A DNA stretch of 64,000 bases from Planctomycetota bacterium (GTDB taxonomy: Bacteria > Planctomycetota > Phycisphaerae > UBA1845). The notes beneath the pieces were generated by a model. The model was not told the DNA's origin. It searched no databases and saw only the letters and a list, made by a program, of their open reading frames with translations. The position numbers and the translations under genes are program-made. Positions 1-64,000 of this stretch are shown here, one piece after another. The stretch is taken from assembly GCA_030616775.1 (NCBI GenBank), contig JAUWWQ010000012.1:1-64000 (forward strand), read 5' to 3'. Each line of letters starts with the position of its first letter. The first letter of the stretch is position 1.

Positions 1-1
1 A

Positions 2-334
2 CGGTTCATGCTCGTGGTGCTGGCCGGTGCAGCCGAGATGGAGCGGAACCTCACACGGGAGCGTACGCGGGCAGCGATGGCGGTCAAACGTGCCAACGGT
101 CAACGGATCGGCTCAGTACCCTATGGCTTCGACCTGGCCGATGATGGAGCGACGCTCACTGAGAATCAGGCAGAGCAACAGGTCGTCCAGGACATCCGGG
201 CTATGCGGGCCCGCGGGATGAAGCTACAGCAGATCGCGGCCGAGCTCAGCGCTCGCGGCGTGCGAACCAAGACGGGCAGGTCGCCCCGGTGGACGCACCA
301 GAGCGTGGCGCGAATCCTCAGCCGAGCCGGCTAG
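2..334 (+). CDS. Serine recombinase, C-terminal part (cut by window edge)
   Basis: The frame is open from the first bases and the visible residues fit the end of a large serine recombinase or resolvase: a stretch reading L..AGAAEMERNLTRERT, the long helix that follows the catalytic domain, then a C-terminal helix-turn-helix region (KLQQIAAELSARGVRTKTG, then HQSVARIL). The catalytic Ser domain lies outside the window, so activity cannot be judged. The ATG at 8 is internal to the family and not a real start. The gene sits about 1.7 kb from a 3' tRNA fragment at 1993-2043, which fits an integrated element ending there. It could equally be a resolvase unrelated to that site. Confidence 0.85.
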   Translation, partial: RFMLVVLAGAAEMERNLTRERTRAAMAVKRANGQRIGSVPYGFDLADDGATLTENQAEQQVVQDIRAMRARGMKLQQIAAELSARGVRTKTGRSPRWTHQSVARILSRAG

Positions 335-1008
335 GACCGTGGGTGGCAAAGTTACCCCCCCTACCCTATGGCGTGTCTGAACGGTCCACGTCAGACGGCT
401 CGTTGTACGCGCGTGCGCGTGTGTAGCCATCCGATGAGGCTAAGTGCTACCCGGGCGCTCGAGGGGCGGTGGGGGGTGGAATCGAATCCGACCCAGCCGA
501 AAGTTGGGTTGCGCCATAAGCTCATGTCAGATAACGACTTAGATGCGTACAACCGACAGGCGAATGTATCATAAGTGGACTGTTATCGGGCGCTGTTAGC
601 GCTCGCCTGAGGGACAACACTAACCTCTACGGCGCGGGTTGGTGCTCCTCCGAGAGCTATTACATCATCCTTTCGCTAGCGCCAGGGCGGTTTTCGAGGG
701 TATCCGTTTGCCATTACAGCAGGCGTAATTCCCGCTCGAAAGGGGTGACAAGGGGTTATCTAACCGCTTCCAGCACACTTTCTAACACTCCAGCACACTT
801 TCTAACACTCCAAAACACCTTTTTCGCGGTGTTACACGTTCCGCTTTCGGAACATGCGTGCCGATTTCGCAACACCGTTCATACGCTGCCGTCTGGGCGT
901 CGGGATCGCCGATGATTGCCACGTGGCAGCCACGCCGACCTGGCAACCTTTGCCACGTGTGACACGGCAGGCGGTTGGCGGACCTTTTGTCCCGACATGG
1001 AGATCATC
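335..1008. other. Intergenic stretch inside the putative element
   Basis: No convincing gene is seen here. The only clear structure is the 20-bp tandem repeat at 771-810. The frames that stay open lack a ribosome binding site and recognisable protein sequence. Confidence 0.5.
771..810. repeat. Two perfect tandem 20-bp repeats
   Basis: The unit cagcacactttctaacactc occurs twice head to tail at 771-790 and 791-810, and a decayed third copy begins at 811. Tandem iterons of this size can be protein-binding sites for an excisionase, replication or partition protein, but nothing nearby proves this. Confidence 0.8.
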
Positions 1009-1135
1009 ATGCCCTGGCTCAGACAGCCCGATGCAGCGGTGGCGATGGGGATCAGCGGTCGGACGCTCGCCCGTAGGATCGCGTCAGGGCTGATCGTCAC
1101 CGTATTCGTCGCCGCTTTGTGACGTTGGCGCACTA
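1009..1135 (+). pseudogene. Possible small HTH (excisionase-like) protein, frame broken
   Basis: A GGAG six bases upstream precedes an ATG at 1009. The product starts MPWLRQPDAAVAMGISGRTL, which looks like a MerR/excisionase-type helix-turn-helix, but the frame then becomes hydrophobic nonsense and stops at 1122. Shifting frame at about 1087 gives a basic tail (ADRHRIRRRFVTLAH) ending at 1135, the kind of wing expected after such a helix. This suggests a frameshifted xis-like gene of the element. The call is weak because so few residues are involved. Confidence 0.3.
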
Positions 1136-1279
1136 GGCGTGTTCCGGTGCGTCCCAACCGCTCGGAACGGCTGTATTCACGTCCTGCATCTATTCCCACG
1201 GCTCCCGGTACAGCCCACAATCCGGCGCCTTTTGGGGATTCAGCGGCGTAAATGTACCCGCCTTTCGATCCATGCGATT

Positions 1280-1783
1280 CTAGCTCGCATACGGTTTCTG
1301 TGCGGGGCTCCGACCGAGATTCTGTACGCTGCCTGGCCGGAGCCTCGACACTTTGATGAGTCTCAGGGCCTCCTCGATACTGTCGACGGGGACGGAGCCG
1401 GCTATCTCGGTGTCTCCTACCTGTTTGACCGCTCCACCCAGTGCCTGGATTCTACTGTGGGCCCTCTTGACCCCCATTGCGGAACGGTACTGCAAGTAGA
1501 TGCCGAGCTGGCCAGGTTCGCCTTCGTCGGCGATATACCCGTCGTAGCCGACGATGGCATCCCAACGGTCAGATGCTCCCACATACCCAAGCTTTGCTGT
1601 GTCAGACTTCCTCCGCCGGGCAGGCGGCACCGGACCAGCGTCGTGCAGGTTTCGGAGCCGGCACCGGTGCTTGCGGGCGTACTCGACAAGGTCTGTTATC
1701 CTTGTGCCCAATGTTGTCGAGGGATGAGCCGGTCCCATTGGGCGCTGGCGGACAACTTCATCCTTCACGAGGGTTTCGGTCAT
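1280..1783 (-). CDS. Hypothetical protein, 167 aa
   Basis: No family is recognised. The middle and end look like a folded domain (GYVGASDRWDAIVGYDGYI and QYRSAMGVKRAHSRIQAL), with a basic N-terminal region. The ATG overlaps the stop codon of the upstream reverse-strand gene (ATGA arrangement at 1780-1783), a strong sign that the two genes are translationally coupled. A long frame on the other strand over the same bases has no such support. Both genes lie just inside the tRNA-fragment boundary and probably belong to the integrated element. Confidence 0.6.
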   Translation of the reverse strand: MTETLVKDEVVRQRPMGPAHPSTTLGTRITDLVEYARKHRCRLRNLHDAGPVPPARRRKSDTAKLGYVGASDRWDAIVGYDGYIADEGEPGQLGIYLQYRSAMGVKRAHSRIQALGGAVKQVGDTEIAGSVPVDSIEEALRLIKVSRLRPGSVQNLGRSPAQKPYAS

Positions 1784-1953
1784 GACGCGGTACCCCCGTG
1801 TGCCTCGGCCAGTGCCTGCGCGTACCCAAGCACTCGGCTGCGGTCCGCTTCGGACAGGGTCTCACAAGTAGCTATGATCTCAGTGAGGGTAGGGCCGACA
1901 GGAAGGTCAGCCGGATCGTTAGTGCTACCTGGCGTGCTACGCGCTGTGTCCAC
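1780..1953 (-). CDS. Small hypothetical protein, about 57 aa
   Basis: The C-terminal half (PTLTEIIATCETLSEADRS...) looks like a genuine short helical protein and its stop overlaps the start of the next gene. The frame stays open upstream through the reverse complement of the tRNA-Val fragment, where translation gives the familiar artefact MPDLNRRPPPCKGG, so the real start must lie downstream of that. I choose the GTG at 1953 as the first plausible start past the tRNA fragment, though no strong ribosome binding site fixes it. The function is unknown. An antitoxin-like role is possible given its size and coupling, but this is speculation. Confidence 0.5.
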   Translation of the reverse strand: MDTARSTPGSTNDPADLPVGPTLTEIIATCETLSEADRSRVLGYAQALAEAHGGTAS

Positions 1954-1992
1954 CTGCGTTCTTGATGCGGAAACGGCGGTTTGAGGGCGTTG

Positions 1993-2043
1993 AGCGCCTC
2001 CCTTACAAGGAGGAGGTCGTCGGTTCAAGTCCGGCATCGCCCA
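1993..2043 (+). other. 3' fragment of tRNA-Val(TAC), probable att site
   Basis: The bases from 1993 form an anticodon arm with CCTCC/GGAGG stem and a loop carrying the anticodon TAC. A variable region and a T arm (GTCGG, TTCAAGT, CCGGC) follow, then the 3' acceptor strand atcgccc and discriminator A. The D arm and the 5' acceptor strand are missing, so it is not a functional tRNA. Such 3' halves are left at the far end when an element integrates into a tRNA gene. The orientation implies the intact tRNA-Val lies to the left, outside the window, with the element (including the recombinase at 2-334) between. Confidence 0.75.
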
Positions 2044-2204
2044 GTCGCATTGCGACTCCGAAAACGCCGTTTTGCCCTTGTTTTGTAAGGTTTTCTGCTT
2101 GTGGCATGGTGACGACGGCAGTTCACCTATCCGGCTACTTGCAGCCACCTTTACCCCCTACCGGCCAGGTCTTAGTGCTAGCGCCGGTGCTAGCGCGGCC
2201 TCTG

Positions 2205-2229
2205 GTGGGTTCGATTCCCATCCACTCCC
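2205..2229 (+). other. Second tRNA-like T-arm and acceptor fragment (Ser-like)
   Basis: GTGGG, loop TTCGATT, CCCAT forms a T arm with one G-U pair. It is followed by ccactcc, the 3' acceptor strand typical of tRNA-Ser. No matching 5' strand (ggagtgg) is present upstream, so only a 3' piece exists. It may be the scar of a second integration next to the first, or a chance match. Confidence 0.4.
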
Positions 2230-2327
2230 GTTGGACTTGTAGGTCGGTTGGCCCTAGCGTTCGGCATTTCGGCTATCTTTGTTCACAAGTTGGCGAAAGG
2301 AATGATGGTCACATTAGGAGCAGTGTG

Positions 2328-3413
2328 ATGCACGGGATTATTGCGGGGCTTGTGGTTGTAATGGTGGCCGGACCGGGGCAGGGGCAGGATGAGGCTGGGT
2401 TTGATGCGGCGGCGGTGGGTCGGTTTGCAGGACTGGCCCTGGAGTGCATTCATAAGGAATACCCCAACAAGATTTCGCACGTTCTGAGTTCCGATGCGGA
2501 CGTTCGGCCGCCTCGGGAGCTTACGCCGGTGTTTTCCGGCTGCTTCGATTGGCATTCGGCGGCGCACGGGCACTGGCTGTTGGTGCGACTGTGCCGGATG
2601 CATCCCCAGGCCCCCTTCGTGGACAGAGCCCGGGTCGCATTGGCAAAGAGCTTCACGCTTGAGAAGGTCGCGGCGGAGGTAGAGTACCTTCGAGGCGAGG
2701 GGCGCGGGACCTTCGAGCGTCCCTATGGCTTGGCCTGGCTGCTGCAGCTTTCGGCGGAACTTCACGAGTGGGATGACCCGCAGGCCAAGGAATGGGCGGC
2801 CACCTTAGAGCCTCTGGCCACGGAGGCCGCCGACCGTTTCAAGGAGTGGCTCCCGAAGCTGTCCCACCCTATTCGCACGGGCGAGCATAGTCAGACGGCC
2901 TTTGCCATGGGTCTGGTGTATGACTGGGCGCGAACACATGGCGACAAGCACATGGCGGCGATGGTGGCACAGCGGGCCCGCGATTATCACTTGCGTGATC
3001 GCGGAGCCAGCTTTGCTTTCGAGCCTAGCGGGCAGGACTTCCTTTCACCCATCCTGGCCGAGGCCGACTTGATGCGGCGGGTTCTGAAACCTGCGGAGTT
3101 CGCCGCCTGGCTCGGAGCCTTCCTTCCGGAACTGAGTGTGGACGGCTCGACAGAGTGGCTCCGGCCGGCGGTTGTCACGGACAAGACAGATGGAAAGCTG
3201 GTCCATCTCGACGGCCTGAATCTCTCGCGGGCTTGGATGATGGAGGGAATGGCAGCCGGTCTCCCGCCGCAAGACCCGCGCGTCGCCGGCTTGCTCAGGG
3301 TAGCCGGCGAGCACCGCCGAGCCGGATTGCTGGCGGTTACCGGGGAGCACTACGAAGGTGGACACTGGCTGGGAAGCTTCGCCGTCTACCTGGTCACCAA
3401 GCGCGGTCTGTAA
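2328..3413 (+). CDS. DUF2891 family protein, exported, 361 aa
   Basis: The motif EYPNKISHVL at residues 44-53 and GCFDWHSAAHGHWLLVRL at 71-88 are characteristic of DUF2891 proteins, whose biochemical role is unknown. A hydrophobic N-terminus (IIAGLVVVMVAG) ending near GQGQ looks like a short signal peptide. The ATG at 2328 is preceded by AGGAG at 2316-2320 at ideal spacing. The same frame stays open far upstream through both tRNA fragments, so the longer version is spurious. The gene stands alone as the first chromosomal gene after the presumed element boundary. Confidence 0.88.
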   Translation: MHGIIAGLVVVMVAGPGQGQDEAGFDAAAVGRFAGLALECIHKEYPNKISHVLSSDADVRPPRELTPVFSGCFDWHSAAHGHWLLVRLCRMHPQAPFVDRARVALAKSFTLEKVAAEVEYLRGEGRGTFERPYGLAWLLQLSAELHEWDDPQAKEWAATLEPLATEAADRFKEWLPKLSHPIRTGEHSQTAFAMGLVYDWARTHGDKHMAAMVAQRARDYHLRDRGASFAFEPSGQDFLSPILAEADLMRRVLKPAEFAAWLGAFLPELSVDGSTEWLRPAVVTDKTDGKLVHLDGLNLSRAWMMEGMAAGLPPQDPRVAGLLRVAGEHRRAGLLAVTGEHYEGGHWLGSFAVYLVTKRGL

Positions 3414-3527
3414 TGCGCATCCCGAGGAATGACCGTACTTCGGCGTGCGGTTGGTGGTGTGTTGCCGTGTGTGTTTGGCGTGCCATGTTGTAGGAGGAGC
3501 AGCCCCGCAAGGGGCGACCCACGCCAG

Positions 3528-3591
3528 CCCACGGCGTCAGCCGTGGGACAGCAAGGCGCGCAGTTCATACCCCACGGCTCACGCCGTGGGG
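3528..3591. repeat. Pair of palindromic hairpin repeats
   Basis: Two hairpins of one family lie 22 bases apart: CCCACGGC-gtca-GCCGTGGG at 3528-3547 and CCCCACGGC-tcac-GCCGTGGGG at 3570-3591. The paired arrangement, GC content and loop size are those of REP-type elements. They lie downstream of the DUF2891 gene and of the convergent DUF4382 gene and could serve as a bidirectional terminator-like structure, but no T-run follows. Confidence 0.8.
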
Positions 3592-3661
3592 TAATCACTT
3601 CCGCCCTGCTGGGGCTGCTTTCACACAGGCGCACCCGCTGAACACGTACAAGCGGCGGCCG

Positions 3662-4741
3662 CTACGGGCCGATCGGGGTCAGCTCCACATCGGCAAGCTC
3701 GGTCGTTTCGCCGGCCGTAACCTGGACATCGACTATCTCGGCGTCTTGATACGTAGCCAACGAGAACTCAAGGCGATACACGCCCGTGGGAAGGCCGCCC
3801 ACAACGTACCTGCCTTCTGTGCCTGTGCCGGTGCTGGTCAGCTCGTCATCTCCCTTAAAGGCGGTGACCGATACGCCGGGCAACGGCTGCCCCGAGACGG
3901 CATCTACAACCCTTCCGGAGATGCTGCCGGCATCCAAAAGGTTGATCAAACGCATCGCCACGGAGGGGGTGAAGTGGAAGCTCCGGATCGTGTCGGGATC
4001 GTCAATGTGACCACCGGGAATCGGTCTGAAGGCCCGGCTCAGGTTGACGTCAAGAAGCAGCGTCGTCTCCTGGTCCGCTTCGACCTCGAAAGTGAAATGG
4101 AGCTTGATGCCCGTCTGCTCGCCGCTGGGTACTCTGAGCAGGAACGGCTCTTCGCGGCCTTCCAGTTTGACGGAGCCTTCGGTGACGATGAGCCTCATTT
4201 GCGTGTAGGTGCCGGCCGGCACCTCGGAATCAGCGAGCAAGTCCGTCCGGCCGTTCTGCAAGTCCAGTAGGTTGAAGGTCTTACTGCCCTGGAAGATCAC
4301 GACAAAGGAGTTGCCATCATCGTTATCGCCATCGTCACCGTTATCATCGGCATTGTCGCCTGTGTAGGCGGCCACGCACTCGTCGTTGTCTTCATCGCAG
4401 GTCTCGTCCCACCCGCAGGGTTCGCTGCCGGCTTCACATTCGCCGGTGGCATCGTTACAGCTTTCGGCCCCGTTGCAGAACGCACCGTCATCACAATCCT
4501 CATCGCCGGCGCAATCGCTTTCAACGCCCGCTTTGCGCACCTCGACGCGAGTTATCGTCAGCAGGGCCTCTTCGATGAACTCGAACGGAAACGGCTTGTC
4601 GGTGACGACAACGCGCAATTTCCCCGTCGAAGTTGCCGTGCCGCTGTCAACGGCACCGGGCACGAAATCACACCGGACGGCGGCGAGGCAGCCGAATGCA
4701 CAGACACAAGTGGCCAGAAAATACCTGGTTTCGCGTTTCAT
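3662..4741 (-). CDS. DUF4382 protein with Cys-rich insert and carboxypeptidase-regulatory-like domain
   Basis: The DUF4382 pattern is clear: LRVVVTDKPFPFEFIEEALL at residues 42-61, then FNLLDLQNGRTDLLADSEVP at 156-175 and the GTYTQMRLIVTEG strand. Between these halves lie a Cys-rich segment (about 77-122, with spacing like CxGDEDCDDGAFCNGxExC) and an Asp/Asn-rich linker (about 128-144) that may bind calcium. Residues about 274-355 form a carboxypeptidase-regulatory-like beta domain (GSISGRVVDAVSGQPLPGVS). The N-terminus is hydrophobic with a Cys at 24, so an exported lipoprotein is possible although the lipobox (AAVRC) is poor. It converges on the DUF2891 gene and its role is unknown. Confidence 0.85.
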   Translation of the reverse strand: MKRETRYFLATCVCAFGCLAAVRCDFVPGAVDSGTATSTGKLRVVVTDKPFPFEFIEEALLTITRVEVRKAGVESDCAGDEDCDDGAFCNGAESCNDATGECEAGSEPCGWDETCDEDNDECVAAYTGDNADDNGDDGDNDDGNSFVVIFQGSKTFNLLDLQNGRTDLLADSEVPAGTYTQMRLIVTEGSVKLEGREEPFLLRVPSGEQTGIKLHFTFEVEADQETTLLLDVNLSRAFRPIPGGHIDDPDTIRSFHFTPSVAMRLINLLDAGSISGRVVDAVSGQPLPGVSVTAFKGDDELTSTGTGTEGRYVVGGLPTGVYRLEFSLATYQDAEIVDVQVTAGETTELADVELTPIGP

Positions 4742-5183
4742 TGGGAACCCTCTCCTGATGATTGGGGTGTCGTGCCTTTCTTCCGGACTTTGCCGAGGTC
4801 TTCACCGACCCGGCCAAGGGATGCAACATAGCGCGCACTACGAATAAGCTTACAATATCCCTGTCCTACCGTTTCCGCCAATTTTCGGGAGGTTTTCGAG
4901 AAAAGGCTGCTTATTGGACATGACAATTGCTGGTGTGCGGGGCGCGGGACAGCCGCCCGGCGCTCAGTGCTTCACCACCGATGATTTGACCGGCTCCCAG
5001 CAGGCACCACAGATGGCTCGTCTCCCCGTACTTACTGGGGTGTCCGGGCGCGCTGGCATTCTTGCACCTCCGATTATGGTGTCCGCTGTCAGGACTTGCA
5101 GGAAAGGATGTCCGTAGGCGTGGGGACGCGATGGGAATCTCGTCCCAGCTCAGGCCAAACGCAGGCTGGTATGGCGAATTGCT
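4742..5183. other. Intergenic, no gene seen
   Basis: About 440 bases lie between two reverse-strand genes. The upstream part presumably carries the DUF4382 promoter. No coding frame, RNA gene or clear repeat is recognised. Confidence 0.5.
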
Positions 5184-6263
5184 TCACGCGGCCGAATCGG
5201 TGCCGATCAAGAGTACTTCCCGGCTACGGCGGTTGGTGGATAGGGCGTACTGGTATGAGGGGCCGTCGATGACGCGGACTTGTCGCTTTACATCGCGGAG
5301 CATGCCGGCGAGTTGGTCGACTGTCGGAACGCCGTCACTGCGATAGGACACCACCAGAATACTATCGCGGAACCGCTCGAACAGGCGGCGGAACGTGTCG
5401 TGGCAGGAGTCGGCGTCTGACCAGGGATCACTCCGGCGAGCCAGCCGGCGGTGCTTGGAATCAACATCGATCATCTCGGGCCACTCGTCGTAACGGACTA
5501 TGCCCTCCAAGAAGTGATAGAACTCGCGGTAGTCCACACCAACGCCGGACCGGTTGATGTAAGGCGTGTCGACATATACCAGATCGTAGTCGGGCTCGAC
5601 TTCGAGTGCGTCACGGCAGATTGCTCTGCACTTACCGCCTGAATCGACGACGGCAGCATTGGCCTCAGCGGCAAAGACTCTGAAATGCTCGGCGAAGCTG
5701 CGATCCCAACTGGCCTTGTTGCCGAAGCTTCGCTGGACGTCGGCGGTCCGCATATAAAGATTGCATCGGTGGAACAGATTGTACGGCCGCTTGACCAGAG
5801 CGGATTGAAACAGCGCGAACCAGGCAATGGCCCGCTCGTAGGGGCAAGTGAGCCGGCGTATGTTGCCGACGGCCACGTCGAGCCAACGGTTCTCCTCGTC
5901 GGTGAAGTAGATGCCCTCGAATGTGCGTTCGATAAAGTCTCCGTATTCTACGCCGGTGTGCCGGATGCCGATCGCGTTGACCTGGTCGTCATCAAGGCGA
6001 ACGGTGTCGTTCTCGATCAGGGCAAGACCGATCTGGTGATTAAACGCCAGTATGTCGTTGTAGGTAACCTGCTTGCCCGCGCGTTTGAACGCGTACGACA
6101 CCGCACCGCTGCCGCCAAAAGCGTCCAGCACTGTAGTGAACTCAAGGTTGCGCAACTCAGCAAGGATAGCGCCGGCCAGTTTCCGCTTGCTTCCCTGGTA
6201 TCGGGTGCGCGGAAAACGGCTTGGGTCTGCTCTCGTCTGATTCGCGACCGTTGAGGAGCTCAT
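5184..6263 (-). CDS. DNA adenine methylase (D12/Dam class), 359 aa
   Basis: The N-terminal TRYQGSKRKLAGAI (residues about 20-33) and the S-adenosylmethionine site DAFGGSGAVSYAF (about 46-58) match the D12 class of N6-adenine methyltransferases. The catalytic motif reads VDTPYI, with Thr in place of the first Pro of DPPY. A C-terminal part (ILVVSYRSDGVPT) fits the end of the methylase fold. No restriction endonuclease is adjacent, so it behaves as an orphan methylase. Its ATG overlaps the pyrG stop by one base (TGATG at 6261-6265), so it is probably co-transcribed with kdsB and pyrG. Sequence specificity cannot be read from the sequence. Confidence 0.85.
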   Translation of the reverse strand: MSSSTVANQTRADPSRFPRTRYQGSKRKLAGAILAELRNLEFTTVLDAFGGSGAVSYAFKRAGKQVTYNDILAFNHQIGLALIENDTVRLDDDQVNAIGIRHTGVEYGDFIERTFEGIYFTDEENRWLDVAVGNIRRLTCPYERAIAWFALFQSALVKRPYNLFHRCNLYMRTADVQRSFGNKASWDRSFAEHFRVFAAEANAAVVDSGGKCRAICRDALEVEPDYDLVYVDTPYINRSGVGVDYREFYHFLEGIVRYDEWPEMIDVDSKHRRLARRSDPWSDADSCHDTFRRLFERFRDSILVVSYRSDGVPTVDQLAGMLRDVKRQVRVIDGPSYQYALSTNRRSREVLLIGTDSAA

Positions 6264-8074
6264 CAGGATGAGGCGTGGGAGCTGTCAACAGGGTCGCACT
6301 GCTCGCGCGAGCACTCCCCCTTAGGCCGCGCGCATTCCAGGCCGCCGCTGATCTGCACGCCGCTGTACTGCATGGCGGCCCGGATCAGTCCCAGGAACAT
6401 CGGCTGGGGGCGCAGCGGCCGACTGGCCAGCTCAGGATGTGCCTGGGTCGCGATGAAGAACGGATGCTGATCAGCCGGCAGCTCCAGTGCGTGCATGATC
6501 GGGTGCTCCGGGCTTTTGCACGAAAAGACCAACCCGGCCTTCTCCAACGTCTCGATATACTCGGGATTGACCTCATACCTATGTCGGAAGCGCAGCCGGA
6601 CACGCTCGGCTCCGTCAAACAGGGTTGCCGTGATGCTCCCGGGAGTAATGGCCACGTCGTAACCGCCGAGGCGCATGTTGCCACCAAGGCCTTCGAGTTT
6701 CTTCTGCTCGGGCAGCAGATCGATGACCGGGTGGGGACAATCCGGTTCGAGCTCCGTGCTGTGGGCGCCCGTCAGATCGCAAGCGTGACGGGCGTATTCG
6801 ATGACCGCGAGCTGCATCCCGTAACAGATACCCAGATAGGGGATGTTGTTCTCGCGCACGTGGCGGATGCAGGCGATCTTGCCGTCTACCCCTCGGGTTC
6901 CAAAGCCGCCCGGGACGATTACCCCGTGAATGTTCTCGAGCTTCCGGGCCGCGTTCGCATAGGTAAGATCGGAACTGTCCACCCACTCTATGGCGACCTT
7001 GGCACCGAAATGTGTGCCGGCGTGTTCCAGGGCCTGGATGATGCTGGCGTAGCTGTCGCGCACCGTAGTGTATTTGCCGATGATTCCTATCGTCACCGGG
7101 TGCTCGGCACCGCGGAAGCGCGCGATGTAGTCATTCCACGTCGTTCTGGCGATCTCCTCGGCCTTGGCGTCGATGCGATTGGTGATTCTGAGCAGGTCGG
7201 TCACGGCCGTATCGATTCCGGCGCCGCGCAGCATCTCCGGCACGACGTAAACACTGTCGCAATCGTGCATGGAGAATACGCGATCCATCGGGACGTTGGC
7301 GAAGAGGGCGATTTTCTCGCGTACTTTCTTGGTAACCGGTGCCGAGGCCCGGCAGGCGATGATGTAAGGATGTATACCGGCTGCGTTGAGCAGTTTGAGG
7401 CTGACTTGGGCGGGTTTGGATTTCTGCTCGCCCAGGATTTGCGGCTCCACGACGTAGGTCAGGGCAACGAAGCAGAAGTTCTCCGGCCCTTCTTCATACG
7501 ACATTTCGCGGACGGCCTCGATGAAATAGGCGTTTTCCACGTCGCCGACGGTACCGCCGATCTCCACGAAGACCACATCCGCCTGGGCCACCACAGCCAG
7601 CTCGCGGAGACGCAGCTTCACCTCACCGGTCACATGGGGGATCATCTGCACGTCCCGGCCGAGGTAGCGCCCCTCACGCTCCTTGTCCAGCACCGAGGAT
7701 AGGATCTGGCCGCTTGTGCAGAAGTTCAGGCGCGACAGATCGAGGTTGAGCATCCGCTCGTAGGTGCCCAGATCCATGTCGCACTCCATCCCGTCGTCCA
7801 GCACGAAAACCTCTCCGTGCCGGTAGGGATTGAGTGTGCCGCTGTCTAAGTTGAGATAGCCCTCGAGCTTGACAGGCGTGACGGTGGCACCTTTGTCCTG
7901 CAATATCTTGGCGAGCGAGCTGGAGAAGATGCCCTTGCCCAGGCCGCTCATCACCGTACCAAAGACGACAACATATTTCGTCCTGCCCGGCTCGTAGCCG
8001 GTAGGCATCGGGGTGAAGAATTCCGTATCATCCGAAGCAAGCCTTAAGGATTCGAGCATGTTTTCAGAAGTCAT
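6263..8074 (-). CDS. pyrG: CTP synthase, 603 aa
   Basis: CTP synthase converts UTP, ATP and glutamine into CTP. The N-terminal synthetase domain shows the loop GTVMSGLGKGIFSSSLA and the segment PYRHGEVFVLDDG. The C-terminal class I glutamine amidotransferase domain has the oxyanion loop VIVPGGFGTRG and nucleophile motif LGICYGMQLAV. The synthetase part departs from the usual text (EGYLNLDSGTLNPYRHG rather than DPYLNVDPGTMSPFQHG), so this is a diverged subgroup. The ATG at 8074 gives 603 residues, against a usual 530-550. The in-frame start 105 bases upstream would translate a palindromic repeat (8137-8161). It lies between kdsB and the methylase on the same strand, which fits a supply of CTP for KDO activation. 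Confidence 0.93.
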   Translation of the reverse strand: MTSENMLESLRLASDDTEFFTPMPTGYEPGRTKYVVVFGTVMSGLGKGIFSSSLAKILQDKGATVTPVKLEGYLNLDSGTLNPYRHGEVFVLDDGMECDMDLGTYERMLNLDLSRLNFCTSGQILSSVLDKEREGRYLGRDVQMIPHVTGEVKLRLRELAVVAQADVVFVEIGGTVGDVENAYFIEAVREMSYEEGPENFCFVALTYVVEPQILGEQKSKPAQVSLKLLNAAGIHPYIIACRASAPVTKKVREKIALFANVPMDRVFSMHDCDSVYVVPEMLRGAGIDTAVTDLLRITNRIDAKAEEIARTTWNDYIARFRGAEHPVTIGIIGKYTTVRDSYASIIQALEHAGTHFGAKVAIEWVDSSDLTYANAARKLENIHGVIVPGGFGTRGVDGKIACIRHVRENNIPYLGICYGMQLAVIEYARHACDLTGAHSTELEPDCPHPVIDLLPEQKKLEGLGGNMRLGGYDVAITPGSITATLFDGAERVRLRFRHRYEVNPEYIETLEKAGLVFSCKSPEHPIMHALELPADQHPFFIATQAHPELASRPLRPQPMFLGLIRAAMQYSGVQISGGLECARPKGECSREQCDPVDSSHASS

Positions 8075-8136
8075 GTAAGTTGTCACCGCGTTGTACGACG
8101 ATGTCGCGCCCTGGATCCAACGACCAATTCCTAATC

Positions 8137-8161
8137 GAGCCGCGGGCTTCAGCCTGCGCGG
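8137..8161. repeat. Dispersed GC-rich palindrome, copy 1
   Basis: The sequence gagccgcgggcttcagcc followed by tgcgcgg forms a stem around CTTCAG. Near-identical copies lie at 26820, 35137 and 35201, all in intergenic DNA and in the same orientation. This copy lies between kdsB and pyrG. Confidence 0.85.
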
Positions 8162-8208
8162 TCTTGCAGCTTCCCACAACGCTGCGCCGTTCGCAGCTCC
8201 ACACAGGT

Positions 8209-8994
8209 TTAGAACCGCGGTTTGCCGGAAGTCCGTTCCACAAACGCCGCGTAATCCTCCGGCGTATCGATGCCGACGAAGGCATGTTCCACGATCACCA
8301 CGCCGATTGGCAACCCGTGTTCCAACCAGCGAAGCTGCTCGAGCGATTCCGCCTGCTCCAACGCTGTGCGCTTGAGACCACCGCCGGTAAGGGTCCGCAA
8401 GGCATCCATGCGGAAGGCGTATGCCCCCAAATGCAACAGCCAGCGCGAAGGCCGATCAACCAAGCCGCCGGTCTCGCGCGGATACGGAATCGGACTCCGC
8501 GAAAAGTACAGCGCCCGCCCACCTGCGTCTACGACCACTTTCACACAGTTCGGATCAAAGGGCGACCCGGGTCCCTCACGGGGCCCGTCGGCGGCGAAGG
8601 GCGCCGCCAGCGTCCCGATGCGGCAGGAATCGGCGTCTGCATTCATACGATCGAGAAGGTGATCGAGCGCATCCGAATCGATCTCCGGCTCATCACCTTG
8701 CACGTTGAGTACCAGGTCGTCATCAGCAAGGCTCAACGTGGCTGCCACCTCCGCGACGCGATCGGTGCCGGTGGCGTGGTCGGGCCGAGTCATGTGGGCC
8801 TCGCCGCCGAAGGACTCAACGGCCCGAACGATCCGGTCATCGTCGGTGGCGACGATTACCCGGTCGATCTTCGAGCATTCGCCCACGCGTTCGCAAACAT
8901 GTTGAATCAGGTATTTTCCGGTCTTATCGGCGAGAGGTTTTCCGGGGAAGCGGGTCGAAGCGTATCGAGCCGGAATCACCGCAACTGTGGTCAA
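8209..8994 (-). CDS. kdsB: 3-deoxy-manno-octulosonate cytidylyltransferase
   Basis: KdsB couples CTP to KDO, giving CMP-KDO for lipopolysaccharide core synthesis in the cytoplasm. The nucleotide-binding start IPARYASTRFPGKPLAD (residues 7-23), the ATDDDRI segment, HATGTDRVAEVA and the metal-site motif LNVQGDEPEI are all present. The C-terminal LEQLRWLEHG and GIDTPEDY complete the family pattern at the usual length (261 aa). It is the first gene of the reverse run kdsB-pyrG-methylase; its neighbour makes its CTP substrate. Its presence argues for an outer membrane carrying KDO. Confidence 0.96.
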   Translation of the reverse strand: MTTVAVIPARYASTRFPGKPLADKTGKYLIQHVCERVGECSKIDRVIVATDDDRIVRAVESFGGEAHMTRPDHATGTDRVAEVAATLSLADDDLVLNVQGDEPEIDSDALDHLLDRMNADADSCRIGTLAAPFAADGPREGPGSPFDPNCVKVVVDAGGRALYFSRSPIPYPRETGGLVDRPSRWLLHLGAYAFRMDALRTLTGGGLKRTALEQAESLEQLRWLEHGLPIGVVIVEHAFVGIDTPEDYAAFVERTSGKPRF

Positions 8995-9103
8995 ACCAGC
9001 TCCTCCGCGGGATAAACGTGTTTCAGGCAGCCTCGCATATGACTATGCTATCGTCGGGCGTTCGGCTCGTCAATGCCACCCCACACGCTGGGTGCATGAC
9101 CGT

Positions 9104-9276
9104 TTATGCGGCGAGCTTTTGGCGATTCCGGCCGGCGGCCCGGCCACGAGGCCGTTGTTCGTGGAATCGCTCCGCCCGATCGTCCTCGCTGAGGTAGGCG
9201 GCGCGAATCTGTAGGACCGCTTCGGCGCCGTCTTGGATCCAGAATTTCTCCGTACCCTTCACCCGCTGATTGGGCC
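9104..9276 (-). pseudogene. Transposase 3' remnant (copy A)
   Basis: Read on the reverse strand, the frame gives NQRVKGTEKFW, then DGAEAVLQIRAAYLSEDDRA and a basic tail ending in a stop at 9104. This is the C-terminal end of a transposase, tentatively of the ISKra4 type. Nothing upstream of about 9276 continues it. The DNA from 9090 to 9272 matches 18212-18394 in inverted orientation with four mismatches that I can count. It abuts the end of the radical SAM gene. Confidence 0.8.
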
Positions 9277-9285
9277 AAAGCCAGT

Positions 9286-10815
9286 CTAATGTGCAAGCTC
9301 ATGACTCACTCTCTCACCGGTACGCGCACGCGACGATTGCGGCGATGGTTTGCCACACTGTTCATGCCTGTCCTTCTGGTTCTCCTCATCCCGACATTGT
9401 TCGGAAGAAGAAGCTTCAGTCGCTTCGTTGCCTGGAAGGTCCTCTTGCGGCAGACCGTGGGACGCCATGAAGGCACTGTGACCCGCGCGACTCAGATTGA
9501 TGTTGCTTCGATAGGAAAGGTTGGCGACTAGTGCAATGAGGGGTCTGCGCCAGTGGCATACGTTACGCCATACCCGGCGCAAGATAGGTCTCACAGAATA
9601 GAAACTCCCGTCGCATGTCTCCATCTCCCTCACGATTTCACGACACGACAAATGCCGGTATCGAGCAACGGGAAACGTCAAAGTGTAATACTTCCAATCC
9701 TTCGGGAAGCTGTTTGCGACCAGTCGGCGCTGTGATTCCATTTCGTTCCACAGCCGCGTGCCGGGCAGGGGCGTCAGAAACAGCGTGTTGAGGGTATCTA
9801 CACCATAGCGAATGGCCGCATCTGCGATTCGTCTGCCGATCCCTGGTTCATCCGTGTCCAGGCCCACGATGAATGAGCCGGCCACTAGGATTTTGTGGCG
9901 CTGGATCCGACGGACGGAGGCCGCCAAGTCGCGGCCGTTGAGCATGTTGAACTTCTTTCCGACCTCCTTCAGTCCTTCGGCCGTCGGCGATTCAAAGCCA
10001 ATGAATACGCCGGCACAGCCAGCCTTGGCCGCCAGCGCCAGCAATTCCTCGTCGTCAGCCATGTTGATCGTCACCTGGGCGATCCACCGCTTGCGAAGTT
10101 TCGCGCGGATCATCGCCCGAAGCAGCTCCTTCGTACGGACGATGTGGCTGTGGCTCGTGCCGATTAGATTGTCGTCGACGACGAGAACAAGCTTCTCTCG
10201 AATCTCGCCGAATTCCTGAACAACGTGGTCAATGGGCCGCTGCCGGTAGCGATATCCATTGAAGGCCGTCACGCTGCAGAAGCTGCAATTGAGCGGACAG
10301 CCACGCGTGGTCTGAATCGAGCCGAATGCGTAATCGCCACTCAAGAGGTCATGCCGAGCCGGCGGAATCTCATCCATGTCCGCATGCGCGCCCTCGTATT
10401 GGCGCTGTAAGGCACCGTGCCGGACGTCAGCCAGTACCTGAGTCCACACTCCCTCTGCCTCGCCCGTAACGATCGAGTCCACCCGCGCCATGGCCTCTTC
10501 GGGGCGCATGGTGGCATGAATGCCACCCATCACCACCGGCACGTCCCGGCTGCGGAAGTCAGCCGCCACCTCATAGGCGCGGTTCGCTTGCGAGGTGAAT
10601 GCCGTGACCCCCACCAGGTCCGGTCGCGGGAGATCTGCGTAGTCGGGCACGCGCACATTCTCATCAAAGATGGTGATTTCCCACTCCGGCGGGGTCAGTG
10701 CCGCCAGCGTAGTCAGCCCCAGTGGCTTCCAGACGCGGTAGTGGTTCCAGCGGCTTTCCCTGACCCGCGTGCAGCTTACCAATGGATTGCAGGGGTTGAT
10801 TAGATACAGGCGAAT
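9286..10815 (-). CDS. B12-binding-domain radical SAM protein
   Basis: The N-terminal region is a cobalamin-binding (B12-binding) Rossmann domain: IRLYLINPCNP, then PLGLTTLAALTP, DLVGVTAFTSQ and VPVVMGGIHATM. The radical SAM domain follows with the iron-sulfur motif TRGCPLNCSFCS and downstream elements such as VVDDNLIG and IGFESPT. Members of this class methylate or rearrange unactivated carbons in lipids, hopanoids or natural products; the substrate here is unknown. The conserved N-terminus extends past the TTG at 10782 to an ATT at 10815, seven bases from an AAAGGAG, and no ATG or GTG is available. The C-terminal 60 residues are low-complexity. There is no co-directional partner close by. 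Confidence 0.88.
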   Translation of the reverse strand: MRLYLINPCNPLVSCTRVRESRWNHYRVWKPLGLTTLAALTPPEWEITIFDENVRVPDYADLPRPDLVGVTAFTSQANRAYEVAADFRSRDVPVVMGGIHATMRPEEAMARVDSIVTGEAEGVWTQVLADVRHGALQRQYEGAHADMDEIPPARHDLLSGDYAFGSIQTTRGCPLNCSFCSVTAFNGYRYRQRPIDHVVQEFGEIREKLVLVVDDNLIGTSHSHIVRTKELLRAMIRAKLRKRWIAQVTINMADDEELLALAAKAGCAGVFIGFESPTAEGLKEVGKKFNMLNGRDLAASVRRIQRHKILVAGSFIVGLDTDEPGIGRRIADAAIRYGVDTLNTLFLTPLPGTRLWNEMESQRRLVANSFPKDWKYYTLTFPVARYRHLSCREIVREMETCDGSFYSVRPILRRVWRNVCHWRRPLIALVANLSYRSNINLSRAGHSAFMASHGLPQEDLPGNEATEASSSEQCRDEENQKDRHEQCGKPSPQSSRARTGERVSHELAH

Positions 10816-10822
10816 GGCTGCA

Positions 10823-10829
10823 CTCCTTT
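10823..10829 (-). promoter_or_regulatory. Ribosome binding site pointing to an ATT start
   Basis: AAAGGAG lies seven bases before ATT (10815) and thirteen before CTG (10809). The frame has no ATG or GTG between here and its upstream stop near 10860, so a non-canonical start is implied. Confidence 0.55.
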
Positions 10830-11041
10830 CATGTTCCGCGAACTCCGAACCGGGTTATCCGGGGCGGATTGGGCAATTGTGTCAGCGTCCCGCTGAAGCC
10901 GGCGGCTCCTCTGGCGCACGCCTCGGGCGTGATCCAGGGTCGAGTCTTCAGTCCCGTTACGGTTGCTGCTGCCTCGGAGGTACGGCTGGACGGGAACCTG
11001 ACCTGTGCCGAAGGCCCCGACGAGTGTCCCTTTCGACCCCT

Positions 11042-11530
11042 TCATCCGGATCCACCTTCTTCTTGGATGAAGGAGTGCTGGAGCAACTCCCTTTCTTTCT
11101 CGCCATGTGTCCTTAGTTGCTTAAGGTAGCACTCAAGCTCTGCACATACCTCCCCGAATGCGGCCGCATCGTCCGGGGACACATACTCCAGACGTAATAT
11201 GATGCGCTCGAAGTTGGCTTGAAGCTTCCTGCGCACGTCCCTCAACGCTCTTACATTACTGGCCAGATGTGGGTTGGCGTCGGTGATCGAGTGCATGTAA
11301 CCGCCATGGTCTGCAAGAACCCGCGTGCGGGTCAGGTGGCGTTCAAAGGATCTCGCTGCGAAGCGCAGTGTTGACAGCTTGCGGCTGTTTGCGCGGTCCC
11401 AGGTCGTCAATTGGAGCGCGGTTCGGAGCGATTGCTCGATGCCCAGAAGGATCGCAAGCTCGACTTCGGCCTGCCGGGCGATCTCCTGCGCTTCGGCTGC
11501 GTCATATTCTGTCTGGTCAGGATGCTGCAC
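11042..11530 (-). CDS. Helical hypothetical protein, 162 aa
   Basis: The protein is mostly charged helix. The segment HLTRTRVLADHGGYMHSITD followed by PHLASNVRALRDVRRKL resembles the layout of hemerythrin-like four-helix proteins, and the tail LLQHSFIQEEGGSG is also seen in such proteins. Several expected His/Glu metal ligands are not evident, so metal binding is doubtful. The start at 11530 is the first ATG and no strong ribosome binding site is visible. It begins a loose reverse-strand series of small genes that ends at the RRM gene. Confidence 0.6.
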   Translation of the reverse strand: MQHPDQTEYDAAEAQEIARQAEVELAILLGIEQSLRTALQLTTWDRANSRKLSTLRFAARSFERHLTRTRVLADHGGYMHSITDANPHLASNVRALRDVRRKLQANFERIILRLEYVSPDDAAAFGEVCAELECYLKQLRTHGEKERELLQHSFIQEEGGSG

Positions 11531-12052
11531 CAGGTTTCCTTTCGATTTGCACAGGCTGAGAGCGCCGTTCGGTCATGCCCTTAATCCCAGTCAGTTCGTA
11601 TCTCACGCCGACGGCAGTAGCGAACCGCTGCACCGTCGTTGAGGGAACTGGTGAGAGCGCCACTTCTTTGTCGATCATTCTGCCTGCGATCCTCGTGCTG
11701 CAAGGACCCGTCAGGGGGTTACCATTCTTGCCGTTGCCGATTGCGCACCAGCGCGCGTAAGAACCGGCAAGGCCGTCCTCATCTCCTCGCTAACAGTGCG
11801 AGCCGACTGCTCCGGGCGTCAAGGTAGTGAGCCTACACCACAACATCAGCACCACCACCGGCGAAGAGATCGTGGTCTTCACTTTGGCCGAGTCGCCACT
11901 CGTCCGCGAAAAGAAGAATAGGTAGCCGCCCCCTTCAAGCAGCCCACAGTGCATTGCACCACGCCTGTGGACAAGACAAATGGGATTGTCTTCCGGGAGT
12001 CTTCTCCCCGCCAGCATGTGAGCGATGTGGGTGCGCGCGGCCCGGCTCAGGC
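11531..12052. other. Intergenic, nothing recognised
   Basis: About 520 bases. Short open frames occur on both strands but none has a credible start or product. No repeat or RNA gene is seen. Confidence 0.45.
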
Positions 12053-12292
12053 TTAGCACGACGTACGCCCATCCGTGATGCCCGGCTCTTCCGAGTCTGT
12101 GCTGTCGCGCGGACCGATCTCGTCCTGTTCTACCGCGACGTCCGTGCCCTCGGACGGTGCAGACGAAGCCTGCTGATCACGGCTGAGCCGACGTTCGCGC
12201 TTGTCAGCCGCCTTCTTCGATTTCTTGAGTTCGCGTTGCCGTTTCTGGATTTCGCGCTCGCGTTTACGAACTGACGATCTTCTCTTGGTCAT
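12053..12292 (-). CDS. Small basic, then acidic protein, 79 aa
   Basis: The first 40 residues are a Lys/Arg/Glu-rich helix (MTKRRSSVRKREREIQKRQR...), followed by an acidic, Ser-rich tail. Small proteins starting this way are common as hypothetical proteins in bacteria and may bind nucleic acid. The ATG is the natural start of the charged helix. It has no recognisable domain and the call rests on composition and position within a same-strand series. Confidence 0.5.
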   Translation of the reverse strand: MTKRRSSVRKREREIQKRQRELKKSKKAADKRERRLSRDQQASSAPSEGTDVAVEQDEIGPRDSTDSEEPGITDGRTSC

Positions 12293-12395
12293 ACCAACTC
12301 CGTTGCTCGTGGGCGACTGTTGCGCGCGACGTCTCGTCCCGCGGTCATCCGATCCGTGTCATCTAGCGCGGGGCAAGACGCCCACCTGGGCCAGC

Positions 12396-12827
12396 TCACG
12401 TCTGCATCGTGGAGACGTTTTCGTCCCCTGACGCAGCCCTAATTCGGCGCGCATTCCCGTGCCAGACCGGCATGGTCTCGATTCGTTCCCGCATCATGTC
12501 GAACGTCATGCCGACTCGATCATTGAAGTCCTGCAGCGCGCCCATCGCGTCCATCTCGGCATCACCTGCGGGCCAGCCGATCGCCACTCGCCTTCCGTTG
12601 ATGTGACGATCGAGCTGCCCGAAGAGCACGCATGCCCGCCGCCATCCGAAGAGCTGACAAAGTGCTCCGGTGACATCCCAGGCCACGGCTGCGTCGTCGT
12701 CATAGTGGACCGCATCGCTGTTGGCATCATGCGCTTCGGCGTCTCGACACCATCTGCGCTCGTGATCGAGAAGCGCAAGGAGTTGCTCTTTCTCTTCGGG
12801 CATCATGGCACTTACTCGCTGCCGCAA
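12396..12827 (-). CDS. Hypothetical protein, 143 aa
   Basis: The protein has a conserved-looking core: DHERRWCRDAEAHDANSDAV, AVAWDVTGALCQLFGW and a long segment through DAMGALQDFNDR. The pattern of a charged Trp-Cys start and an Ala-Asp-Gly-Ala block is reminiscent of DUF6197-like proteins, but I am not certain. There is no signal peptide or membrane segment. It lies between two small reverse-strand genes with about 100-140 base gaps, so a common promoter is possible but not shown. Confidence 0.55.
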   Translation of the reverse strand: MRQRVSAMMPEEKEQLLALLDHERRWCRDAEAHDANSDAVHYDDDAAVAWDVTGALCQLFGWRRACVLFGQLDRHINGRRVAIGWPAGDAEMDAMGALQDFNDRVGMTFDMMRERIETMPVWHGNARRIRAASGDENVSTMQT

Positions 12828-12970
12828 TGATCTCTAGGAACGCCCTCCTGCTCCAGCATCTGGGCTGGACGTGCACTCGCGGCTTCGGTGACTGCTAGCA
12901 CGGTCTGTTCTCGCGCGCATCTGCATCGTCGAACGTATCCATAAACGCGGCAACTCTGAGCGTACGCAGA

Positions 12971-13267
12971 TTACCAGCGGTCGCGCCGGCCGCCGCCCCC
13001 GCCGCCCCCGCCGCTTGCGGGCTTCGGCCTGGCTTCGTTTACCTTGATCGTGCGACCGCCAAAGTCCTTGCCATCGAGGGCCGCGACGGCCGCTCCGGCT
13101 TCCGCATCCGAGCTCATCTCGACGAAACCGAAGCCCTTGCTCTGGCCCGTGCTCCGATCCGTGATCACGTTCACGCTATCCACGGTGCCGTGGGCCGCAA
13201 ACAACTGCTCTAGGTCAGGACCGCTGACGTCGTAGCCAAGGTTTCCAACATACAATTTCCTACCCAT
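12971..13267 (-). CDS. RRM RNA-binding protein, glycine-rich tail
   Basis: A single RNA recognition motif of about 80 residues: RNP2 is KLYVGNLGY at residues 4-12 and RNP1 is KGFGFVEM at about 45-52. A run of glycines and RRDRW close the protein. These small RRM proteins in cyanobacteria and planctomycetes act as RNA chaperones or cold-stress proteins. The ATG at 13267 follows GAGGAG at good spacing; an ATG directly before it (13270) is also possible. Longer in-frame extension upstream lacks RRM character. It stands alone, as expected for this class. Confidence 0.92.
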   Translation of the reverse strand: MGRKLYVGNLGYDVSGPDLEQLFAAHGTVDSVNVITDRSTGQSKGFGFVEMSSDAEAGAAVAALDGKDFGGRTIKVNEARPKPASGGGGGGGGRRDRW

Positions 13268-14222
13268 CATGAATCTCCTCGAGAGACCGACGAGCCAGTT
13301 CCAGCCGTCTCGGCACACGCACTACCTCGACGCAATGACACACCGCGCCACGATTGACGGTATGCGCCTTCACGTACAGAGCTGCAAGACAAACGCTTCT
13401 TCTTGTCGAAGGAAACAGACGGATGTCGGGCAAGCGTAGCTGAGGTCAGTGGAAACTGGATATTCGGGGTCTCTAAGCTTTCTGCGGCGATTACCGCACA
13501 TCGTCTGCCTGGCGGCAACGAACACGGACAGCAACGTGCTGTCCTCCAGGGCGCCAGGCCGTCATTCGAGCCTCCGTGACCAGTCCTCATCGGGAGAGCG
13601 TACCCGCGCCCGCGGGCAAACCCTCAGGAAGGGGATCAATCATCGAACATCGCTGCTACCGAGAGCATACGCGGTCTTGACCGGCCTGCCAAGTGAGTTT
13701 ACGAGTTTTTCTCGCCCAACCTGAGATTCCCGTCTTCTCTCGAAGCAGGAATGATCGTGCAAAGTGGAACCTACCCCAGGGGACACCCCATTACTTCGCC
13801 GCTGAGCCGATTCTCGCGCTCTGACCCCGGACACGCTGGAGCCCCCTGTGCGTACTGAAAACGTCGCCTGTGTGCCCAATGAATCCCGCCTCCCAGGAAT
13901 CCAGACCCACGGTGATAGCTTGCCGTGCTGGTGCCAGTCGTCGCGCGCGTTGTCCCGATTGAGGCACACGTCACCAGCCTTGACTGATCGTTTGAGCGGC
14001 TACCACAAATCACAGGGAGGGGGTGATTCTGCCCGCCGCCTACTTCGGGGTGCTGTAACCAGACGAACCCGGGGGCAAGTTCAAGCGGCCCGGTTGGATC
14101 GCGCCTGACCGACGCAGGCCATGCAGTCGCCCAGGTCGATTACACCCGCGACGGCCGCAAGGGCGCGGGCCGGAAAAAGGGGGGTCGACCGCTACACAGA
14201 AACAGGAACTGCTCCAGCCCGC
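13268..14222. other. Intergenic, degraded DNA
   Basis: About 950 bases without a supported gene. The right end grades into the transposase remnant at 14223. No RNA gene or repeat is recognised. Confidence 0.45.
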
Positions 14223-14560
14223 CAGAGCACAGCGCCGGAGGGGTCCTCAAGTCAGGTTTGCCGCCGTAGTTTTTCCCCCGCTGGATGATCAACTGAAGTT
14301 GGGGACGGAGGGGTACAGACCTCGCCTGCTGGAGAAGATCAATACGCCGGAGCCAACGAAGGGTCGTTCAGCCAGGCCGGCGCCGCCTTGGGCGTGCTGG
14401 GGGAGTTGCCGATTAGTGCCAAGCACGTGCAGCGGATCACCGAGCGGTTGGGGGAGGAGCGTCGTCAGCAACGTGACGCGCAGGTGTCAGCCATGAAGGC
14501 GGGCACGTTGAAGCCCATGTACCCCCAGCCCCCACGTTCCGCAAGCGTCGCACCGGAACG
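14223..14560 (+). pseudogene. Transposase 5' remnant, frameshifted
   Basis: One frame reads RFAAVVFPPLDDQLKLG and continues to about 14341. A second frame then gives YAGANEGSFSQAGAALGVLG and goes on through ISAKHVQRITERLGEERRQQ to KAGTLKPMYPQPP at about 14545. Together they make the N-terminal third of the same transposase type (tentatively ISKra4-like) whose C-terminal end lies at 17944-18380. The two frames are joined by a single frameshift near 14340. The protein breaks off just before the STAND NTPase gene, and the middle of the transposase is absent. Confidence 0.75.
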
Positions 14561-14683
14561 CCCGCACTGGCTTCGTGCCACCATCGCGGGCTTAACCGCA
14601 CGATCACCACGTGTCGACCGCTGGACTAACCACGGTGGATCGTGTACGCTGCATGACGCGAAGATCAGTCACATGGTGCTCCG

Positions 14684-17600
14684 ATGATCGAAACCGCGAT
14701 CGCGTTAGCAGTTGTCGTACCGCTCGCCGGGACTGTCTTTTCGGGGATCGCCGGCGGCGTCGCCTATGCCAAGTTCAAGAGGCTCTGGGATCTCCCCCGC
14801 CGGGACGTGGACGACGTCGAGGTGGCGCTGGTCCAAGCCGCACTCCAGGCCGTGATCGACCTGCACAAGCGGGCCCTGACGGAAGAGACACGGCGGCTCA
14901 CCGAAGACGAGAAGCGCGTTGTCAAGGAGAGGATCAAGGAGTTCAAGAAGACACATGACGCCCTGCGCTGGGAGGACACCGGTTACGCGCAACAAAAGTT
15001 GAGCGAATGGGCCGAGAAGGCCCCGGGCACGGGCGACACCCGCGGCGGGCAGTATGGCCCTCTTGTCGCCTATGCGTGTACCGACATCCCACCTGCCCTT
15101 CGAGACGCACTGCGAGACGACTTCGCGCCAGGCCTTCGTGTGCACTTCCACAGGAAGCTGCGCGACAGCGATGTCCTGTTTCGGGTCTTTACCGTCGAGA
15201 TTCTCACCGAGTTTCGAGAGATCATCGAATGGTGGCGTAATCTGGATCCCCAGCGCGAGGCGAAACTTGTCGAGCAGGTGGCACGCATGGGCGAAGGCGT
15301 GTCGCTGCTCATCAAAAAGTTTGTCGAATTCGAAGGCAAGGTGAACACACTTGACGCCAAGGTGGACGAGCTTCCCGAGAGGATCAGGCCGGTAGTCCTG
15401 GGGTGTCTCGAGCAGGTCCAACGACAGCCGGCGCACCTGTCGACCATCATCGAGCAGCTTCCGACCATCTTGACCCTGGCCACCGACCGCGGCGCGACGA
15501 CACAGGCTGTTAAGGATCCGCGAGACCTGCTCAAGAGCTATCCCGAACCTCAAAGGCACTGGGTGGGAAGACTTCAGGAACGCGGGGGTATCACCACCGC
15601 TTGGCGGAGCGGCGCAAAACAGGTCTACGCCGTTGTCGGCTTCGGTGGACAGGGCAAGAGCGCCCTGGCGCGGCGCTTCACCGAAACGCTCCGGCGCCAG
15701 GAACACGCCAACGACCGCCCGCTCGTCATCTGGTGGAGCTTCTACCTCAACCGCGCAGCCGACGAGTTCTTCGACCAGGCCGCCCGCCCCTTGAACATTC
15801 CTCTTATCGACGACGAAACGAAGAGGCGACGAAACAGCGAGCAGATCGCCCAAGACATCATCGAGCGGATGCGAACGGGTGTCGACGGGCGGCGCGTCCT
15901 GCTGGTCCTCGACGGCCTCGAGGTCCTGCAGGACACCACCACAGGCCGGGAGGGTCGCCTCAAGGATGTCGCACTGTACGGCTTGCTCAAAGGCACTCTC
16001 GACGACAACAACCCCGATACCGACGCTTCCGGCATGGTCCTGATCACCACGCGCGAGCCCCTCACCGACCTTACGCCGGACGACTACCGCCCCTTTACCA
16101 GCGTCACACTCGACCAGCTTTCCGTGACCGACGGGACGGACCTGCTGATTAACCACTACGGGTTGAACATCGATCGAAATGAGGCCGGGGCGTTCGTCGA
16201 TGAGGTCGCCGGGCATGCACTAACCCTGACGCTTACCGGGTCATTATTGAGAAAATCAGGCGCGACAAGCGCCACGGTGCAGGAGCTGCGTGAGTTCATC
16301 GCGAGTGAAGAGGCCAGGGTTACCGACCGGGACGTCACAACGCGCACCCATCGCCTGCCGGGCTATGTCCTTCGGCATTGCGGCGAAGCGTTAGACCCCG
16401 AGCACCGCCAGGTCATGCGACTGCTGAGTTGCTGCGTCCGCCCCGCGACCAGACGCGATGTCGAGGAGATCCTTCTCCAACCGATCGGCGAGACCGACGA
16501 GGTAGAGCGCGTCAACGACAAGCTGATGGGTCGCGCGTACACCGACGTCCGAAACGGCCTGATCCGTCACCTGTGCGAGCTGCACCTCATCGACGGCAAC
16601 GAGGAAGTCGGGTACGACATGCACCCGCTGATCCGTAGGCACTTCTACGAGGAAGAGACGGGCGAAGGGAAGCTAACCGAAACGCAGCGTAAGGCCGTCC
16701 ACGCCAGGTTCTTTACGGTGCTCCCCGAACGACAACCCAAGCACCACCCGCGCACCATGACCGAGATGGAGCCGTTGATCGACGCCGTCCTCCACGGCTG
16801 CCGCGCGGGCCTCACCCAGCGTGCCCTCGACGATCTTTACCACACGCGAATCGAGCGTAGGGACACCGGGCGAACAACCGGCTATCTCTCCGCCGACCTC
16901 GGGGCATCCGAGACCAAGCTGCAACTCCTGCGCGCCTTTTTCCCCGACGGCGATTTGAACGCCGACCCGCAAGTATCGATCGAGGGGGACAAGGCTTACC
17001 TCATCAGCGCTGTGGGCCTCGCGCTCATGAGCACGGGGCGACCAAGCGATGCCATCCCGCTCTTCGAGCGAGGCGCGGAGATGAGGTTCCTCCAATCAGA
17101 CTGGGTAAACCGATCCGCGGACTTCCAAAACCTCTCGGAGTTACATGACTACCTAGGTCGGCTTCCTGCGGCGTTCGAGGTTGCGAAGGACGCCCTCGCC
17201 GACTTGGACAAAGTCCGTGCTTCGCATCCCGCAAATACCCCCTTTACTATCTTCAGCTACGGGCTGGCAGCCTGGGCGGCGGCGCAACGAGGCCAGGACC
17301 CCACTGCCGCTAAGCACTTCGAGAGGGCGATCGACCTGCACACGGTGGACTGGCTCTGGTCCCTGATCGGCGCGTGGCAGTGCACCTGGCTCGCGCGGAG
17401 CGGAGAATTCGAGCCCGCCCGGATGGCGGGCGAGAAGAACGCGGCATGGGGCGCGGAGCACGGGAGCCTCCTGGAACGAACAGGCGCGCTTGCCTCGCAA
17501 TCCCTGACGGAACGGCTCGCCTGGGCGGCGGGTGATTCGGAGCGAAAGACGCTCGACGAGATGGAGCGTTTCGCCGAGCGGGCGGTCGAGGTCGGCAAAC

Positions 17601-17941
17601 GCTCGGGCCACCATTACTATAATACCTGCGCGCTGCTCGAGGCGGGGCGGTGTGCGGCTGCCCGGGCCGCCTATGAAGGCGACCGCTGCGACGAGCACGT
17701 CGCTCGCGCTAAGCGTCACCTCACCGAGGCCGGGTCTCGCGCCGACTACGCCGGATACTGCATCATCCACGCCGACATCCACGTCACCCGGGCGCAGCTC
17801 GCCAGGCTCGCCGGGGATACGCAGACCATGCGTAAGCAATGTGAAGCCGCCATCGACATCTGCGACGACCCCACCTGCGACTACGCCTGGGCGAAAGAGG
17901 ACGCATTGGCCCTGCTCGCCGGTACGAACTTGGAAACGTAG
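14684..17941 (+). CDS. STAND (NACHT/NB-ARC-type) NTPase with N-terminal membrane segment and helical repeat C-terminus
   Basis: Residues 1-32 are hydrophobic (IALAVVVPLAGTVFSGIAGGVAYA), probably a membrane anchor, followed by about 250 charged helical residues. The nucleotide-binding domain has Walker A VVGFGGQGKSALARRF near residue 317 and Walker B VLLVLDGLEVL near 405. A STAND-type winged-helix end lies near 645 (DMHPLIRRHF). The remaining 400 residues are TPR-like helices (AIPLFERGAEMRF and ALADLDKV segments). STAND proteins switch from a resting to an oligomeric state on sensing a ligand, and many bacterial ones protect against phage. The gene lies between the two halves of a broken transposase. 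The ATG has a weak ribosome binding site. Effector type and ligand are unknown. Confidence 0.85.
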   Translation: MIETAIALAVVVPLAGTVFSGIAGGVAYAKFKRLWDLPRRDVDDVEVALVQAALQAVIDLHKRALTEETRRLTEDEKRVVKERIKEFKKTHDALRWEDTGYAQQKLSEWAEKAPGTGDTRGGQYGPLVAYACTDIPPALRDALRDDFAPGLRVHFHRKLRDSDVLFRVFTVEILTEFREIIEWWRNLDPQREAKLVEQVARMGEGVSLLIKKFVEFEGKVNTLDAKVDELPERIRPVVLGCLEQVQRQPAHLSTIIEQLPTILTLATDRGATTQAVKDPRDLLKSYPEPQRHWVGRLQERGGITTAWRSGAKQVYAVVGFGGQGKSALARRFTETLRRQEHANDRPLVIWWSFYLNRAADEFFDQAARPLNIPLIDDETKRRRNSEQIAQDIIERMRTGVDGRRVLLVLDGLEVLQDTTTGREGRLKDVALYGLLKGTLDDNNPDTDASGMVLITTREPLTDLTPDDYRPFTSVTLDQLSVTDGTDLLINHYGLNIDRNEAGAFVDEVAGHALTLTLTGSLLRKSGATSATVQELREFIASEEARVTDRDVTTRTHRLPGYVLRHCGEALDPEHRQVMRLLSCCVRPATRRDVEEILLQPIGETDEVERVNDKLMGRAYTDVRNGLIRHLCELHLIDGNEEVGYDMHPLIRRHFYEEETGEGKLTETQRKAVHARFFTVLPERQPKHHPRTMTEMEPLIDAVLHGCRAGLTQRALDDLYHTRIERRDTGRTTGYLSADLGASETKLQLLRAFFPDGDLNADPQVSIEGDKAYLISAVGLALMSTGRPSDAIPLFERGAEMRFLQSDWVNRSADFQNLSELHDYLGRLPAAFEVAKDALADLDKVRASHPANTPFTIFSYGLAAWAAAQRGQDPTAAKHFERAIDLHTVDWLWSLIGAWQCTWLARSGEFEPARMAGEKNAAWGAEHGSLLERTGALASQSLTERLAWAAGDSERKTLDEMERFAERAVEVGKRSGHHYYNTCALLEAGRCAAARAAYEGDRCDEHVARAKRHLTEAGSRADYAGYCIIHADIHVTRAQLARLAGDTQTMRKQCEAAIDICDDPTCDYAWAKEDALALLAGTNLET

Positions 17942-17943
17942 CC

Positions 17944-18380
17944 CAGGCCCTGTCGGCCTGGCGTTTGTACGAACGGCTGATGTGCCGTGCGTGGGCGGGC
18001 CAGGTGAAGGAACTGATCGCGGCGTTGGAAGAGGAGTCGGCGCGTCTGGGTCAACCGCCGCGCCCAAAGCCTCCAACGACGACCCGCGGCGCATCGTCTC
18101 GTTGACCCTGGAGTACATCAAGACCAACGCCCATAGGATGGACTACGCCCGCTACCGACGTGAGGGGCTGCCCATCACCAGTGCGGTGGTAGAGTCGTTG
18201 ATCAAGCAGTTCAATCAGCGGGTGAAGGGTACGGAGAAATTCTGGACCCAAGACGGCGCCGAAGCGGTCCTACAGATTCGCGCCGCCTACCTCAGCGAGG
18301 ACGATCGGGCGGAGCGATTCCACGAACAACGACCTGGCGGCCGGGCCGCCGGCCGGAATCGCCAAAAGCTCGCCGCATAA
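17944..18380 (+). pseudogene. Transposase 3' remnant (copy B), frameshifted
   Basis: Directly after the NTPase stop, one frame reads ALSAWRLYERLMCRAWAGQV and EELIA-like helix residues to LGQPPRPKP. After a frameshift near 18065 the next frame gives DDPRRIVSLTLEYIKTNAHR, YRREGLPITSAVVESLIKQF and the same ending as copy A, with the stop at 18378-18380. It is the C-terminal third of the transposase whose N-terminal third lies before the NTPase gene. The last 169 bases and 14 beyond the stop repeat at 9090-9272. Confidence 0.8.
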
Positions 18381-18394
18381 ACGGTCATGCACCC

Positions 18395-18754
18395 GGGGCA
18401 ATCGTATAAATGTTGATCGCGGTTTCCGGCCTAGAATCGCCGGTGAACAGGAATCGTATAAGGGGCTTCCATTTGTCCAACCTGCGATATTGAGGCGTGA
18501 GGCGGGTTCGGGCAAATTAGATGCGATTGCCCAAATCAAGCTGCATGTGCGGGAGAATCTTACTTGCGTTGTGGGGGAGGGTGAGATAAAATGACTCCTT
18601 CGTCGGACGGGCCGGAGAGGGTGAGCGGTCCGCTCTGACGTGCGTTGGCAGCACTCAGCGCGGGCATTTCGGACGGCGAGAAGAGAGATGCGCTCGAGAG
18701 GCATAATCGTGAGCGCTTCGGACGACAGATCCTTTCCCAGGGGAGGTCTATACC
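18395..18754. other. Intergenic with candidate promoter
   Basis: No gene is seen. The motif aatcgtataa occurs twice about 46 bases apart (near 18401 and 18449). A candidate promoter for the exported protein lies at 18564-18592. Confidence 0.45.
18564..18592 (+). promoter_or_regulatory. Candidate sigma-70-type promoter
   Basis: TTGCGT at 18564-18569 and TAAAAT at 18587-18592 are separated by 17 bases. The -10 box matches five of six consensus positions; the -35 box matches three. It would drive the exported protein starting at 18755 with a leader of about 155 bases. Confidence 0.35.
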
Positions 18755-21250
18755 ATGAAAACTCAGAGTAGGTATGCGCGGTCGGTACGGCATATTTTGG
18801 CGAGCGCCGTTGTCGTTGCGATGGCTGCAAGTACGCAAGGCCAGGCACCATCGGATACGGACCCGGCAACCCGGGTTAGCAAGAAGCTGCCAAAACAGCA
18901 AGCGACGGCTGTCCAGGCGCCAATGGTGCGCACCCGCTTGGCACCGGCCGGTGTTGACAGGGAGTTTCTGCTCTTTGATGCGGCTGTGACAGAAACCGAT
19001 CCGGCGGATCTTCCCGTCAGGACGGTCGAGGTCCTGGACGACGCTACGCTCGCCAGGGGTGGGAGTCGCGGTCTCCCGGTGGCACAGGCTCCCGTGTACT
19101 TGCTGACCGATAGCTGCCTTTTCGGGCATTACTCGCAGGCAGACTATACCTTCGAGTACGGTACCTGGGCGGCCCAAGCGAGGTTTGATTGCCCACCGGG
19201 TTACCCGTTATGCTCGGAGAAGGGCTGGCAGCCCGGTGATCAAATCACCGGGTACGAGGTGAAGCACTTCTACGTTAGCAGCGCATCGGCCAACGCCGCA
19301 AGCGTTGAGGTTGAGCTGTGGGACGGTGATCCGCGGGGTGCTATGGACACCGTCTGCAATCCCACACCTGCTCCGATTGCCGGCACCAAGACAACGTTTA
19401 CCGGCCTGGCCAGGGCCACGCATCACTTTCTCAGGGCCCACCTCCCGGCCCCGGTTACGTACAACTGTGATCGGGTCTGGATTGTGGTAACGATGATTGA
19501 AGGCTGCCGAGCAGCCTGGACCTTTGGTGGTACGTATACCGGTAGCTCCTCCAGTTGCCAGAATCACCCCCCAGACATCGGGTGGGGCGGCGGGTATATC
19601 AATTTCTGGGGCTGCCAGCAATACGGCCGCTGCCCCCCTTACCCGGCGTCAACCGGATGGTACGGCACGGGCACGTGCTGCACTGACGGCTCGGTGTGTG
19701 ATTATTGGCCCAGGTGCACAGGAGAGCCCTTGGCGTGCGATGGCGGTCCTAATGATGGGCTGGCGTGTACGGATGCCTGGGACTGCTGGGTAGGCGACTG
19801 CGGGGGTGGGTGTCACTCCACGTACTGCAGCGCCGGTGTCGTCGACTACTACTTCGGATACTCCGACGAGGCGCCGGCATACTACAATGCTCAACCCGGT
19901 GCGGTCTATGCCGCGACCGATATGTACATCGCCCTGGTGCCGGTCAGTGCGGATGCCCCGCCGGACCAGAATCCCACGCCCGATGGCTGGCAAATCTCCG
20001 GGAATGAGATCATTCTTGCAAATCCGGGCCGACCGGTCTGGCTGGAGCTTCGGATCAGCGACTGGGATCCGGATCATACTGGGAGTTGGGCCAAGACGTT
20101 TCATGCGAAGATTGACTCCTCGGGGTACAGCAGTGGACTTGATGGCCCACTCACACCGTACGCTCCATCGTGCACGACGGATGCGGACTGTGAGGCTCTG
20201 ATGGGCTCGCTGGGCCACCCCTGGGGTTGTGCTAAAGGTGGTTGCGGTGTAAATGGCGTTCCCCAAGGTCTTTGCGCCGCCGGGTTCATCGATAATTCCC
20301 GTAGCGACTACCTTTTGGCCAACATGTCCGAGAGTTGCGCGGTGGACCTCACCACCCTAGACTACCGCTACGGCGGCACGACCACCCCGTTCGAGAGTCC
20401 TCATATCGGGGACATGTACGCGGGTACGCTGGTGCTTGCTGTCCCGGCCAATGCGAAGGGGACGTTCATAATCGACTTTGACTACCGTTGGTCCTACCTC
20501 AAGGTTGAGCCTGGTATCCCTATGCCCATGCTCGGCTTCATACCGGCGAAGATCACGGTCGGCGGTTCGGTTATCGATCCGCTGGTTGCCAAGAATCGGT
20601 ACCTCTCATTCGTGGTTGGTACAGCGGGCAAAGAGACTGCGTTGCGGGTGACCTTCAAGGATTTGCCGGCCCCGTACGACACCTGGAACGACACGAGCAT
20701 GTGGGTGGGCCCGCCGGTTGAATACTGCGAGAACTCCGGCCAGGCTACCCCGCCTGCGCAAGGGTGTGGGCCGGCCCCTGGACATTGGCCAACCTATTGG
20801 GCCTCTACGCTGCAGTGTGATCCGCACTACAGGTACTGGAGCACGCTGGGCGTCGTTTACGTGTTCCACGAAGGTGTCATCCCGGGGGCGACTTATGAAA
20901 TCCAGTCAATCGAGACGGGCCATGACATCTCCGTTGAAGACAACTTTTCCGCACCGGTGGAAATTCGCACGAGTATTTGGGGCGACATTGTGAGGGATTG
21001 CACGACGTATCCGTGCGGTCCACCCGATGGGAGCGTGGATATCACCACAGACGTAACTGCTGTGCTGGACAAGTTCCGGAACCTAGGCCCCCCGGCCATC
21101 CCCATCGCAGCAGTGGCCAAGGCGAGGGCCGACATCGAGCCTCAGACGCCGGATCAGCTAATAAACATCACCGACGTGTCGCAGGTTCTCAACGCGTTCC
21201 GCGGCTTCGGGTATCCGTTCTCCCCCGGCCCACCGCCGTGTGGAAGGTGA
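18755..21250 (+). CDS. Exported Cys-rich protein with dockerin-like C-terminus, 831 aa
   Basis: A signal peptide spans residues 1-30 (basic start, then ILASAVVVAMAAS and a cleavage site near TQGQA). The body is a large beta-type extracellular protein with no recognised enzyme motif. It has a Cys cluster around residues 310-360 (CTDGSVCDYWPRC, CDGGPNDGLACTD, CWVGDCGGGC). The end carries paired segments of the type PDGSVDITTDVTAVLDKF and LINITDVSQVLNAFRGFG, which resemble the planctomycete dockerin-like domain that may bind calcium or a partner protein. GGGGAGG upstream supports the ATG at 18755. The role is unknown; surface attachment is one possibility. Confidence 0.88.
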   Translation: MKTQSRYARSVRHILASAVVVAMAASTQGQAPSDTDPATRVSKKLPKQQATAVQAPMVRTRLAPAGVDREFLLFDAAVTETDPADLPVRTVEVLDDATLARGGSRGLPVAQAPVYLLTDSCLFGHYSQADYTFEYGTWAAQARFDCPPGYPLCSEKGWQPGDQITGYEVKHFYVSSASANAASVEVELWDGDPRGAMDTVCNPTPAPIAGTKTTFTGLARATHHFLRAHLPAPVTYNCDRVWIVVTMIEGCRAAWTFGGTYTGSSSSCQNHPPDIGWGGGYINFWGCQQYGRCPPYPASTGWYGTGTCCTDGSVCDYWPRCTGEPLACDGGPNDGLACTDAWDCWVGDCGGGCHSTYCSAGVVDYYFGYSDEAPAYYNAQPGAVYAATDMYIALVPVSADAPPDQNPTPDGWQISGNEIILANPGRPVWLELRISDWDPDHTGSWAKTFHAKIDSSGYSSGLDGPLTPYAPSCTTDADCEALMGSLGHPWGCAKGGCGVNGVPQGLCAAGFIDNSRSDYLLANMSESCAVDLTTLDYRYGGTTTPFESPHIGDMYAGTLVLAVPANAKGTFIIDFDYRWSYLKVEPGIPMPMLGFIPAKITVGGSVIDPLVAKNRYLSFVVGTAGKETALRVTFKDLPAPYDTWNDTSMWVGPPVEYCENSGQATPPAQGCGPAPGHWPTYWASTLQCDPHYRYWSTLGVVYVFHEGVIPGATYEIQSIETGHDISVEDNFSAPVEIRTSIWGDIVRDCTTYPCGPPDGSVDITTDVTAVLDKFRNLGPPAIPIAAVAKARADIEPQTPDQLINITDVSQVLNAFRGFGYPFSPGPPPCGR

Positions 21251-21912
21251 TTTGTTTCAATCAAACTGAGATAATCGCCGCCCAGGACAGCCGGTACTGG
21301 GTGGGGAAAGTGGGGAACCGTTACCCAGGTTTTTGCCCACTTTCTGCCCACCGCGCAGGACATGTGTTTTAGAAGCAGCGTTTTTCGGCCCGAAATCCGC
21401 GATACGCCAAGCCGGACCGAGCGATGTTTTGTGGTACGGTACTTGCGAATGTATCGGTCGTCTTCGTGACGAAACGCCCGTACTCGCGAGTCTAATCCGA
21501 TAGCTGACTTCGCGTGGGCAAAAGACCAGGGGTGGGCAGGCCGGATTGGGCCTTAGGGAACCGTGCAAGTGGAAGCCTGGCAAGGCCGGCTGGGGGATAT
21601 AAGAGTCGGCCTTGCAGGCTGGGGTCCTGACAACGCAGCGACCGACGTGCTTGGGGTGGGCACGTCGGTCGCGTTGCTTTTTAAGTACGTCCGTCACCGG
21701 GGGGTGCTGCAGGGGACTCGTCCGGCCGCCCCCGGCACGAGCACACCGCCCCCACGGGCAAGCTCCCTCTTTTACGGTCCCGCCCGAACACTTCATACGG
21801 AGGCGTGTTCTCATCTTGGGCGAGGAATGCCTAATCCGCTTGCCCATGCCACCCATCGAGCAAGCTAAACACCTACACGCTGCCAGTGTCACACAGCCGC
21901 CCGCCGGAACGC
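21251..21912. other. Intergenic between convergent exported-protein genes
   Basis: An imperfect hairpin lies at 21300-21352 (arm GGGTGGGGAAAGTGGG against cccactttctgcccacc), and a strong terminator lies at 21631-21683. No coding gene is supported, although long reverse-strand frames exist here. Confidence 0.5.
21631..21683 (+). terminator. Rho-independent terminator
   Basis: A perfect 13-bp stem (GCGACCGACGTGC at 21638-21650 with GCACGTCGGTCGC at 21660-21672) has a 9-base loop and is followed by gttgctttttaag. The T-run fixes the direction as forward. It lies 380 bases past the nearest forward gene, so it may end a long transcript or an unrecognised small RNA. Confidence 0.8.
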
Positions 21913-23112
21913 TTACCTTGGCTTACGCCCGCCGCGAAGTGTCCCAGGTACGTATTTACCCACGATCACGATGCAGTCCGAGGCTTCGAACTCCGTGCCG
22001 TCCAGCAGCGAGCCGCTAAGTGTCAGCATGACCGACGTGCCGTGTGGCAACGACCCGAGCTCGAGCGTTTCCACCAGCACGGGCATGGAGAACTTGAGGA
22101 CGAGATCATCAATTCCGTCGGGGCCAATGTCATGACACTCACACGGTTCGCCGTCGAATGCCGTGCCCGCGTCAGCGACTTTTGGCAGAGGTCCGCGTGG
22201 TCCTGTCAACGGCGCCACACTCCCGCCGACACCATCGGCCCGGGCCTGGGCCAACGAATCGACATCCACCTGCATCACGTCGGCCAACTCGCTTCCAATA
22301 AGGCCCACAGGCAACACACCCTGGCTTCGTGGATTCACCGGTTTCGGGCACGACCTCGGCTTGATGTCGAGCGTAACGACCCGTTCGCACACGTCGGGTA
22401 TCCCGTTGCCGTTGGCGTCCCGGCTTGCTCCTGAGTCAATGTCGCAATCGTCCGGGATGCCGTTGTCGTTGCAGTCTACAAGCGGCAGCGCCGGGCCGAT
22501 GCTCGAACCAGTGACCTCTGGAAGGACACCCGGTTTGAACAGACCAAGCGTAATCGTCGTCGCATCCGGTCCTACGTTGGCATCGAAATAGAAGTTGTAC
22601 AACGTGTCGAAGCGCAGGGCGTTGGCGTTCTGGTTGTCCCCATAGGGCTGGGTGGCCCAGGTGATTGATCCGTCGGCGACGATCCCCGGCCAATCGGTCA
22701 GGTCATATATCTCGCCGCTGTGGTAGTCAACGTCGTGGAACCCGATGTTCGTGATCACGGCATCGCGCGGGACCGGCACGGAGAACGATCCAGCGGAGCG
22801 ATCCGAGTTGAGGTTCTGGACGGCGTATTCGTATCGCCACCAGCCGCCGCGGAGGTCAATGGCCGCCGCGGCGACGATGAACAAACCGTCGCCGGGCACC
22901 TGGATATCCGTTTCCTCAATCCACGGATCGGTGTCCTGCCAGGCGCGGATGGCCGGCTGCTCGCGCTGGGTCTCCCCGGTGACAACGTGGTCCGCACGTA
23001 ACGTTGACCGGTTGATAAGGTTACCACTATACTCCGTCCGGCGCGCATGGTTGCTCTGTAGCCACGGCGGTCCCTCTGCCGGGCTTGGTGAGCGCTTCTG
23101 TAGGTTCTCCAA
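21913..23112 (-). CDS. Exported-protein fragment with EF-hand-like repeats, N-terminus missing
   Basis: The segment REQPAIRAWQDTDPWIEET, then YEYAVQNLNSDRSAGSFSVP and GFHDVDYHSGEIYD belong to the C-terminal half of a planctomycete exported-protein type that normally begins with a signal peptide and about 200 more residues. Here the first 40 residues are unrelated and no signal peptide is present. The middle has a calcium-site-like stretch (DCNDNGIPDDCDIDSGASRD and DANGNGIPDVCE). The 5' end is cut 49 bases before the divergent acyl-CoA dehydrogenase gene. It is best regarded as a 5'-truncated gene, probably not exported. Confidence 0.65.
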   Translation of the reverse strand: MENLQKRSPSPAEGPPWLQSNHARRTEYSGNLINRSTLRADHVVTGETQREQPAIRAWQDTDPWIEETDIQVPGDGLFIVAAAAIDLRGGWWRYEYAVQNLNSDRSAGSFSVPVPRDAVITNIGFHDVDYHSGEIYDLTDWPGIVADGSITWATQPYGDNQNANALRFDTLYNFYFDANVGPDATTITLGLFKPGVLPEVTGSSIGPALPLVDCNDNGIPDDCDIDSGASRDANGNGIPDVCERVVTLDIKPRSCPKPVNPRSQGVLPVGLIGSELADVMQVDVDSLAQARADGVGGSVAPLTGPRGPLPKVADAGTAFDGEPCECHDIGPDGIDDLVLKFSMPVLVETLELGSLPHGTSVMLTLSGSLLDGTEFEASDCIVIVGKYVPGTLRGGRKPR

Positions 23113-23160
23113 GGAACGTTCCGGTTGGTCCCCGATGTTAGTGGAGGTATCTGGTCTTAG

Positions 23161-24315
23161 ATGTCGCTAGCCCCCAGTCATGTCGAACTTGGCGAGGATC
23201 AGGCCGCGCTTATCGAAGCGGCGCGTGAGTTCGCTCGCGGTGAACTGTTGCCTCTGGACCGGAAATGGGACCAGGACGAGTCGTCGGTTGCGGAGGTCCT
23301 GCCCACGCTCGGTGGAATGGGGCTTCTCAACATGCTGGTTCCCGAGGAGTTGGGCGGGCTGGGCTGCTCATATTCGACCTACGCAGCGATTCTCCACGAG
23401 ATATCCGTTTGCTCACCGTCCACGGCTGTGACGATCTCGGTCCACAGTATGGTGGGGGCGATCGTCAACAGATTCGCCTCCGAACCGCTTCGAAGCGAGG
23501 TGCTGTCGGACTGGAGTAGCGCTGCGAGCTTCGCGGCTTTTGCGTTGTCCGAGGCCGGGGCTGGAAGCGATGCAGCCGCCGCCAAGTGCGCCGCGGCAAA
23601 AGTCGACGGTGGTTATCGTCTAAACGGCGAGAAGATGTGGATCACCAATGGTCTTAGCGGGCGCTGGTTCTTGACCCTGGTACGGCTGGATGGTGTCCCG
23701 GATGGCGAGAGTCTTTGTGCCCTGCTTGTGGACGGCAACGAGACAGGCATCGAGCGAACCGAGATCCATGGCAAGATGGGCATCCGCGGGAGTGAGACCG
23801 CGGTCGCCAACTTCACAGATACCTTTGTGCCCGATGATCACCTGCTCGGTCAACCCGGGCAGGGTTTGGAAGTGTTCTTATCGAGCCTGAATCAGGGAAG
23901 GATTGGCATCGCCGCGCAGGCAACAGGGATTGGGGAAGCGTGCTTGGATGAGATGGTCAATTACGCAAGGCAGCGCGAGCAGTTTGGACGGCCGATCGGC
24001 ATGTTCCAGGGAGTCGGCAACATGATCGCCGACAGCGCGGTCGAGCTGGAGGCCTCCAAGCTGCTGGTCTGGCGGGCGGCCTACAGAGTGGACGCGGGTG
24101 AGTTGGACCGACAGGCAAGCTCGATGGCGAAAGCCTATGCGAGTGAGGCGGCCAATCGCATCGCCTATCGCGCTGTCCAGGTCCACGGCGGCACGGGTTA
24201 CGTGCATGAATGCCGCGTGGAACAGCTCTATCGCGATGCCCGAGTGACCACGATCTACGAAGGGACGAGCGAGATTCAGCGCATCATCATCGCGCGGGAG
24301 TTGGCCAGATTGTGA
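23161..24315 (+). CDS. Acyl-CoA dehydrogenase, 384 aa (first of three)
   Basis: This is an FAD-dependent oxidation of acyl-CoA to enoyl-CoA. Family motifs are ALSEAGAGSDAAAA, GEKMWITNG, a central GRIGIAAQATGIGEACLDEM and the catalytic Glu in [20 protein letters not shown], all at normal spacing and length. The chain-length preference cannot be read off, but the next genes point to a short-chain substrate. It starts the forward catabolic run and diverges from a truncated reverse-strand gene, so its promoter lies in a very short gap. Confidence 0.92.
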   Translation: MSLAPSHVELGEDQAALIEAAREFARGELLPLDRKWDQDESSVAEVLPTLGGMGLLNMLVPEELGGLGCSYSTYAAILHEISVCSPSTAVTISVHSMVGAIVNRFASEPLRSEVLSDWSSAASFAAFALSEAGAGSDAAAAKCAAAKVDGGYRLNGEKMWITNGLSGRWFLTLVRLDGVPDGESLCALLVDGNETGIERTEIHGKMGIRGSETAVANFTDTFVPDDHLLGQPGQGLEVFLSSLNQGRIGIAAQATGIGEACLDEMVNYARQREQFGRPIGMFQGVGNMIADSAVELEASKLLVWRAAYRVDAGELDRQASSMAKAYASEAANRIAYRAVQVHGGTGYVHECRVEQLYRDARVTTIYEGTSEIQRIIIARELARL

Positions 24316-24516
24316 AGGGGTAGGCCGCCGGGTGTTTGTGTACGTGGGCAAGGCGACGCGCTTACGGCTTTGTCCGCGGTGGTACGGGAATTGTCGGCCT
24401 TATACGTGCTGCGACGTGACCGCACGCGTGTTTTCGATTACGATACGAGGTTGTTGAGCTGCGCAACGCGCAACCTATTGTTGCGGAGAGACTTACGCCG
24501 CCAGGATGACTAACCG

Positions 24517-25659
24517 ATGGACCTTGAACTTCCCGAAGATCTTGTAGCCCTGCAGGATGTGGCCAGACGTTTTGCCGCTGACAATATCGCCCCACACGCC
24601 AGGCAGTGGGATCGCGAGGCGGACATCCCCCGGGAGCTTGTCGCCAAACTCGCCGAGGTAGGATTTCTGGGCATCTTCATTCCGACTGAATACGGCGGAG
24701 CGGGCCTCGGCGATCTGGCAGCCGCGGTCATCATGGAGGAGATCGCCAGGCATTGCGGGGCCACAGCGCTTTTACTCGACGCTCATGGCGCCCTGTGCTG
24801 CGCCCACCTGCTGATCGCAGCCAACGAGCAGCAAAAGAAGAAGTACTTTCCCCCTCTGGCGTCGGGGGAATATCTGGGTGCCTGGGCGCTCTCCGAACCC
24901 GGCTGCGGCAGCGATGTGGCCGCCCTAACGACGACCGCCGAGCTCGACGGCGATACTTGGGTGCTCAACGGTGCCAAGCAATGGATCACCAACGGGTACT
25001 ACGCCGGGGTCCACGTGGTGATGGCCAAGACCACTCCCGAAGGCGGACCCAAGGGAATCAGCGCGTTTATCGTCGAGCGGGACACACCGGGGTTCGAGAT
25101 TGGGGCGAAGGAAGACAAGATGGGGATGCGCGGGTCGGACACCGTCGGCCTGACGTTCGACAACGTACGGATACCGAAGGAGAACCTGTGTGGCGAGCTG
25201 AACCGCGGATTCACCGACGCGATGAAGGTGCTGGAGCGCGGTCGGATCACGATCGCCGCGATGTCGGTTGGCTTCGGTCGTGGAGCCCTTGAAGAAGCGT
25301 TGGCGTATTCAAAAGAGCGAGTCGCGTTCGGCAAGCCGATCTTCGAGCAGCAATCCGTTCAGTTCAAGCTTGCGGACATGGCCATGGAGATTGACGCCGC
25401 CCGGCTGCTGACGCACAAAGCGGGCATCCTGTCCGACGCGGGGAAGCCGCACAATGTCGAAGCGTCGATGGCCAAGCTGTTTGCCAGCGAAGCGGCTACT
25501 CGGGCCTGTCTGGACGCGATCCAGATTCACGGCGGAATGGGTTACACCAAGGAAGTTCCCGTCGAGCGGCTGATGCGCGATGCCAAGCTCTGTGAGATCG
25601 GGGAAGGGTCGAGCGAGATTCAACGGATCATCATCGCCCGCCATCTGCTCGAGTTGTAA
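24517..25659 (+). CDS. Acyl-CoA dehydrogenase, 380 aa (second of three)
   Basis: Motifs include [57 protein letters not shown] and a C-terminal [20 protein letters not shown] that carries the catalytic Glu, with IGEG replacing the usual IYEG. Length is normal. It is separated from the first dehydrogenase by 200 bases and from the third by 19, so it is likely co-transcribed with the third. The difference near the active site suggests a substrate different from that of its paralogues, but this is inference. Confidence 0.92.
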
Positions 25660-25678
25660 AGTTGTAAGGAAGCTCTAT

Positions 25679-26815
25679 ATGGACTTTGAACTCGACGAAG
25701 ATCATCAGATCCTGCAACAGTCGATCCGCGAGTTCGCCACTAAGGAGGTGGCCAAGGGGGCGGCGGAGCGCGACGAAAAGGCCGAAATGCCCGACTCGCT
25801 GATCAAGCAGCTTGCAGAGCTGGGCCTGTTCGGCATCGCCATTCCCGAGCAGTACGGCGGGGCGGGCATGGGAACCATCGCGTCTTCCATCGTGGTTGAG
25901 GAGATCTCCAAGGCATGCGCAGCTACCGGCGTCCTGATCAGTGCCCATGCTTCGCTTTGCGTGGAGCCGATCATGACGTTCGGCACGGATGCCCAGAAAG
26001 AGAAATACCTGCCCGGGTTGGCCTCGGGTGAGACCATCGGTTGCCTGTCCCTAACCGAACCGGGAAGCGGCAGCGACGCCGGAGCAGCCACTTGCCGCGC
26101 CGAACTGAAGGATGACGGGTGGCACATTACCGGGACGAAGAACTTCGTCACAAACGGCAAACAGGCGGGTGTCGTCGTCCTGATCGCCGTAACCGATCCC
26201 GACGAGCCGAAGCGCCGGTTGAGTGCGTTTATCGTCGAGAAGCAGGCGCCGGGGTTTCGGGTCGGCAAGTTGGAGAGCAAACTCGGTATTCGGTGTTCAT
26301 CGACGGCTGAGTTTGCGTTTGAAGACTGTGTTGTGCCCCATGACGCCCTGCTGGGCGAGCGGGGTCGTGGGCTGCGGGTCGCCCTGACCACGCTCGATGC
26401 CGGTCGAATCGGCATCGCGGCTCAAGCCCTGGGCATTGCCGAGGCCTGCCTGTACGAGGCGACAAACTACGCCAATACGCGCGTACAGTTCGGCCGGCCG
26501 ATCGGACTCTTTCAGGCGATCCAGAATAAGCTGGCGGACATGGCCGTGGGGATCGAGGCGGCGCGGGCCCTGACATATCGCGCGGCCTGGTACAAGGATA
26601 TGGGCAAGGAGTACGGACAGTTTGCGGCAATGGCCAAGCTGTATGCCAGTGAGGTGTCATCGATGGCCGCCAATCACGCCATACAGGTGTTTGGCGGATA
26701 CGGGTATTGTAGTGACTACCCTGTCGAACGGTACCTTCGTGACGCCAAAATCACCGAACTGTATGAAGGGACCAGCGAGATCCATCGCCTGGTCATCGCA
26801 CGATCGCTGGCGTAA
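25679..26815 (+). CDS. Acyl-CoA dehydrogenase, 378 aa (third of three)
   Basis: The ATG at 25679 follows AAGGA at good spacing; the frame is open further upstream only because it overlaps the previous gene. Motifs SLTEPGSGSDAGAATC, KNFVTNGKQAG, GIRCSSTAEF, GRIGIAAQALGIAEACLYEA and TELYEGTSEIHRLVIARS are all present. The text is closest to butyryl-CoA or short-chain dehydrogenases, which fits oxidation of butyryl-CoA made by the acyl-CoA mutase encoded downstream. This is the most canonical of the three paralogues. Confidence 0.93.
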   Translation: MDFELDEDHQILQQSIREFATKEVAKGAAERDEKAEMPDSLIKQLAELGLFGIAIPEQYGGAGMGTIASSIVVEEISKACAATGVLISAHASLCVEPIMTFGTDAQKEKYLPGLASGETIGCLSLTEPGSGSDAGAATCRAELKDDGWHITGTKNFVTNGKQAGVVVLIAVTDPDEPKRRLSAFIVEKQAPGFRVGKLESKLGIRCSSTAEFAFEDCVVPHDALLGERGRGLRVALTTLDAGRIGIAAQALGIAEACLYEATNYANTRVQFGRPIGLFQAIQNKLADMAVGIEAARALTYRAAWYKDMGKEYGQFAAMAKLYASEVSSMAANHAIQVFGGYGYCSDYPVERYLRDAKITELYEGTSEIHRLVIARSLA

Positions 26816-26819
26816 AACC

Positions 26820-26844
26820 GAGCCGCGGGCTTTAGCCCGCGCGG
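26820..26844. repeat. Dispersed GC-rich palindrome, copy 2
   Basis: The sequence gagccgcgggctttagcc followed by cgcgcgg directly follows the third dehydrogenase stop. Same family and orientation as the copies at 8137, 35137 and 35201. Confidence 0.85.
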
Positions 26845-26916
26845 CGTCTCGGGGGACATTTGGCGTACGATTTCCGGGTGGGCCGTGCTCACCAAGTTGA
26901 TCCCGCGGGGTGAACA

Positions 26917-27225
26917 ATGATCGCCGCCATCGACGCACGAAGGGAGGCACTTGAGGCGCTGTGTCGGCAGCACCGCGTCCGGCGGCTGGAGGTGTTCGGC
27001 TCCGCTGCGGATGGAACGTTTGACCCCCAACGCAGTGATCTGGATTTTCTGGTGGAATACCTCCCGCTCTCGCCAGGCGAGTACTACGAAGCGTATTTCG
27101 GTCTGCTGGAGTCTCTTGAGGCGCTTTTCGAGCGACGTGTTGATCTTGTTGACGTGACGTGTTTAAGGAATCCCTACTTCATTCAGGGAGTCAATGAAAG
27201 CCGGTCGGTAGTGTATGAAGCATGA
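26917..27225 (+). CDS. MntA-like nucleotidyltransferase antitoxin
   Basis: The protein is a minimal nucleotidyltransferase with EVFGSAADGTFDPQRSDLDF near residues 25-44, carrying the GS and DxD catalytic motif. MntA antitoxins inactivate the HepT toxin by adding AMP groups to it. The stop overlaps the start of the HepT gene (27215-27225), the usual arrangement of this pair. The length (102 aa) is normal. The pair lies inside an acyl-CoA catabolic run, so it was probably inserted there. Confidence 0.88.
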   Translation: MIAAIDARREALEALCRQHRVRRLEVFGSAADGTFDPQRSDLDFLVEYLPLSPGEYYEAYFGLLESLEALFERRVDLVDVTCLRNPYFIQGVNESRSVVYEA

Positions 27226-27556
27226 CCCGAGAAAGTATCTGAGTGATATGCTGGACGCATCCCGGTTCCTGCTCGATGCCACAGCGGGAAAAACGATGCA
27301 GGACTACGAGACGGATCGAATATTTCGTTCTGCCGTCGAGCGCGAGCTGCAAAACATCGGTGAGGCGCTGAGGCAGCTGACGTCGCACGATCCGAACACA
27401 GCGGCGAGAATAACCGAGCATGAGCGCATCATCCGTTTTCGTCACGCGCTGGTTCACGGGTACGATAGTGTCAGACCGGAACTCGTATGGGACGTTATTG
27501 CCAACAAGCTATCGACACTCCGCGACGAACTGGAGGCGATGTTGCAGGAGCCATGA
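27215..27556 (+). CDS. HepT-like HEPN ribonuclease toxin (DUF86)
   Basis: A single HEPN domain of 113 aa. The catalytic motif RX4HXY is visible as RHALVHGY near residues 76-83, and the helix RAVERELQNIGEAL-like segment (AVERELQNIGEALRQL) matches the family. HEPN toxins of this type cleave RNA and are neutralised by AMPylation from the adjacent MntA. It overlaps the antitoxin gene by 11 bases. A broken C-terminal copy of a second HepT follows at 27625-27714. Confidence 0.88.
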   Translation: MKHDPRKYLSDMLDASRFLLDATAGKTMQDYETDRIFRSAVERELQNIGEALRQLTSHDPNTAARITEHERIIRFRHALVHGYDSVRPELVWDVIANKLSTLRDELEAMLQEP

Positions 27557-27600
27557 ATGCGCACGTGGAGACGTTATATACGTTATGTAGAGGGAATACG

Positions 27601-27755
27601 GTGGGCAAGGCCCACCCTACTTCTTTGAAGCCGGACACCGTGTGGTACATTGTAAAGGAGAAGCTGTCGATTTTGCGAACCGAGTTGGAAGGCCTGTCGG
27701 GCCACGCCGAGTAGAGATCTGGGGATCGAAAGAAGATGGGCACTGCCCACTCTAC
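27601..27755. repeat. Two short palindromes of one type
   Basis: GTGGGCAAGGCCCACCCTAC at 27601-27620 and a related ATGGGCactGCCCACtCTAC at 27736-27755 flank the HepT remnant. A related but less symmetrical sequence, gtagggtgggcaccggccac, lies at 52533. They look like small mobile or processed palindromes. Confidence 0.6.
27625..27714 (+). pseudogene. C-terminal stub of a second HepT
   Basis: The last 30 codons read LKPDTVWYIVKEKLSILRTE and match the end of the intact HepT (VRPELVWDVIANKLSTLRDE) residue by residue in pattern. The catalytic part is missing. It is a remnant of a duplicated toxin gene, lying between two palindromic repeats. Confidence 0.7.
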
Positions 27756-27837
27756 TTGACTCGACCTATGCGTACCCCAAAGTCAGCTCGGTCAGGTGAC
27801 GGCAAACGACGATTCGTAGCTTGGGAGTAAACGGATT

Positions 27838-28698
27838 ATGAGTGGTAGCCAGGGAAAGAGTATGGCCGTGATCGGCGCGGGGACCATGGGGCGGGGCATC
27901 GCCCAGGTGTTCGCCCAATCGGGATACGAAGTGTACATGCATGACACCGTGCCGGCGGCGATGGAGTCGGCGGCGGGGCAAATCGAGAAGCTGCTTAAAC
28001 GTGCGGTCGACAAGGGGAAGATGTCCGCCGATGATGCGGCCGCTACACAGAGGCGGATCCACACGGTTCCGAACCTGTCGAACATCGGCCGTCATCCGCT
28101 GATCGTCGAGGCGGTTATCGAAAACCCGGATGTCAAGGTCGAGCTGCTCGGGAGCATTCAGTCGATGGTGACGGATGATGGCATTCTAGCGACCAACACG
28201 AGCAGCATCAGCATCACCCAGCTTGCAGCGGCGACGGATCGGCCGGATCGCTTCATCGGCATGCACTTCTTCAACCCGGTCCCGGTCATGAAGCTGGTCG
28301 AAGTGGTCCGTGGTCTGCAGACCAGCGACGAGACGGTGAAGCGGACTATTGCGTTGGCGGAGTCGGTCGGGAAATCGCCGGTCGAGTGCAATGATCACCC
28401 CGGTTTCGTGGCCAACCGCGTTTTGATGCCCATGATCAATGAGGCGATTTTCGCGTTGCAGGAAGGTGTCGCCCGGGCAGAGGCCATCGACGATATCATG
28501 AAGCTGGGGATGAATCATCCCATGGGCCCGCTGGCCCTTGCGGACCTTATCGGCCTGGACGTCTGTCTCGATATCTTGCAGGTATTGCATCGCGACCTGG
28601 GCGAGGATCGCTATCGTCCTTGCCCGCTTCTGCGTAAAATGGTACAGGCCAGGAGACTGGGGCGTAAGACTAAGCAGGGTTTCTATTGTTATGAGTAA
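27838..28698 (+). CDS. 3-hydroxyacyl-CoA (3-hydroxybutyryl-CoA) dehydrogenase
   Basis: The NAD-binding start MAVIGAGTMGRGIAQVFAQS, the segment TNTSSISITQLA with the catalytic region IGMHFFNPVPVMKLVEVV, and FVANRVLMPMINEA with the C-terminal domain signature LGMNHPMGPLALADLIGLD are complete. At 286 aa it is the short stand-alone form used for 3-hydroxybutyryl-CoA. It oxidises 3-hydroxybutyryl-CoA to acetoacetyl-CoA. Its stop overlaps the next gene's start by eight bases, so the two are translationally coupled. Confidence 0.93.
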   Translation: MSGSQGKSMAVIGAGTMGRGIAQVFAQSGYEVYMHDTVPAAMESAAGQIEKLLKRAVDKGKMSADDAAATQRRIHTVPNLSNIGRHPLIVEAVIENPDVKVELLGSIQSMVTDDGILATNTSSISITQLAAATDRPDRFIGMHFFNPVPVMKLVEVVRGLQTSDETVKRTIALAESVGKSPVECNDHPGFVANRVLMPMINEAIFALQEGVARAEAIDDIMKLGMNHPMGPLALADLIGLDVCLDILQVLHRDLGEDRYRPCPLLRKMVQARRLGRKTKQGFYCYE

Positions 28699-29440
28699 GA
28701 CTCAAGTACGCGTAGAGATTGACGGGCCTCAGGCGGCTATTACGTTCTTCACGGAAGAGGCGCTCAACGTGCTCTCGCCGGACGTATTGCACAGTTTCGG
28801 AGCAGCAGTTGCCAAGGTGAGAAAAGACCCCAAAGTCCGCACGACGGTGATCAAGGCGGAGGGAAAAGTCTTCCTGGCCGGCGCCGACGTCAAGGTGATG
28901 GCCAATTACGGTGCCGAGGATGCCCGGGAATACGGATCGGACGGGCAAGGTGTACTGAATGACCTGGCCGCACTGCCCTCGATTACTGTCGCGGCGATCA
29001 ATGGAGCGGCGCTGGGCGGAGGTCTGGAACTGGTGCTGGCGTGCGACTTCAGGATCGCGGTCAAGTCCGCGAAGTTGGGTCTGCCGGAGACCTCACTCGG
29101 CCTGATACCCGGCTGGGGCGGGATTCCGCGCTTGACCAAGCTGGTGGGTCCGTCGCGGGCCAAAAGGCTGTACTTGAGTGCCATGCCGGTGTCGGCAGAT
29201 GACGGCGCCACCTTTGGCCTGGTCGATGAGGTGGTCAATTCCGTCGAGGATCTTACGCCTCGTGTGGCGGCGTTCTGCAAGACATTCAAGCGGGCGTCGC
29301 CCGAGGCAGTGGCGCTCGCTAAACGAGCCTCGCGCGACATGGACGATCTGACGGCGTTTGCCGATTGCTTCAGGACAAAAGACTTTCGCGAGGGCATCGC
29401 CGCATTTTTGGAGAAGCGCCCGGCTTCGTGGATGGAGTGA
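28691..29440 (+). CDS. Enoyl-CoA hydratase/isomerase (crotonase family)
   Basis: Crotonase motifs are visible: the oxyanion-hole loop FLAGADVKVM, then NGAALGGGLELVLACDFRIA with the first catalytic Glu, and LGLPETSLGLIPGWGGIPRL with the second. Both acid residues needed for water addition to enoyl-CoA are present, so hydratase activity is likely. The ATG at 28691 overlaps the end of the dehydrogenase gene; the longer frame upstream is a shadow of that gene. It has 249 residues, normal for a single-domain hydratase. Confidence 0.92.
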   Translation: MSKTQVRVEIDGPQAAITFFTEEALNVLSPDVLHSFGAAVAKVRKDPKVRTTVIKAEGKVFLAGADVKVMANYGAEDAREYGSDGQGVLNDLAALPSITVAAINGAALGGGLELVLACDFRIAVKSAKLGLPETSLGLIPGWGGIPRLTKLVGPSRAKRLYLSAMPVSADDGATFGLVDEVVNSVEDLTPRVAAFCKTFKRASPEAVALAKRASRDMDDLTAFADCFRTKDFREGIAAFLEKRPASWME

Positions 29441-29448
29441 CTTCGGCT

Positions 29449-31053
29449 ATGAGCGTACGACCGTCCGCCGATCCTTCCAGCGCGCCTGAGGCTGGTGCGG
29501 ATGCCAAGCCGTGGGTCGGCCCGGAAGACCTGGGCGCGTTCGACCCTGCCGAGGCCCTGGGCGAGCCGGGTCAGTTCCCCTTTACCCGCGGGCCTCATCG
29601 TACCATGTATCAGGAGCGACTCTGGACCATGCGGCAGTTCGCCGGGTTCGGGTCAGCCGACGACACCAACAAGCGATTCAAATACCTGCTCGAACACGGG
29701 CAGACGGGACTGAGCACCGCGTTCGATCTGCCCACGCTCATGGGCCGTGATAGCGACGACCATCTGTCACTTGGCGAGGTGGGGCGATGTGGCGTGGCGA
29801 TCTCGTCGCTGGCGGACATGCGCCGGTTGTTCGACGGGATTGACCTGGGCAATGTCAGTACGAGCATGACGATCAACGGTCCCGCGGCAATCCTGCTGGC
29901 ATTCTATGTGGCGGTCGGCCAGGAGCAGGGCGTCCCGCTGGGCAAGCTTCGCGGCACCCTGCAAAACGACATTCTCAAGGAATTCCATGCTCAAAACGAG
30001 TACGTCTTCCCGCCCGAGCCGAGCGTCAAGCTGGTCGTCGATACCATCGAGTATTGCACCGAACACACGCCGCAGTGGAACACGGTCAGCATCAGCGGTT
30101 ACCACATCCGTGAGGCCGGGGCGACGGCCGCGGAGGAGCTGGCGTTTACACTGGCGGATGGTATAGCCTACGTACAAGCGTCAATCGAGCGCGGCTTGGT
30201 CATCGACGCTTTCGCACCTCGCCTGAGCTTCTTTTTCGACGTGCACAACGATTTTTTCGAGGAGATCGCCAAGCTGCGGGCTTCCCGGCGGATCTGGGCG
30301 CATGTGATGCGCGACCGCTTCGGAGTGAAAAGTGAACGCAGCTTATTGCTGCGCATGCACTGCCAGACGGCCGGTGTGACTCTGACCGAGCAGCAGCCGA
30401 CCAACAACATCATGCGCGTGGCCTATCAGGCGTTGGCGGGCGTGCTGGGCGGCACACAGTCCCTTCACACCAACAGCATGGACGAAACGCTTGCTCTGCC
30501 GAGTGCCCAGGCCGCCAAGATCGCCCTGCGAACGCAGCAGATTCTCGCCTGCGAAAGCAACGTCACCCAGACCGTCGACCCGCTCGGCGGCAGCTACTTC
30601 ATCGAGAAGCTGACCAACGAGATCGAGGCCAAGGCCTATGCCATTATCGATCAAATCGACGCGATGGGCGGAGTGCTGAGAGCGATTGACCGGGGCTTTT
30701 TCCGTCGTGCCATTGCCGAGTCAGCTCATGCCCAGCAGCGTGCCCTGGAGGACGGAGAATCGAAAGTCGTCGGCGTGACTGACTTCGTCGAAGAGGGACC
30801 GCCGGGTATCGACATTCTCCAGGTTAACCAGAAGACCGAAGACGCTCAGGTTGCCGGTTTGAAGAAGCTGAAGGCCTCACGTAACCAGGCACGTCACGCC
30901 GCGGCACTGGAACGTTTGCGCGAAGATGCAAAGAAGGACATGAATCTCATGCCCGCTCTGATCGAAGGTGCCAAGGCCGACGCCACCGTTGGCGAGATGA
31001 TGGCCACAATGAAATCCGTCTTCGGCAGCTACGACGGCGGCCCGGAGTGGTAG
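29449..31053 (+). CDS. icmA: Acyl-CoA mutase large subunit, isobutyryl-CoA mutase type
   Basis: The TIM-barrel substrate domain of the B12-dependent acyl-CoA mutases is complete (534 aa) with TMYQERLWTMRQFAGF, FDLPTLMGRDSDDHLSLGEV, SISGYHIREAGATAAEEL and FAPRLSFFFDVHNDFFEE. The cobalamin domain is not attached. Two residues tell the substrate apart in this family: methylmalonyl-CoA mutase has Tyr89 and Arg207, isobutyryl-CoA mutase has Phe80 and Gln198. Here the matching residues are Phe64 and Gln182, with the same 118-residue spacing, so it should interconvert isobutyryl-CoA and butyryl-CoA. The ATG at 29449 starts eight bases after the hydratase stop. The B12-domain partner is encoded at 33938, across a 2.9-kb interruption. 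Confidence 0.88.
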   Translation: MSVRPSADPSSAPEAGADAKPWVGPEDLGAFDPAEALGEPGQFPFTRGPHRTMYQERLWTMRQFAGFGSADDTNKRFKYLLEHGQTGLSTAFDLPTLMGRDSDDHLSLGEVGRCGVAISSLADMRRLFDGIDLGNVSTSMTINGPAAILLAFYVAVGQEQGVPLGKLRGTLQNDILKEFHAQNEYVFPPEPSVKLVVDTIEYCTEHTPQWNTVSISGYHIREAGATAAEELAFTLADGIAYVQASIERGLVIDAFAPRLSFFFDVHNDFFEEIAKLRASRRIWAHVMRDRFGVKSERSLLLRMHCQTAGVTLTEQQPTNNIMRVAYQALAGVLGGTQSLHTNSMDETLALPSAQAAKIALRTQQILACESNVTQTVDPLGGSYFIEKLTNEIEAKAYAIIDQIDAMGGVLRAIDRGFFRRAIAESAHAQQRALEDGESKVVGVTDFVEEGPPGIDILQVNQKTEDAQVAGLKKLKASRNQARHAAALERLREDAKKDMNLMPALIEGAKADATVGEMMATMKSVFGSYDGGPEW

Positions 31054-31272
31054 GCGCTCCTAAGGTCAGGAGCGAAGTCCTCCCCAGGGGCGACAACGAG
31101 CAGCAGCTCCTGCAAGGCCTGCTCAGCGAGCGTGACAAGGTCGAAGCGGACATGAAGCACGGGGCGCCGTTTTCGTGCGGTATGTGCCGAGAATCAATGA
31201 TACGCGCCGCAGCGAGCTGGCCTTACGATGCCGATTCGGAGGCGACAGCCCTTCCAATCGTGAAAGGAATCG

Positions 31273-32472
31273 ATGATGCTTGACTACTTCCGAGCGGACA
31301 ATTTCAAGTCGCTTGTCAATGTTAGCTTTGAGCCAACCGGCCTGAATCTCCTCGTTGGGAGCAACAACTCCGGCAAGACCAACCTTTGCCATGCGATGCA
31401 ATTCCTTTCGTTGACAACTAGGAAATCTCTTAACGAGGCTTCGCAGTGTACGGGCGAGCCATGGAGTCTTGCCAATGTTTATCTGGACAAAGCTACGATT
31501 GACCTTTCTCTGCGCTGCACGCTCACATGGGAAAAGAAGGCCTACAAGTTTGATTATGAACTGAGCTTGACAGCGCCGCGCGCGGCAAGAGAGCGCGGGC
31601 AAAGTATCCCTCTCGGCGTGCAACACGAGGTGCTTCGGGTAACGGGAGGGGCATTCAACGAAACCGTCCTCATGGAGAACGACGCTGGACAGGTCAAGTT
31701 GTTGCATGAGCGGGTTTTTCTGGGCGAGCAACAGGGGCAGGATAAGTATAAGACGACGACGGCCCCACCGGATCATACGATGTTGTTCCGCCTGTACGAC
31801 CTGGAAACCAACCAGCGTGCCAACCTGTTCAAGCGGTATCTCGGTAGCTGGCAGTACTTCAACTTTGATGCCTTGCGTTTGCGGCATACCGGTGCCCAAC
31901 CGATGAACATCTTGCTCAATTCGGACGGAGGAAACTTGGCATCAGTCATGTCCAATCTGAAGAGCTCCGAGGAACGCTTGTATCGCAAGATCGTGGATGC
32001 AGCGAAGACCTTGGAGCCAAAGCTTTACGCCATCAATTTTTTGTTGCCCGACACCGAGCATGTATACATGTTCTTCGAGGATGAGAAGGGCAAGCGATTC
32101 AGCGCAGCCAACATCTCGGACGGTACACTCCGCTACCTGGCACTTTGTACGCTGGTCATTTTGAACCGACACCTCAAAGCGAGGGAAGGTGCGCCGCTTG
32201 TCATGATCGAGGAGCCTGAGAACGGAATCTTCGTGGGTCATCTCAAGCCACTATTTGAGCGGATTGAACCGTCCGGCAAGGAGGGACAATACTTGTTCAC
32301 ATCTCACGCTCCGTACTTCATCGACCTGTTTGATGCATGCCTCGACGGCGTGTGGGTCGCGCGTAGCGAGCGAACCCATACCACAATCGAGCGTCCACCA
32401 AGGAGCAAGATCGAGAAACGGCTCGGTGAGTATTCGCTCGGAGAGATGCACTTTAGAGGTTTACTGCAATGA
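31273..32472 (+). CDS. AAA ATPase (AAA_21/OLD-like), 399 aa
   Basis: The start MMLDYFRADNFKSLVNVSFE and Walker A LLVGSNNSGKTNL (residues about 27-39) are those of RecF/OLD-like ABC-type ATPases. The end has Walker B APLVMIEEPENG and the His switch LFTSHAPYFIDLF. No nuclease domain is fused. The following gene overlaps its stop by four bases and encodes a TOPRIM-like partner, a pairing seen in phage-defence systems such as AbiL-type and related ATPase/TOPRIM modules. The pair lies between the two halves of the mutase locus. AAAGGA precedes the ATG at 31273. Confidence 0.85.
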   Translation: MMLDYFRADNFKSLVNVSFEPTGLNLLVGSNNSGKTNLCHAMQFLSLTTRKSLNEASQCTGEPWSLANVYLDKATIDLSLRCTLTWEKKAYKFDYELSLTAPRAARERGQSIPLGVQHEVLRVTGGAFNETVLMENDAGQVKLLHERVFLGEQQGQDKYKTTTAPPDHTMLFRLYDLETNQRANLFKRYLGSWQYFNFDALRLRHTGAQPMNILLNSDGGNLASVMSNLKSSEERLYRKIVDAAKTLEPKLYAINFLLPDTEHVYMFFEDEKGKRFSAANISDGTLRYLALCTLVILNRHLKAREGAPLVMIEEPENGIFVGHLKPLFERIEPSGKEGQYLFTSHAPYFIDLFDACLDGVWVARSERTHTTIERPPRSKIEKRLGEYSLGEMHFRGLLQ

Positions 32473-33059
32473 GGATCGGCTACGCCGTTCAAGGCTCGAC
32501 CGATCGGGCTTTCCTCCGTGGGCTAAAGGAACGATGGTGCGCCAACGCTGAGATGATAGAGGGCGCGTTTCGCGGTTCCACCGGACTGAGCCTTCGGCGT
32601 GAATTGGCGAGAATATGCGACGATCTCTTCTGGCAGAAGGCATGTGACGTCATCGTGTTCTTGTCTGACGCCGATGTGGCTGACTGGCGAACGGTGCAAA
32701 GGCGCGAAGTCGAGAAGCTCCCTGACGAGATTCGCCCTTTCGCAGTGTATGGCATGGCTGACCGCAACACTGAATGCTGGTTGTGCGCCGATCCGCACTA
32801 CATCTCCGAGAAGACTGAACGCGCATTCGAGGACTTTACTGCGGACGACCCAAAGGGCGCATTCCAGTCAGCGATGCGCATTTCGCGAGATGATAAGCGG
32901 GAATCGGAGATCGCAGCACTCGTTCGGGACGCTTACGTCGGGGTGCTGCGGCGCTGGCTGGAGACGAGTAGATCGTTTGAGGATTTCTATGACCAACTCT
33001 GGACGGTCAGCAGACAGCGAGAATGCGACATAGACAATCTTCGTGAAAGTGGCTCCTGA
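32469..33059 (+). CDS. TOPRIM-like (DUF4276/RloB-type) partner protein, 196 aa
   Basis: The pattern is that of small TOPRIM-like proteins paired with AAA ATPases: an N-terminal strand YAVQGSTDRAFLRGL, the acidic strand VIVFLSDADVADW, and DRNTECWLCAD near residue 98 matching the conserved iExWlLaD signature. The usual first acidic residue (VEG) is Gln here (VQG), so metal-dependent nuclease activity may be altered. The ATG lies in the last codons of the ATPase gene (ATGA overlap). The pair is a candidate defence or abortive-infection module; the mechanism is unproven. Confidence 0.72.
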   Translation: MRIGYAVQGSTDRAFLRGLKERWCANAEMIEGAFRGSTGLSLRRELARICDDLFWQKACDVIVFLSDADVADWRTVQRREVEKLPDEIRPFAVYGMADRNTECWLCADPHYISEKTERAFEDFTADDPKGAFQSAMRISRDDKRESEIAALVRDAYVGVLRRWLETSRSFEDFYDQLWTVSRQRECDIDNLRESGS

Positions 33060-33094
33060 TTGCGCGAACAAGGCTGGCGGTAATCGACGAGGCG

Positions 33095-33292
33095 ATGACC
33101 GCGCGAGACACCATGGCGGATGTACTGATCTATTGGCGGGACCACGCGGCCAACCGGGCCTACCAGTTCTCCGGGGATCGTGCGTACAAGGGACACCGGA
33201 TTGCCAAGCGCCTGACTGGGCTGGATGCGCAGTGCGGTTTGGCAATAACGCACCCGGATTTGACGCCCAGGGAGCCCCGGAGGGGCGTGTGA
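33095..33292 (+). CDS. Doubtful small ORF, 65 aa
   Basis: This frame (MTARDTMADVLIYWRDHAAN...) has reasonable amino-acid composition but no recognised family and no clear ribosome binding site, and its end runs into a palindrome (33274-33286). It could be a short third gene of the ATPase/TOPRIM cassette or chance coding. Confidence 0.25.
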   Translation: MTARDTMADVLIYWRDHAANRAYQFSGDRAYKGHRIAKRLTGLDAQCGLAITHPDLTPREPRRGV

Positions 33293-33298
33293 CAATAG

Positions 33299-33355
33299 CC
33301 CAGCGATTCATCGCTGGGATAAAGTCGCCAGCCTACTGCCGAGTCCCGTAGGGAC
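33299..33355. repeat. REP hairpins, left flank of the Y1 transposase
   Basis: CCCAGCGA-ttca-TCGCTGGG at 33299-33318 is followed by GTCCC-gta-GGGAC at 33343-33355. The same two hairpins occur in mirror order on the other side of the transposase gene. Confidence 0.85.
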
Positions 33356-33393
33356 GGTTGAATCGCGGGCGTTTTGACCCGCGATGGCAAACG

Positions 33394-33846
33394 ATGCCAC
33401 ATTCCTACTCGAACTGCCTGATTCATTACATCTTCAGCACGAAGGATCGGCGCAAGATGATCTTCCCGGAAATCCACGAACGTTTGTGGGCCTACCTCGG
33501 CGGCATCGCCCGGGAGAATGGGGTGAAGGCTTTGGCGGTTGGGGGGACCGACGATCACGTGCATATGTTGGCCGCGCTACCCTCGCCGCTGTCGGTTGCT
33601 AAGGCCATCCAGCTCATTAAAGGCGGGTCGTCGAAATGGTTGCACGACACGTTTCCTGCGATGAGGACCTTTGCCTGGCAGGAAGGATATGGAGCGTTCA
33701 GCATCAGCGTGTCTGGCATCGCCGATACCGTAGCGTACATTCTCGGGCAAGAGCGGCATCATCGAACGCGGACGTTCGAGCAGGAGTTCGTTGCGTTTCT
33801 CAAGAAGCACGACATCGGCTATGATGAACGTTACGTGTTTGGCTGA
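33394..33846 (+). CDS. Y1 transposase, REP-associated (RAYT/IS200-like)
   Basis: A 150-residue HUH transposase: IHYIFSTKDRRKMI at the start, the metal-binding HUH motif in GGTDDHVHMLAALP, and a candidate nucleophile Tyr in ADTVAYILGQERHHRT followed by the ending typical of RAYTs (FEQEFVAFLKKHDIGYDERY). RAYTs nick and move REP palindromes. It is framed by inverted pairs of REP hairpins (33299-33355 and 33856-33933), so it is a complete REP-transposase unit rather than an insertion sequence with simple ends. The ATG at 33394 starts the family N-terminus; earlier in-frame starts cross a palindrome. Confidence 0.88.
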   Translation: MPHSYSNCLIHYIFSTKDRRKMIFPEIHERLWAYLGGIARENGVKALAVGGTDDHVHMLAALPSPLSVAKAIQLIKGGSSKWLHDTFPAMRTFAWQEGYGAFSISVSGIADTVAYILGQERHHRTRTFEQEFVAFLKKHDIGYDERYVFG

Positions 33847-33855
33847 CGTTCAGCC

Positions 33856-33933
33856 GTCCCTACGGGACTGGTGTGTTTACTGAGTGGATACCCAGCGTTG
33901 AAACGCTGGGCTATCGTCGGCCATCCCTACGGG
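33856..33933. repeat. REP hairpins, right flank of the Y1 transposase
   Basis: GTCCC-tac-GGGAC at 33856-33868 and CCCAGCGTT-ga-AACGCTGGG at 33891-33910 mirror the left flank, and a further ccctacggg lies at 33925-33933. The last repeat ends only a few bases before the mutase small-subunit start. Confidence 0.85.
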
Positions 33934-33937
33934 ACTC

Positions 33938-35116
33938 TTGGTGTTGCGACTCAATTATGATGTCGTTACGGAACGATTAGTAGCGCGACTGGAGACGGAA
34001 GTGGTAGTCAAAGCGGTGGAGCAGAGTCCCCGTGTGTTGCTCGCCAAGATCGGGCTGGATGGTCATGATCGTGGCGTCAAGGTTCTGGCACGGTCGTTCC
34101 GGGACGCCGGGATCGAGGTGATCTACACCGGTTTGTGGCAGACCTGTGAGGCGACCATGCACGCGGCCTTGCAGGAGGACGTCGATGTGGTCGGGGTGAG
34201 CCTCCTGTCGGCCGCCCACATGACCGTGATGCCCCAGATTCTGAGCATTCGCAAGGAGCTCGGCATCGAGCAGATGCCGGTGGTGCTCGGCGGGATCGTT
34301 CCGGTGGCCGACTATCCCAAGTTGAAGGAAATGGGTATCGCGGCGGTCTTCAACCCCGGTTCATTTCTCGATAAGATCATCGAAACCATGCAGGAGCTGG
34401 CCTTGCACCGAGAGACTGTAGATTCCGACGAGATCCGTGCCGGGTATGCTCGCGGGGATACGCGGGCCCTGGCAAAGCTGATCACCGCCGTTCAGCACGG
34501 TGAAGATCTGAACGGCTGGACCCCGCCGCCCGGTCAGGCCACCATCATCGGGATAACCGGCGCCCCGGGTGTGGGGAAGAGTTCGTTTATCGGCCGGCTC
34601 GGCAAGCGGCTTAGAAATCGTGGCAAGAAAGTGGCCGTCGTAGCCATCGATCCGAGCAGCCCGGTCACCGGCGGGGCGCTGCTGGGTGACCGGTTGCGGA
34701 TGATGACCGGCGAGCCCGACGTGAACTTTTTCATCCGCAGCCTGTCGTCCGGGGACGTGCAGGGTGGTCTCGCCCCGCACTGCCGCGAAGTTGTCAATAT
34801 TCTCGACGGATTCGGGTTTGACTACGTCCTTGTGGAGACGGTGGGTGCCGGGCAGGCGGACGTGGCCATCCGCGAACTGACTGAGCACATTCTCCTGCTG
34901 CTCATGCCGGAAAGCGGCGACTCGATCCAGTTCTCCAAAGCCGGGGTGACGGAGATCGCCCGCGGTTTCGTACTTAATAAATGCGATCTTTCCGGTGCGG
35001 ATGCCACCGAGGCCCAACTTCGCAGCGCCGTGGGCGACAACCGCCCGTTGTGGAGAGTCAGCAGCGTCCGCGACGAAGGAATCGACGCCGTCGCAGATTG
35101 GGTGACATCACTTTAG
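33938..35116 (+). CDS. Cobalamin-binding mutase domain fused to MeaB/ArgK-type G protein
   Basis: Residues about 30-160 form the B12-binding domain with the cobalt-ligand motif LAKIGLDGHDRGVKVL (DxHxxG) and VVLGGIVP. Residues about 170-392 are a MeaB-type GTPase chaperone with P-loop GITGAPGVGKSSFIGRL, VVAIDPSSPVTGGALLGDR, VETVGAGQAD and the base motif NKCD. In IcmF these two domains are fused ahead of the mutase barrel; here the barrel is the separate gene at 29449. The product should supply cobalamin to it and protect it. The start is uncertain: TTG at 33938 or GTG at 33941 lie against a REP, and a GTG near 34003 also has an upstream purine-rich site. Confidence 0.88.
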   Translation: MVLRLNYDVVTERLVARLETEVVVKAVEQSPRVLLAKIGLDGHDRGVKVLARSFRDAGIEVIYTGLWQTCEATMHAALQEDVDVVGVSLLSAAHMTVMPQILSIRKELGIEQMPVVLGGIVPVADYPKLKEMGIAAVFNPGSFLDKIIETMQELALHRETVDSDEIRAGYARGDTRALAKLITAVQHGEDLNGWTPPPGQATIIGITGAPGVGKSSFIGRLGKRLRNRGKKVAVVAIDPSSPVTGGALLGDRLRMMTGEPDVNFFIRSLSSGDVQGGLAPHCREVVNILDGFGFDYVLVETVGAGQADVAIRELTEHILLLLMPESGDSIQFSKAGVTEIARGFVLNKCDLSGADATEAQLRSAVGDNRPLWRVSSVRDEGIDAVADWVTSL

Positions 35117-35136
35117 CACTGTGGACATGCCAGACC

Positions 35137-35224
35137 GAGCCGCAGGCTTCAGCCTGCGCGGTGGCACGATTGCCCTTTATGCTCATCCGTATTCGACCGT
35201 CCGCGCGGGCTTTAGCCTGCGCGG
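35137..35224. repeat. Dispersed GC-rich palindromes, copies 3 and 4
   Basis: gagccgcaggcttcagcc followed by tgcgcgg lies at 35137-35161, and ccgcgcgggctttagcct followed by gcgcgg at 35201-35224. Both share orientation with the copies at 8137 and 26820. Confidence 0.85.
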
Positions 35225-35324
35225 ATTATCAACACGTAACAACACTGCATACCACGAATATCCGCGCGTCCTGACCCTTGACGCTTCGCATAAAGGGGAA
35301 CAGGCCGCGGCTCGCTTGATTCCG

Positions 35325-35400
35325 AAAGGGGACTGGCTCCGAGCTCATGACCGATCACGCCACCGAGAAGCGCCCCCGGCGAGGTGCCTGTACCCTTTTT
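35325..35400. mobile_element. 78-bp MITE-like element, copy 1
   Basis: It begins aaaggggactggctccgag and ends cgaggtgcctgtaccc plus TTTTT, so the ends are imperfect inverted repeats (AAAAGGGGAC and GTCCCCTTTT type). The interior matches copy 2 almost throughout. It lacks two A residues at the left end. Confidence 0.75.
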
Positions 35401-35430
35401 CAACAGGCTCCTAGCGCAGCACGACAACGG

Positions 35431-35508
35431 AAAAAGGGGACTGGCTCCGAGTTCATGGCTGATCACGTCACCGAAAAGCGCCCCCGGCGAGGTGCCTGTA
35501 CCCTTTTT
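35431..35508. mobile_element. 78-bp MITE-like element, copy 2
   Basis: It starts aaaaaggggactggctccga and ends in ggtgcctgtaccctttt plus T; it lies 31 bases after copy 1 in direct orientation with only a few internal differences. No coding capacity. Confidence 0.8.
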
Positions 35509-35719
35509 CAACGCGCAGCATCAACCTCTGCCCCTGCGAATCGCCGGCCTTCGTTCGGTCGCCGCGTCAGCCACGCTGCACCAACGGTGGCGGGCACACC
35601 GGCGTTGCAGCGGCCGCCACTCCATGTTATGCTTCCTGCATGTTATTGAGCGGCGCCTGACCAAGCCCTTTACTGGCGGGAGTTTGACCTATAGTCTTAC
35701 GGTGAATCATGTGTGCCTT

Positions 35720-35905
35720 TTGCGCGCGACTTTTGGCGGCGGCGTAGGCGCGCCTTGGGTTCCGGCCGTCAACAACGCCGGCACCTGGGGCCGCTGGGCA
35801 TTCATCGAAATCACCGACCCGTGGGACGCGAAGAACACGATTCGCACGTTGCTTGCCACGGCACCAGATACCGCGAAAGGCGATCCACATGCTAACGCGA
35901 CTTAG
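35720..35905 (+). pseudogene. C-terminal stub of a restriction-helicase-like protein
   Basis: The frame ending at 35905 reads PWVPAVNNAGTWGRWAFIEI and then TDPWDAKNTIRTLL. This is the typical ending of large type III/BPTD_3080-like restriction helicases (pattern VPAVNN.G.WGRWAF.EI.DPW). The rest of the protein, normally many hundreds of residues, is gone and replaced by palindromes and MITE copies. Its stop overlaps the ATPase start at 35889 by 17 bases, so the operon coupling to the ATPase has survived the deletion. Confidence 0.65.
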
Positions 35906-37628
35906 ACTGTGCAACTTCAAACGATTCGACCGTGCCGACATCGAACTTGGCAAGTCGGTTGTGTTCATCGGTCCGAACAATTCCGGGAAGACAAGCGCGA
36001 TGCAAGCGCTCGCTCTTTGGGATGTGGGGCTCCGTCTCTGGAGCGAGAAGCGCGGTGTGAAAGGATCGCACGAGAAGCACCGAGGTGTTCCGATTAACCG
36101 GCGCGACCTAATCGCGATCCCCACGCCCGCCACGAACCTGCTCTGGCGGGGCACGGACGTCCGTAAGTCACAGGTGATCGACGGAAAACAGCAACCGCGG
36201 AACATTCGGATCGACGTAACCGTCGAAGGCATCACTAATGGCAGGGCATGGTCCTGCGGCTTGGAGTTTGATTACAGCAACGAAGAGTCCTTCGGTTGCC
36301 GCCCCCTTCGCCTACCGGGGCAAGAGGATGTACTCGTCCGCAAAGCGCAGTTCTCGGAAATCCCAAACGAGGCGACGGCCCTGAAGATCGCCTATCTACC
36401 TCCCATGTCGGGGCTGGCCGACCGGGAGTTCATCAAGCAGCAAGGTGAGATAGGCTTCCTGATCGGGCAGGGGCAGACGGCCCAGATTCTTCGGAATCTC
36501 TGCCATCAGTTATTCCAGAAGGACGACGCGATGGCATGGAAGAACGTGACGGCACAGATCAAGTCGTTGTTCGGCGCGAGACTCCTCGATCCGGAATACA
36601 TCCCAGAGCGAAGCGAAATCGTCATGCGATACGAAGAGGATGACGCGCACCTCGACCTGTCCAGCGCCGGTCGCGGCTTGCAGCAAACGCTCCTCCTGCT
36701 CGCTTACCTGTACGCCAATCCCGACACCGTGCTTTTGCTGGACGAGCCCGATGCCCACCTGGAGACCGTGCGCCAACGCGAGATTTACAAACTGCTTTCT
36801 TCCATCTCCGACCAGCAGAACTCGCAAATCATCGCCGCCAGCCATTCCGAGGTGGTGCTCAATGAAGCAGCGGGCAGCGGCAAGGTTGTTGCCTTCGTCG
36901 GGAAACCTCACGTGCTGAACGACAAGGGCAGTCAGGTTCTCAAAGCGCTCAACAGCATCGGGTGGGACCAATATTATCAGGCCGAAGCGACGGGGTGGGT
37001 CTTGTATCTTGAAGCGTCGAGCGACCTCGCGATTCTACAAGCGTTCGCCGAGACCCTTAAGCATCCCGCAGCGAAGTATCTGGAGCGCCCCTTCGTACAC
37101 TATGTCTCGAATCACCCACAAAAGGCTCGCGATCACTTCTTCGGCCTCCGCGAGGCCAAGGGTGATCTGCACGGCATTGCCATCTTCGACCGACTGGATA
37201 AGAAGCTCGTCACGGATAGCGACCTAGTGGAACTCATGTGGAGTCGTCGTGAGATTGAAAACTACTTCTGCGCAGAAGAGGTCCTCCTGGCCTGGTTGCG
37301 GCCGCACGATCAACCGGATGACCTTTTCGGTGACGCCGAGGCCCGGAAGCGCGAAGACGTAATGCGTGAAGCCATCGCCGAAGTGACGCGCCTACTTGAA
37401 ATCGATGAAGAGTCTCCGTGGTCAGACGACGTAAAGGCGACCGATGACGTTCTCGACCGCGTATTTCGGGTCTTCTTCAAGAAGCTGGAACTCCCTCTTA
37501 CGTTCCGAAAATCGGACTACCATGTCTTGGCGAAACTCGTTCACAAGGACAACCTCGATTCCGAAGTGACCGACAAGCTGGACGCTATTGTCGAAGTGGC
37601 GGACAGGGTGCAAGCGAGACCGGAATAG
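35889..37628 (+). CDS. OLD-like AAA ATPase with degenerate TOPRIM region, 579 aa
   Basis: The N-terminal half is an AAA_21 ATPase: MLTRLRLCNFKRFDRADIEL, Walker A VVFIGPNNSGKTSAM (about 25-39), SSAGRGLQQTLLLLAYL, Walker B DTVLLLDEPDAHLE and the His switch IIAASHSEVVLNEA. The C-terminal half has TOPRIM-like strands (WVLYLEASSDLAILQAF and GIAIFDRLDKK) and MWSRREIENYF as in OLD-family nucleases, but the Gly after the first Glu is Ala. The ATG at 35889 lies within the end of a restriction-helicase remnant. OLD proteins act as phage-exclusion nucleases; activity of this variant is open. It was probably the accessory ATPase of a restriction operon. Confidence 0.82.
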   Translation: MLTRLRLCNFKRFDRADIELGKSVVFIGPNNSGKTSAMQALALWDVGLRLWSEKRGVKGSHEKHRGVPINRRDLIAIPTPATNLLWRGTDVRKSQVIDGKQQPRNIRIDVTVEGITNGRAWSCGLEFDYSNEESFGCRPLRLPGQEDVLVRKAQFSEIPNEATALKIAYLPPMSGLADREFIKQQGEIGFLIGQGQTAQILRNLCHQLFQKDDAMAWKNVTAQIKSLFGARLLDPEYIPERSEIVMRYEEDDAHLDLSSAGRGLQQTLLLLAYLYANPDTVLLLDEPDAHLETVRQREIYKLLSSISDQQNSQIIAASHSEVVLNEAAGSGKVVAFVGKPHVLNDKGSQVLKALNSIGWDQYYQAEATGWVLYLEASSDLAILQAFAETLKHPAAKYLERPFVHYVSNHPQKARDHFFGLREAKGDLHGIAIFDRLDKKLVTDSDLVELMWSRREIENYFCAEEVLLAWLRPHDQPDDLFGDAEARKREDVMREAIAEVTRLLEIDEESPWSDDVKATDDVLDRVFRVFFKKLELPLTFRKSDYHVLAKLVHKDNLDSEVTDKLDAIVEVADRVQARPE

Positions 37629-37630
37629 AT

Positions 37631-37699
37631 ATGGCAAAGAAGACGACCAAGAATAAGACAGGGCCGGAGAAAAAGCTCGCCACGATCCGGCACGACTAA
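37631..37699 (+). pseudogene. 22-codon N-terminal stub after the ATPase
   Basis: Two bases after the ATPase stop an ATG opens a short Lys-rich frame, MAKKTTKNKTGPEKKLATIR, ending at 37699. Starts of this kind occur in type I-like methyltransferase subunits, which would suit the restriction context, but 22 codons are too few to prove it. It ends where a reverse-strand gene begins, which suggests a deletion boundary. Confidence 0.4.
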
Positions 37700-37854
37700 A
37701 AGCGCGCAAACATCCCCACCTGATCCTCGAAATCGGCGAACGTCGCACCTTTCAGGGGAACGCTTTCATCGTCCGGAATCAACCGATCCAACTGTGCGGC
37801 GAACGCCGAAAGTATCCGCGCCCGCGCCTTCTGACGTGTTCTGCTTGCTGACAT
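37696..37854 (-). CDS. Small hypothetical protein, 52 aa
   Basis: The ATG at 37854 is preceded by a strong GGAGGAAG site. The product begins MSASRTRQKARARILSAFAA and ends PLKGATFADFEDQ plus a short hydrophobic tail. The composition is that of a genuine small soluble protein, but no family is recognised. In-frame sequence upstream of this start is poor. It converges on the defence remnant and overlaps its last four bases. Confidence 0.55.
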   Translation of the reverse strand: MSASRTRQKARARILSAFAAQLDRLIPDDESVPLKGATFADFEDQVGMFARF

Positions 37855-38300
37855 GAATGGCTTCCTCCATGAAGCACTACCCGAAACGTCCGGGTCCGCC
37901 GTCCGTGCCCGACCCCGCCGCAATCATAACACAAAAAACACCCGCCTAAACTGTCACGGACCCGGTGTGCCGTCCTCCCAACCGGGCGATCCTGTGGTAC
38001 TACGACTCCCTGTACCAGGCGACCAGCCAAGTAGGGCCGGTCGATGACCCGTCTTGATCATTTACGTGGAGTGCGGGCAGGCCCTATGTTGGTGTGATGC
38101 CGATTCCGGTGCGCGGGGATTTGCTCTCGCTTGAAGCGGAGCCGCCGTGCAGGTAGAATCGTGCCCACGGAGACGGCAAATGGGGAATCTCGGATTGATT
38201 AAGGGCAAATAATGCCATCCCAAACTCGAATACTGAGCTGGATGCGTGGTAGGACGGTGGGGCAGTGTCCCATCCGACTGGCCCGCGCGGAGGATTGATA
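37855..38300. other. Intergenic, no gene seen
   Basis: About 445 bases of non-coding DNA between the end of the defence island and the next gene. Nothing is recognised apart from ordinary GC-rich sequence. Confidence 0.45.
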
Positions 38301-38576
38301 ATGCCACTGTCACTCGCTGAGATGGACTGGAACTCGCTGCTGCAGAATGAACTACTTCCTGTCTTGGTGATGCTCGGAGTCGGCGGACTCATCGGCATGG
38401 CTGCTATCATCGCCGTGCAATGGCGGAAAGCCTACGAGGCTCGCCTGAAGGAAAAGATGATTGACCGTGGGTTCACCGCCGACGAAATTGTGCGCGTTAT
38501 CAACGCTCGGGTCAGCGAAAAGCGGAGGTGTGAAACAGCACACTTTGCAGACCGGGGCGAGCCAGTTGCACGTTGA
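38301..38576 (+). CDS. Single-pass membrane protein, 91 aa
   Basis: A GGAGG site precedes the ATG at 38301. One membrane helix (ELLPVLVMLGVGGLIGMAAI, residues about 16-37) is followed by a charged cytoplasmic tail with KEKMIDRGFTADEIVRVIN, a pattern common in small planctomycete and proteobacterial membrane proteins linked to envelope or signalling functions. The role is unknown. A later in-frame tail of about 20 residues is less conserved in appearance. Confidence 0.65.
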   Translation: MPLSLAEMDWNSLLQNELLPVLVMLGVGGLIGMAAIIAVQWRKAYEARLKEKMIDRGFTADEIVRVINARVSEKRRCETAHFADRGEPVAR

Positions 38577-38720
38577 TGGATCCCCTTTTATAGACATTTT
38601 CGTGACGGCGGGGAACGGTGGCCTGGGCAACCCCACGGCCTCGGATTCGGACCTAGGGGCCGTCCATCGCCGCCGGCATAGTTGGCCGACTCCATGCAGA
38701 CTAAGCGGAAGGTCGCAAAC

Positions 38721-40064
38721 ATGAATGCCAAAATGCGGTGCCATGCCCTTAACATCATCTGTACCGTCAACCTAGTCAGCGCTTCGGCACTCGCTGTGAG
38801 TGAACGTGCTGAGATCAACCTGAACCTGGCCGGGCAATACTTCCAGGAAGCGCGTGCAGTCTGCACCAGGGACGCCGGGCGGCTTTGGGGGGTCAGTCTT
38901 TGTGGTCCGATGCTATTCGTCGACCCGGTGAGCCGTACCATCGTCGCGAACCAGGCCGATCAAGACGGCCTCCTGCGCAAGAAGGACGGGCTCTTCGTCG
39001 GCCGCTTACCCGCCGATCAACTCATTGCGAACACGCCCACCCGATGGGCCGGTACACATTGGGCGATGATCGTCTGGCCGTTGCCGCAGGATCAGCGCGC
39101 CCGGGGGCGACTTATGGCCCACGAGCTGTGGCACCTCGTTCAACACCAGCTTTTGCCCGGCGTTCAAACGAACCTTGGCATGCCCAACACTTCCAACAGT
39201 CACCTGGACACGCGTGAGGGCCGCATCTTCCTACAGCTCGAATGGCGGGCCCTGGAAGCGGCCCTGCGAAGGGAAGAACCGGACCGACGCACTGCCCTCG
39301 AAGACGCCCTGGTGTTTAGAGCATATCGACGATCGTTGTTTCCAAGTGCCGCAGCCCAAGAGCGGAGCTTGGAGCTGAACGAGGGTCTCGCTGAATACAC
39401 CGGCGTAAGACTCTCGACGAAGTCGGATCGCGAGGCGATAGACGATGCAGTAACCGTTCTGCGTCAAGGCACACGGAGAGAGACTTTCGTGCGCTCATTC
39501 GCCTACGCATCGGGTCCGGCCTACGGTCTTCTGCTCGACCATGCCGCCCCCGACTGGCGAGAGGCGCAGACCTTGGCCGCCGACCTGGGCGATCTGCTGC
39601 GTGCGGCGCTGTCCATCGACCTTCCGACCGCACTCAAAGACGAGGCTGGGCAACGCGCGAAACGGTATAACGGTAAGCAACTGATGGCCGACGAAGCCAA
39701 GCGCGACACGACCCGGCAAGAACGCCTCGCCCGATACCGTGCCCACTTTGTCGACGGTCCTGTCCTGATCATACCTCTTACGCATCCGAGTGTGCAGTTC
39801 AACCCCGGCAATCTTCACCCGCTTGGTGATCTCGGAACGGTCTATCCCACCATGACGCTCAGCGACGCCTGGGGAATCCTGACTGTCGAGAAGGGCGCGC
39901 TAATGAACACAAACTGGTCCGAAGTGCGCGTAACAGCACCGAAGGACACAACCGCCCGGCCCGTCAAAGGTGACGGCTGGATACTGGAACTCAACATAGA
40001 CTGGATGTTGCAGCCCGGGATACGCACAGGGAGTTACATGTTGGCGCGCTTGTCGGGTGGCTGA
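38721..40064 (+). CDS. Exported zinc-metalloprotease-like protein, 447 aa
   Basis: An N-terminal hydrophobic segment (NIICTVNLVSASALA) is a probable signal peptide. The sequence LMAHELWHLVQHQL carries an HExxH zinc motif, and ELNEGLAEYTG about 100 residues later supplies the expected third ligand Glu, as in gluzincin-type peptidases. The C-terminal 150 residues are beta-rich with no known domain. I chose the ATG at 38721 because it precedes the signal-like segment; ATG 38694 and TTG 38682 are alternatives. A substrate cannot be guessed. Confidence 0.7.
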   Translation: MNAKMRCHALNIICTVNLVSASALAVSERAEINLNLAGQYFQEARAVCTRDAGRLWGVSLCGPMLFVDPVSRTIVANQADQDGLLRKKDGLFVGRLPADQLIANTPTRWAGTHWAMIVWPLPQDQRARGRLMAHELWHLVQHQLLPGVQTNLGMPNTSNSHLDTREGRIFLQLEWRALEAALRREEPDRRTALEDALVFRAYRRSLFPSAAAQERSLELNEGLAEYTGVRLSTKSDREAIDDAVTVLRQGTRRETFVRSFAYASGPAYGLLLDHAAPDWREAQTLAADLGDLLRAALSIDLPTALKDEAGQRAKRYNGKQLMADEAKRDTTRQERLARYRAHFVDGPVLIIPLTHPSVQFNPGNLHPLGDLGTVYPTMTLSDAWGILTVEKGALMNTNWSEVRVTAPKDTTARPVKGDGWILELNIDWMLQPGIRTGSYMLARLSGG

Positions 40065-40100
40065 GGACCGAGTCCACCACAAGATCCGGGTTTAAGCAAG

Positions 40101-40171
40101 ACTATCATCACTGGACCCAGAATCCCTTCTCGGTCCTCTGGCAGGTGCCGAGAGAGAATTCTCGGCACAGT
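40101..40171. repeat. Hairpin-bearing 70-bp repeat, copy A
   Basis: The stretch from actatcatcactgg to gccgagagagaattctcggc matches, as a reverse complement, the DNA at 52614-52683. It ends in a hairpin GTGCCGAGA..TCTCGGCAC. The following 30 bases (agtcg...gatactag) match the bases after copy B in the same, not the inverted, orientation. Confidence 0.7.
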
Positions 40172-40201
40172 GTGTAGTCGTATTACTTGTGAAACACGAT
40201 A

Positions 40202-41245
40202 CTAGGCTGCCAACGAGTTGAGAACATCGCGCACCGCGATGATCGCGCGGTTGATGTCCCCTCGAGATACATCCAGGTGTGTCACTGCCCGTACGCGCTG
40301 CGGGGCCAGCGGCAATATCCACACACCCCGTTCGTGCAGGGCATCACAGAATGACTGAGCCGTGCCGATCGCTTCATCGACATCGAAATAGACGATGTTC
40401 GTCTCAACCGTACTCGGGTCGATGGAGACTCCGGGCATCTCCGCCAGTGCATTGGCCAAGTGCTTGGCATTGGCATGATCTTCGGCCAAGCGATCGACGT
40501 TGTGCTCAAGCGCGTATAGCGCCCCAGCCGCGATAATACCGGCTTGCCGCATTCCTCCACCGAACATTTTGCGGAACCGATGGACGCGCTGGATTATCTC
40601 AGCGGAACCTGCGACGGCCGACCCGACAGGCGCTCCCAGCCCCTTCGAGAAGCAGATCGCAACGGTATCGAAGTGCCGTGTATATTCGTGCGGCGAATGG
40701 CCGGTGGCGACGCAGGCGTTAAGCAACCTTGCACCATCCAAGTGCATCCGCAGACCGTGCTCGTCGGCGACTTCACGAATCGACGCGATCTGATCAACCG
40801 GCCAGATGCTGCCGCCGCCACGATTATGCGTATTCTCCACAACGACGAGGGCCGACCGTGGATAGTGGGAGTCCGCCGGCCGCACTGCCGTGCGCACGTC
40901 TTCCGGGTGAAACAGTCCGCGCTCACCGCCGAGCAATCGCAGTGAACAACCCGACAAACCGGCTGGGGCGCCGGCCTCGTAATGATAAATGTGGCTGTCC
41001 GCATGCGCTATGATCTCATCACCCGGCTGGGTCTGGGCGCGAATCGCAGTCTGGTTGGCCATGGTTCCGGAGGGAACGTAGATCGCCGCCTCCTGCCCCA
41101 GGAGGGAGGCCACTTTCTCCTGGAGGCGGTTGACGGTCGGGTCATCGCCGAACACATCGTCGCCGACCTGAGCCTCCGCGATCGCCTTCCGCATCCCAGG
41201 CGACGGCCTGGTGACCGTGTCGCTCCGCAAATCCACCACACCCAC
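40202..41245 (-). CDS. ltaE: Low-specificity L-threonine aldolase
   Basis: This PLP enzyme splits L-threonine or L-allo-threonine into glycine and acetaldehyde. The start [58 protein letters not shown] and the PLP-lysine motif [12 protein letters not shown] are all present, with normal length (347 aa). It stands alone on the reverse strand, 127 bases from a repeat of the 70-bp family. It may supply glycine; no regulatory site is seen. Confidence 0.95.
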
Positions 41246-42133
41246 GTTGCTTGTCTCTCCAGGTATTGGCTCGACCTTTCGATTCCGGGTGTTCGGGGTC
41301 TCCCGACGTTAGCGACCATCTGCGCCAAATGGTCTTTATGCCGTTAGCTCTTGCCCATCATCTCGTGACGGATTCTGGTCTCCACTTGGAGTATGTTGTC
41401 GCCCGCAAGCTATACCAGGGCCAGAAGATCAGTCATGCTCGACTCTTCCCGGGCGAGAAATCGCCTGGTGAGGATCTTAAATCCCATTCGATCCGGCACA
41501 CGCGCCATAGCCGGGTACGAATGAACTGCGCGAAACTCAGCCGTAATCTACACTGTTCAGCTTGCCGTTCATCGCCTCGGATATCATCACTGCAAGCCAT
41601 CATTTCCTTCTAACCTGATGAGTGTCCCAAGCACATTTCTCCTCCACCATAGGGAGATCGTACGGAGCCAACCGTTCGGCGTCAATTCACGGCAGGACAC
41701 CCGTATGCGGAGCTACCGCCTCCGTCTGTGTCGGTGCGGGCACACGTAGCCTTGCTAGGGTGCTGGCACCCAGCCCGTCTGGAGTTCCCGCAGTGTCGTT
41801 GTCTGGGCCATGAGAACTGGTTAGAATCGAGAGGCTTGTGTAAGGGCCGATTAGGCTGCGGGGGATCAAATCGCGCGATCGCAGCACGATCGAGCATACC
41901 CCGAGCCCGGAGAATACGAGAATACGAGATGGTGCGTGGCATTACGCATATTGATGTTGCAAATGGAGTTCCAAGAGACCGAAAAACACGTGGGCGACCT
42001 GAGGCATGCAACGCTATCCCGCGCTGTTAAAGTAACTGCAGACGACCTGACGATGTCCGGCGCATGACGGCAGAGCGACACTCCGCTCTTGTGGAAGGCT
42101 CAGCGACATCTGATGACTAGGAGCAAGTGAACT
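41246..42133. other. Intergenic, 0.9 kb without a supported gene
   Basis: The stretch separates two divergent genes and must carry both promoters. Open frames exist but none has a credible product, and no RNA gene or long repeat is seen. A small direct repeat gaatacga occurs twice near 41920. Confidence 0.45.
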
Positions 42134-45100
42134 ATGGATGTCCGGTTCATCCTAGGGATTTCCGTCCTCCTCCAGTTGGGCGCTGCCCTGGTAGCACTGT
42201 GGCTGATCCGCATTACGAGGCGCCGTTTGGCGTGGGGACTGATAGCCACGGCAGCCGTGCTGATGGCTGCTCGCCGCTCCGTCAGTTTGCTTCACATGGC
42301 CTCCGGTGATCTGGCTCACCCGCTCGACCTGACGGCCGAGCTGGTGGCCCTGGCAACGTCAGGCATCCTGCTGACGGGGCTGGCCCTGGTCATCCCGCTT
42401 CATGGATCGATAAGACGCTCTGAGGAGGCACTGCGAGAGAGTCAACGCACCCTGGCAACCTTGATGAGCAACCTGCTGGGGATGGCCTATCGATGTCGCA
42501 ACGACCGGGATTGGACGATGGAGTTCGTCAGCGAAGGCTGTCTCCACCTGACCGGCTACCAGCCTGACGACCTGATTGGCAACCGAACGGTCTCCTATGC
42601 GCAGCTGATTCATCCGGACGATCGTGAATCCGTGTGGGATGAGGTGCAAGCGGCCCTGCGCGTTAAGGAGCCCTTTCACCTTGTCTACCGCATCCAGAGC
42701 GCCAAAGCCGAAGAGAAGTGGGTTTGGGAGCAAGGTCAAGGAGTCTTTTCGCCCAGCGGGGAGCTGCTCGCCCTTGAAGGGTATATTACAGACGTCACCG
42801 ATCGTGAGCGGGCCGAGGAGGCCCTGCGAAAGGCGCATGACGATCTCGAACGGCGGGTGAAAAAGCGCACTGCTGATCTGAGCGCTGCCAATGAACAGCT
42901 TCGAAATGAGATCGCTGAAAGAGAACGGTTTGAAACCGCGTTGCGGGCCAGCGAAGAAAAATTCCGCGCTCTTGTCGAGACGACCAGTGACTGGGTTTGG
43001 GAGGTGGATGAGAACGGTATCTACACTTACTCCAGTCCACAGGTCACGGACCTGCTGGGATACCGGCCGGAGGACGTCATCGGCAAGACACCCTTCGATT
43101 TCATGCCTCCTGATGAGGCACAACGGGTGGCCAGATCGTTCAGAGCTATAGTTGAGTCAAGGGAACCTTTCTCAGGCTTGGAGAACACTAACCTCCACAA
43201 GGACGGGCGACAGGTGGTGCTTGAGACCAACGGCGTGCCAATTGTTGACGCAAAAGGAAAGCTCCTGGGTTATAGGGGGATCGACCGCAACATCACCGGG
43301 CGCAAGCGGGCCGAGGCCGAGCTGCAGCAAAGCGAAAAGAAGTACAGAACGCTACTGGAGAACCTTCCTCAGAAGATATTCTACAAGAACACAGAATCAG
43401 TGTATGTGTCCTGCAATTACAATTACGCAAGAGATCTCAAGATTACGCCGGAGGAGATTGTCGGGAAAACTGATTACGAATTTTATCCCAAGGAGCTGGC
43501 TGAGAAATACAGAGCAGATGACCGAAGGATTATCAAGTCCGGAGGGACAGAGGAAATTGAAGAGAAGTACCTGTCGGACGGACAGGAATTCACTGTGCAA
43601 ACGGCCAAAACACCCGTCAAGGATGAAGAAGGAAAAACCACGGGCATTCTGGGGATCTTTTGGGATATCACCGAGCGCAAGAGAGCTGCGGAAGAACTGA
43701 GGCAAGCCAAAGAGGCGGCCGAGGCCGCCAGCCGCGCTAAAAGTGCCTTCCTTGCCAACATGAGCCACGAAATCCGCACGCCTATGACGGCTATGCTCGG
43801 CGCTGCGGAACTCTTGGCCGCGGGCCGCACCGACCAACCTCGAGACCCTGACCGCGTCGACATAATCCTCAGAAATGGCCGCCACCTGCTGGCCCTGATT
43901 AACGATTTGCTGGATCTGTCCCGGGCTGAGGTAGACAAGCTCGAGGTTCGGCGTTCGCCGTGTTCCTTGCTCGATGTCATGGCGGATGTTGAGGCGGTGA
44001 CACGGCTACTGCACTGGCGACCCGCCGTCGACTACCGGATCATCTACGAGACCCCTGCTCCCACCCGAATCGTCACGGACGCGACGCGACTTAAACAAGC
44101 AGTGATCAATCTCATCAGCAATGCGCTGAAGTTCACGGAAATCGGCCACGTGAAGGTGCGCATACAGGTCCGCCGTGACCACGCTGAGCCCCGCCTGTCC
44201 ATCGCTGTGGAAGACACCGGAGCAGGGATTCCCGCCGGCGACACCGAGCGCATCTTCGAGACGTTCACCCAGATCGGCCCGGGCACGCCTGGAATATCCG
44301 GGGGCGTGGGCTTGGGCCTGCCGCTTGCTAGGTGGATCGCCGAGCAGCTTGGAGGGGTCCTTGAGGTCACAAGTGTTAAAGACCGCGGGAGCACTTTCAC
44401 ACTCCGTGTGTCTACCGGACCACTCGACGACGCGGCGTGGGTAACGCCTGGCGAAATGTCCATCCTGCCCAAACCGCCGAGCGGGCTTGACACGATGGCC
44501 AGTGGGCCACGAATACGTGGACACATACTCCTGGCCGAAGATTTCCCCGACACCCGCAAGCTGATCGAACAGGCCCTGACGAATGTGGGTGCCAAGGTCA
44601 CCACTGTGGATAATGGCGAAGACGCGGTCAAGGTCGCGCTCGCCGAACAGTTCGACCTGATTCTCATGGACGTGCGGATGCCTGGAATGAACGGTCTCAG
44701 TGCCACCGCTGAGCTTCGCCGGCGTGGATGCCTGACGCCTATCATCGCCCTGACGGCCTCGACCACGGAGGACGACCGGGAGCGGATCCTTAAGAGCGGT
44801 TTCGACGACTTGTGGACTAAGCCGATCACGCTTGAGCAGCTCCATGACGAGGTGGCTGCATACCTCCGTGAAACATCTGAGGAGGTTGGACGCGGCGATC
44901 AAGCCGGACTCGACCGCTCAACCGCGACCATCGAGGACCCGCGTCTTGCGGCCGCTCGTACGGAGTTTGCCCGGAATCTGCCCTCACGGCTTGCCCGCGT
45001 CACAGCCGCTGTCAAAGCCCGTGACATCGACCAGGCGCGGGAGGCGCTGCACCAGCTAGTCGGCGCCGGAGGCATGCACGGATTCACGTCGGTTTCGCAA

Positions 45101-45235
45101 GAGGCTGCACGATTACTTGAATTGGCCAGAAATGGAACACTCGCCGAACACCCTGATGAGCTGGAACCCTTGAAGGATCTGGTCAAGCAAGCCGTGGAAT
45201 CAGTGTCTCCTCAGAGCGGGACTACCACGGGCTAG
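42134..45235 (+). CDS. Hybrid sensor histidine kinase with three PAS domains, receiver and HPt
   Basis: Three membrane helices span residues about 5-92. Three PAS segments follow (about 105-240, 275-400, 405-530), joined by coiled coil. The HisKA motif FLANMSHEIRTPMTAM puts the phosphate-accepting His near 544. The ATPase domain has an N box INLISNALKFTE near 660 and G1 VEDTGAGIPAGD. A receiver domain (HILLAEDFPDTRKL to LILMDVRMPG, Asp near 845) and a C-terminal HPt (ALHQLVGAGGMHGF, His near 972) complete the phosphorelay. All catalytic residues appear intact. No response regulator with output domain is adjacent, so the partner is elsewhere. The ATG has AGGAGCAAGTGAACT upstream. Confidence 0.93.
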   Translation: MDVRFILGISVLLQLGAALVALWLIRITRRRLAWGLIATAAVLMAARRSVSLLHMASGDLAHPLDLTAELVALATSGILLTGLALVIPLHGSIRRSEEALRESQRTLATLMSNLLGMAYRCRNDRDWTMEFVSEGCLHLTGYQPDDLIGNRTVSYAQLIHPDDRESVWDEVQAALRVKEPFHLVYRIQSAKAEEKWVWEQGQGVFSPSGELLALEGYITDVTDRERAEEALRKAHDDLERRVKKRTADLSAANEQLRNEIAERERFETALRASEEKFRALVETTSDWVWEVDENGIYTYSSPQVTDLLGYRPEDVIGKTPFDFMPPDEAQRVARSFRAIVESREPFSGLENTNLHKDGRQVVLETNGVPIVDAKGKLLGYRGIDRNITGRKRAEAELQQSEKKYRTLLENLPQKIFYKNTESVYVSCNYNYARDLKITPEEIVGKTDYEFYPKELAEKYRADDRRIIKSGGTEEIEEKYLSDGQEFTVQTAKTPVKDEEGKTTGILGIFWDITERKRAAEELRQAKEAAEAASRAKSAFLANMSHEIRTPMTAMLGAAELLAAGRTDQPRDPDRVDIILRNGRHLLALINDLLDLSRAEVDKLEVRRSPCSLLDVMADVEAVTRLLHWRPAVDYRIIYETPAPTRIVTDATRLKQAVINLISNALKFTEIGHVKVRIQVRRDHAEPRLSIAVEDTGAGIPAGDTERIFETFTQIGPGTPGISGGVGLGLPLARWIAEQLGGVLEVTSVKDRGSTFTLRVSTGPLDDAAWVTPGEMSILPKPPSGLDTMASGPRIRGHILLAEDFPDTRKLIEQALTNVGAKVTTVDNGEDAVKVALAEQFDLILMDVRMPGMNGLSATAELRRRGCLTPIIALTASTTEDDRERILKSGFDDLWTKPITLEQLHDEVAAYLRETSEEVGRGDQAGLDRSTATIEDPRLAAARTEFARNLPSRLARVTAAVKARDIDQAREALHQLVGAGGMHGFTSVSQEAARLLELARNGTLAEHPDELEPLKDLVKQAVESVSPQSGTTTG

Positions 45236-45450
45236 CCACCCGGCGTGGCCGCTGTGAGCGGCACTCCTTAAGTTGATCCGGGGTCTGCTGCGACGTACAC
45301 CTCTTGCCACCGATTCGCTCTCCGGCTTGACCTGACAGTTGCCTTGGGGATACTAGAGATGGGTGGGTACCACCCTATCCGTCTTCGCCGGAGCGAATAC
45401 GGGCGCCAACGCGAACCAGACCTCGAACAAGCCAGTAAGAGGACTCTCGT

Positions 45451-46305
45451 ATGATCGCTAACAGCCACTTGATCAAGGGGCGGACGGCCTGCGGCACACG
45501 CCGTTTGGTGTTGCCGCTGGTGGTGTGCGGCCTGGGGTTGGGGGCTTGCGGTTGCGGCTCCTTCAACCCCGCTTTCGTGAGCCTTTTTGACCCGACGGGT
45601 TCCGGCCAGTTTACTACCCTTGACAACCCCTCGGGGCACGTCGTGGTTACGTTCGTCAACAACGTAGTGGTAGACGAGCAACTCCTGGCCTATTTGGAAG
45701 GCCCCGCCAACCTGGTATTGACGGATGCGGAAAAACGAGAGTTACGGCCTCGGATACGGCTTCGCGTGCAGGTTACCTTCACGGACGGGACGGTACAGAC
45801 CATCGAGTTCATCGACGGCAGCACGAAGCTCGTGGAGCCGGCTTTCGCCGCTGAGGCAGACCCAGACCTCAATCAAAACGATCTAGACAACGTCGTCGTC
45901 CCATGCGTTGTTGCCTCCGTGACGCTTGCCCCAGGGACGGACATTGAGGTTTTCATACCTGCCGGCCTACTGCAGTTTGGACGAGAAGAGGTCTTCGATG
46001 CGGAGGGTAATCCCGTCACCATCTATACCTTACGAGGAGAAGAGGCCCCAAGGTTTCGAAGACTGGAGATCGACGAGATCGATGAGGACGGGAACGTGAC
46101 CGTGCAACACCACATCGGTCGGCGTGACGCCCCGAGCCCTGCGATGAATCCTCTATGCGGTTCCGTCGTTGCCATCGTGGCGGACGGAGTGCTGAAAGTC
46201 CCGTTCTTAACTCAGGCGTCCACGCGCCCGAGCTACGACTTGGCAGACAATGCGACTGTCTCGAGAATCGGCGGGCGTTACGAGTTCCGCGTAACCGTGC
46301 ACTAG
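45451..46305 (+). CDS. Lipoprotein, 284 aa (first of three)
   Basis: A basic start and hydrophobic stretch (RLVLPLVVCGLGLGACGCG) end in a lipobox LGAC, so it should be lipidated and kept at a membrane. Just after the Cys it reads SFNPAFVSLFD, shared in style with the next gene. The rest is beta-rich, with an acidic insert (EADPDLNQNDLDNVV), and no known domain. RBS-like GTAAGAGGA precedes the ATG. It appears to form a three-gene set with 46356 and 47088. Confidence 0.75.
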   Translation: MIANSHLIKGRTACGTRRLVLPLVVCGLGLGACGCGSFNPAFVSLFDPTGSGQFTTLDNPSGHVVVTFVNNVVVDEQLLAYLEGPANLVLTDAEKRELRPRIRLRVQVTFTDGTVQTIEFIDGSTKLVEPAFAAEADPDLNQNDLDNVVVPCVVASVTLAPGTDIEVFIPAGLLQFGREEVFDAEGNPVTIYTLRGEEAPRFRRLEIDEIDEDGNVTVQHHIGRRDAPSPAMNPLCGSVVAIVADGVLKVPFLTQASTRPSYDLADNATVSRIGGRYEFRVTVH

Positions 46306-46355
46306 GAGCAGGCATTCGGGCACGAAACACCGATATTAAACGGAGGAAGCGGGTA

Positions 46356-47048
46356 GTGCAAATGGGTATGGGACGGACAATGATACCGGGTGCCCTGGCC
46401 CTTCTGGGGTTCGCAGCGACCGGGTGCGGGAACGTCGGGATTCTCAATCCGGCCTTCATCAGCACCTTGGTCGGGGGCGTCGTCCCGTTCACGCCGGGTC
46501 CGGGCGCCGCCTACGTCTTCGTTCGCTGTGTGAATGAAACCAATGAGCCCATCGAGTTCATTGTCACTATTCAGCGGAGCGTTCTGATCCTTGATGAGAA
46601 CGGCAACTTTCAGGTCGATGAGGAGGGTAATTTCATCACCCGACCCGAACGAGAAACCGTTCGTATGACGACCTTCCCAGATGGGCAATCGAGGGAACTT
46701 GGGACGCTGTTCCCTTGCGGTGAATCCCCTGTGACGCACGTCGGTCTCGGAGAGAACCTGTTGCCGACAGACGCGGCCGTCTTTGTAGGAGGGCGGGGCG
46801 TCGCCGGGGCAGAGGGATTCGGCGTGCCCGCTGGCAACCTGAACCCGCTGCAGTTGGTGGTGGGCAACTTTAACTGTGGAGACACGATCATCTTTCGGGC
46901 CTTCCTCAGCAGCAATGTAGCGGGCGGCGTGGCCCTACAGTCCTTCTTGCTACCTGGCTCGGAACAGCCATCGGATTTCGACGGCCCCGACACGTTCGTT
47001 AACATGGAGCAGTTCCTTGAATCGCAGGTCCGCGAGGACGAGCCGTAG
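46356..47048 (+). CDS. Lipoprotein, about 231 aa (second of three)
   Basis: A GTG at 46356 lies nine bases after GGAGG and gives VQMGMGRTMIPGALALLGFA followed by the lipobox ATGC; the ATG at 46362 is an alternative. After the lipidated Cys comes ILNPAFISTLVGG, echoing NPAFVS in the preceding gene, and a beta-rich domain with FVRCVNETNEPIEFIVTIQR. The gap to the preceding gene is 50 bases, so co-transcription is likely. Function unknown. Confidence 0.72.
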   Translation: MQMGMGRTMIPGALALLGFAATGCGNVGILNPAFISTLVGGVVPFTPGPGAAYVFVRCVNETNEPIEFIVTIQRSVLILDENGNFQVDEEGNFITRPERETVRMTTFPDGQSRELGTLFPCGESPVTHVGLGENLLPTDAAVFVGGRGVAGAEGFGVPAGNLNPLQLVVGNFNCGDTIIFRAFLSSNVAGGVALQSFLLPGSEQPSDFDGPDTFVNMEQFLESQVREDEP

Positions 47049-47087
47049 CCAGAGGGCGGGCCGTGCATAGACCGGGAGAACCCGAAC

Positions 47088-47348
47088 ATGAAGCTGTTGT
47101 CTGTTTTAGCCCAAGCAAGATCCCATTTGCGGCCGATTCGGCGCGGCAGGGTTAGTTCCGGCCGCCGAAGCAGGCTTGCCTTGACCCTGGCTGCCGCACT
47201 CGCAGGCGGGTCGCTCCTGAGCACTTGCCAGACTCGCCTCAAAGATGCGATCGTCAGCGGCTCTAAGGACTATTTTTTCACCTTCCTTGATCCGAGCAGC
47301 ATGGCCGAGTTCTTACTCGACCAAGCAGGCGATGCTGAAGAGGAATAG
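47088..47348 (+). CDS. Small lipoprotein, 86 aa (third of three)
   Basis: An Arg-rich start and hydrophobic LALTLAAALAGGSLLSTCQ end in a candidate lipobox LSTC, leaving a mature peptide of about 40 residues with a FFTFLDPSSMAEFLLD core. It follows the second lipoprotein by 39 bases. The length is too short for a domain call; a membrane-tethered peptide or small structural part of an envelope assembly is possible. Confidence 0.6.
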   Translation: MKLLSVLAQARSHLRPIRRGRVSSGRRSRLALTLAAALAGGSLLSTCQTRLKDAIVSGSKDYFFTFLDPSSMAEFLLDQAGDAEEE

Positions 47349-47577
47349 CCGCAAAGCCGGCGATGCCATCAACGCCGTGCTGGCCACCGCCGGGTCCAAC
47401 CTTCGCAAGCTGCAGCGGCGACTTGCCGCCGCCCCGACCCACTGGCTCGAGCGCATCACGCACACCCACAGACCCGCGAACGCCCTATAGCTCACACAGA
47501 ACACACGCCCTTTTTCAGGGACGACTAACTATGAATCCGTTCCCAAGTGCCGTCAACCGGCATCGCCAACAGATCGA

Positions 47578-48165
47578 TCACCTGGCCGGTGTGGATGCAT
47601 CGGGCAGTTCCAGAACGCGGCTGGTTACACCATGCTCCCGGCAATACGCAAAAAGCATGTGCACGTAAGACGCCTTTACGTGAGCGGTGCCCTTCAAACC
47701 CAGTTCTGCCTGGACTGCCCGGATGGCGGCTTCGTTGGGCCCTTCAATCTCCACAAACAGCCCGATGTGGGGCGGCTCATCCAGCTCGATCCGGCAGTCG
47801 CGACGGCGCCAGCTTTCCCGGCGCTTTTGATAGGAGAGGACCACGACAAAGCCGAGCCCGTGGAAGATGTTGGCGGCTGTCTCAGCATCACCAATCTCGA
47901 TTTCCAGTTCCTCGCGTGACTTGAATGGCCCGGAGCGCACCGGCCCTTTGAAGGTTAATGTGGCCTGTCGATCATCGCTGCCCTCCACTTTCACTGAGCG
48001 AATACGCAGTCCACATCCCCGGTGCCGCAGGGAACCGTCCGGCCGATCGAAGATTACGTTCGTCTCCAGCACGCGCCCCAGGGACGTCGCTCCAATCGCT
48101 TGCAGCCGCTCGCGCACCGGCTGGTGCGACTCGACACGGAACTTCGCTTCGATTTCCGAAGGCAT
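47578..48165 (-). CDS. CYTH-domain protein (class IV adenylyl cyclase / CyaB-like)
   Basis: The start MPSEIEAKFRV holds the ExExK metal-triphosphate motif of the CYTH fold. GCGLRIRSV, ATLTFKGP, REELEIEIGD and FVEIEGP follow in the expected order with the paired acidic and basic residues of the tunnel. Members are class IV adenylyl cyclases, thiamine triphosphatases or inorganic triphosphatases; a choice between them is not possible from sequence alone. It follows leuS on the same strand after a 63-base gap. Confidence 0.85.
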   Translation of the reverse strand: MPSEIEAKFRVESHQPVRERLQAIGATSLGRVLETNVIFDRPDGSLRHRGCGLRIRSVKVEGSDDRQATLTFKGPVRSGPFKSREELEIEIGDAETAANIFHGLGFVVVLSYQKRRESWRRRDCRIELDEPPHIGLFVEIEGPNEAAIRAVQAELGLKGTAHVKASYVHMLFAYCREHGVTSRVLELPDASTPAR

Positions 48166-48228
48166 GAGAGGAATAGCGAATAGCGAGATACACGCACCTG
48201 TGACCCGACGATCAAACGGGTCGCTTTA

Positions 48229-51200
48229 TCAGGTTGCCACGATGTTAACCAGTCGTCCTTTCACGACGATGACCTTGCGAATCGTTTTGCCCTCGATCGC
48301 GGCAGCCACCTTCTTTTGAGTGAGCGCCGCCGAGCGAACGGTCTCTTCGTCCGCGTTGGCGGCCACCATCACGCGGGCTTTGAGCTTGCCGTTGATCTGC
48401 ACGCCGATCTCGACTTCCTCGTCACGGGCGAGCTTTTCATCGTATTTGGGCCAGGGCTCATAGGCGAGTGTCTTATCGTGGCCGAGCCGGTGCCACAGCT
48501 CCTCGCCCAGATGCGGTACAAACGGCGACAGCACCAACACGAACGGCTCGATGACCGCTCGCGGCCGACGCTGGCGCGGTGTCATGAAGTTGACGAAGTC
48601 GAAGATGGCCGCGATGGCCGTATTCAGCTTGAGCTGCTCCAGATCCTCGGTCACACGCTTAATCAATTTGTGCAGCACCCGAAGCGTCTCGGCGTCGGGC
48701 TTCTCGTCGGTCAGCGCACGGGACAGTTCGTTGGTGTCCTCATCCATCACCAACCGCCAGATGCGCTGGCACAGTCTAAACAGACCCGGCACGTCCCTGG
48801 TGTTCCAGGGTTTGGACGCATCCAGCGGCCCCATGTACATCTCATAAAGCCGGAACGTGTCGGCACCCCATTCGGCAATGATCTCGTCGGGGCTGACCAC
48901 GTTTTTGAGGGCCTTGCTCATCTTGGCGATGACGCGGGTCACCTGTTCACCGGTTTTCTTGAGAATGAACTGATCTTCGCCGCGCTCCTCCACCGCATCG
49001 GGGCCGACGGTTATGCCCCGCTTGTCCCGGTAGGCGAAGCCCTGGATCATCCCCTGATTGAACAGCTTGCTGAACGGCTCGCGAGTCGAGGCGAAGCCCA
49101 AGTCGCAAAGCACCTTGTGCCAGAACCTGGCATAAAGCAGGTGCAGCACGGCGTGCTCGGCGCCGCCCACGTACAGATCGACCGGCATCCAATACTGCTC
49201 CGCCTTGGCGTCGCAGAATCGCCCGGTGTTATGCGGATCGATGAAGCGAAGATAGTACCAGCACGAACCGGCCCATTGCGGCATGGTGTTGACGTCATGG
49301 CGATAACGCCGCCCGTCGCGCTCGACGAAAAGCCATTCTTTTGCCCGACCAAGCGGCGGCTCCGGAAGCGTCTCGGCGTCCTCGGCGGCCTGCGTCGGCT
49401 TGAAGTCCTTCACCTCCGGCAGTTTGACTGGAAGCTCATCATCGGTCAGGCCGATGGTCTCACCGTCCTCCCCGTGCAGAACGGGGAACGGTTCACCCCA
49501 ATATTTTTGCCGGCTGAAGACCCAATCCCGCAGCTTGTAGTTGACTGCCGCCCGGCCCAGACCCTTCCGTTCGAGCCAGGCGTTGATCTTTGCCTGGGCT
49601 TCGGGGGTTAGCAGGCCGTTCAGGTCGCACACGTCTTGCAGCAATACCGCGGATTCCTTCCGCGCCGGGGAGTTGATACTGGCCCCCTCGCCGACAAACG
49701 CTTCGGCGAAAATGCCCGGATCATCGGCATAAGCGAAAGTCGCCACCTGCCTTATCCAGCCCGGATCGCCGTCGAGGATGGCCGTCGCATCCTGGGCGGT
49801 AATTCCTCCCAGTGTTCCGGCCGCACCGGTCGCCGACTTCATGAGCCGTTCGATCAGCTCGGGCTTGCCTTGCCTGGCGCAGTAATCTGCGTCAAGAGCC
49901 CCGCGCATGATCTGCTCATGGAACCAGACCTCATGGGGCTCCACCACCGCGACAATTGGAAGACCGAAAGTCTTGGCGAACTCGAAGTCGCGGGTGTCGT
50001 GGGCCGGCACGGCCATGATCGCGCCTGTGCCATAGCCCATAAGCACGTAGTCGGCGATCCAAATCGGGACCGGTTGTCCGTTGACCGGATTGATCGCGTA
50101 GGCGCCGGTGAAGACGCCGGTTTTTTCCTTGGTGTCGGCCGTTCGGTCTAGATCGGAGCGGTTCCGGGCGGCGGTCACATAGGCTTCGACCTCTGTGCGA
50201 TGCTCGGGCGTGGTGACCTGTTCGACCAGCTCATGCTCGGGTGCAAGCACCATGTAGGTTGCACCGAAAAGCGTATCCGCCCTGGTCGTGTAGACGCGGA
50301 TGGCGTGTGGGAAGTTGTCGTACGAAAGGGCCATGTCCTTGGGGACATCACCGTCGCGACACACCCACCGGTCGCCTTCGATGCTCCACTTGTGGGCCAG
50401 CGGGAAGACGGCCTCCGCGCCGGTACTCTTGCCGACCCAATTGCGTTGCATGATCTTGATCGGCTCGGGCCAATCCAGTTCGTCGAGATCGGTTACCAGG
50501 CGGTCGGCATACTTGGTGATACGCAGCATCCACTGCCGAAGGGGTCGGCGAAACACGGGGTGATTGCCCCGGTCACTTCGACCCTCGTTGGTGACTTCCT
50601 CATTCGCCAGAACCGTACCGAGAACGGGGCACCAGTTGACTGGGACTTCCGCCAGATATGCCAGACGATGGTGATCCAACACCCGGCGTTGCTCGGAAGC
50701 CGACAGATCGGTCCATTTACTCCGACCGGGGACGTCCCGGTCGCGCACCAGTTGTAAGGCAGCGTTGACGCCCCATCTTCCGGATTCCAGCTCGGCCACA
50801 AGCTCACTGATGGGCCTGGCTCGCCCGATGGTCTCCCGGCCCTGCGGATCAACCCAGCGACACTCGTCGTCGTACCAGCTTTCGAACATCCGCAGGAATA
50901 TCCACTGCGTGAATCTGTAGTACCCCGGGTCGCTGGTGGCGAGTTCCCGGCTCCAATCATAGCTGAAGCCGAACATCTTGAGCTGCTGTCGGTAGCGGTC
51001 GATGTTACCCTTCGTGGTGACGGCCGGGTGGACGTTGTGCTCGATGGCATACTGTTCAGCCGGCAGGCCGAAGGAGTCGAAACCCATCGGGTGGAGCACG
51101 TTGTAACCGCTCATGCGCTTGTAGCGGGCGATGATGTCCGTGGCACAGTAGCCCACCGGGTGCCCGACGTGCAGCCCCGCACCGCTCGGATACGGGAACA

Positions 51201-51360
51201 TATCGAGGATGTAGAACTTGGGCTTGGCCGTGTCGAATCCGGACTCACCCGGATTGGGCATGCGAAACGTGCCGTTCTCTTCCCAATACCGCCGCCATCG
51301 ACCCTCGATCACGGGAGGATCGTAGCGACCCGGTTTGTTGGTCCGTTGCGTGTTTGCCAT
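48229..51360 (-). CDS. leuS: Leucyl-tRNA synthetase
   Basis: Class I aminoacyl-tRNA synthetase that charges tRNA-Leu. The HIGH motif appears as GLHVGHPVGY in LDMFPYPSGAGLHVGH, and the KMSKS loop as AKMSKALKN near residue 815. A large editing domain with TTRADTLFGATYMVLAPEHE and PAHDTRDFEFA lies between, and the anticodon-binding end LNTAIAAIFDFVNF and the C-terminal domain VEIGVQINGKLKARV are complete. At 1043 residues it is longer than the usual 860-950, with extra sequence in the N-terminal half and around the editing domain. I prefer the ATG at 51360, but ATG 51372 and TTG 51393 are possible. Confidence 0.96.
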   Translation of the reverse strand: MANTQRTNKPGRYDPPVIEGRWRRYWEENGTFRMPNPGESGFDTAKPKFYILDMFPYPSGAGLHVGHPVGYCATDIIARYKRMSGYNVLHPMGFDSFGLPAEQYAIEHNVHPAVTTKGNIDRYRQQLKMFGFSYDWSRELATSDPGYYRFTQWIFLRMFESWYDDECRWVDPQGRETIGRARPISELVAELESGRWGVNAALQLVRDRDVPGRSKWTDLSASEQRRVLDHHRLAYLAEVPVNWCPVLGTVLANEEVTNEGRSDRGNHPVFRRPLRQWMLRITKYADRLVTDLDELDWPEPIKIMQRNWVGKSTGAEAVFPLAHKWSIEGDRWVCRDGDVPKDMALSYDNFPHAIRVYTTRADTLFGATYMVLAPEHELVEQVTTPEHRTEVEAYVTAARNRSDLDRTADTKEKTGVFTGAYAINPVNGQPVPIWIADYVLMGYGTGAIMAVPAHDTRDFEFAKTFGLPIVAVVEPHEVWFHEQIMRGALDADYCARQGKPELIERLMKSATGAAGTLGGITAQDATAILDGDPGWIRQVATFAYADDPGIFAEAFVGEGASINSPARKESAVLLQDVCDLNGLLTPEAQAKINAWLERKGLGRAAVNYKLRDWVFSRQKYWGEPFPVLHGEDGETIGLTDDELPVKLPEVKDFKPTQAAEDAETLPEPPLGRAKEWLFVERDGRRYRHDVNTMPQWAGSCWYYLRFIDPHNTGRFCDAKAEQYWMPVDLYVGGAEHAVLHLLYARFWHKVLCDLGFASTREPFSKLFNQGMIQGFAYRDKRGITVGPDAVEERGEDQFILKKTGEQVTRVIAKMSKALKNVVSPDEIIAEWGADTFRLYEMYMGPLDASKPWNTRDVPGLFRLCQRIWRLVMDEDTNELSRALTDEKPDAETLRVLHKLIKRVTEDLEQLKLNTAIAAIFDFVNFMTPRQRRPRAVIEPFVLVLSPFVPHLGEELWHRLGHDKTLAYEPWPKYDEKLARDEEVEIGVQINGKLKARVMVAANADEETVRSAALTQKKVAAAIEGKTIRKVIVVKGRLVNIVAT

Positions 51361-51568
51361 CGGCCTCTGCATTGTCGCTGATAGATTACTCAAAGAGTCC
51401 AGTGGACCGCAAAGTCAAGCAGTTTAGGTCGGTGTAGACGGCGATTCAAGCGAACCGCGTGTTTTCAGCCGCGCGGGATCCACATCGGCTACACGGCGTA
51501 GCCGGCGATACCCGGTTGTTCGGACAAAAGCCAACGCCTAGAATAGGAGAATCCAGGAGCAACACGGC

Positions 51569-52489
51569 GTGGACCAGACAGCAGCTTCGCCCGAATCCGA
51601 ACCGGTTCAGCATCCTGCCAACGATGTCGAGCCCCCGCCCGGCAACCACCCGGTGGAGGTGGCCGCCCGCCGGGGGATCGGCCCGCTGAGCCCTCTTGGC
51701 CGCGATGTCTGGCACGGGCATACCTGGCCCTGCGTCTCGTGCGGCCAGCTCGTGCTGCGCAACGCCAAGGCCTGTGACCATTGCGGTCAGGACCTCAGCG
51801 AGGAGATGCTCGAAAAGATGATCGCCCACGCCGGGCCGTGGTACGTGCTGGAGCATGTCCGGCCATTCCCCGGCGTCAGCCTCGAGCGGATCATTCGCCA
51901 GGTTCGCCGCGGGTTGATTACTGAGACATCAATCGTTCGCGGTCCGCCGACACATTACCAGTGGCGTTTTGCGGCGGAGACGCCGGGCCTGTGCCGGTAC
52001 TTCGGACGATGCTGGAGCTGCCACGAAGAAGTGTCGCCCTCTGACAGTCACTGCAAGTATTGCCTGTCGAGCCTTTCATTCGAACAGCCCCGATCCGCGC
52101 CGGCTGTGCCGCCTTCCCCGACCGCAGAGGCATCGGCGAAGTCGACGGGATTGGCCGCGCCGGACTCTCATCCGAGCACGGATCGCGAGACGGTAAGGCG
52201 GGCTGTGCCCACTGATACCCTGACCGAAGGTTCGCGCCGGCACGCCGCTGCGCCGTTACCGCCCATCGACGAACTCAAGCGACTCTCAGCCGTTGTCGAT
52301 CAGGCCGCCGTGCCTGCCCATGACGCCATCTGGGATGAACCACCGCGCATCGCCGGCATCCGGGCAACCTGGATCGCTGCGGCACTGCTCATCATCGTGA
52401 TCGTCGCCCTTATGTTCCTCACCCAATCGCGCAGCCCGGAGCCGCCCCCACCCCCGCTCCCGGCCGCAGGAATGATCGTTTTGCGGTAG
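51569..52489 (+). CDS. Tail-anchored double zinc-ribbon protein, 306 aa
   Basis: Two zinc ribbons are evident: CVSCGQLVLRNAKACDHCGQ (residues about 55-74) and CWSCHEEVSPSDSHCKYC (about 150-167). Between them is a domain with VRPFPGVSLERIIRQVRRG, similar in feel to GYF-like planctomycete modules. A disordered Pro/Ala linker leads to one C-terminal membrane helix (ATWIAAALLIIVIVALMFL), so the protein should be anchored by its tail. GTG at 51569 lies nine bases after AGGAG. It diverges from leuS. The function is unknown. Confidence 0.75.
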   Translation: MDQTAASPESEPVQHPANDVEPPPGNHPVEVAARRGIGPLSPLGRDVWHGHTWPCVSCGQLVLRNAKACDHCGQDLSEEMLEKMIAHAGPWYVLEHVRPFPGVSLERIIRQVRRGLITETSIVRGPPTHYQWRFAAETPGLCRYFGRCWSCHEEVSPSDSHCKYCLSSLSFEQPRSAPAVPPSPTAEASAKSTGLAAPDSHPSTDRETVRRAVPTDTLTEGSRRHAAAPLPPIDELKRLSAVVDQAAVPAHDAIWDEPPRIAGIRATWIAAALLIIVIVALMFLTQSRSPEPPPPPLPAAGMIVLR

Positions 52490-52501
52490 ACGTCCCCGGG
52501 T

Positions 52502-52524
52502 GTGCCACTGCTCTGTGAGCAGTG
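52502..52524. repeat. Palindrome CACTGCTC-tgt-GAGCAGTG
   Basis: An 8-bp stem with a three-base loop at 52506-52524, just after the zinc-ribbon gene. A decayed copy (gtgccactgctctgtgag) lies at 54724-54741. Confidence 0.7.
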
Positions 52525-52613
52525 TCGGGCCTGTAGGGTGGGCACCGGCCACCGGCCATCTGGAATGATTAGTCATCTCCCTTTTGAATTTCTACTCTGT
52601 GCCGAGAATTACG

Positions 52614-52683
52614 CTGTGCCGAGAATCCTTTCTCGGCACCTGCCGGAGGATCGAGAAGGGATTGTCGGTCCAGCGATGATAGT
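52614..52683. repeat. Hairpin-bearing 70-bp repeat, copy B
   Basis: Reverse complement of copy A at 40101-40171, with a few differences. It lies between two 25-base direct repeats (52570-52594 and 52708-52732) that differ at one position; the right one is the 3' end of the MscS gene. Confidence 0.7.
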
Positions 52684-52706
52684 CGCGTTTTTTATGAAAC
52701 ATGGTA

Positions 52707-53213
52707 CTAGTCATCTCCCTTTTGGATTTCTAGTATCTTTTGTATGGCCAGGTTATTGGGGATCGCGATCTTGTTGCCTTTGGGGTCTTCCAGGATGATG
52801 TGAAAGAGAGTGATGTCAACTATCTTACCTGTCAGACCATCGGCCTCCGGCAGTCGCAAGGTATCACCGACCTTCATAGGGAATTAGAAGAAGATGATGA
52901 TGCTTGTAGTTATGTTGCTTAGGATTGACCAGACTGCGAAGAAGGCAATGCCGATAAGCGCGAATATGCCCGCGGATGCAACATAGAGGCCCTGGAAGTC
53001 ATATCCCCATATGAAGCCAAGAGCAATGAGGAATACGAAGAGCCATAAGATGGCAAGGACCTTCTTAATCGGAAGGGATCGTGTGTCACTGATGCCTCTG
53101 GCTGCGGCATATCTGGTGACCAGCCGCTTTGTGACCGATGAGGCTAAAAGACAACCGAGTAAGACCGCGATGCTTGCTGACGCACTGATGAGAATGCTTG
53201 TGTCGATATTCAT
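52707..53213 (-). pseudogene. MscS-type mechanosensitive channel, in-frame stop
   Basis: The first 110 codons encode three membrane helices ending LSNITTSIIIFF, then TAA at 52881-52883. The same frame continues without shift as FPMKVGDTLRLPEADGLTGK and DITLFHIILEDPKGNKIAIP to a stop at 52707-52709, which is the MscS beta domain (pattern PFKIGDxIEV..G..G.V..I....T....DG....IPN). So a single nonsense codon splits an otherwise intact small channel. It may be a pseudogene, a recoded stop or a base-call error. No C-terminal cytoplasmic vestibule beyond the beta domain is present, so the gene was short or truncated already. Confidence 0.75.
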
Positions 53214-53651
53214 AAGCAGACAACCATAATTGTACTGTCTGAGTAAATCAAACCAAGCAGACCGTTTCCTTCCGTATAAACCTGCTGAGCCTCAAACCGC
53301 TTGAGGGCTCTAGAGCATTCTCGGATATCGTGTAGCGGAACCCCCCTTTCATCCCCCCTTGCCAAGGGGGGAACGAGGGGGGTCGAGCAATACACAAAAT
53401 CCGAGTCTGCTCTAAATCCTTGATCTTGCATTGTATCCCTCGTCCCTCCGTCACGGAGCCTGTCCGCCGGAGGCGGATCGCTTCGTCCCTTCTTGGTCTA
53501 GCTTCCTGCCCGCAACCCACGACAATTGGGACACCTAGGCCTCGAACGGGTACTCCGCGCGTGGGGACCCGCCAGCCCTATCGCTAACCACACCATCGGA
53601 GATGGTCCCCCCTATTAATCCCTGTCCAGTGCAGCGTCATGTACGGTGTTT
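53214..53651. other. Intergenic with palindromic repeats
   Basis: The block at 53341-53382 has nested palindromes: CCCCCCTT-gcc-AAGGGGGG inside CCCCCC..GGGGGG arms. GTCCGCC-gga-GGCGGAT-like symmetry lies near 53461-53477. A 37-base sequence at 53270-53306 recurs at 54569-54605. No gene is supported. Confidence 0.6.
53341..53382. repeat. GC-palindrome with CCCCCC/GGGGGG arms
   Basis: Inner hairpin CCCCCCTTGCCAAGGGGGG at 53353-53371 is flanked by a second C6/G6 pair. Repeats of this kind are widespread in bacterial intergenic DNA. No mobility gene is associated here. Confidence 0.75.
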
Positions 53652-54518
53652 TCATAGATTTCGTGGATATGGAGAGCTCAGAACAAGTCCCTCCTTCATC
53701 CAGCGCTGAACGACATAATCCATAAAGCCTTGCACGGGATTAGAACCACAGATGCGGGCAAGCTGTGCACCCACATTCGTGAGTAGAACATGCCCGATAG
53801 GGAGCTCATTATCCTGCTCCTGTTTGAATTCCATAATCATGGTGTATCCGTGATAATAGAGCGTGGTACGCTTAGCAAGGCGGCGCTGTACTAATCCAGA
53901 CAAGGGTTGAAAGCTCACTAATCCAATATCATCGAGGTGCGTAAGGTTCGGGAAAATGATACCGGCATTGTTGTAAATGCATGCTTCAACATCATATATC
54001 AGTGGTATCAGATGCCCCACATCCCAGGCGAAACAGCACAGTGCCGTGAAGAGGCGTGCGTCAGCCTTATCAAGAGATCCTAGAAAGTTGACTGTCCGCT
54101 TAGAGAAGGTTCCTGGGGCATTAGCCTCACCAGCGAGAACTTGGGACCAAAGTCTCTGCATCTCCCCATCAGAAACGATGCGGCATTTGTCGAAAAAGTT
54201 GGCGACCCAATCATTCTCCATTTCCTCCGGTTTAGAGGAATCCTCAAGTTGTGGGATAGCCTGTTCTGTTATCGTCTCAATGTTCTCTTGTTTGTTTGCT
54301 TCTTCAGCTATAAATCGTGTTAGGGCGCGACGTTGAAGATCTGTTACCTCAATTTGTGCTTGTGCCCTAATGATCTCAGCTTCGGCCTCGGCCTTGGCAA
54401 CACGTATGATCTGATATGGTTTGCAGTAACCACCTAGTGCATCCGAGATATTCTCAATCAGCACGGTCCCTGGTTTCGAGATATCGCCAAGGTTAACAAT
54501 GGAGCTAGCTTTGCTCAT
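53652..54518 (-). CDS. DUF2806 protein, 288 aa
   Basis: The layout matches DUF2806: an N-terminal region IVNLGDISKPGTVLIENISD, a long charged helix (AKAEAEAEIIRAQAQIEVTD), then EEMENDWVANFFDKCRIVSD and MQRLWSQVLAGEANAPGTFS with a C-terminal alpha/beta part. The biochemical function of the family is not known; members are often accessory genes. The DNA is more A+T-rich than its surroundings and lies between two copies of a 37-base sequence, so it looks acquired. The ATG at 54518 starts the conserved region. Confidence 0.8.
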   Translation of the reverse strand: MSKASSIVNLGDISKPGTVLIENISDALGGYCKPYQIIRVAKAEAEAEIIRAQAQIEVTDLQRRALTRFIAEEANKQENIETITEQAIPQLEDSSKPEEMENDWVANFFDKCRIVSDGEMQRLWSQVLAGEANAPGTFSKRTVNFLGSLDKADARLFTALCCFAWDVGHLIPLIYDVEACIYNNAGIIFPNLTHLDDIGLVSFQPLSGLVQRRLAKRTTLYYHGYTMIMEFKQEQDNELPIGHVLLTNVGAQLARICGSNPVQGFMDYVVQRWMKEGLVLSSPYPRNL

Positions 54519-54835
54519 ATCCGTTCCGCGACAGAATGACTGTGTACTCTGGAAGGGCAGGGTGTGCGCTTCTGTATAAACCCGCTAAGCCTTTGACTGC
54601 TTAGGAGTCGAAATCTGTGATTATCCGTGACATACGTCATGTCATAACAGCCCAAGTTGGGTCAGGATGCGGATAGCATAGCCCGAGGTGTGTGGGGCTG
54701 CAAGGGTGGTATTTCCGGCGCGGGTGCCACTGCTCTGTGAGTAGGTACTTCGGCAGGGCTCTCCGCATTCGGCAGATCGACGTGGCCCACGGGATGACGG
54801 CCGGCAGGGGCGCCGGCCGCTACACAAAAAACGTC

Positions 54836-54913
54836 AAAAAGGGGACGGGCACCTCGCGCGCGCTGGTTGCCGACGGGACCAGGGGCGTTTGGCTCGGAGC
54901 CGGTCCCCTTTTT
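54836..54913. mobile_element. 78-bp MITE-like element, copy 3 (inverted)
   Basis: It starts aaaaaggggacgggcacctc and ends ggctcggagccggtcccc plus TTTTT. Its reverse complement has the same two ends as copies 1 and 2 and exactly the same 78-bp length as copy 2, although the middle differs more. Confidence 0.75.
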
Positions 54914-54933
54914 CTGACGAAGACTGCCCTACC

Positions 54934-55048
54934 AGCCTGTTGAAGAAGTCGTTTCCGGTCGCCCAAGTGTAGCGCCACCCCTCGTGGGTGGCGCGATACG
55001 GAGATTTTCGTCGCCCACAAGGGGTGACGCTACATTATTCAACAGGCT
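54934..55048. mobile_element. 115-bp element with 11-bp terminal inverted repeats
   Basis: AGCCTGTTGAA at 54934-54944 and TTCAACAGGCT at 55038-55048 are perfect inverted ends. The interior has smaller hairpins (gccaccc..gggtggc and related). It abuts the stop codon of the ABC ATPase gene at 55050. Confidence 0.7.
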
Positions 55049-55049
55049 G

Positions 55050-56312
55050 CTATGGGGCTTCCCAGCAGGCGACGTGATGATCCGGCTGTAACTCGCGAAG
55101 CTCGGGCTGGCCGGAAGGTTCGTCGGCGTAGGTTTCGACGCAGCGACGTAGGGCTGCATCGCCTACCTCGGTGTCAACGGGCATGGTATTTCGACTGTCA
55201 TCGCGGGCTCGCTCGGCGCTGAGCCGGCAGCGCGGGTGGAATCGGCAGCCGGAGGGCCAGTCGGCCGGGTCGGGAACCGCGCCGGGAATCACTTCGAGTC
55301 GCTCTCTGTGTTGTGCGAGTCGCGGCATACATCGCAGCAAGCCCTTTGTGTAGGGGTGCAGTGGGTTGCTGAGCAGGAGCCTCACCGGGGCGTGCTCAAC
55401 GATCCGCCCGGCGTACATGACGTAGCCGTAATCCGCGATCTGAGCCACCACGCCCAGATCGTGCGTGATCAGCAGAATGCTCATTCCCGTATCGGTCTGG
55501 AGGCTTCGCAGCAGTTCGAGGATCTGTAGTTGAATGGTGACATCAAGTGCCGTTGTCGGCTCGTCGGCGATAAGGAGCGAGGGTTTGCACGATAGTGCCA
55601 TAGCGATCATGGCCCGCTGGTGCATCCCGCCGGACATCTGATGCGGATAGTCATAAGCCCGCTGCCGGGGTGCGGGGATGCCGACCTTGCGAAGCATATC
55701 GACGGCGGCCGACCAGGCGTCTTTCCCGCGTAGCGGCTGATGCAGCTCGATGGCCTCGACAATCTGCTCGCCGACCGTGTAGACCGGGTTCAGCGAGACA
55801 AGCGGGTCCTGAAAGATAATGGCGATGCGGCTGCCGCGAATCTTCCGCATCTGCTTTTCGGTCAGTTGCAGCAGATCGACGTGGTCATCGGCGGCTTGGA
55901 TGGGGCGTATCTCATTGGAGGTGGCACGGTCTGAACCGCCGCAGGCGGCACAGGCCGTGGAAGTGTCAAGCCACGGCCTCGCTGCGCGAGACCGCGCCAC
56001 ACCATCCGGGGCACGCCACCCCGACAAGTTGCTGAGCAAAATCTCCCCATCGACGATTCTGCCCGGCGGCTGGGGGATCAGCCGCATGATCGACAGAGCG
56101 GTTACACTCTTGCCACACCCGCTCTCCCCGACCAGGGCGACAGTCTTGCCACACGGAATGCTCAGCGAGACCCCGTCCACTGCTGCAAACTCACCGCCGC
56201 CGGTGACAAACGACGTGCGCAGGTTGCGCACCTCGAGCAATTGAGGCACCTCGTCGCTTGGGTGGTCCTCGGCTTCGGAGGATTCGTTTGGACAGCTTGC
56301 CAGCGACATCAT
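55050..56312 (-). CDS. Oligopeptide/dipeptide ABC transporter ATP-binding protein with insertion
   Basis: This is an OppD/DppD-type ATPase that would energise peptide uptake. Walker [17 protein letters not shown] (residues 58-73), Q loop [18 protein letters not shown], signature [13 protein letters not shown], Walker [13 protein letters not shown] and the His switch LLITHDLG are all intact, and the C-terminal [11 protein letters not shown] iron-sulfur-like motif of the subfamily is present. Between [10 protein letters not shown] and [15 protein letters not shown] lie about 45 extra residues (about 97-142) encoded by palindromic DNA, making 420 aa rather than about 330. No permease or second ATPase is adjacent, so it acts alone or its partners are elsewhere. 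Confidence 0.85.
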
Positions 56313-56492
56313 TTTGGCCTTTTACCATGAGGTGGGTAACAGTGGCAATTCGTCAGGCGGGTCGGCCATTTTGTGAAGGCCGAGCGCACGGTTGCAACGG
56401 TTACGACGAATCACGGCGTGATTCACGGCGGCGCTGCGTTTGGTTATGCCACCCATCCGGGGACAACCGCTCGAATCAACCGTGTCCGTGCT

Positions 56493-56942
56493 CTAAAAAG
56501 TCCGTCGGGAATCGAGCAGCACGCAGATCGGTCCGTCGTTGACGGACTTGACGCTCATGTATTCGCCAAACGAGCCGCGCTCAACGTGTAGACCGCTCTG
56601 CGAGAGTGTGTCGCAGAACAACTCATAGAGAACGACGGCACGGTCCGGCGGTGCAGCCAACTCGAAGGACGGTCTTCGGCCGCGGCGGGCGTCCGCCTGG
56701 ACGGTAAACGCGCTGATCACCAATACCTGACCACCGGCCTGCCCCACGTCAAGGTTCATCTTACGGTCTTCATCGGGGAAAATCCGAAGGTGACACACCT
56801 TGTCAGCAAGATATGTCACGTCCGCCTCGTTGTCGTCGTGAGCCACGCCCAGGTACACCAAGAGCCCGCCTTCGATGGCGCCGCATATGCGGCCGTCCAC
56901 CTCGACCGACGACTGATTGACCCGCTGTACAACTGCACGCAT
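56493..56942 (-). CDS. dtd: D-aminoacyl-tRNA deacylase, variant motifs
   Basis: DTD removes wrongly attached D-amino acids from tRNA. The overall match is clear: MRAVVQRVNQSSVEVDGRIC, LRIFPDEDRKMNLDV, ADARRGRRPSFELAAPPDRA and the ending FGEYMSVKSVNDGPICVLLD at normal length (149 aa). The two hallmark motifs differ: SQFTL is SAFTV, and NxGPVT is NDGPIC. The Gly-Pro pair that gives chiral selectivity is kept. It is transcribed from a short gap upstream of the WYL regulator and reads towards the ABC gene. Confidence 0.88.
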   Translation of the reverse strand: MRAVVQRVNQSSVEVDGRICGAIEGGLLVYLGVAHDDNEADVTYLADKVCHLRIFPDEDRKMNLDVGQAGGQVLVISAFTVQADARRGRRPSFELAAPPDRAVVLYELFCDTLSQSGLHVERGSFGEYMSVKSVNDGPICVLLDSRRTF

Positions 56943-56970
56943 CCGTGCCTACTCCGCGTCACTTTACCGA

Positions 56971-57948
56971 TTATCCGTCACCGCAGTAGTACTCGTACAT
57001 GCTTTGCACTCGCTCGGCGAGAAGGCTACGTAGCTCGGGCGGTTCAAGCACCTGGGCTTGATCCCCATAACCGAGGATCCACCAGGAAATCTCCTCGATT
57101 CCGTCGACATCGGCTTCGAAAATCAGTGATCCGTCCTCCTCATAAGTGGTGTGCTGGGTCTTGTGCCAATGGATTTCGTCCACGTTGGCTGCCACTTTCT
57201 TGAGAAAGCGGACCTTGACGTGGTACCGTTTGTCACCACGGATCATCAACCACGCATTCCCCAAATAGTCATCGAGCGTAAAGGTTGGAGCGATGGAATA
57301 GGAGGCATCGAGCAGCCTTAGACACAGAAACCGTTCGACCTTGTAGGTTTGGATGCGGGACACGCACTCGGTAAACGCGATCAGGTACCAGCCACGGTGT
57401 AGGTAAACCAACCGATACGGGTGGAGAACGACGTCAATGACCCGACCTTCATAATAGGAATCGTATTGGGCTCGAATCTTGTCTTGGTTTAGCAGTGCCG
57501 TCTGGAGGATTGAAACGGTTCCCAGGATCGATCCGGTGTCCGAAGCCGGCTCACTGCGGATTTCCATTCGCTTCAGAAGCGGACCGCAATAATCGCGAAT
57601 CGGCGGCGGCAACATGCTTTCGAGTTTCAGACCTGCGGATGCGGCGGCGGCCTCATCAGGAACCATGCCCCGGCGAGTCATGTGGCGGGCTGCCAACAGC
57701 AACGCCATCGCTTCGGCATGCGTCAGTGTCACTGGGGGCAGCAGTGTGGTTCCCGCGGTCGAGTACCGTTTTGTCTCGCGATCGTAGGCGTATCGTATGC
57801 CCGCTCGGGCGAGCAGCTCGAGATCTCTAAACACGGTGCGCCGCGACACACCTACGTGTTTTGCAAGGTCTTCGACAGTGTGGGAGCGGCCCGATTGCAG
57901 CCCCTGGATTAGTTTAAGGAGACGCTCGATCCGCTTCGTTTTCACCAC
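56971..57948 (-). CDS. HTH-WYL transcriptional regulator, 325 aa
   Basis: The N-terminal HTH_11 (RIERLLKLIQGLQSGRSHTV and VSRRTVFRDLELLARAG) is the DeoR/YafY-type DNA-binding domain. Residues about 155-320 carry the WYL module (PYRLVYLHRGWYLIAFTECV), which senses nucleotide or other ligands in several defence and stress regulators, followed by a WCX-like C-terminal part. The start is a GTG at 57948 behind GGGGAG. Its nearest neighbours are dtd and a membrane-protein gene; whether it regulates them or a distant defence locus is unknown. Confidence 0.88.
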   Translation of the reverse strand: MVKTKRIERLLKLIQGLQSGRSHTVEDLAKHVGVSRRTVFRDLELLARAGIRYAYDRETKRYSTAGTTLLPPVTLTHAEAMALLLAARHMTRRGMVPDEAAAASAGLKLESMLPPPIRDYCGPLLKRMEIRSEPASDTGSILGTVSILQTALLNQDKIRAQYDSYYEGRVIDVVLHPYRLVYLHRGWYLIAFTECVSRIQTYKVERFLCLRLLDASYSIAPTFTLDDYLGNAWLMIRGDKRYHVKVRFLKKVAANVDEIHWHKTQHTTYEEDGSLIFEADVDGIEEISWWILGYGDQAQVLEPPELRSLLAERVQSMYEYYCGDG

Positions 57949-57973
57949 TCACACTCCCCTGCCTGGAGTTTCG

Positions 57974-59257
57974 CTAGCCAAACCCAGGCGTGAACGGCAG
58001 CATACGGGCCAGAAGAAACCCCGCGGTCGACAACACCGTAAGCAACGTGAGGATATGAAAGGTCAGCTTGTGCAGCCGCCGCGAGCACCAAAGCATCACC
58101 AACAGCAGGAACAGGTTGGTGGAAAGCCCGGCCGCCACCCGGCCGAGCGTGTCATCCGTCGCCGCGATCGACGGCAATCGAGGCCAGATCGCCATCACCG
58201 CTCCCACCACCAAAGCCAGTGCAGCACTATAGAAAGCGAAACGTTTGGCGTGTGGGATCAACTGGCCGGTGGTAGTCCGCACTTGGTCACCCTCAAGTTG
58301 TTGATCCCACACCGACGCCAGGTGGGTCCACAATCCCGTCGCGACCGCAAATCCCACAATCATTGCGTTGAACACCAGCGGATACCGCTCAGCCAGGGTC
58401 ACCGGTTGCGAAGGCACAACGATAGTCGCCAGCCCGCAGAGTGCCAGCGATGTCAGCCCCATGGCGGCGGCAGCGACATGCGTACTCCATTCTTGCCTGA
58501 GAAGCACAAAACTCGCGAACGCGGCCAGGGCGGCCGATGCCGTGGCGATCAGCACTGTCAGACGGAATCCGCCAGGACCGGCCGCAAAGGGAACAATCAA
58601 ATGATAGCAGACCAGTAGAATCACGACCAACGAGATCAACGCGGCGCTGAGGGACAGTCCCGGCCAGGGACGGGCAGCCCCGGCCGAGTCACCCGAACTG
58701 GATGGCGTGATCCGCCCGCGCCGCCGCTGGATACTCCCGGTGATCTTGACGGCTAGTGCGAGGAGAATCGATAGAACGGCGAGCAACACGAGGGTGCTGC
58801 CGGTCCGTTCGTATCCGCCGGTCGGCGTGCTGCGTAGCACCGGGGCGAGCAGACATGCCCACGACGCCATCATGGCCGCACTCCAGAGCTGGCATGTGCC
58901 CAGCCGCCGGTCGCCGGTCGACACGAAAGTGATCGCGCACGCCGCAAACAGAAGACCGATACTCCACAGACCGGTCGGTCCGAAGCCATAGTCCCGCTCG
59001 CCGTGAAGGGGATAGCCGTTCATCAGATCTACCGCGACGTAGATCACCCGCATCATCAGTACCACCGACTGAATGATGGCCGTCACTACGCCGAGCAGCA
59101 AGGCAACGACGTGGGCCAACCTAGTAAAAACCCGGCGCGGCGCGGGTTTGAAAGCGGAGCGGCCCCCCCCGGGTAGCACTACGGCAGCACATACACAGCA
59201 GACGAACGAGAGAATGGCGCAAATAAGCGCAATATCCTGAGCCGCCCGGACCATCAA
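57974..59257 (-). CDS. Polytopic membrane protein, 427 aa
   Basis: About ten to twelve hydrophobic segments are spread along the whole length, for example AQDIALICAILSFVCCVCAA, VVALLLGVVTAIIQSVVLMM, LIGLLFAACAITF-like stretches and SAALALVVGAVMAIW near the end. No transporter or enzyme motif is recognised. A linker with Arg-rich sequence separates two blocks of helices. Its ATG overlaps the stop of the sugar-isomerase gene by four bases (ATGA at 59254-59257), so the two are translationally coupled. Confidence 0.7.
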   Translation of the reverse strand: MMVRAAQDIALICAILSFVCCVCAAVVLPGGGRSAFKPAPRRVFTRLAHVVALLLGVVTAIIQSVVLMMRVIYVAVDLMNGYPLHGERDYGFGPTGLWSIGLLFAACAITFVSTGDRRLGTCQLWSAAMMASWACLLAPVLRSTPTGGYERTGSTLVLLAVLSILLALAVKITGSIQRRRGRITPSSSGDSAGAARPWPGLSLSAALISLVVILLVCYHLIVPFAAGPGGFRLTVLIATASAALAAFASFVLLRQEWSTHVAAAAMGLTSLALCGLATIVVPSQPVTLAERYPLVFNAMIVGFAVATGLWTHLASVWDQQLEGDQVRTTTGQLIPHAKRFAFYSAALALVVGAVMAIWPRLPSIAATDDTLGRVAAGLSTNLFLLLVMLWCSRRLHKLTFHILTLLTVLSTAGFLLARMLPFTPGFG

Positions 59258-60156
59258 CGGGTACCGGGCACTGTCGCACGCGAGGCCATTTTGGGCGGGC
59301 GCTTGTCCCCCTTGTACGCTGATAGGACTGTCTGCTTCTCGTCAATGCGCTCACGCAAGAACTTGGCGACCTCCCCCAGCACATCCTCCGGTGCGGGAAG
59401 CGACTCCACCTGTGTCTTCGGCCACTCAAACACCAGATACCGGTCGTAAACGATACCCTTGAGCAGCTCAATCTGGCGGGCAATCCCCACATTCCCCTCG
59501 CCCAACCGCTTATACTCCAGCAACGTCCCACGCTCGTCAAACTCGGCATCGCAGAGGTGAATGAGGCCGATCTTGCTCCCCAGACAGGGTATCGATTTCG
59601 TAGGCTGCTCGCGGATGGCCATCGCATGGCACTGGTTCCAACAGCATTGCACAGCCGGATGGTCCACCGCATTAATCAAGAACCACAACTCCTGACTGCC
59701 TGGAAAGTCACCGCCGTTTTCCACCAGCAGCGTGACACCAGAGCGGGAAGCAACGGGAACCAGTGAGATCAGGACGTCAGCGATGCGCGACAGGGCCGCG
59801 CAACGATTGTCCCAACGCTGGACTTTGCCCACGTCAAGACGTACGTACGGGCAACCGAGTTTGGCTGCCAGCTCGATAACACCAGTGACCAGGGCCTTTT
59901 GCCGTGCAACCTTCTTCCGTTGGCGCGAGCTCAGAGTTGCAAGTGTACCCAGACATACAAGTTCAACGTTGTTCCTCTGAAATAGCCGGCGGACACGTTC
60001 GGGCTGGCTGGTCAGTTCCGGAACCAGGGAAAGCTCAAACTCACCCCGCAGCCCGTGCAGCTCTACGCCATCAAAGCCCATAGCTGACGCATTCGCCACG
60101 ATGGTCTCCACATCCCAGTCCGGACAGGCAAGCGAGCTAAATCCGATTTTCATCAT
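59254..60156 (-). CDS. Sugar phosphate isomerase/epimerase family protein (TIM barrel)
   Basis: The xylose-isomerase-like TIM barrel begins MMKIGFSSLACPDWDVETIV and has the family signs GFDGVELHG, YVRLDVGKVQ, LLVENGGDFPG, IGLIHLCDAEFDE and YLVFEWPKTQ, which give metal-ligand Glu, Asp, His and Glu. Members act on sugars and inositols; the substrate is unknown. GAGGAG precedes ATG 60156 (M-M-K). An earlier in-frame start lacks this site and adds non-conserved residues. The C-terminal 40 residues are Lys/Arg-rich and not part of the barrel. It is coupled to the downstream membrane protein. Confidence 0.85.
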   Translation of the reverse strand: MMKIGFSSLACPDWDVETIVANASAMGFDGVELHGLRGEFELSLVPELTSQPERVRRLFQRNNVELVCLGTLATLSSRQRKKVARQKALVTGVIELAAKLGCPYVRLDVGKVQRWDNRCAALSRIADVLISLVPVASRSGVTLLVENGGDFPGSQELWFLINAVDHPAVQCCWNQCHAMAIREQPTKSIPCLGSKIGLIHLCDAEFDERGTLLEYKRLGEGNVGIARQIELLKGIVYDRYLVFEWPKTQVESLPAPEDVLGEVAKFLRERIDEKQTVLSAYKGDKRPPKMASRATVPGTR

Positions 60157-60517
60157 GAAGCCACACTCCTCGTACATCGACGGAACAATGCAGACCGAAA
60201 CGCCGGGTCCGAATGACACGATTCAATTCTGCGAGCGTAGCAGATTCACCCTACCCGTCAACTAAACCTCCAGAAAGGCTGCCAAATCCAGGTAATTTCG
60301 CGAGCCGACGGGCAAGCGACGGCAGCAGCTTCCGTGACTCTCGGGGAACCGATGGAACCGGCGGAGCACTCACGCGTCTAAATTGATTGAGAAGGCAGGT
60401 GCTTCTCCTTTCAATTAGAGGGTCCGGCGGCGACGCTCAGACCGGATCGGTCCGCAGACACGCTTCCCCGACAGGAAGCTCGACGGGGATGAAACGCCCA
60501 GTTGAAGGGATCTCGAT

Positions 60518-60844
60518 ATGGACAGTAACAAACCACAGAAGATCGTATTAGCCGGCGTTGCTCTACTTGCTCTTGGCGCCGGCGCTTACTGGCTTGGAAG
60601 TCGCCAGCGCGACATCGCACCCCAATCTGACACCGTTACACTCGGGCCACGACGCGTACGGACCGATCAGCCGGAGGTAGTCAAGGACAAGCCCGTGCGT
60701 AAACGTGACCAGCCTAAGGAAAGGGTCCGTCCCTCCGGACGGCGGCCTGAGAGGCCCGAGGTCAAACCGAAAGAATCACGCCGCCCGCAGACAACGGAGC
60801 GTAAAAAGCACGTCAAGAAAAAGAAGATTCCGCCGCAGGGTTAG
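60518..60844 (+). CDS. Membrane-anchored basic-tail protein, 108 aa (paralogue 1)
   Basis: One membrane helix near the N-terminus (IVLAGVALLALGAGAYWLG, residues about 9-27) is followed by about 75 residues dominated by Lys, Arg, Pro and Glu (KPVRKRDQPKERVRPSGRR...). A Lys-Pro-rich start gives an N-in, tail-out orientation or the reverse; prediction is uncertain. It is paralogous to the gene at 61396. The tail resembles nucleic-acid or polyanion-binding segments, but no known function is implied. Confidence 0.65.
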   Translation: MDSNKPQKIVLAGVALLALGAGAYWLGSRQRDIAPQSDTVTLGPRRVRTDQPEVVKDKPVRKRDQPKERVRPSGRRPERPEVKPKESRRPQTTERKKHVKKKKIPPQG

Positions 60845-61395
60845 TGCCGTTCCATTCGGAGGATTTCCGGCAGCGAGGCTCTCTACGGCCGGCGCAGGGA
60901 CCGGACGCTACATGAGTCACGAAACTCCCCTGGTGTAAACGGCACAAACCCACCGCGGGCGTCATTGTCGCAAAGGGCGTTCCCTGTACCGACTGTCGAT
61001 GCCGACACCGGGCATGCGACCAAGTCGTGGAATGCCGACGCAAACGCTCACGGGATCGCCTGAATGCACCCGCGTGGACTACGAGATGGGATTCGCCGCC
61101 GTGGGCCACACGCAAACGGGTCTACGCAGGCGCTGGGGATACTTTAACGTGACAATTCATATCTTCCAGCCTGCTTCAGTACACCGCAGGCCCCGAGCAA
61201 AAGAGCGAAAAAGCGAGAACCATCAGAGCCGCTAGGCGTCTACAATAGTGAGACGGTGTGCTTCACGACGTGAATGGGCCAAAAGGTCGACAGAACGATA
61301 CGGGTTGACCGTAAGTCGATCCCTGCCGATACTTGTCTCGGGCAGGTTCAGGTGTCAGACCGAAGTGCATCGGAGCTTCGAGGGAGGTTGTCGTT
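60845..61395. other. Intergenic, no gene seen
   Basis: About 550 bases between the two paralogues. Short frames exist but have no credible start or product. Confidence 0.5.
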
Positions 61396-61728
61396 ATGGA
61401 GAAGCAGAAGAAACAGATAATCCTGCTGGCAGTCTTTGCTGTGGCAGCGCTTGGTGCCGGTTCCTACTTCTTCTTGATACGCGACACCGGCGCCGATGTC
61501 CAGATGAGGGCCGGAAGTGGATCTAGAGAGCGCCGTGTGCGCGAGACGGTTGATAGGGGCAAGGCCGGAGGAGAAAGGCGCGTCAAGCGGGAAAAGAGGA
61601 GTAGGACTAAGGTCACGGCGACTGAGAGAAGGGAGCGCGAAGGCACGACAAGGAAAAAGGCGGAACGCAGGACAAGGCGAGGCAGCAAGAAGAAAGTGAA
61701 GAAGCAAGAGGACAAGCCTGCTGCGTGA
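61396..61728 (+). CDS. Membrane-anchored basic-tail protein, 110 aa (paralogue 2)
   Basis: The ATG follows GGGAGG. MEKQKKQIILLAVFAVAALG then AGSYFFLIRDTG form one membrane helix, with the same ALGAGxY turn as the protein at 60518, followed by a Lys/Arg/Glu-rich tail (about 75 residues). Paralogues in tandem with an unrelated tail sequence but the same composition suggest that charge, not sequence, is what is kept. A strong terminator follows at 61771-61808, so this gene ends a transcript. Confidence 0.7.
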   Translation: MEKQKKQIILLAVFAVAALGAGSYFFLIRDTGADVQMRAGSGSRERRVRETVDRGKAGGERRVKREKRSRTKVTATERREREGTTRKKAERRTRRGSKKKVKKQEDKPAA

Positions 61729-61770
61729 TTAATCGGCTAATGCCGGGGCATTGACCCGGTATCAGAACGT

Positions 61771-61808
61771 GGGACGCCCGTCAGATTGATGGGCGTCCTT
61801 CTTTTTTG
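61771..61808 (+). terminator. Rho-independent terminator
   Basis: GGACGCCC at 61772-61779 pairs with GGGCGTCC at 61791-61798 around an 11-base loop and is followed by ttcttttttg. It lies 42 bases past the stop of the gene ending at 61728. Confidence 0.9.
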
Positions 61809-61957
61809 CCACCTACGCACTACACCACCTTAAGGCAGACCGTTACGGGTCTTCCTCGGCTGGCGGGCCTGCGGACCTCGCGTACAATGCCTTCAAAGCC
61901 TGATGGAGTCTTTTGCCCGCATGGCGATCAGCCTGCTCGCAGGGATCGGGAAAGGCA

Positions 61958-62746
61958 ATGCCACAACCCAAGCAAGTCCTCGACACCGGTGTCCAAACCC
62001 CTCACAGCGATCGTGTGCTCGAAGCATCCAACCTGTACAGGCAATACGAGACCGGCGGCGAACCGGTTGATGCGTTGCGCGGGGTCTCGTTGAGCGTGAA
62101 GAAGGGCGAATTCGTCACCATCATGGGTGCAAGCGGGTCGGGCAAGAGCACGCTGCTGCATCTTTTTGGCTGCCTCGATAAGCCTACCTCGGGCTCGATC
62201 GTTATCGAAGGTAGAGATGTTGCCCGGATAGGCGATCGAGAGCGTACGCTGTTTCGCCGGCGCCGGTTGGGCATTGTATTTCAGACCTACAACCTGCTAC
62301 CCACACTATCCGCGGCCGAGAACGTGGCCCTGCCCGCCATGCTCGACAACGTCAACCAGCGTGATGTGGAGCGACGGGCACGCCAGGTTCTGGAGCAAGT
62401 GGACCTTGGCCATCGATCCACCCATCGTCCGCAGGCCTTGTCCGGCGGGGAGCAGCAGCGCGTCGCCATCGCCCGGGCGCTGATGAACAATCCGGCACTG
62501 GTGCTTGCGGACGAACCGACCGGGAACTTGGACACTCAGCACGGGGCTGCCATCTGGCGGCTGTTGGCCTCACTCTGCGGTGAGCATGGTCGGACCGTAG
62601 TGGCGGTTACCCATGAAGCGGATGGGGCCACGTTCGCTGACCGCGTTGTGGTGCTCAAGGACGGTCGGATCATGGGCGAGATTCAGCCCGGTGGAGAAAA
62701 TCATGCCTCGGTTGTGGCATCTGGCTACCGGGAGCTGGTCGGCTAG
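61958..62746 (+). CDS. ABC exporter ATP-binding protein (LolD/MacB type)
   Basis: Walker A TIMGASGSGKSTLLHL (about residues 50-65), Q loop GIVFQTYNLLPTLSA, signature ALSGGEQQRVAIARAL, Walker B LVLADEPTGNLD and H loop AVTHEA are complete, all with the spacing of the LolD/MacB/FtsE subgroup. It pairs with the FtsX-type permease at 62702, whose start overlaps this gene by 45 bases. Such pairs extrude or transfer lipoproteins, toxins or peptides. The ATG at 61958 precedes the conserved start; an earlier in-frame ATG gives a non-conserved extension. Confidence 0.9.
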   Translation: MPQPKQVLDTGVQTPHSDRVLEASNLYRQYETGGEPVDALRGVSLSVKKGEFVTIMGASGSGKSTLLHLFGCLDKPTSGSIVIEGRDVARIGDRERTLFRRRRLGIVFQTYNLLPTLSAAENVALPAMLDNVNQRDVERRARQVLEQVDLGHRSTHRPQALSGGEQQRVAIARALMNNPALVLADEPTGNLDTQHGAAIWRLLASLCGEHGRTVVAVTHEADGATFADRVVVLKDGRIMGEIQPGGENHASVVASGYRELVG

Positions 62747-64000
62747 TCCGGGCCGGGCGATCGCCGCGATTCTCTCAGTCGCCTTGGGCGTCGCCACGGT
62801 CGTCATCACCACGAACTTCCACGAAACCGCTCATCGGGCGATCACAGACGAAGTGGTCACTCACTGGCTTGGGGCCGCCCATCTGACCGTGCATCCAGCA
62901 GGCGCCCACTGGGGGAGCTTGGACGCATCGATTGCCGAAAGAGTCTCTGAGCTTCCCAACGTTCGCCAGGTGACGGTCCGCCTCAGACGGCGCGTGCTGC
63001 TGATGCGTCCGCAAGATGCGGACGGGCTGCTCGAATCGGGGTATTGGCGGGTGGACGCCGTCGGTATCGACCCCGAGACCGAGCGTCACTTTCGTACCTT
63101 GCCGAACCTGCAGGGTCATATGTTCCGTGCGGGCGAGCGGGGCGTTGCGGTCATCGAGCGAGAGACAGCCAACGCCTGGCACATCGGCCTTGGCGACCGC
63201 CTCATGCTGGCCTCTTATCAGGGTGGGCCGAAGATGGCGTTTACGATCACCGGACTGTTCGACAGTCAGCGAGTCGCCGAGTTTCAACAGCCCACCGTAT
63301 ACGTTGCCCTGGCGGACGTGCAGGAGCTGAAGGACGAACCGGGCAAGGCCTCAGCGATCGATGTCATGTTGCATGATCCGTCGCCGGGTGGACTGGCCGA
63401 GGCGAAGGCAAGTGTCGAACGGATCATCGCCGAGCAGCAATTGCCATATCCCTGTCACGTGGAATCGGCGGCCGCCCGGCAGCTTCTGCTCGATGAGGCC
63501 AAGCGCGTCACGCGATTGGTCGAGCTGCTTGTAGCGCTGATCGCGATGCTCACCTCATTCTTCATAATTCTGACCACGCAGAGCATCGGCTTGTACCAGC
63601 GCCGCAGGCAGCTCGGAATCATGCGCTGTGTGGGACTTACGCGAGGGCAGCTCGCCGTATTGCTGCTGACCGAATTGATGCTCCTGGGCGTGGTCGGGAC
63701 GATCCTGGGCATTGTAGGCGGCATTGCGTTGACATACATCACAGCCGGCGCTGCCGGGGACATGATCATCCGGGTGTATCTAAGCCGGTGGGGGATCGGG
63801 CTGGCGGCGGCTTCCGGGATGGCCACGACGCTGCTTGTGGCCTTGTTCTCGATCGTGCAGGTGGGTGGGGTCGGGCCGCTGGAGGCCGTAAACCCCCAGG
63901 CGCGACCGGCGCGATTGCGATTCGTCTATCTTGCCGGTGCCCTGGGTGTGGCATTTCTTCTGTTGCATCACGGCATGGTGACGACGCCCGACCGGGCGCA
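62702..64000 (+). CDS. FtsX/MacB-type ABC permease (cut by window edge)
   Basis: The frame from ATG 62702 is open to the end of the window. It begins with one membrane helix (RAIAAILSVALGVATVVIT), followed by a periplasmic MacB_PCD-like domain of about 220 residues (DRLMLASYQGGPKMAFTITG and similar). Three more helices follow with the coupling sequence YQRRRQLGIMRCVGLTRGQL and the motif GPLEAVNPQAR before a further helix. This is the typical FtsX-type permease layout, probably with a second repeat beyond the window. It overlaps the ATPase gene by 45 bases and forms a transporter with it. Confidence 0.9.

Follow-up and report, generated by a model that had tools for sequence, protein, structure and literature searches.

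The usual places to look for antiphage genes are defence islands and mobile elements. In the 64,000-nucleotide stretch of planctomycete DNA analysed here (the window; positions 1 to 64,000 of contig JAUWWQ010000012.1), a gene for an ATPase and a gene for a small TOPRIM-like protein lie between genes of methylmalonyl-CoA metabolism, which raises the question of what such a pair is, where it came from, and what it might do there. Read from their sequences, the flanking genes are mutA, encoding the methylmalonyl-CoA mutase large subunit (29,365–31,053, with the true start probably near 29,449), and a gene for a B12-binding domain plus a MeaB GTPase, called mutB here (33,938–35,116); both are on the forward strand, as are the ATPase gene (31,273–32,472) and the partner gene (32,469–33,059) between them. 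As an earlier, sequence-only reading had stated, the two inner genes overlap by four bases (ATGA) and are unrelated to the metabolism around them; their G+C content is 53–57%, compared with 61% for mutA and mutB. The answer reached here, for which the chances are judged to be about even, is that the two genes form an ATPase/TOPRIM immune module of the HEC-01 kind, whose ancestor was embedded in an Hma-type defence operon and which reached the mutA-mutB gap together with a piece of an hmaB-like gene.

The first gene encodes an ABC/AAA_21-AAA_15 ATPase of 399 amino acids (P0001) with a Rad50/OLD/PtuA-type head, assigned to the HEC-01A kind from Pfam, PADLOC, and an AF2 model. Pfam AAA_21 is matched at 8.9e-18, and HEC-01A, with an E-value of 2.4e-38, is the best of all PADLOC models. 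The set of motifs is complete, comprising Walker A GSNNSGKT (residues 29–36), the signature ISDGT (281–285), Walker B with the catalytic Glu in VMIEEPEN, and the H-loop TSH (343–345). The AF2 model (pLDDT 88.9) matches Rad50 (Z 21.8), PtuA (Z 18.9), and the OLD protein of retron Eco8 (Z 18.5).

The second gene encodes a protein of 196 amino acids (P0002), with the N-terminus MRIGYAVQGSTD, to which the earlier reading had ascribed the small TOPRIM/DUF4276 pattern. The TOPRIM part of this description was borne out by structure prediction (pLDDT 90.2, pTM 0.89), since VIA-align places about 150–164 of the 196 residues on the TOPRIM domains of OLD (C-terminal, 6nk8; Z 8.4), GajA (6.8), and AriB (5.6). 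The Z values are modest, those of 8.4–8.7 being close to noise, with a hypothetical protein (2p62) in the top row. Because the OLD, GajA, and AriB rows are coherent and the motif spacing agrees with them, TOPRIM is nevertheless the clear reading of the predicted fold. A Foldseek search with the model returned no PDB match under 0.001, and a search of PDB sequences with the partner profile found nothing. The DUF4276 part is not supported at the curated cut-off, as Pfam assigns P0002 to no family and the gathering score of PF14103 (DUF4276) is not reached; the homologue L034 matches it weakly (1.9e-4, 22.1 bits versus a cut-off of 30.2). The HEC-01B model of PADLOC is marginal for P0002 (0.0073), with values of 1e-7 and 2.7e-7 for the homologues L039 and L034, and no AriB model matched P0002 in PADLOC at E-values up to 1. 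The match to the MADS (MAD3) model NF047739 of NCBIfam reaches 81 bits, for which the cut-off is 420.

The pairing is conserved in other genomes, with the ATPase gene directly upstream of the partner gene in all 28 close homologues, which come from several phyla; the genomes compared are mostly or all metagenome-assembled (MAGs), and the arrangements recur across independent assemblies. The nearest relatives are two orthologues from other genera of the same family, with partner identities of 74% (L005/L031) and 70% (L006/L032). The sister of these three pairs is L033 from a WOR-3 MAG (tree support 100/99), 54% identical to the window pair and located between hmaA (HmaA 1.3e-194) and a gene matching hmaB (HmaB 2.2e-62) in an Hma defence operon. 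HEC denotes an Hma-embedded candidate, and antiviral activity has been reported for several HECs, HEC-01 not being named among them (PMC12988326).

A second trace of such an operon is found just past the mutA stop codon, where nucleotide and protein-level matches indicate a C-terminal relic of an HmaB-like DUF1156 methylase (31,056–31,175, forward strand). A 134-base stretch starting 10 bases past the stop shares 77% nucleotide identity with a segment upstream of the nearest orthologue, that of G318, which sits at a site unrelated to mutA-mutB. At the protein level the relic corresponds to the C-terminus of a DUF1156 methylase (E 4.5e-9), an identity based on annotated plasmid matches and on C-terminal position: the plasmid matches are the last residues of DUF1156 proteins, one of which was checked and lies in a helicase-DUF1156-DUF499 operon. 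No PADLOC or NCBIfam model matched the relic alone. Homologues occur in 13 other planctomycete genomes, mostly at the ends of large open reading frames (ORFs), and no pair was found in the flanks examined beside its full-length DUF1156 homologues. On these sequence matches, the most likely history is that the pair left a defence operon for mutA-mutB, carrying part of an hmaB-like gene along; as hmaB follows the pair in L033 and the relic precedes it in the window, the donor operon would have been arranged differently. The identity of the pair as one of the HEC-01 kind, moved out of an Hma-like operon, is well supported, and the link to antiphage systems that the sequence-only reading had proposed is sustained by this kinship, the Hma-embedded sister pair, and the relic. 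Searches for the partner on plasmids, phages, and viral contigs gave no matches and thus lend no support to a phage or plasmid as the present vehicle of the pair.

What the sequence-only reading missed is the reuse of the gap by other cassettes, the occurrence of relatives of the pair in other core operons, and the attached relic of a defence gene. Orthologues of mutA are present in 46 of 51 family genomes, and mutB follows mutA directly, with the gap empty, in 24 related genomes of the family. In G306 and G297 the gap is occupied by an unrelated pair of ATPase and DUF4276 genes, which in G308 also follows mutA, without mutB behind; PF14103 is matched at 4.8e-18 (G306) and 2.2e-21 (G308), and the pairs of these three genomes form one clade. 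The gap of G295 (L095) contains a three-gene cassette (249 aa, 123 aa, and a PemK-like protein, 1.7e-11), with a truncated mutB behind it, and that of G315 a PIN-like ORF without a Pfam match. G000 and G295 share 94% identity in mutA, and their homology ends at the mutA stop codon and returns inside mutB. A second insert in the gap of the window is a Y1/IS200-like transposase ORF of the REP-associated type (33,358–33,846, forward strand; Pfam Y1_Tnp 6.1e-26); an ORF of this type is also found after mutA in G363. That of the window is flanked by inverted copies of one short sequence at about 33,272–33,357 and 33,846–33,940, about 72% alike and probably REP palindromes. The open stretch past the pair (33,060–33,287) belongs to no recognised family and faintly matches unannotated Sinorhizobium DNA (E 5e-3). 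A promoter scan at the pair revealed nothing above chance.

A second gap of the mut gene run, between the acyl-CoA and hydroxyacyl-CoA dehydrogenase genes, holds an MNT-HepT (nucleotidyltransferase/HEPN) pair (26,917–27,556, forward strand; Pfam NTP_transf_2 1e-10 and HepT-like 2.5e-17, PADLOC PDC-S09 2.5e-33), in a slot common to several relatives. G089 (L238) has an MNT-HepT pair from these families (35% and 34% identity to that of the window) between DUF1156 and a following DUF499-like ORF, recognised by eye only, in an Hma-like operon. Elsewhere in the window, 0.8 kb past mutB, an OLD-like single gene (35,886–37,628) encodes a third AAA_15/AAA_21 ATPase, which is TOPRIM-like in its C-terminal half (LEASSD, IFDRLD, RREIENYF) and is best matched in PADLOC by NsnB (2e-24), and a 288-aa protein at 53,652–54,518 shows a DUF2806-type likeness by eye.

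Among the loci examined, an apparent excess of embedding in core operons is seen, with neighbouring genes at the nuo, pur, suc, and pgk sites named from their sequences. The arrangement gap-pgk-[pair]-rpe characterises a monophyletic branch (100/99) of 13 genomes from two families, for some of which the stretch examined covers the pgk side only, while an Anaerolineales MAG (nuoE-[pair]-nuoF), an Ignavibacteriae MAG (purH-[pair]), and a planctomycete (ABC-[pair]-sucC) each provide a single case. The G301 copy is unembedded, its flanking genes pointing the other way. Such retention between pgk and rpe could also be expected if the pair were a domesticated host function, either a housekeeping regulator or a genome-maintenance factor given constant expression by the operon, and a precedent exists in Cran1, an archaeal OLD ATPase with an essential cell-cycle role and, apparently, no antiviral one (PMC12796447). 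The inheritance of the pgk-linked branch looks vertical, which fits a housekeeping role too and counts against a defence reading. This explanation is nonetheless considered unlikely. Occupancy is patchy within a genus, pgk and rpe being adjacent in G304 but separated by the pair in its sisters G359 and G360; the gap is empty in 42 genomes, including this congener of carriers. The window lineage, moreover, gained the pair recently, because the pair is missing from the mutA site of its congeners G294 and G295, and the neighbouring pathways vary among loci.

The sequence-only reading had also drawn attention to a Gln in place of the first catalytic Glu (VQG). The substitution is real, but it is not an isolated oddity: residue 8 is Gln in 23 of the 28 close homologues and Glu in five (L033, L034, L039, L045, and L002), and the state changes at least four times on the tree of ATPase plus partner. 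Gln8 occupies the position read as VEGSTD/VEGATD in L033 and L034, and D12, D67, and D69 (DxD), N100, and E102 are kept. The resulting spacing of Q8-x3-D12, D67-x-D69, and N100-x-E102 parallels E377-x3-D381, D431-x-D433, and S478-x-E480 of Thermus scotoductus OLD (PMC7049728), a mapping made by motif spacing rather than by superposed coordinates. DxD is present in every Gln form among these homologues; DxN occurs with Glu only (L033, L034), a possible charge trade between residue 8 and D69, although the association is weak (Fisher p 0.026, kinship ignored). If Glu, the state at motif I in other TOPRIM enzymes, were ancestral, about three losses (the window clade, a Latescibacterota-type clade, and the pgk-linked clade) and one return (L012/L045) would be implied; this polarity is insecure because the root falls on a very long branch. 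Since Gln is usual, DxD is always kept with it, and dN/dS is 0.07–0.14 for both genes, indicating purifying selection, the comparison favours an altered site kept by selection over a dead gene.

These residues bear on a toxin-antitoxin-like explanation, in which the TOPRIM protein would be the toxin and the ATPase its keeper, with release as in PARIS, where AriA sequesters AriB until a trigger appears (PMC12409363). The two-gene ATPase-TOPRIM architecture, the AriB-like fold match, and the presence of a toxin-type cassette in the same gap of G295 are consistent with it, but the Glu required in AriB is Gln in the window partner, which also has no AriB family match, and the explanation is regarded as improbable. 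That the module is a selfish passenger, persisting or spreading by hiding in indispensable operons with little host benefit, could account for its recurrence in core operons (mut, pgk-rpe, nuo, pur, suc) and Hma and for the relic as a sign of movement, but is very unlikely given that no mobility gene of its own or terminal repeats were recognised, the Y1 ORF is not conserved with the pair, and strong purifying selection on both genes suggests function.

The immune-module reading is supported by the HEC-01A score, the fold matches, the Hma-embedded L033, the relic, and the lower G+C content, while the marginal HEC-01B score, the empty plasmid, phage, and viral searches, and the lack of a Foldseek match in PDB weigh against a defence role, as does the pgk-linked branch. 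With a defence role suggested by descent, the pair is most likely an antiphage module in which the ATPase gates an attenuated or non-cutting TOPRIM protein. The pair would probably be transcribed with the propionate operon; the ATPase would dimerise around ATP, like Rad50, OLD, and PtuA heads, and hold the TOPRIM subunit. On sensing an infection signal, either a DNA end or a phage protein, it might expose the partner or load it onto nucleic acid and thereby stop either the invading DNA or the infected cell. The mode of action of the Gln form is a reasoned guess from the fold, the conservation of motifs, and mutants of other TOPRIM enzymes: TOP3B E9Q abolishes cleavage (PMC9363430), AriB E26A is inactive (PMC12409363), metal-A triple mutants of OLD are 12–15-fold weaker with nicking remaining (PMC7049728), and the TOPRIM domain is dispensable for the antiphage phenotype of YbjD (PMC13261556). 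With Gln8 beside retained D67/D69, metal-B D12, N100, and E102, the partner would more likely bind or nick than degrade, and the ATPase clamp may therefore do much of the work.

The locus is of interest as one in which a module apparently moved from a defence operon to a housekeeping operon, the fossil indicating the direction of travel, and in which the same gap is filled with other immune or toxin cassettes in related genomes. Should this prove a general pattern, searches based on genomic neighbourhood would overlook a class of immune genes. A broader proposal, possible though doubtful, is that core metabolic operons of Planctomycetota (Phycisphaerae), in gaps such as mutA-mutB and pgk-rpe, receive immune cassettes found elsewhere within Hma operons and so provide a diffuse, constantly expressed immunity away from defence islands, and that the TOPRIM subunit of one such module was converted more than once from a Glu cutter to a Gln non-cutter or nicker acting via the ATPase. 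The recurrent Glu/Gln change provides natural variants for the question, raised by YbjD, of whether TOPRIM cleavage is needed in ATPase/TOPRIM defence.

Among known systems, Septu and the retron PtuA share the ATPase fold (Z 18–19), whereas the Septu partner is the HNH protein PtuB rather than a TOPRIM-like protein. YbjD/OldB and Cran1 are OLD-type ATPase proteins too, and simple TOPRIM cleavage in defence does not account for their role, but each is a single fused protein in which the acidic residues are intact. OLD nucleases and GajA (classes 1–2) have the Rad50-like head, the OLD-type TOPRIM fold, and, by spacing, the active-site positions in common with the window pair; ATPase and TOPRIM are fused in one protein in OLD classes 1–3, as opposed to the separate, overlapping genes of the window, which additionally has Gln8 and Asn100 at the equivalents of E377 and S478 and no helicase gene. 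PARIS (AriA/AriB, OLD class 4) also separates the ABC ATPase and TOPRIM genes, but its ATPase subfamily differs, and the window partner lacks an AriB family match and the catalytic Glu. The closest likeness is to HEC-01 of PADLOC, with an adjacent AAA_21-type ATPase and small TOPRIM/DUF4276-like partner and with the Hma embedding seen in the sister L033, of which the window shows only the HmaB-like relic; the differences are the marginal match to HEC-01B models, the Gln at the metal-A Glu, and the metabolic-operon location.
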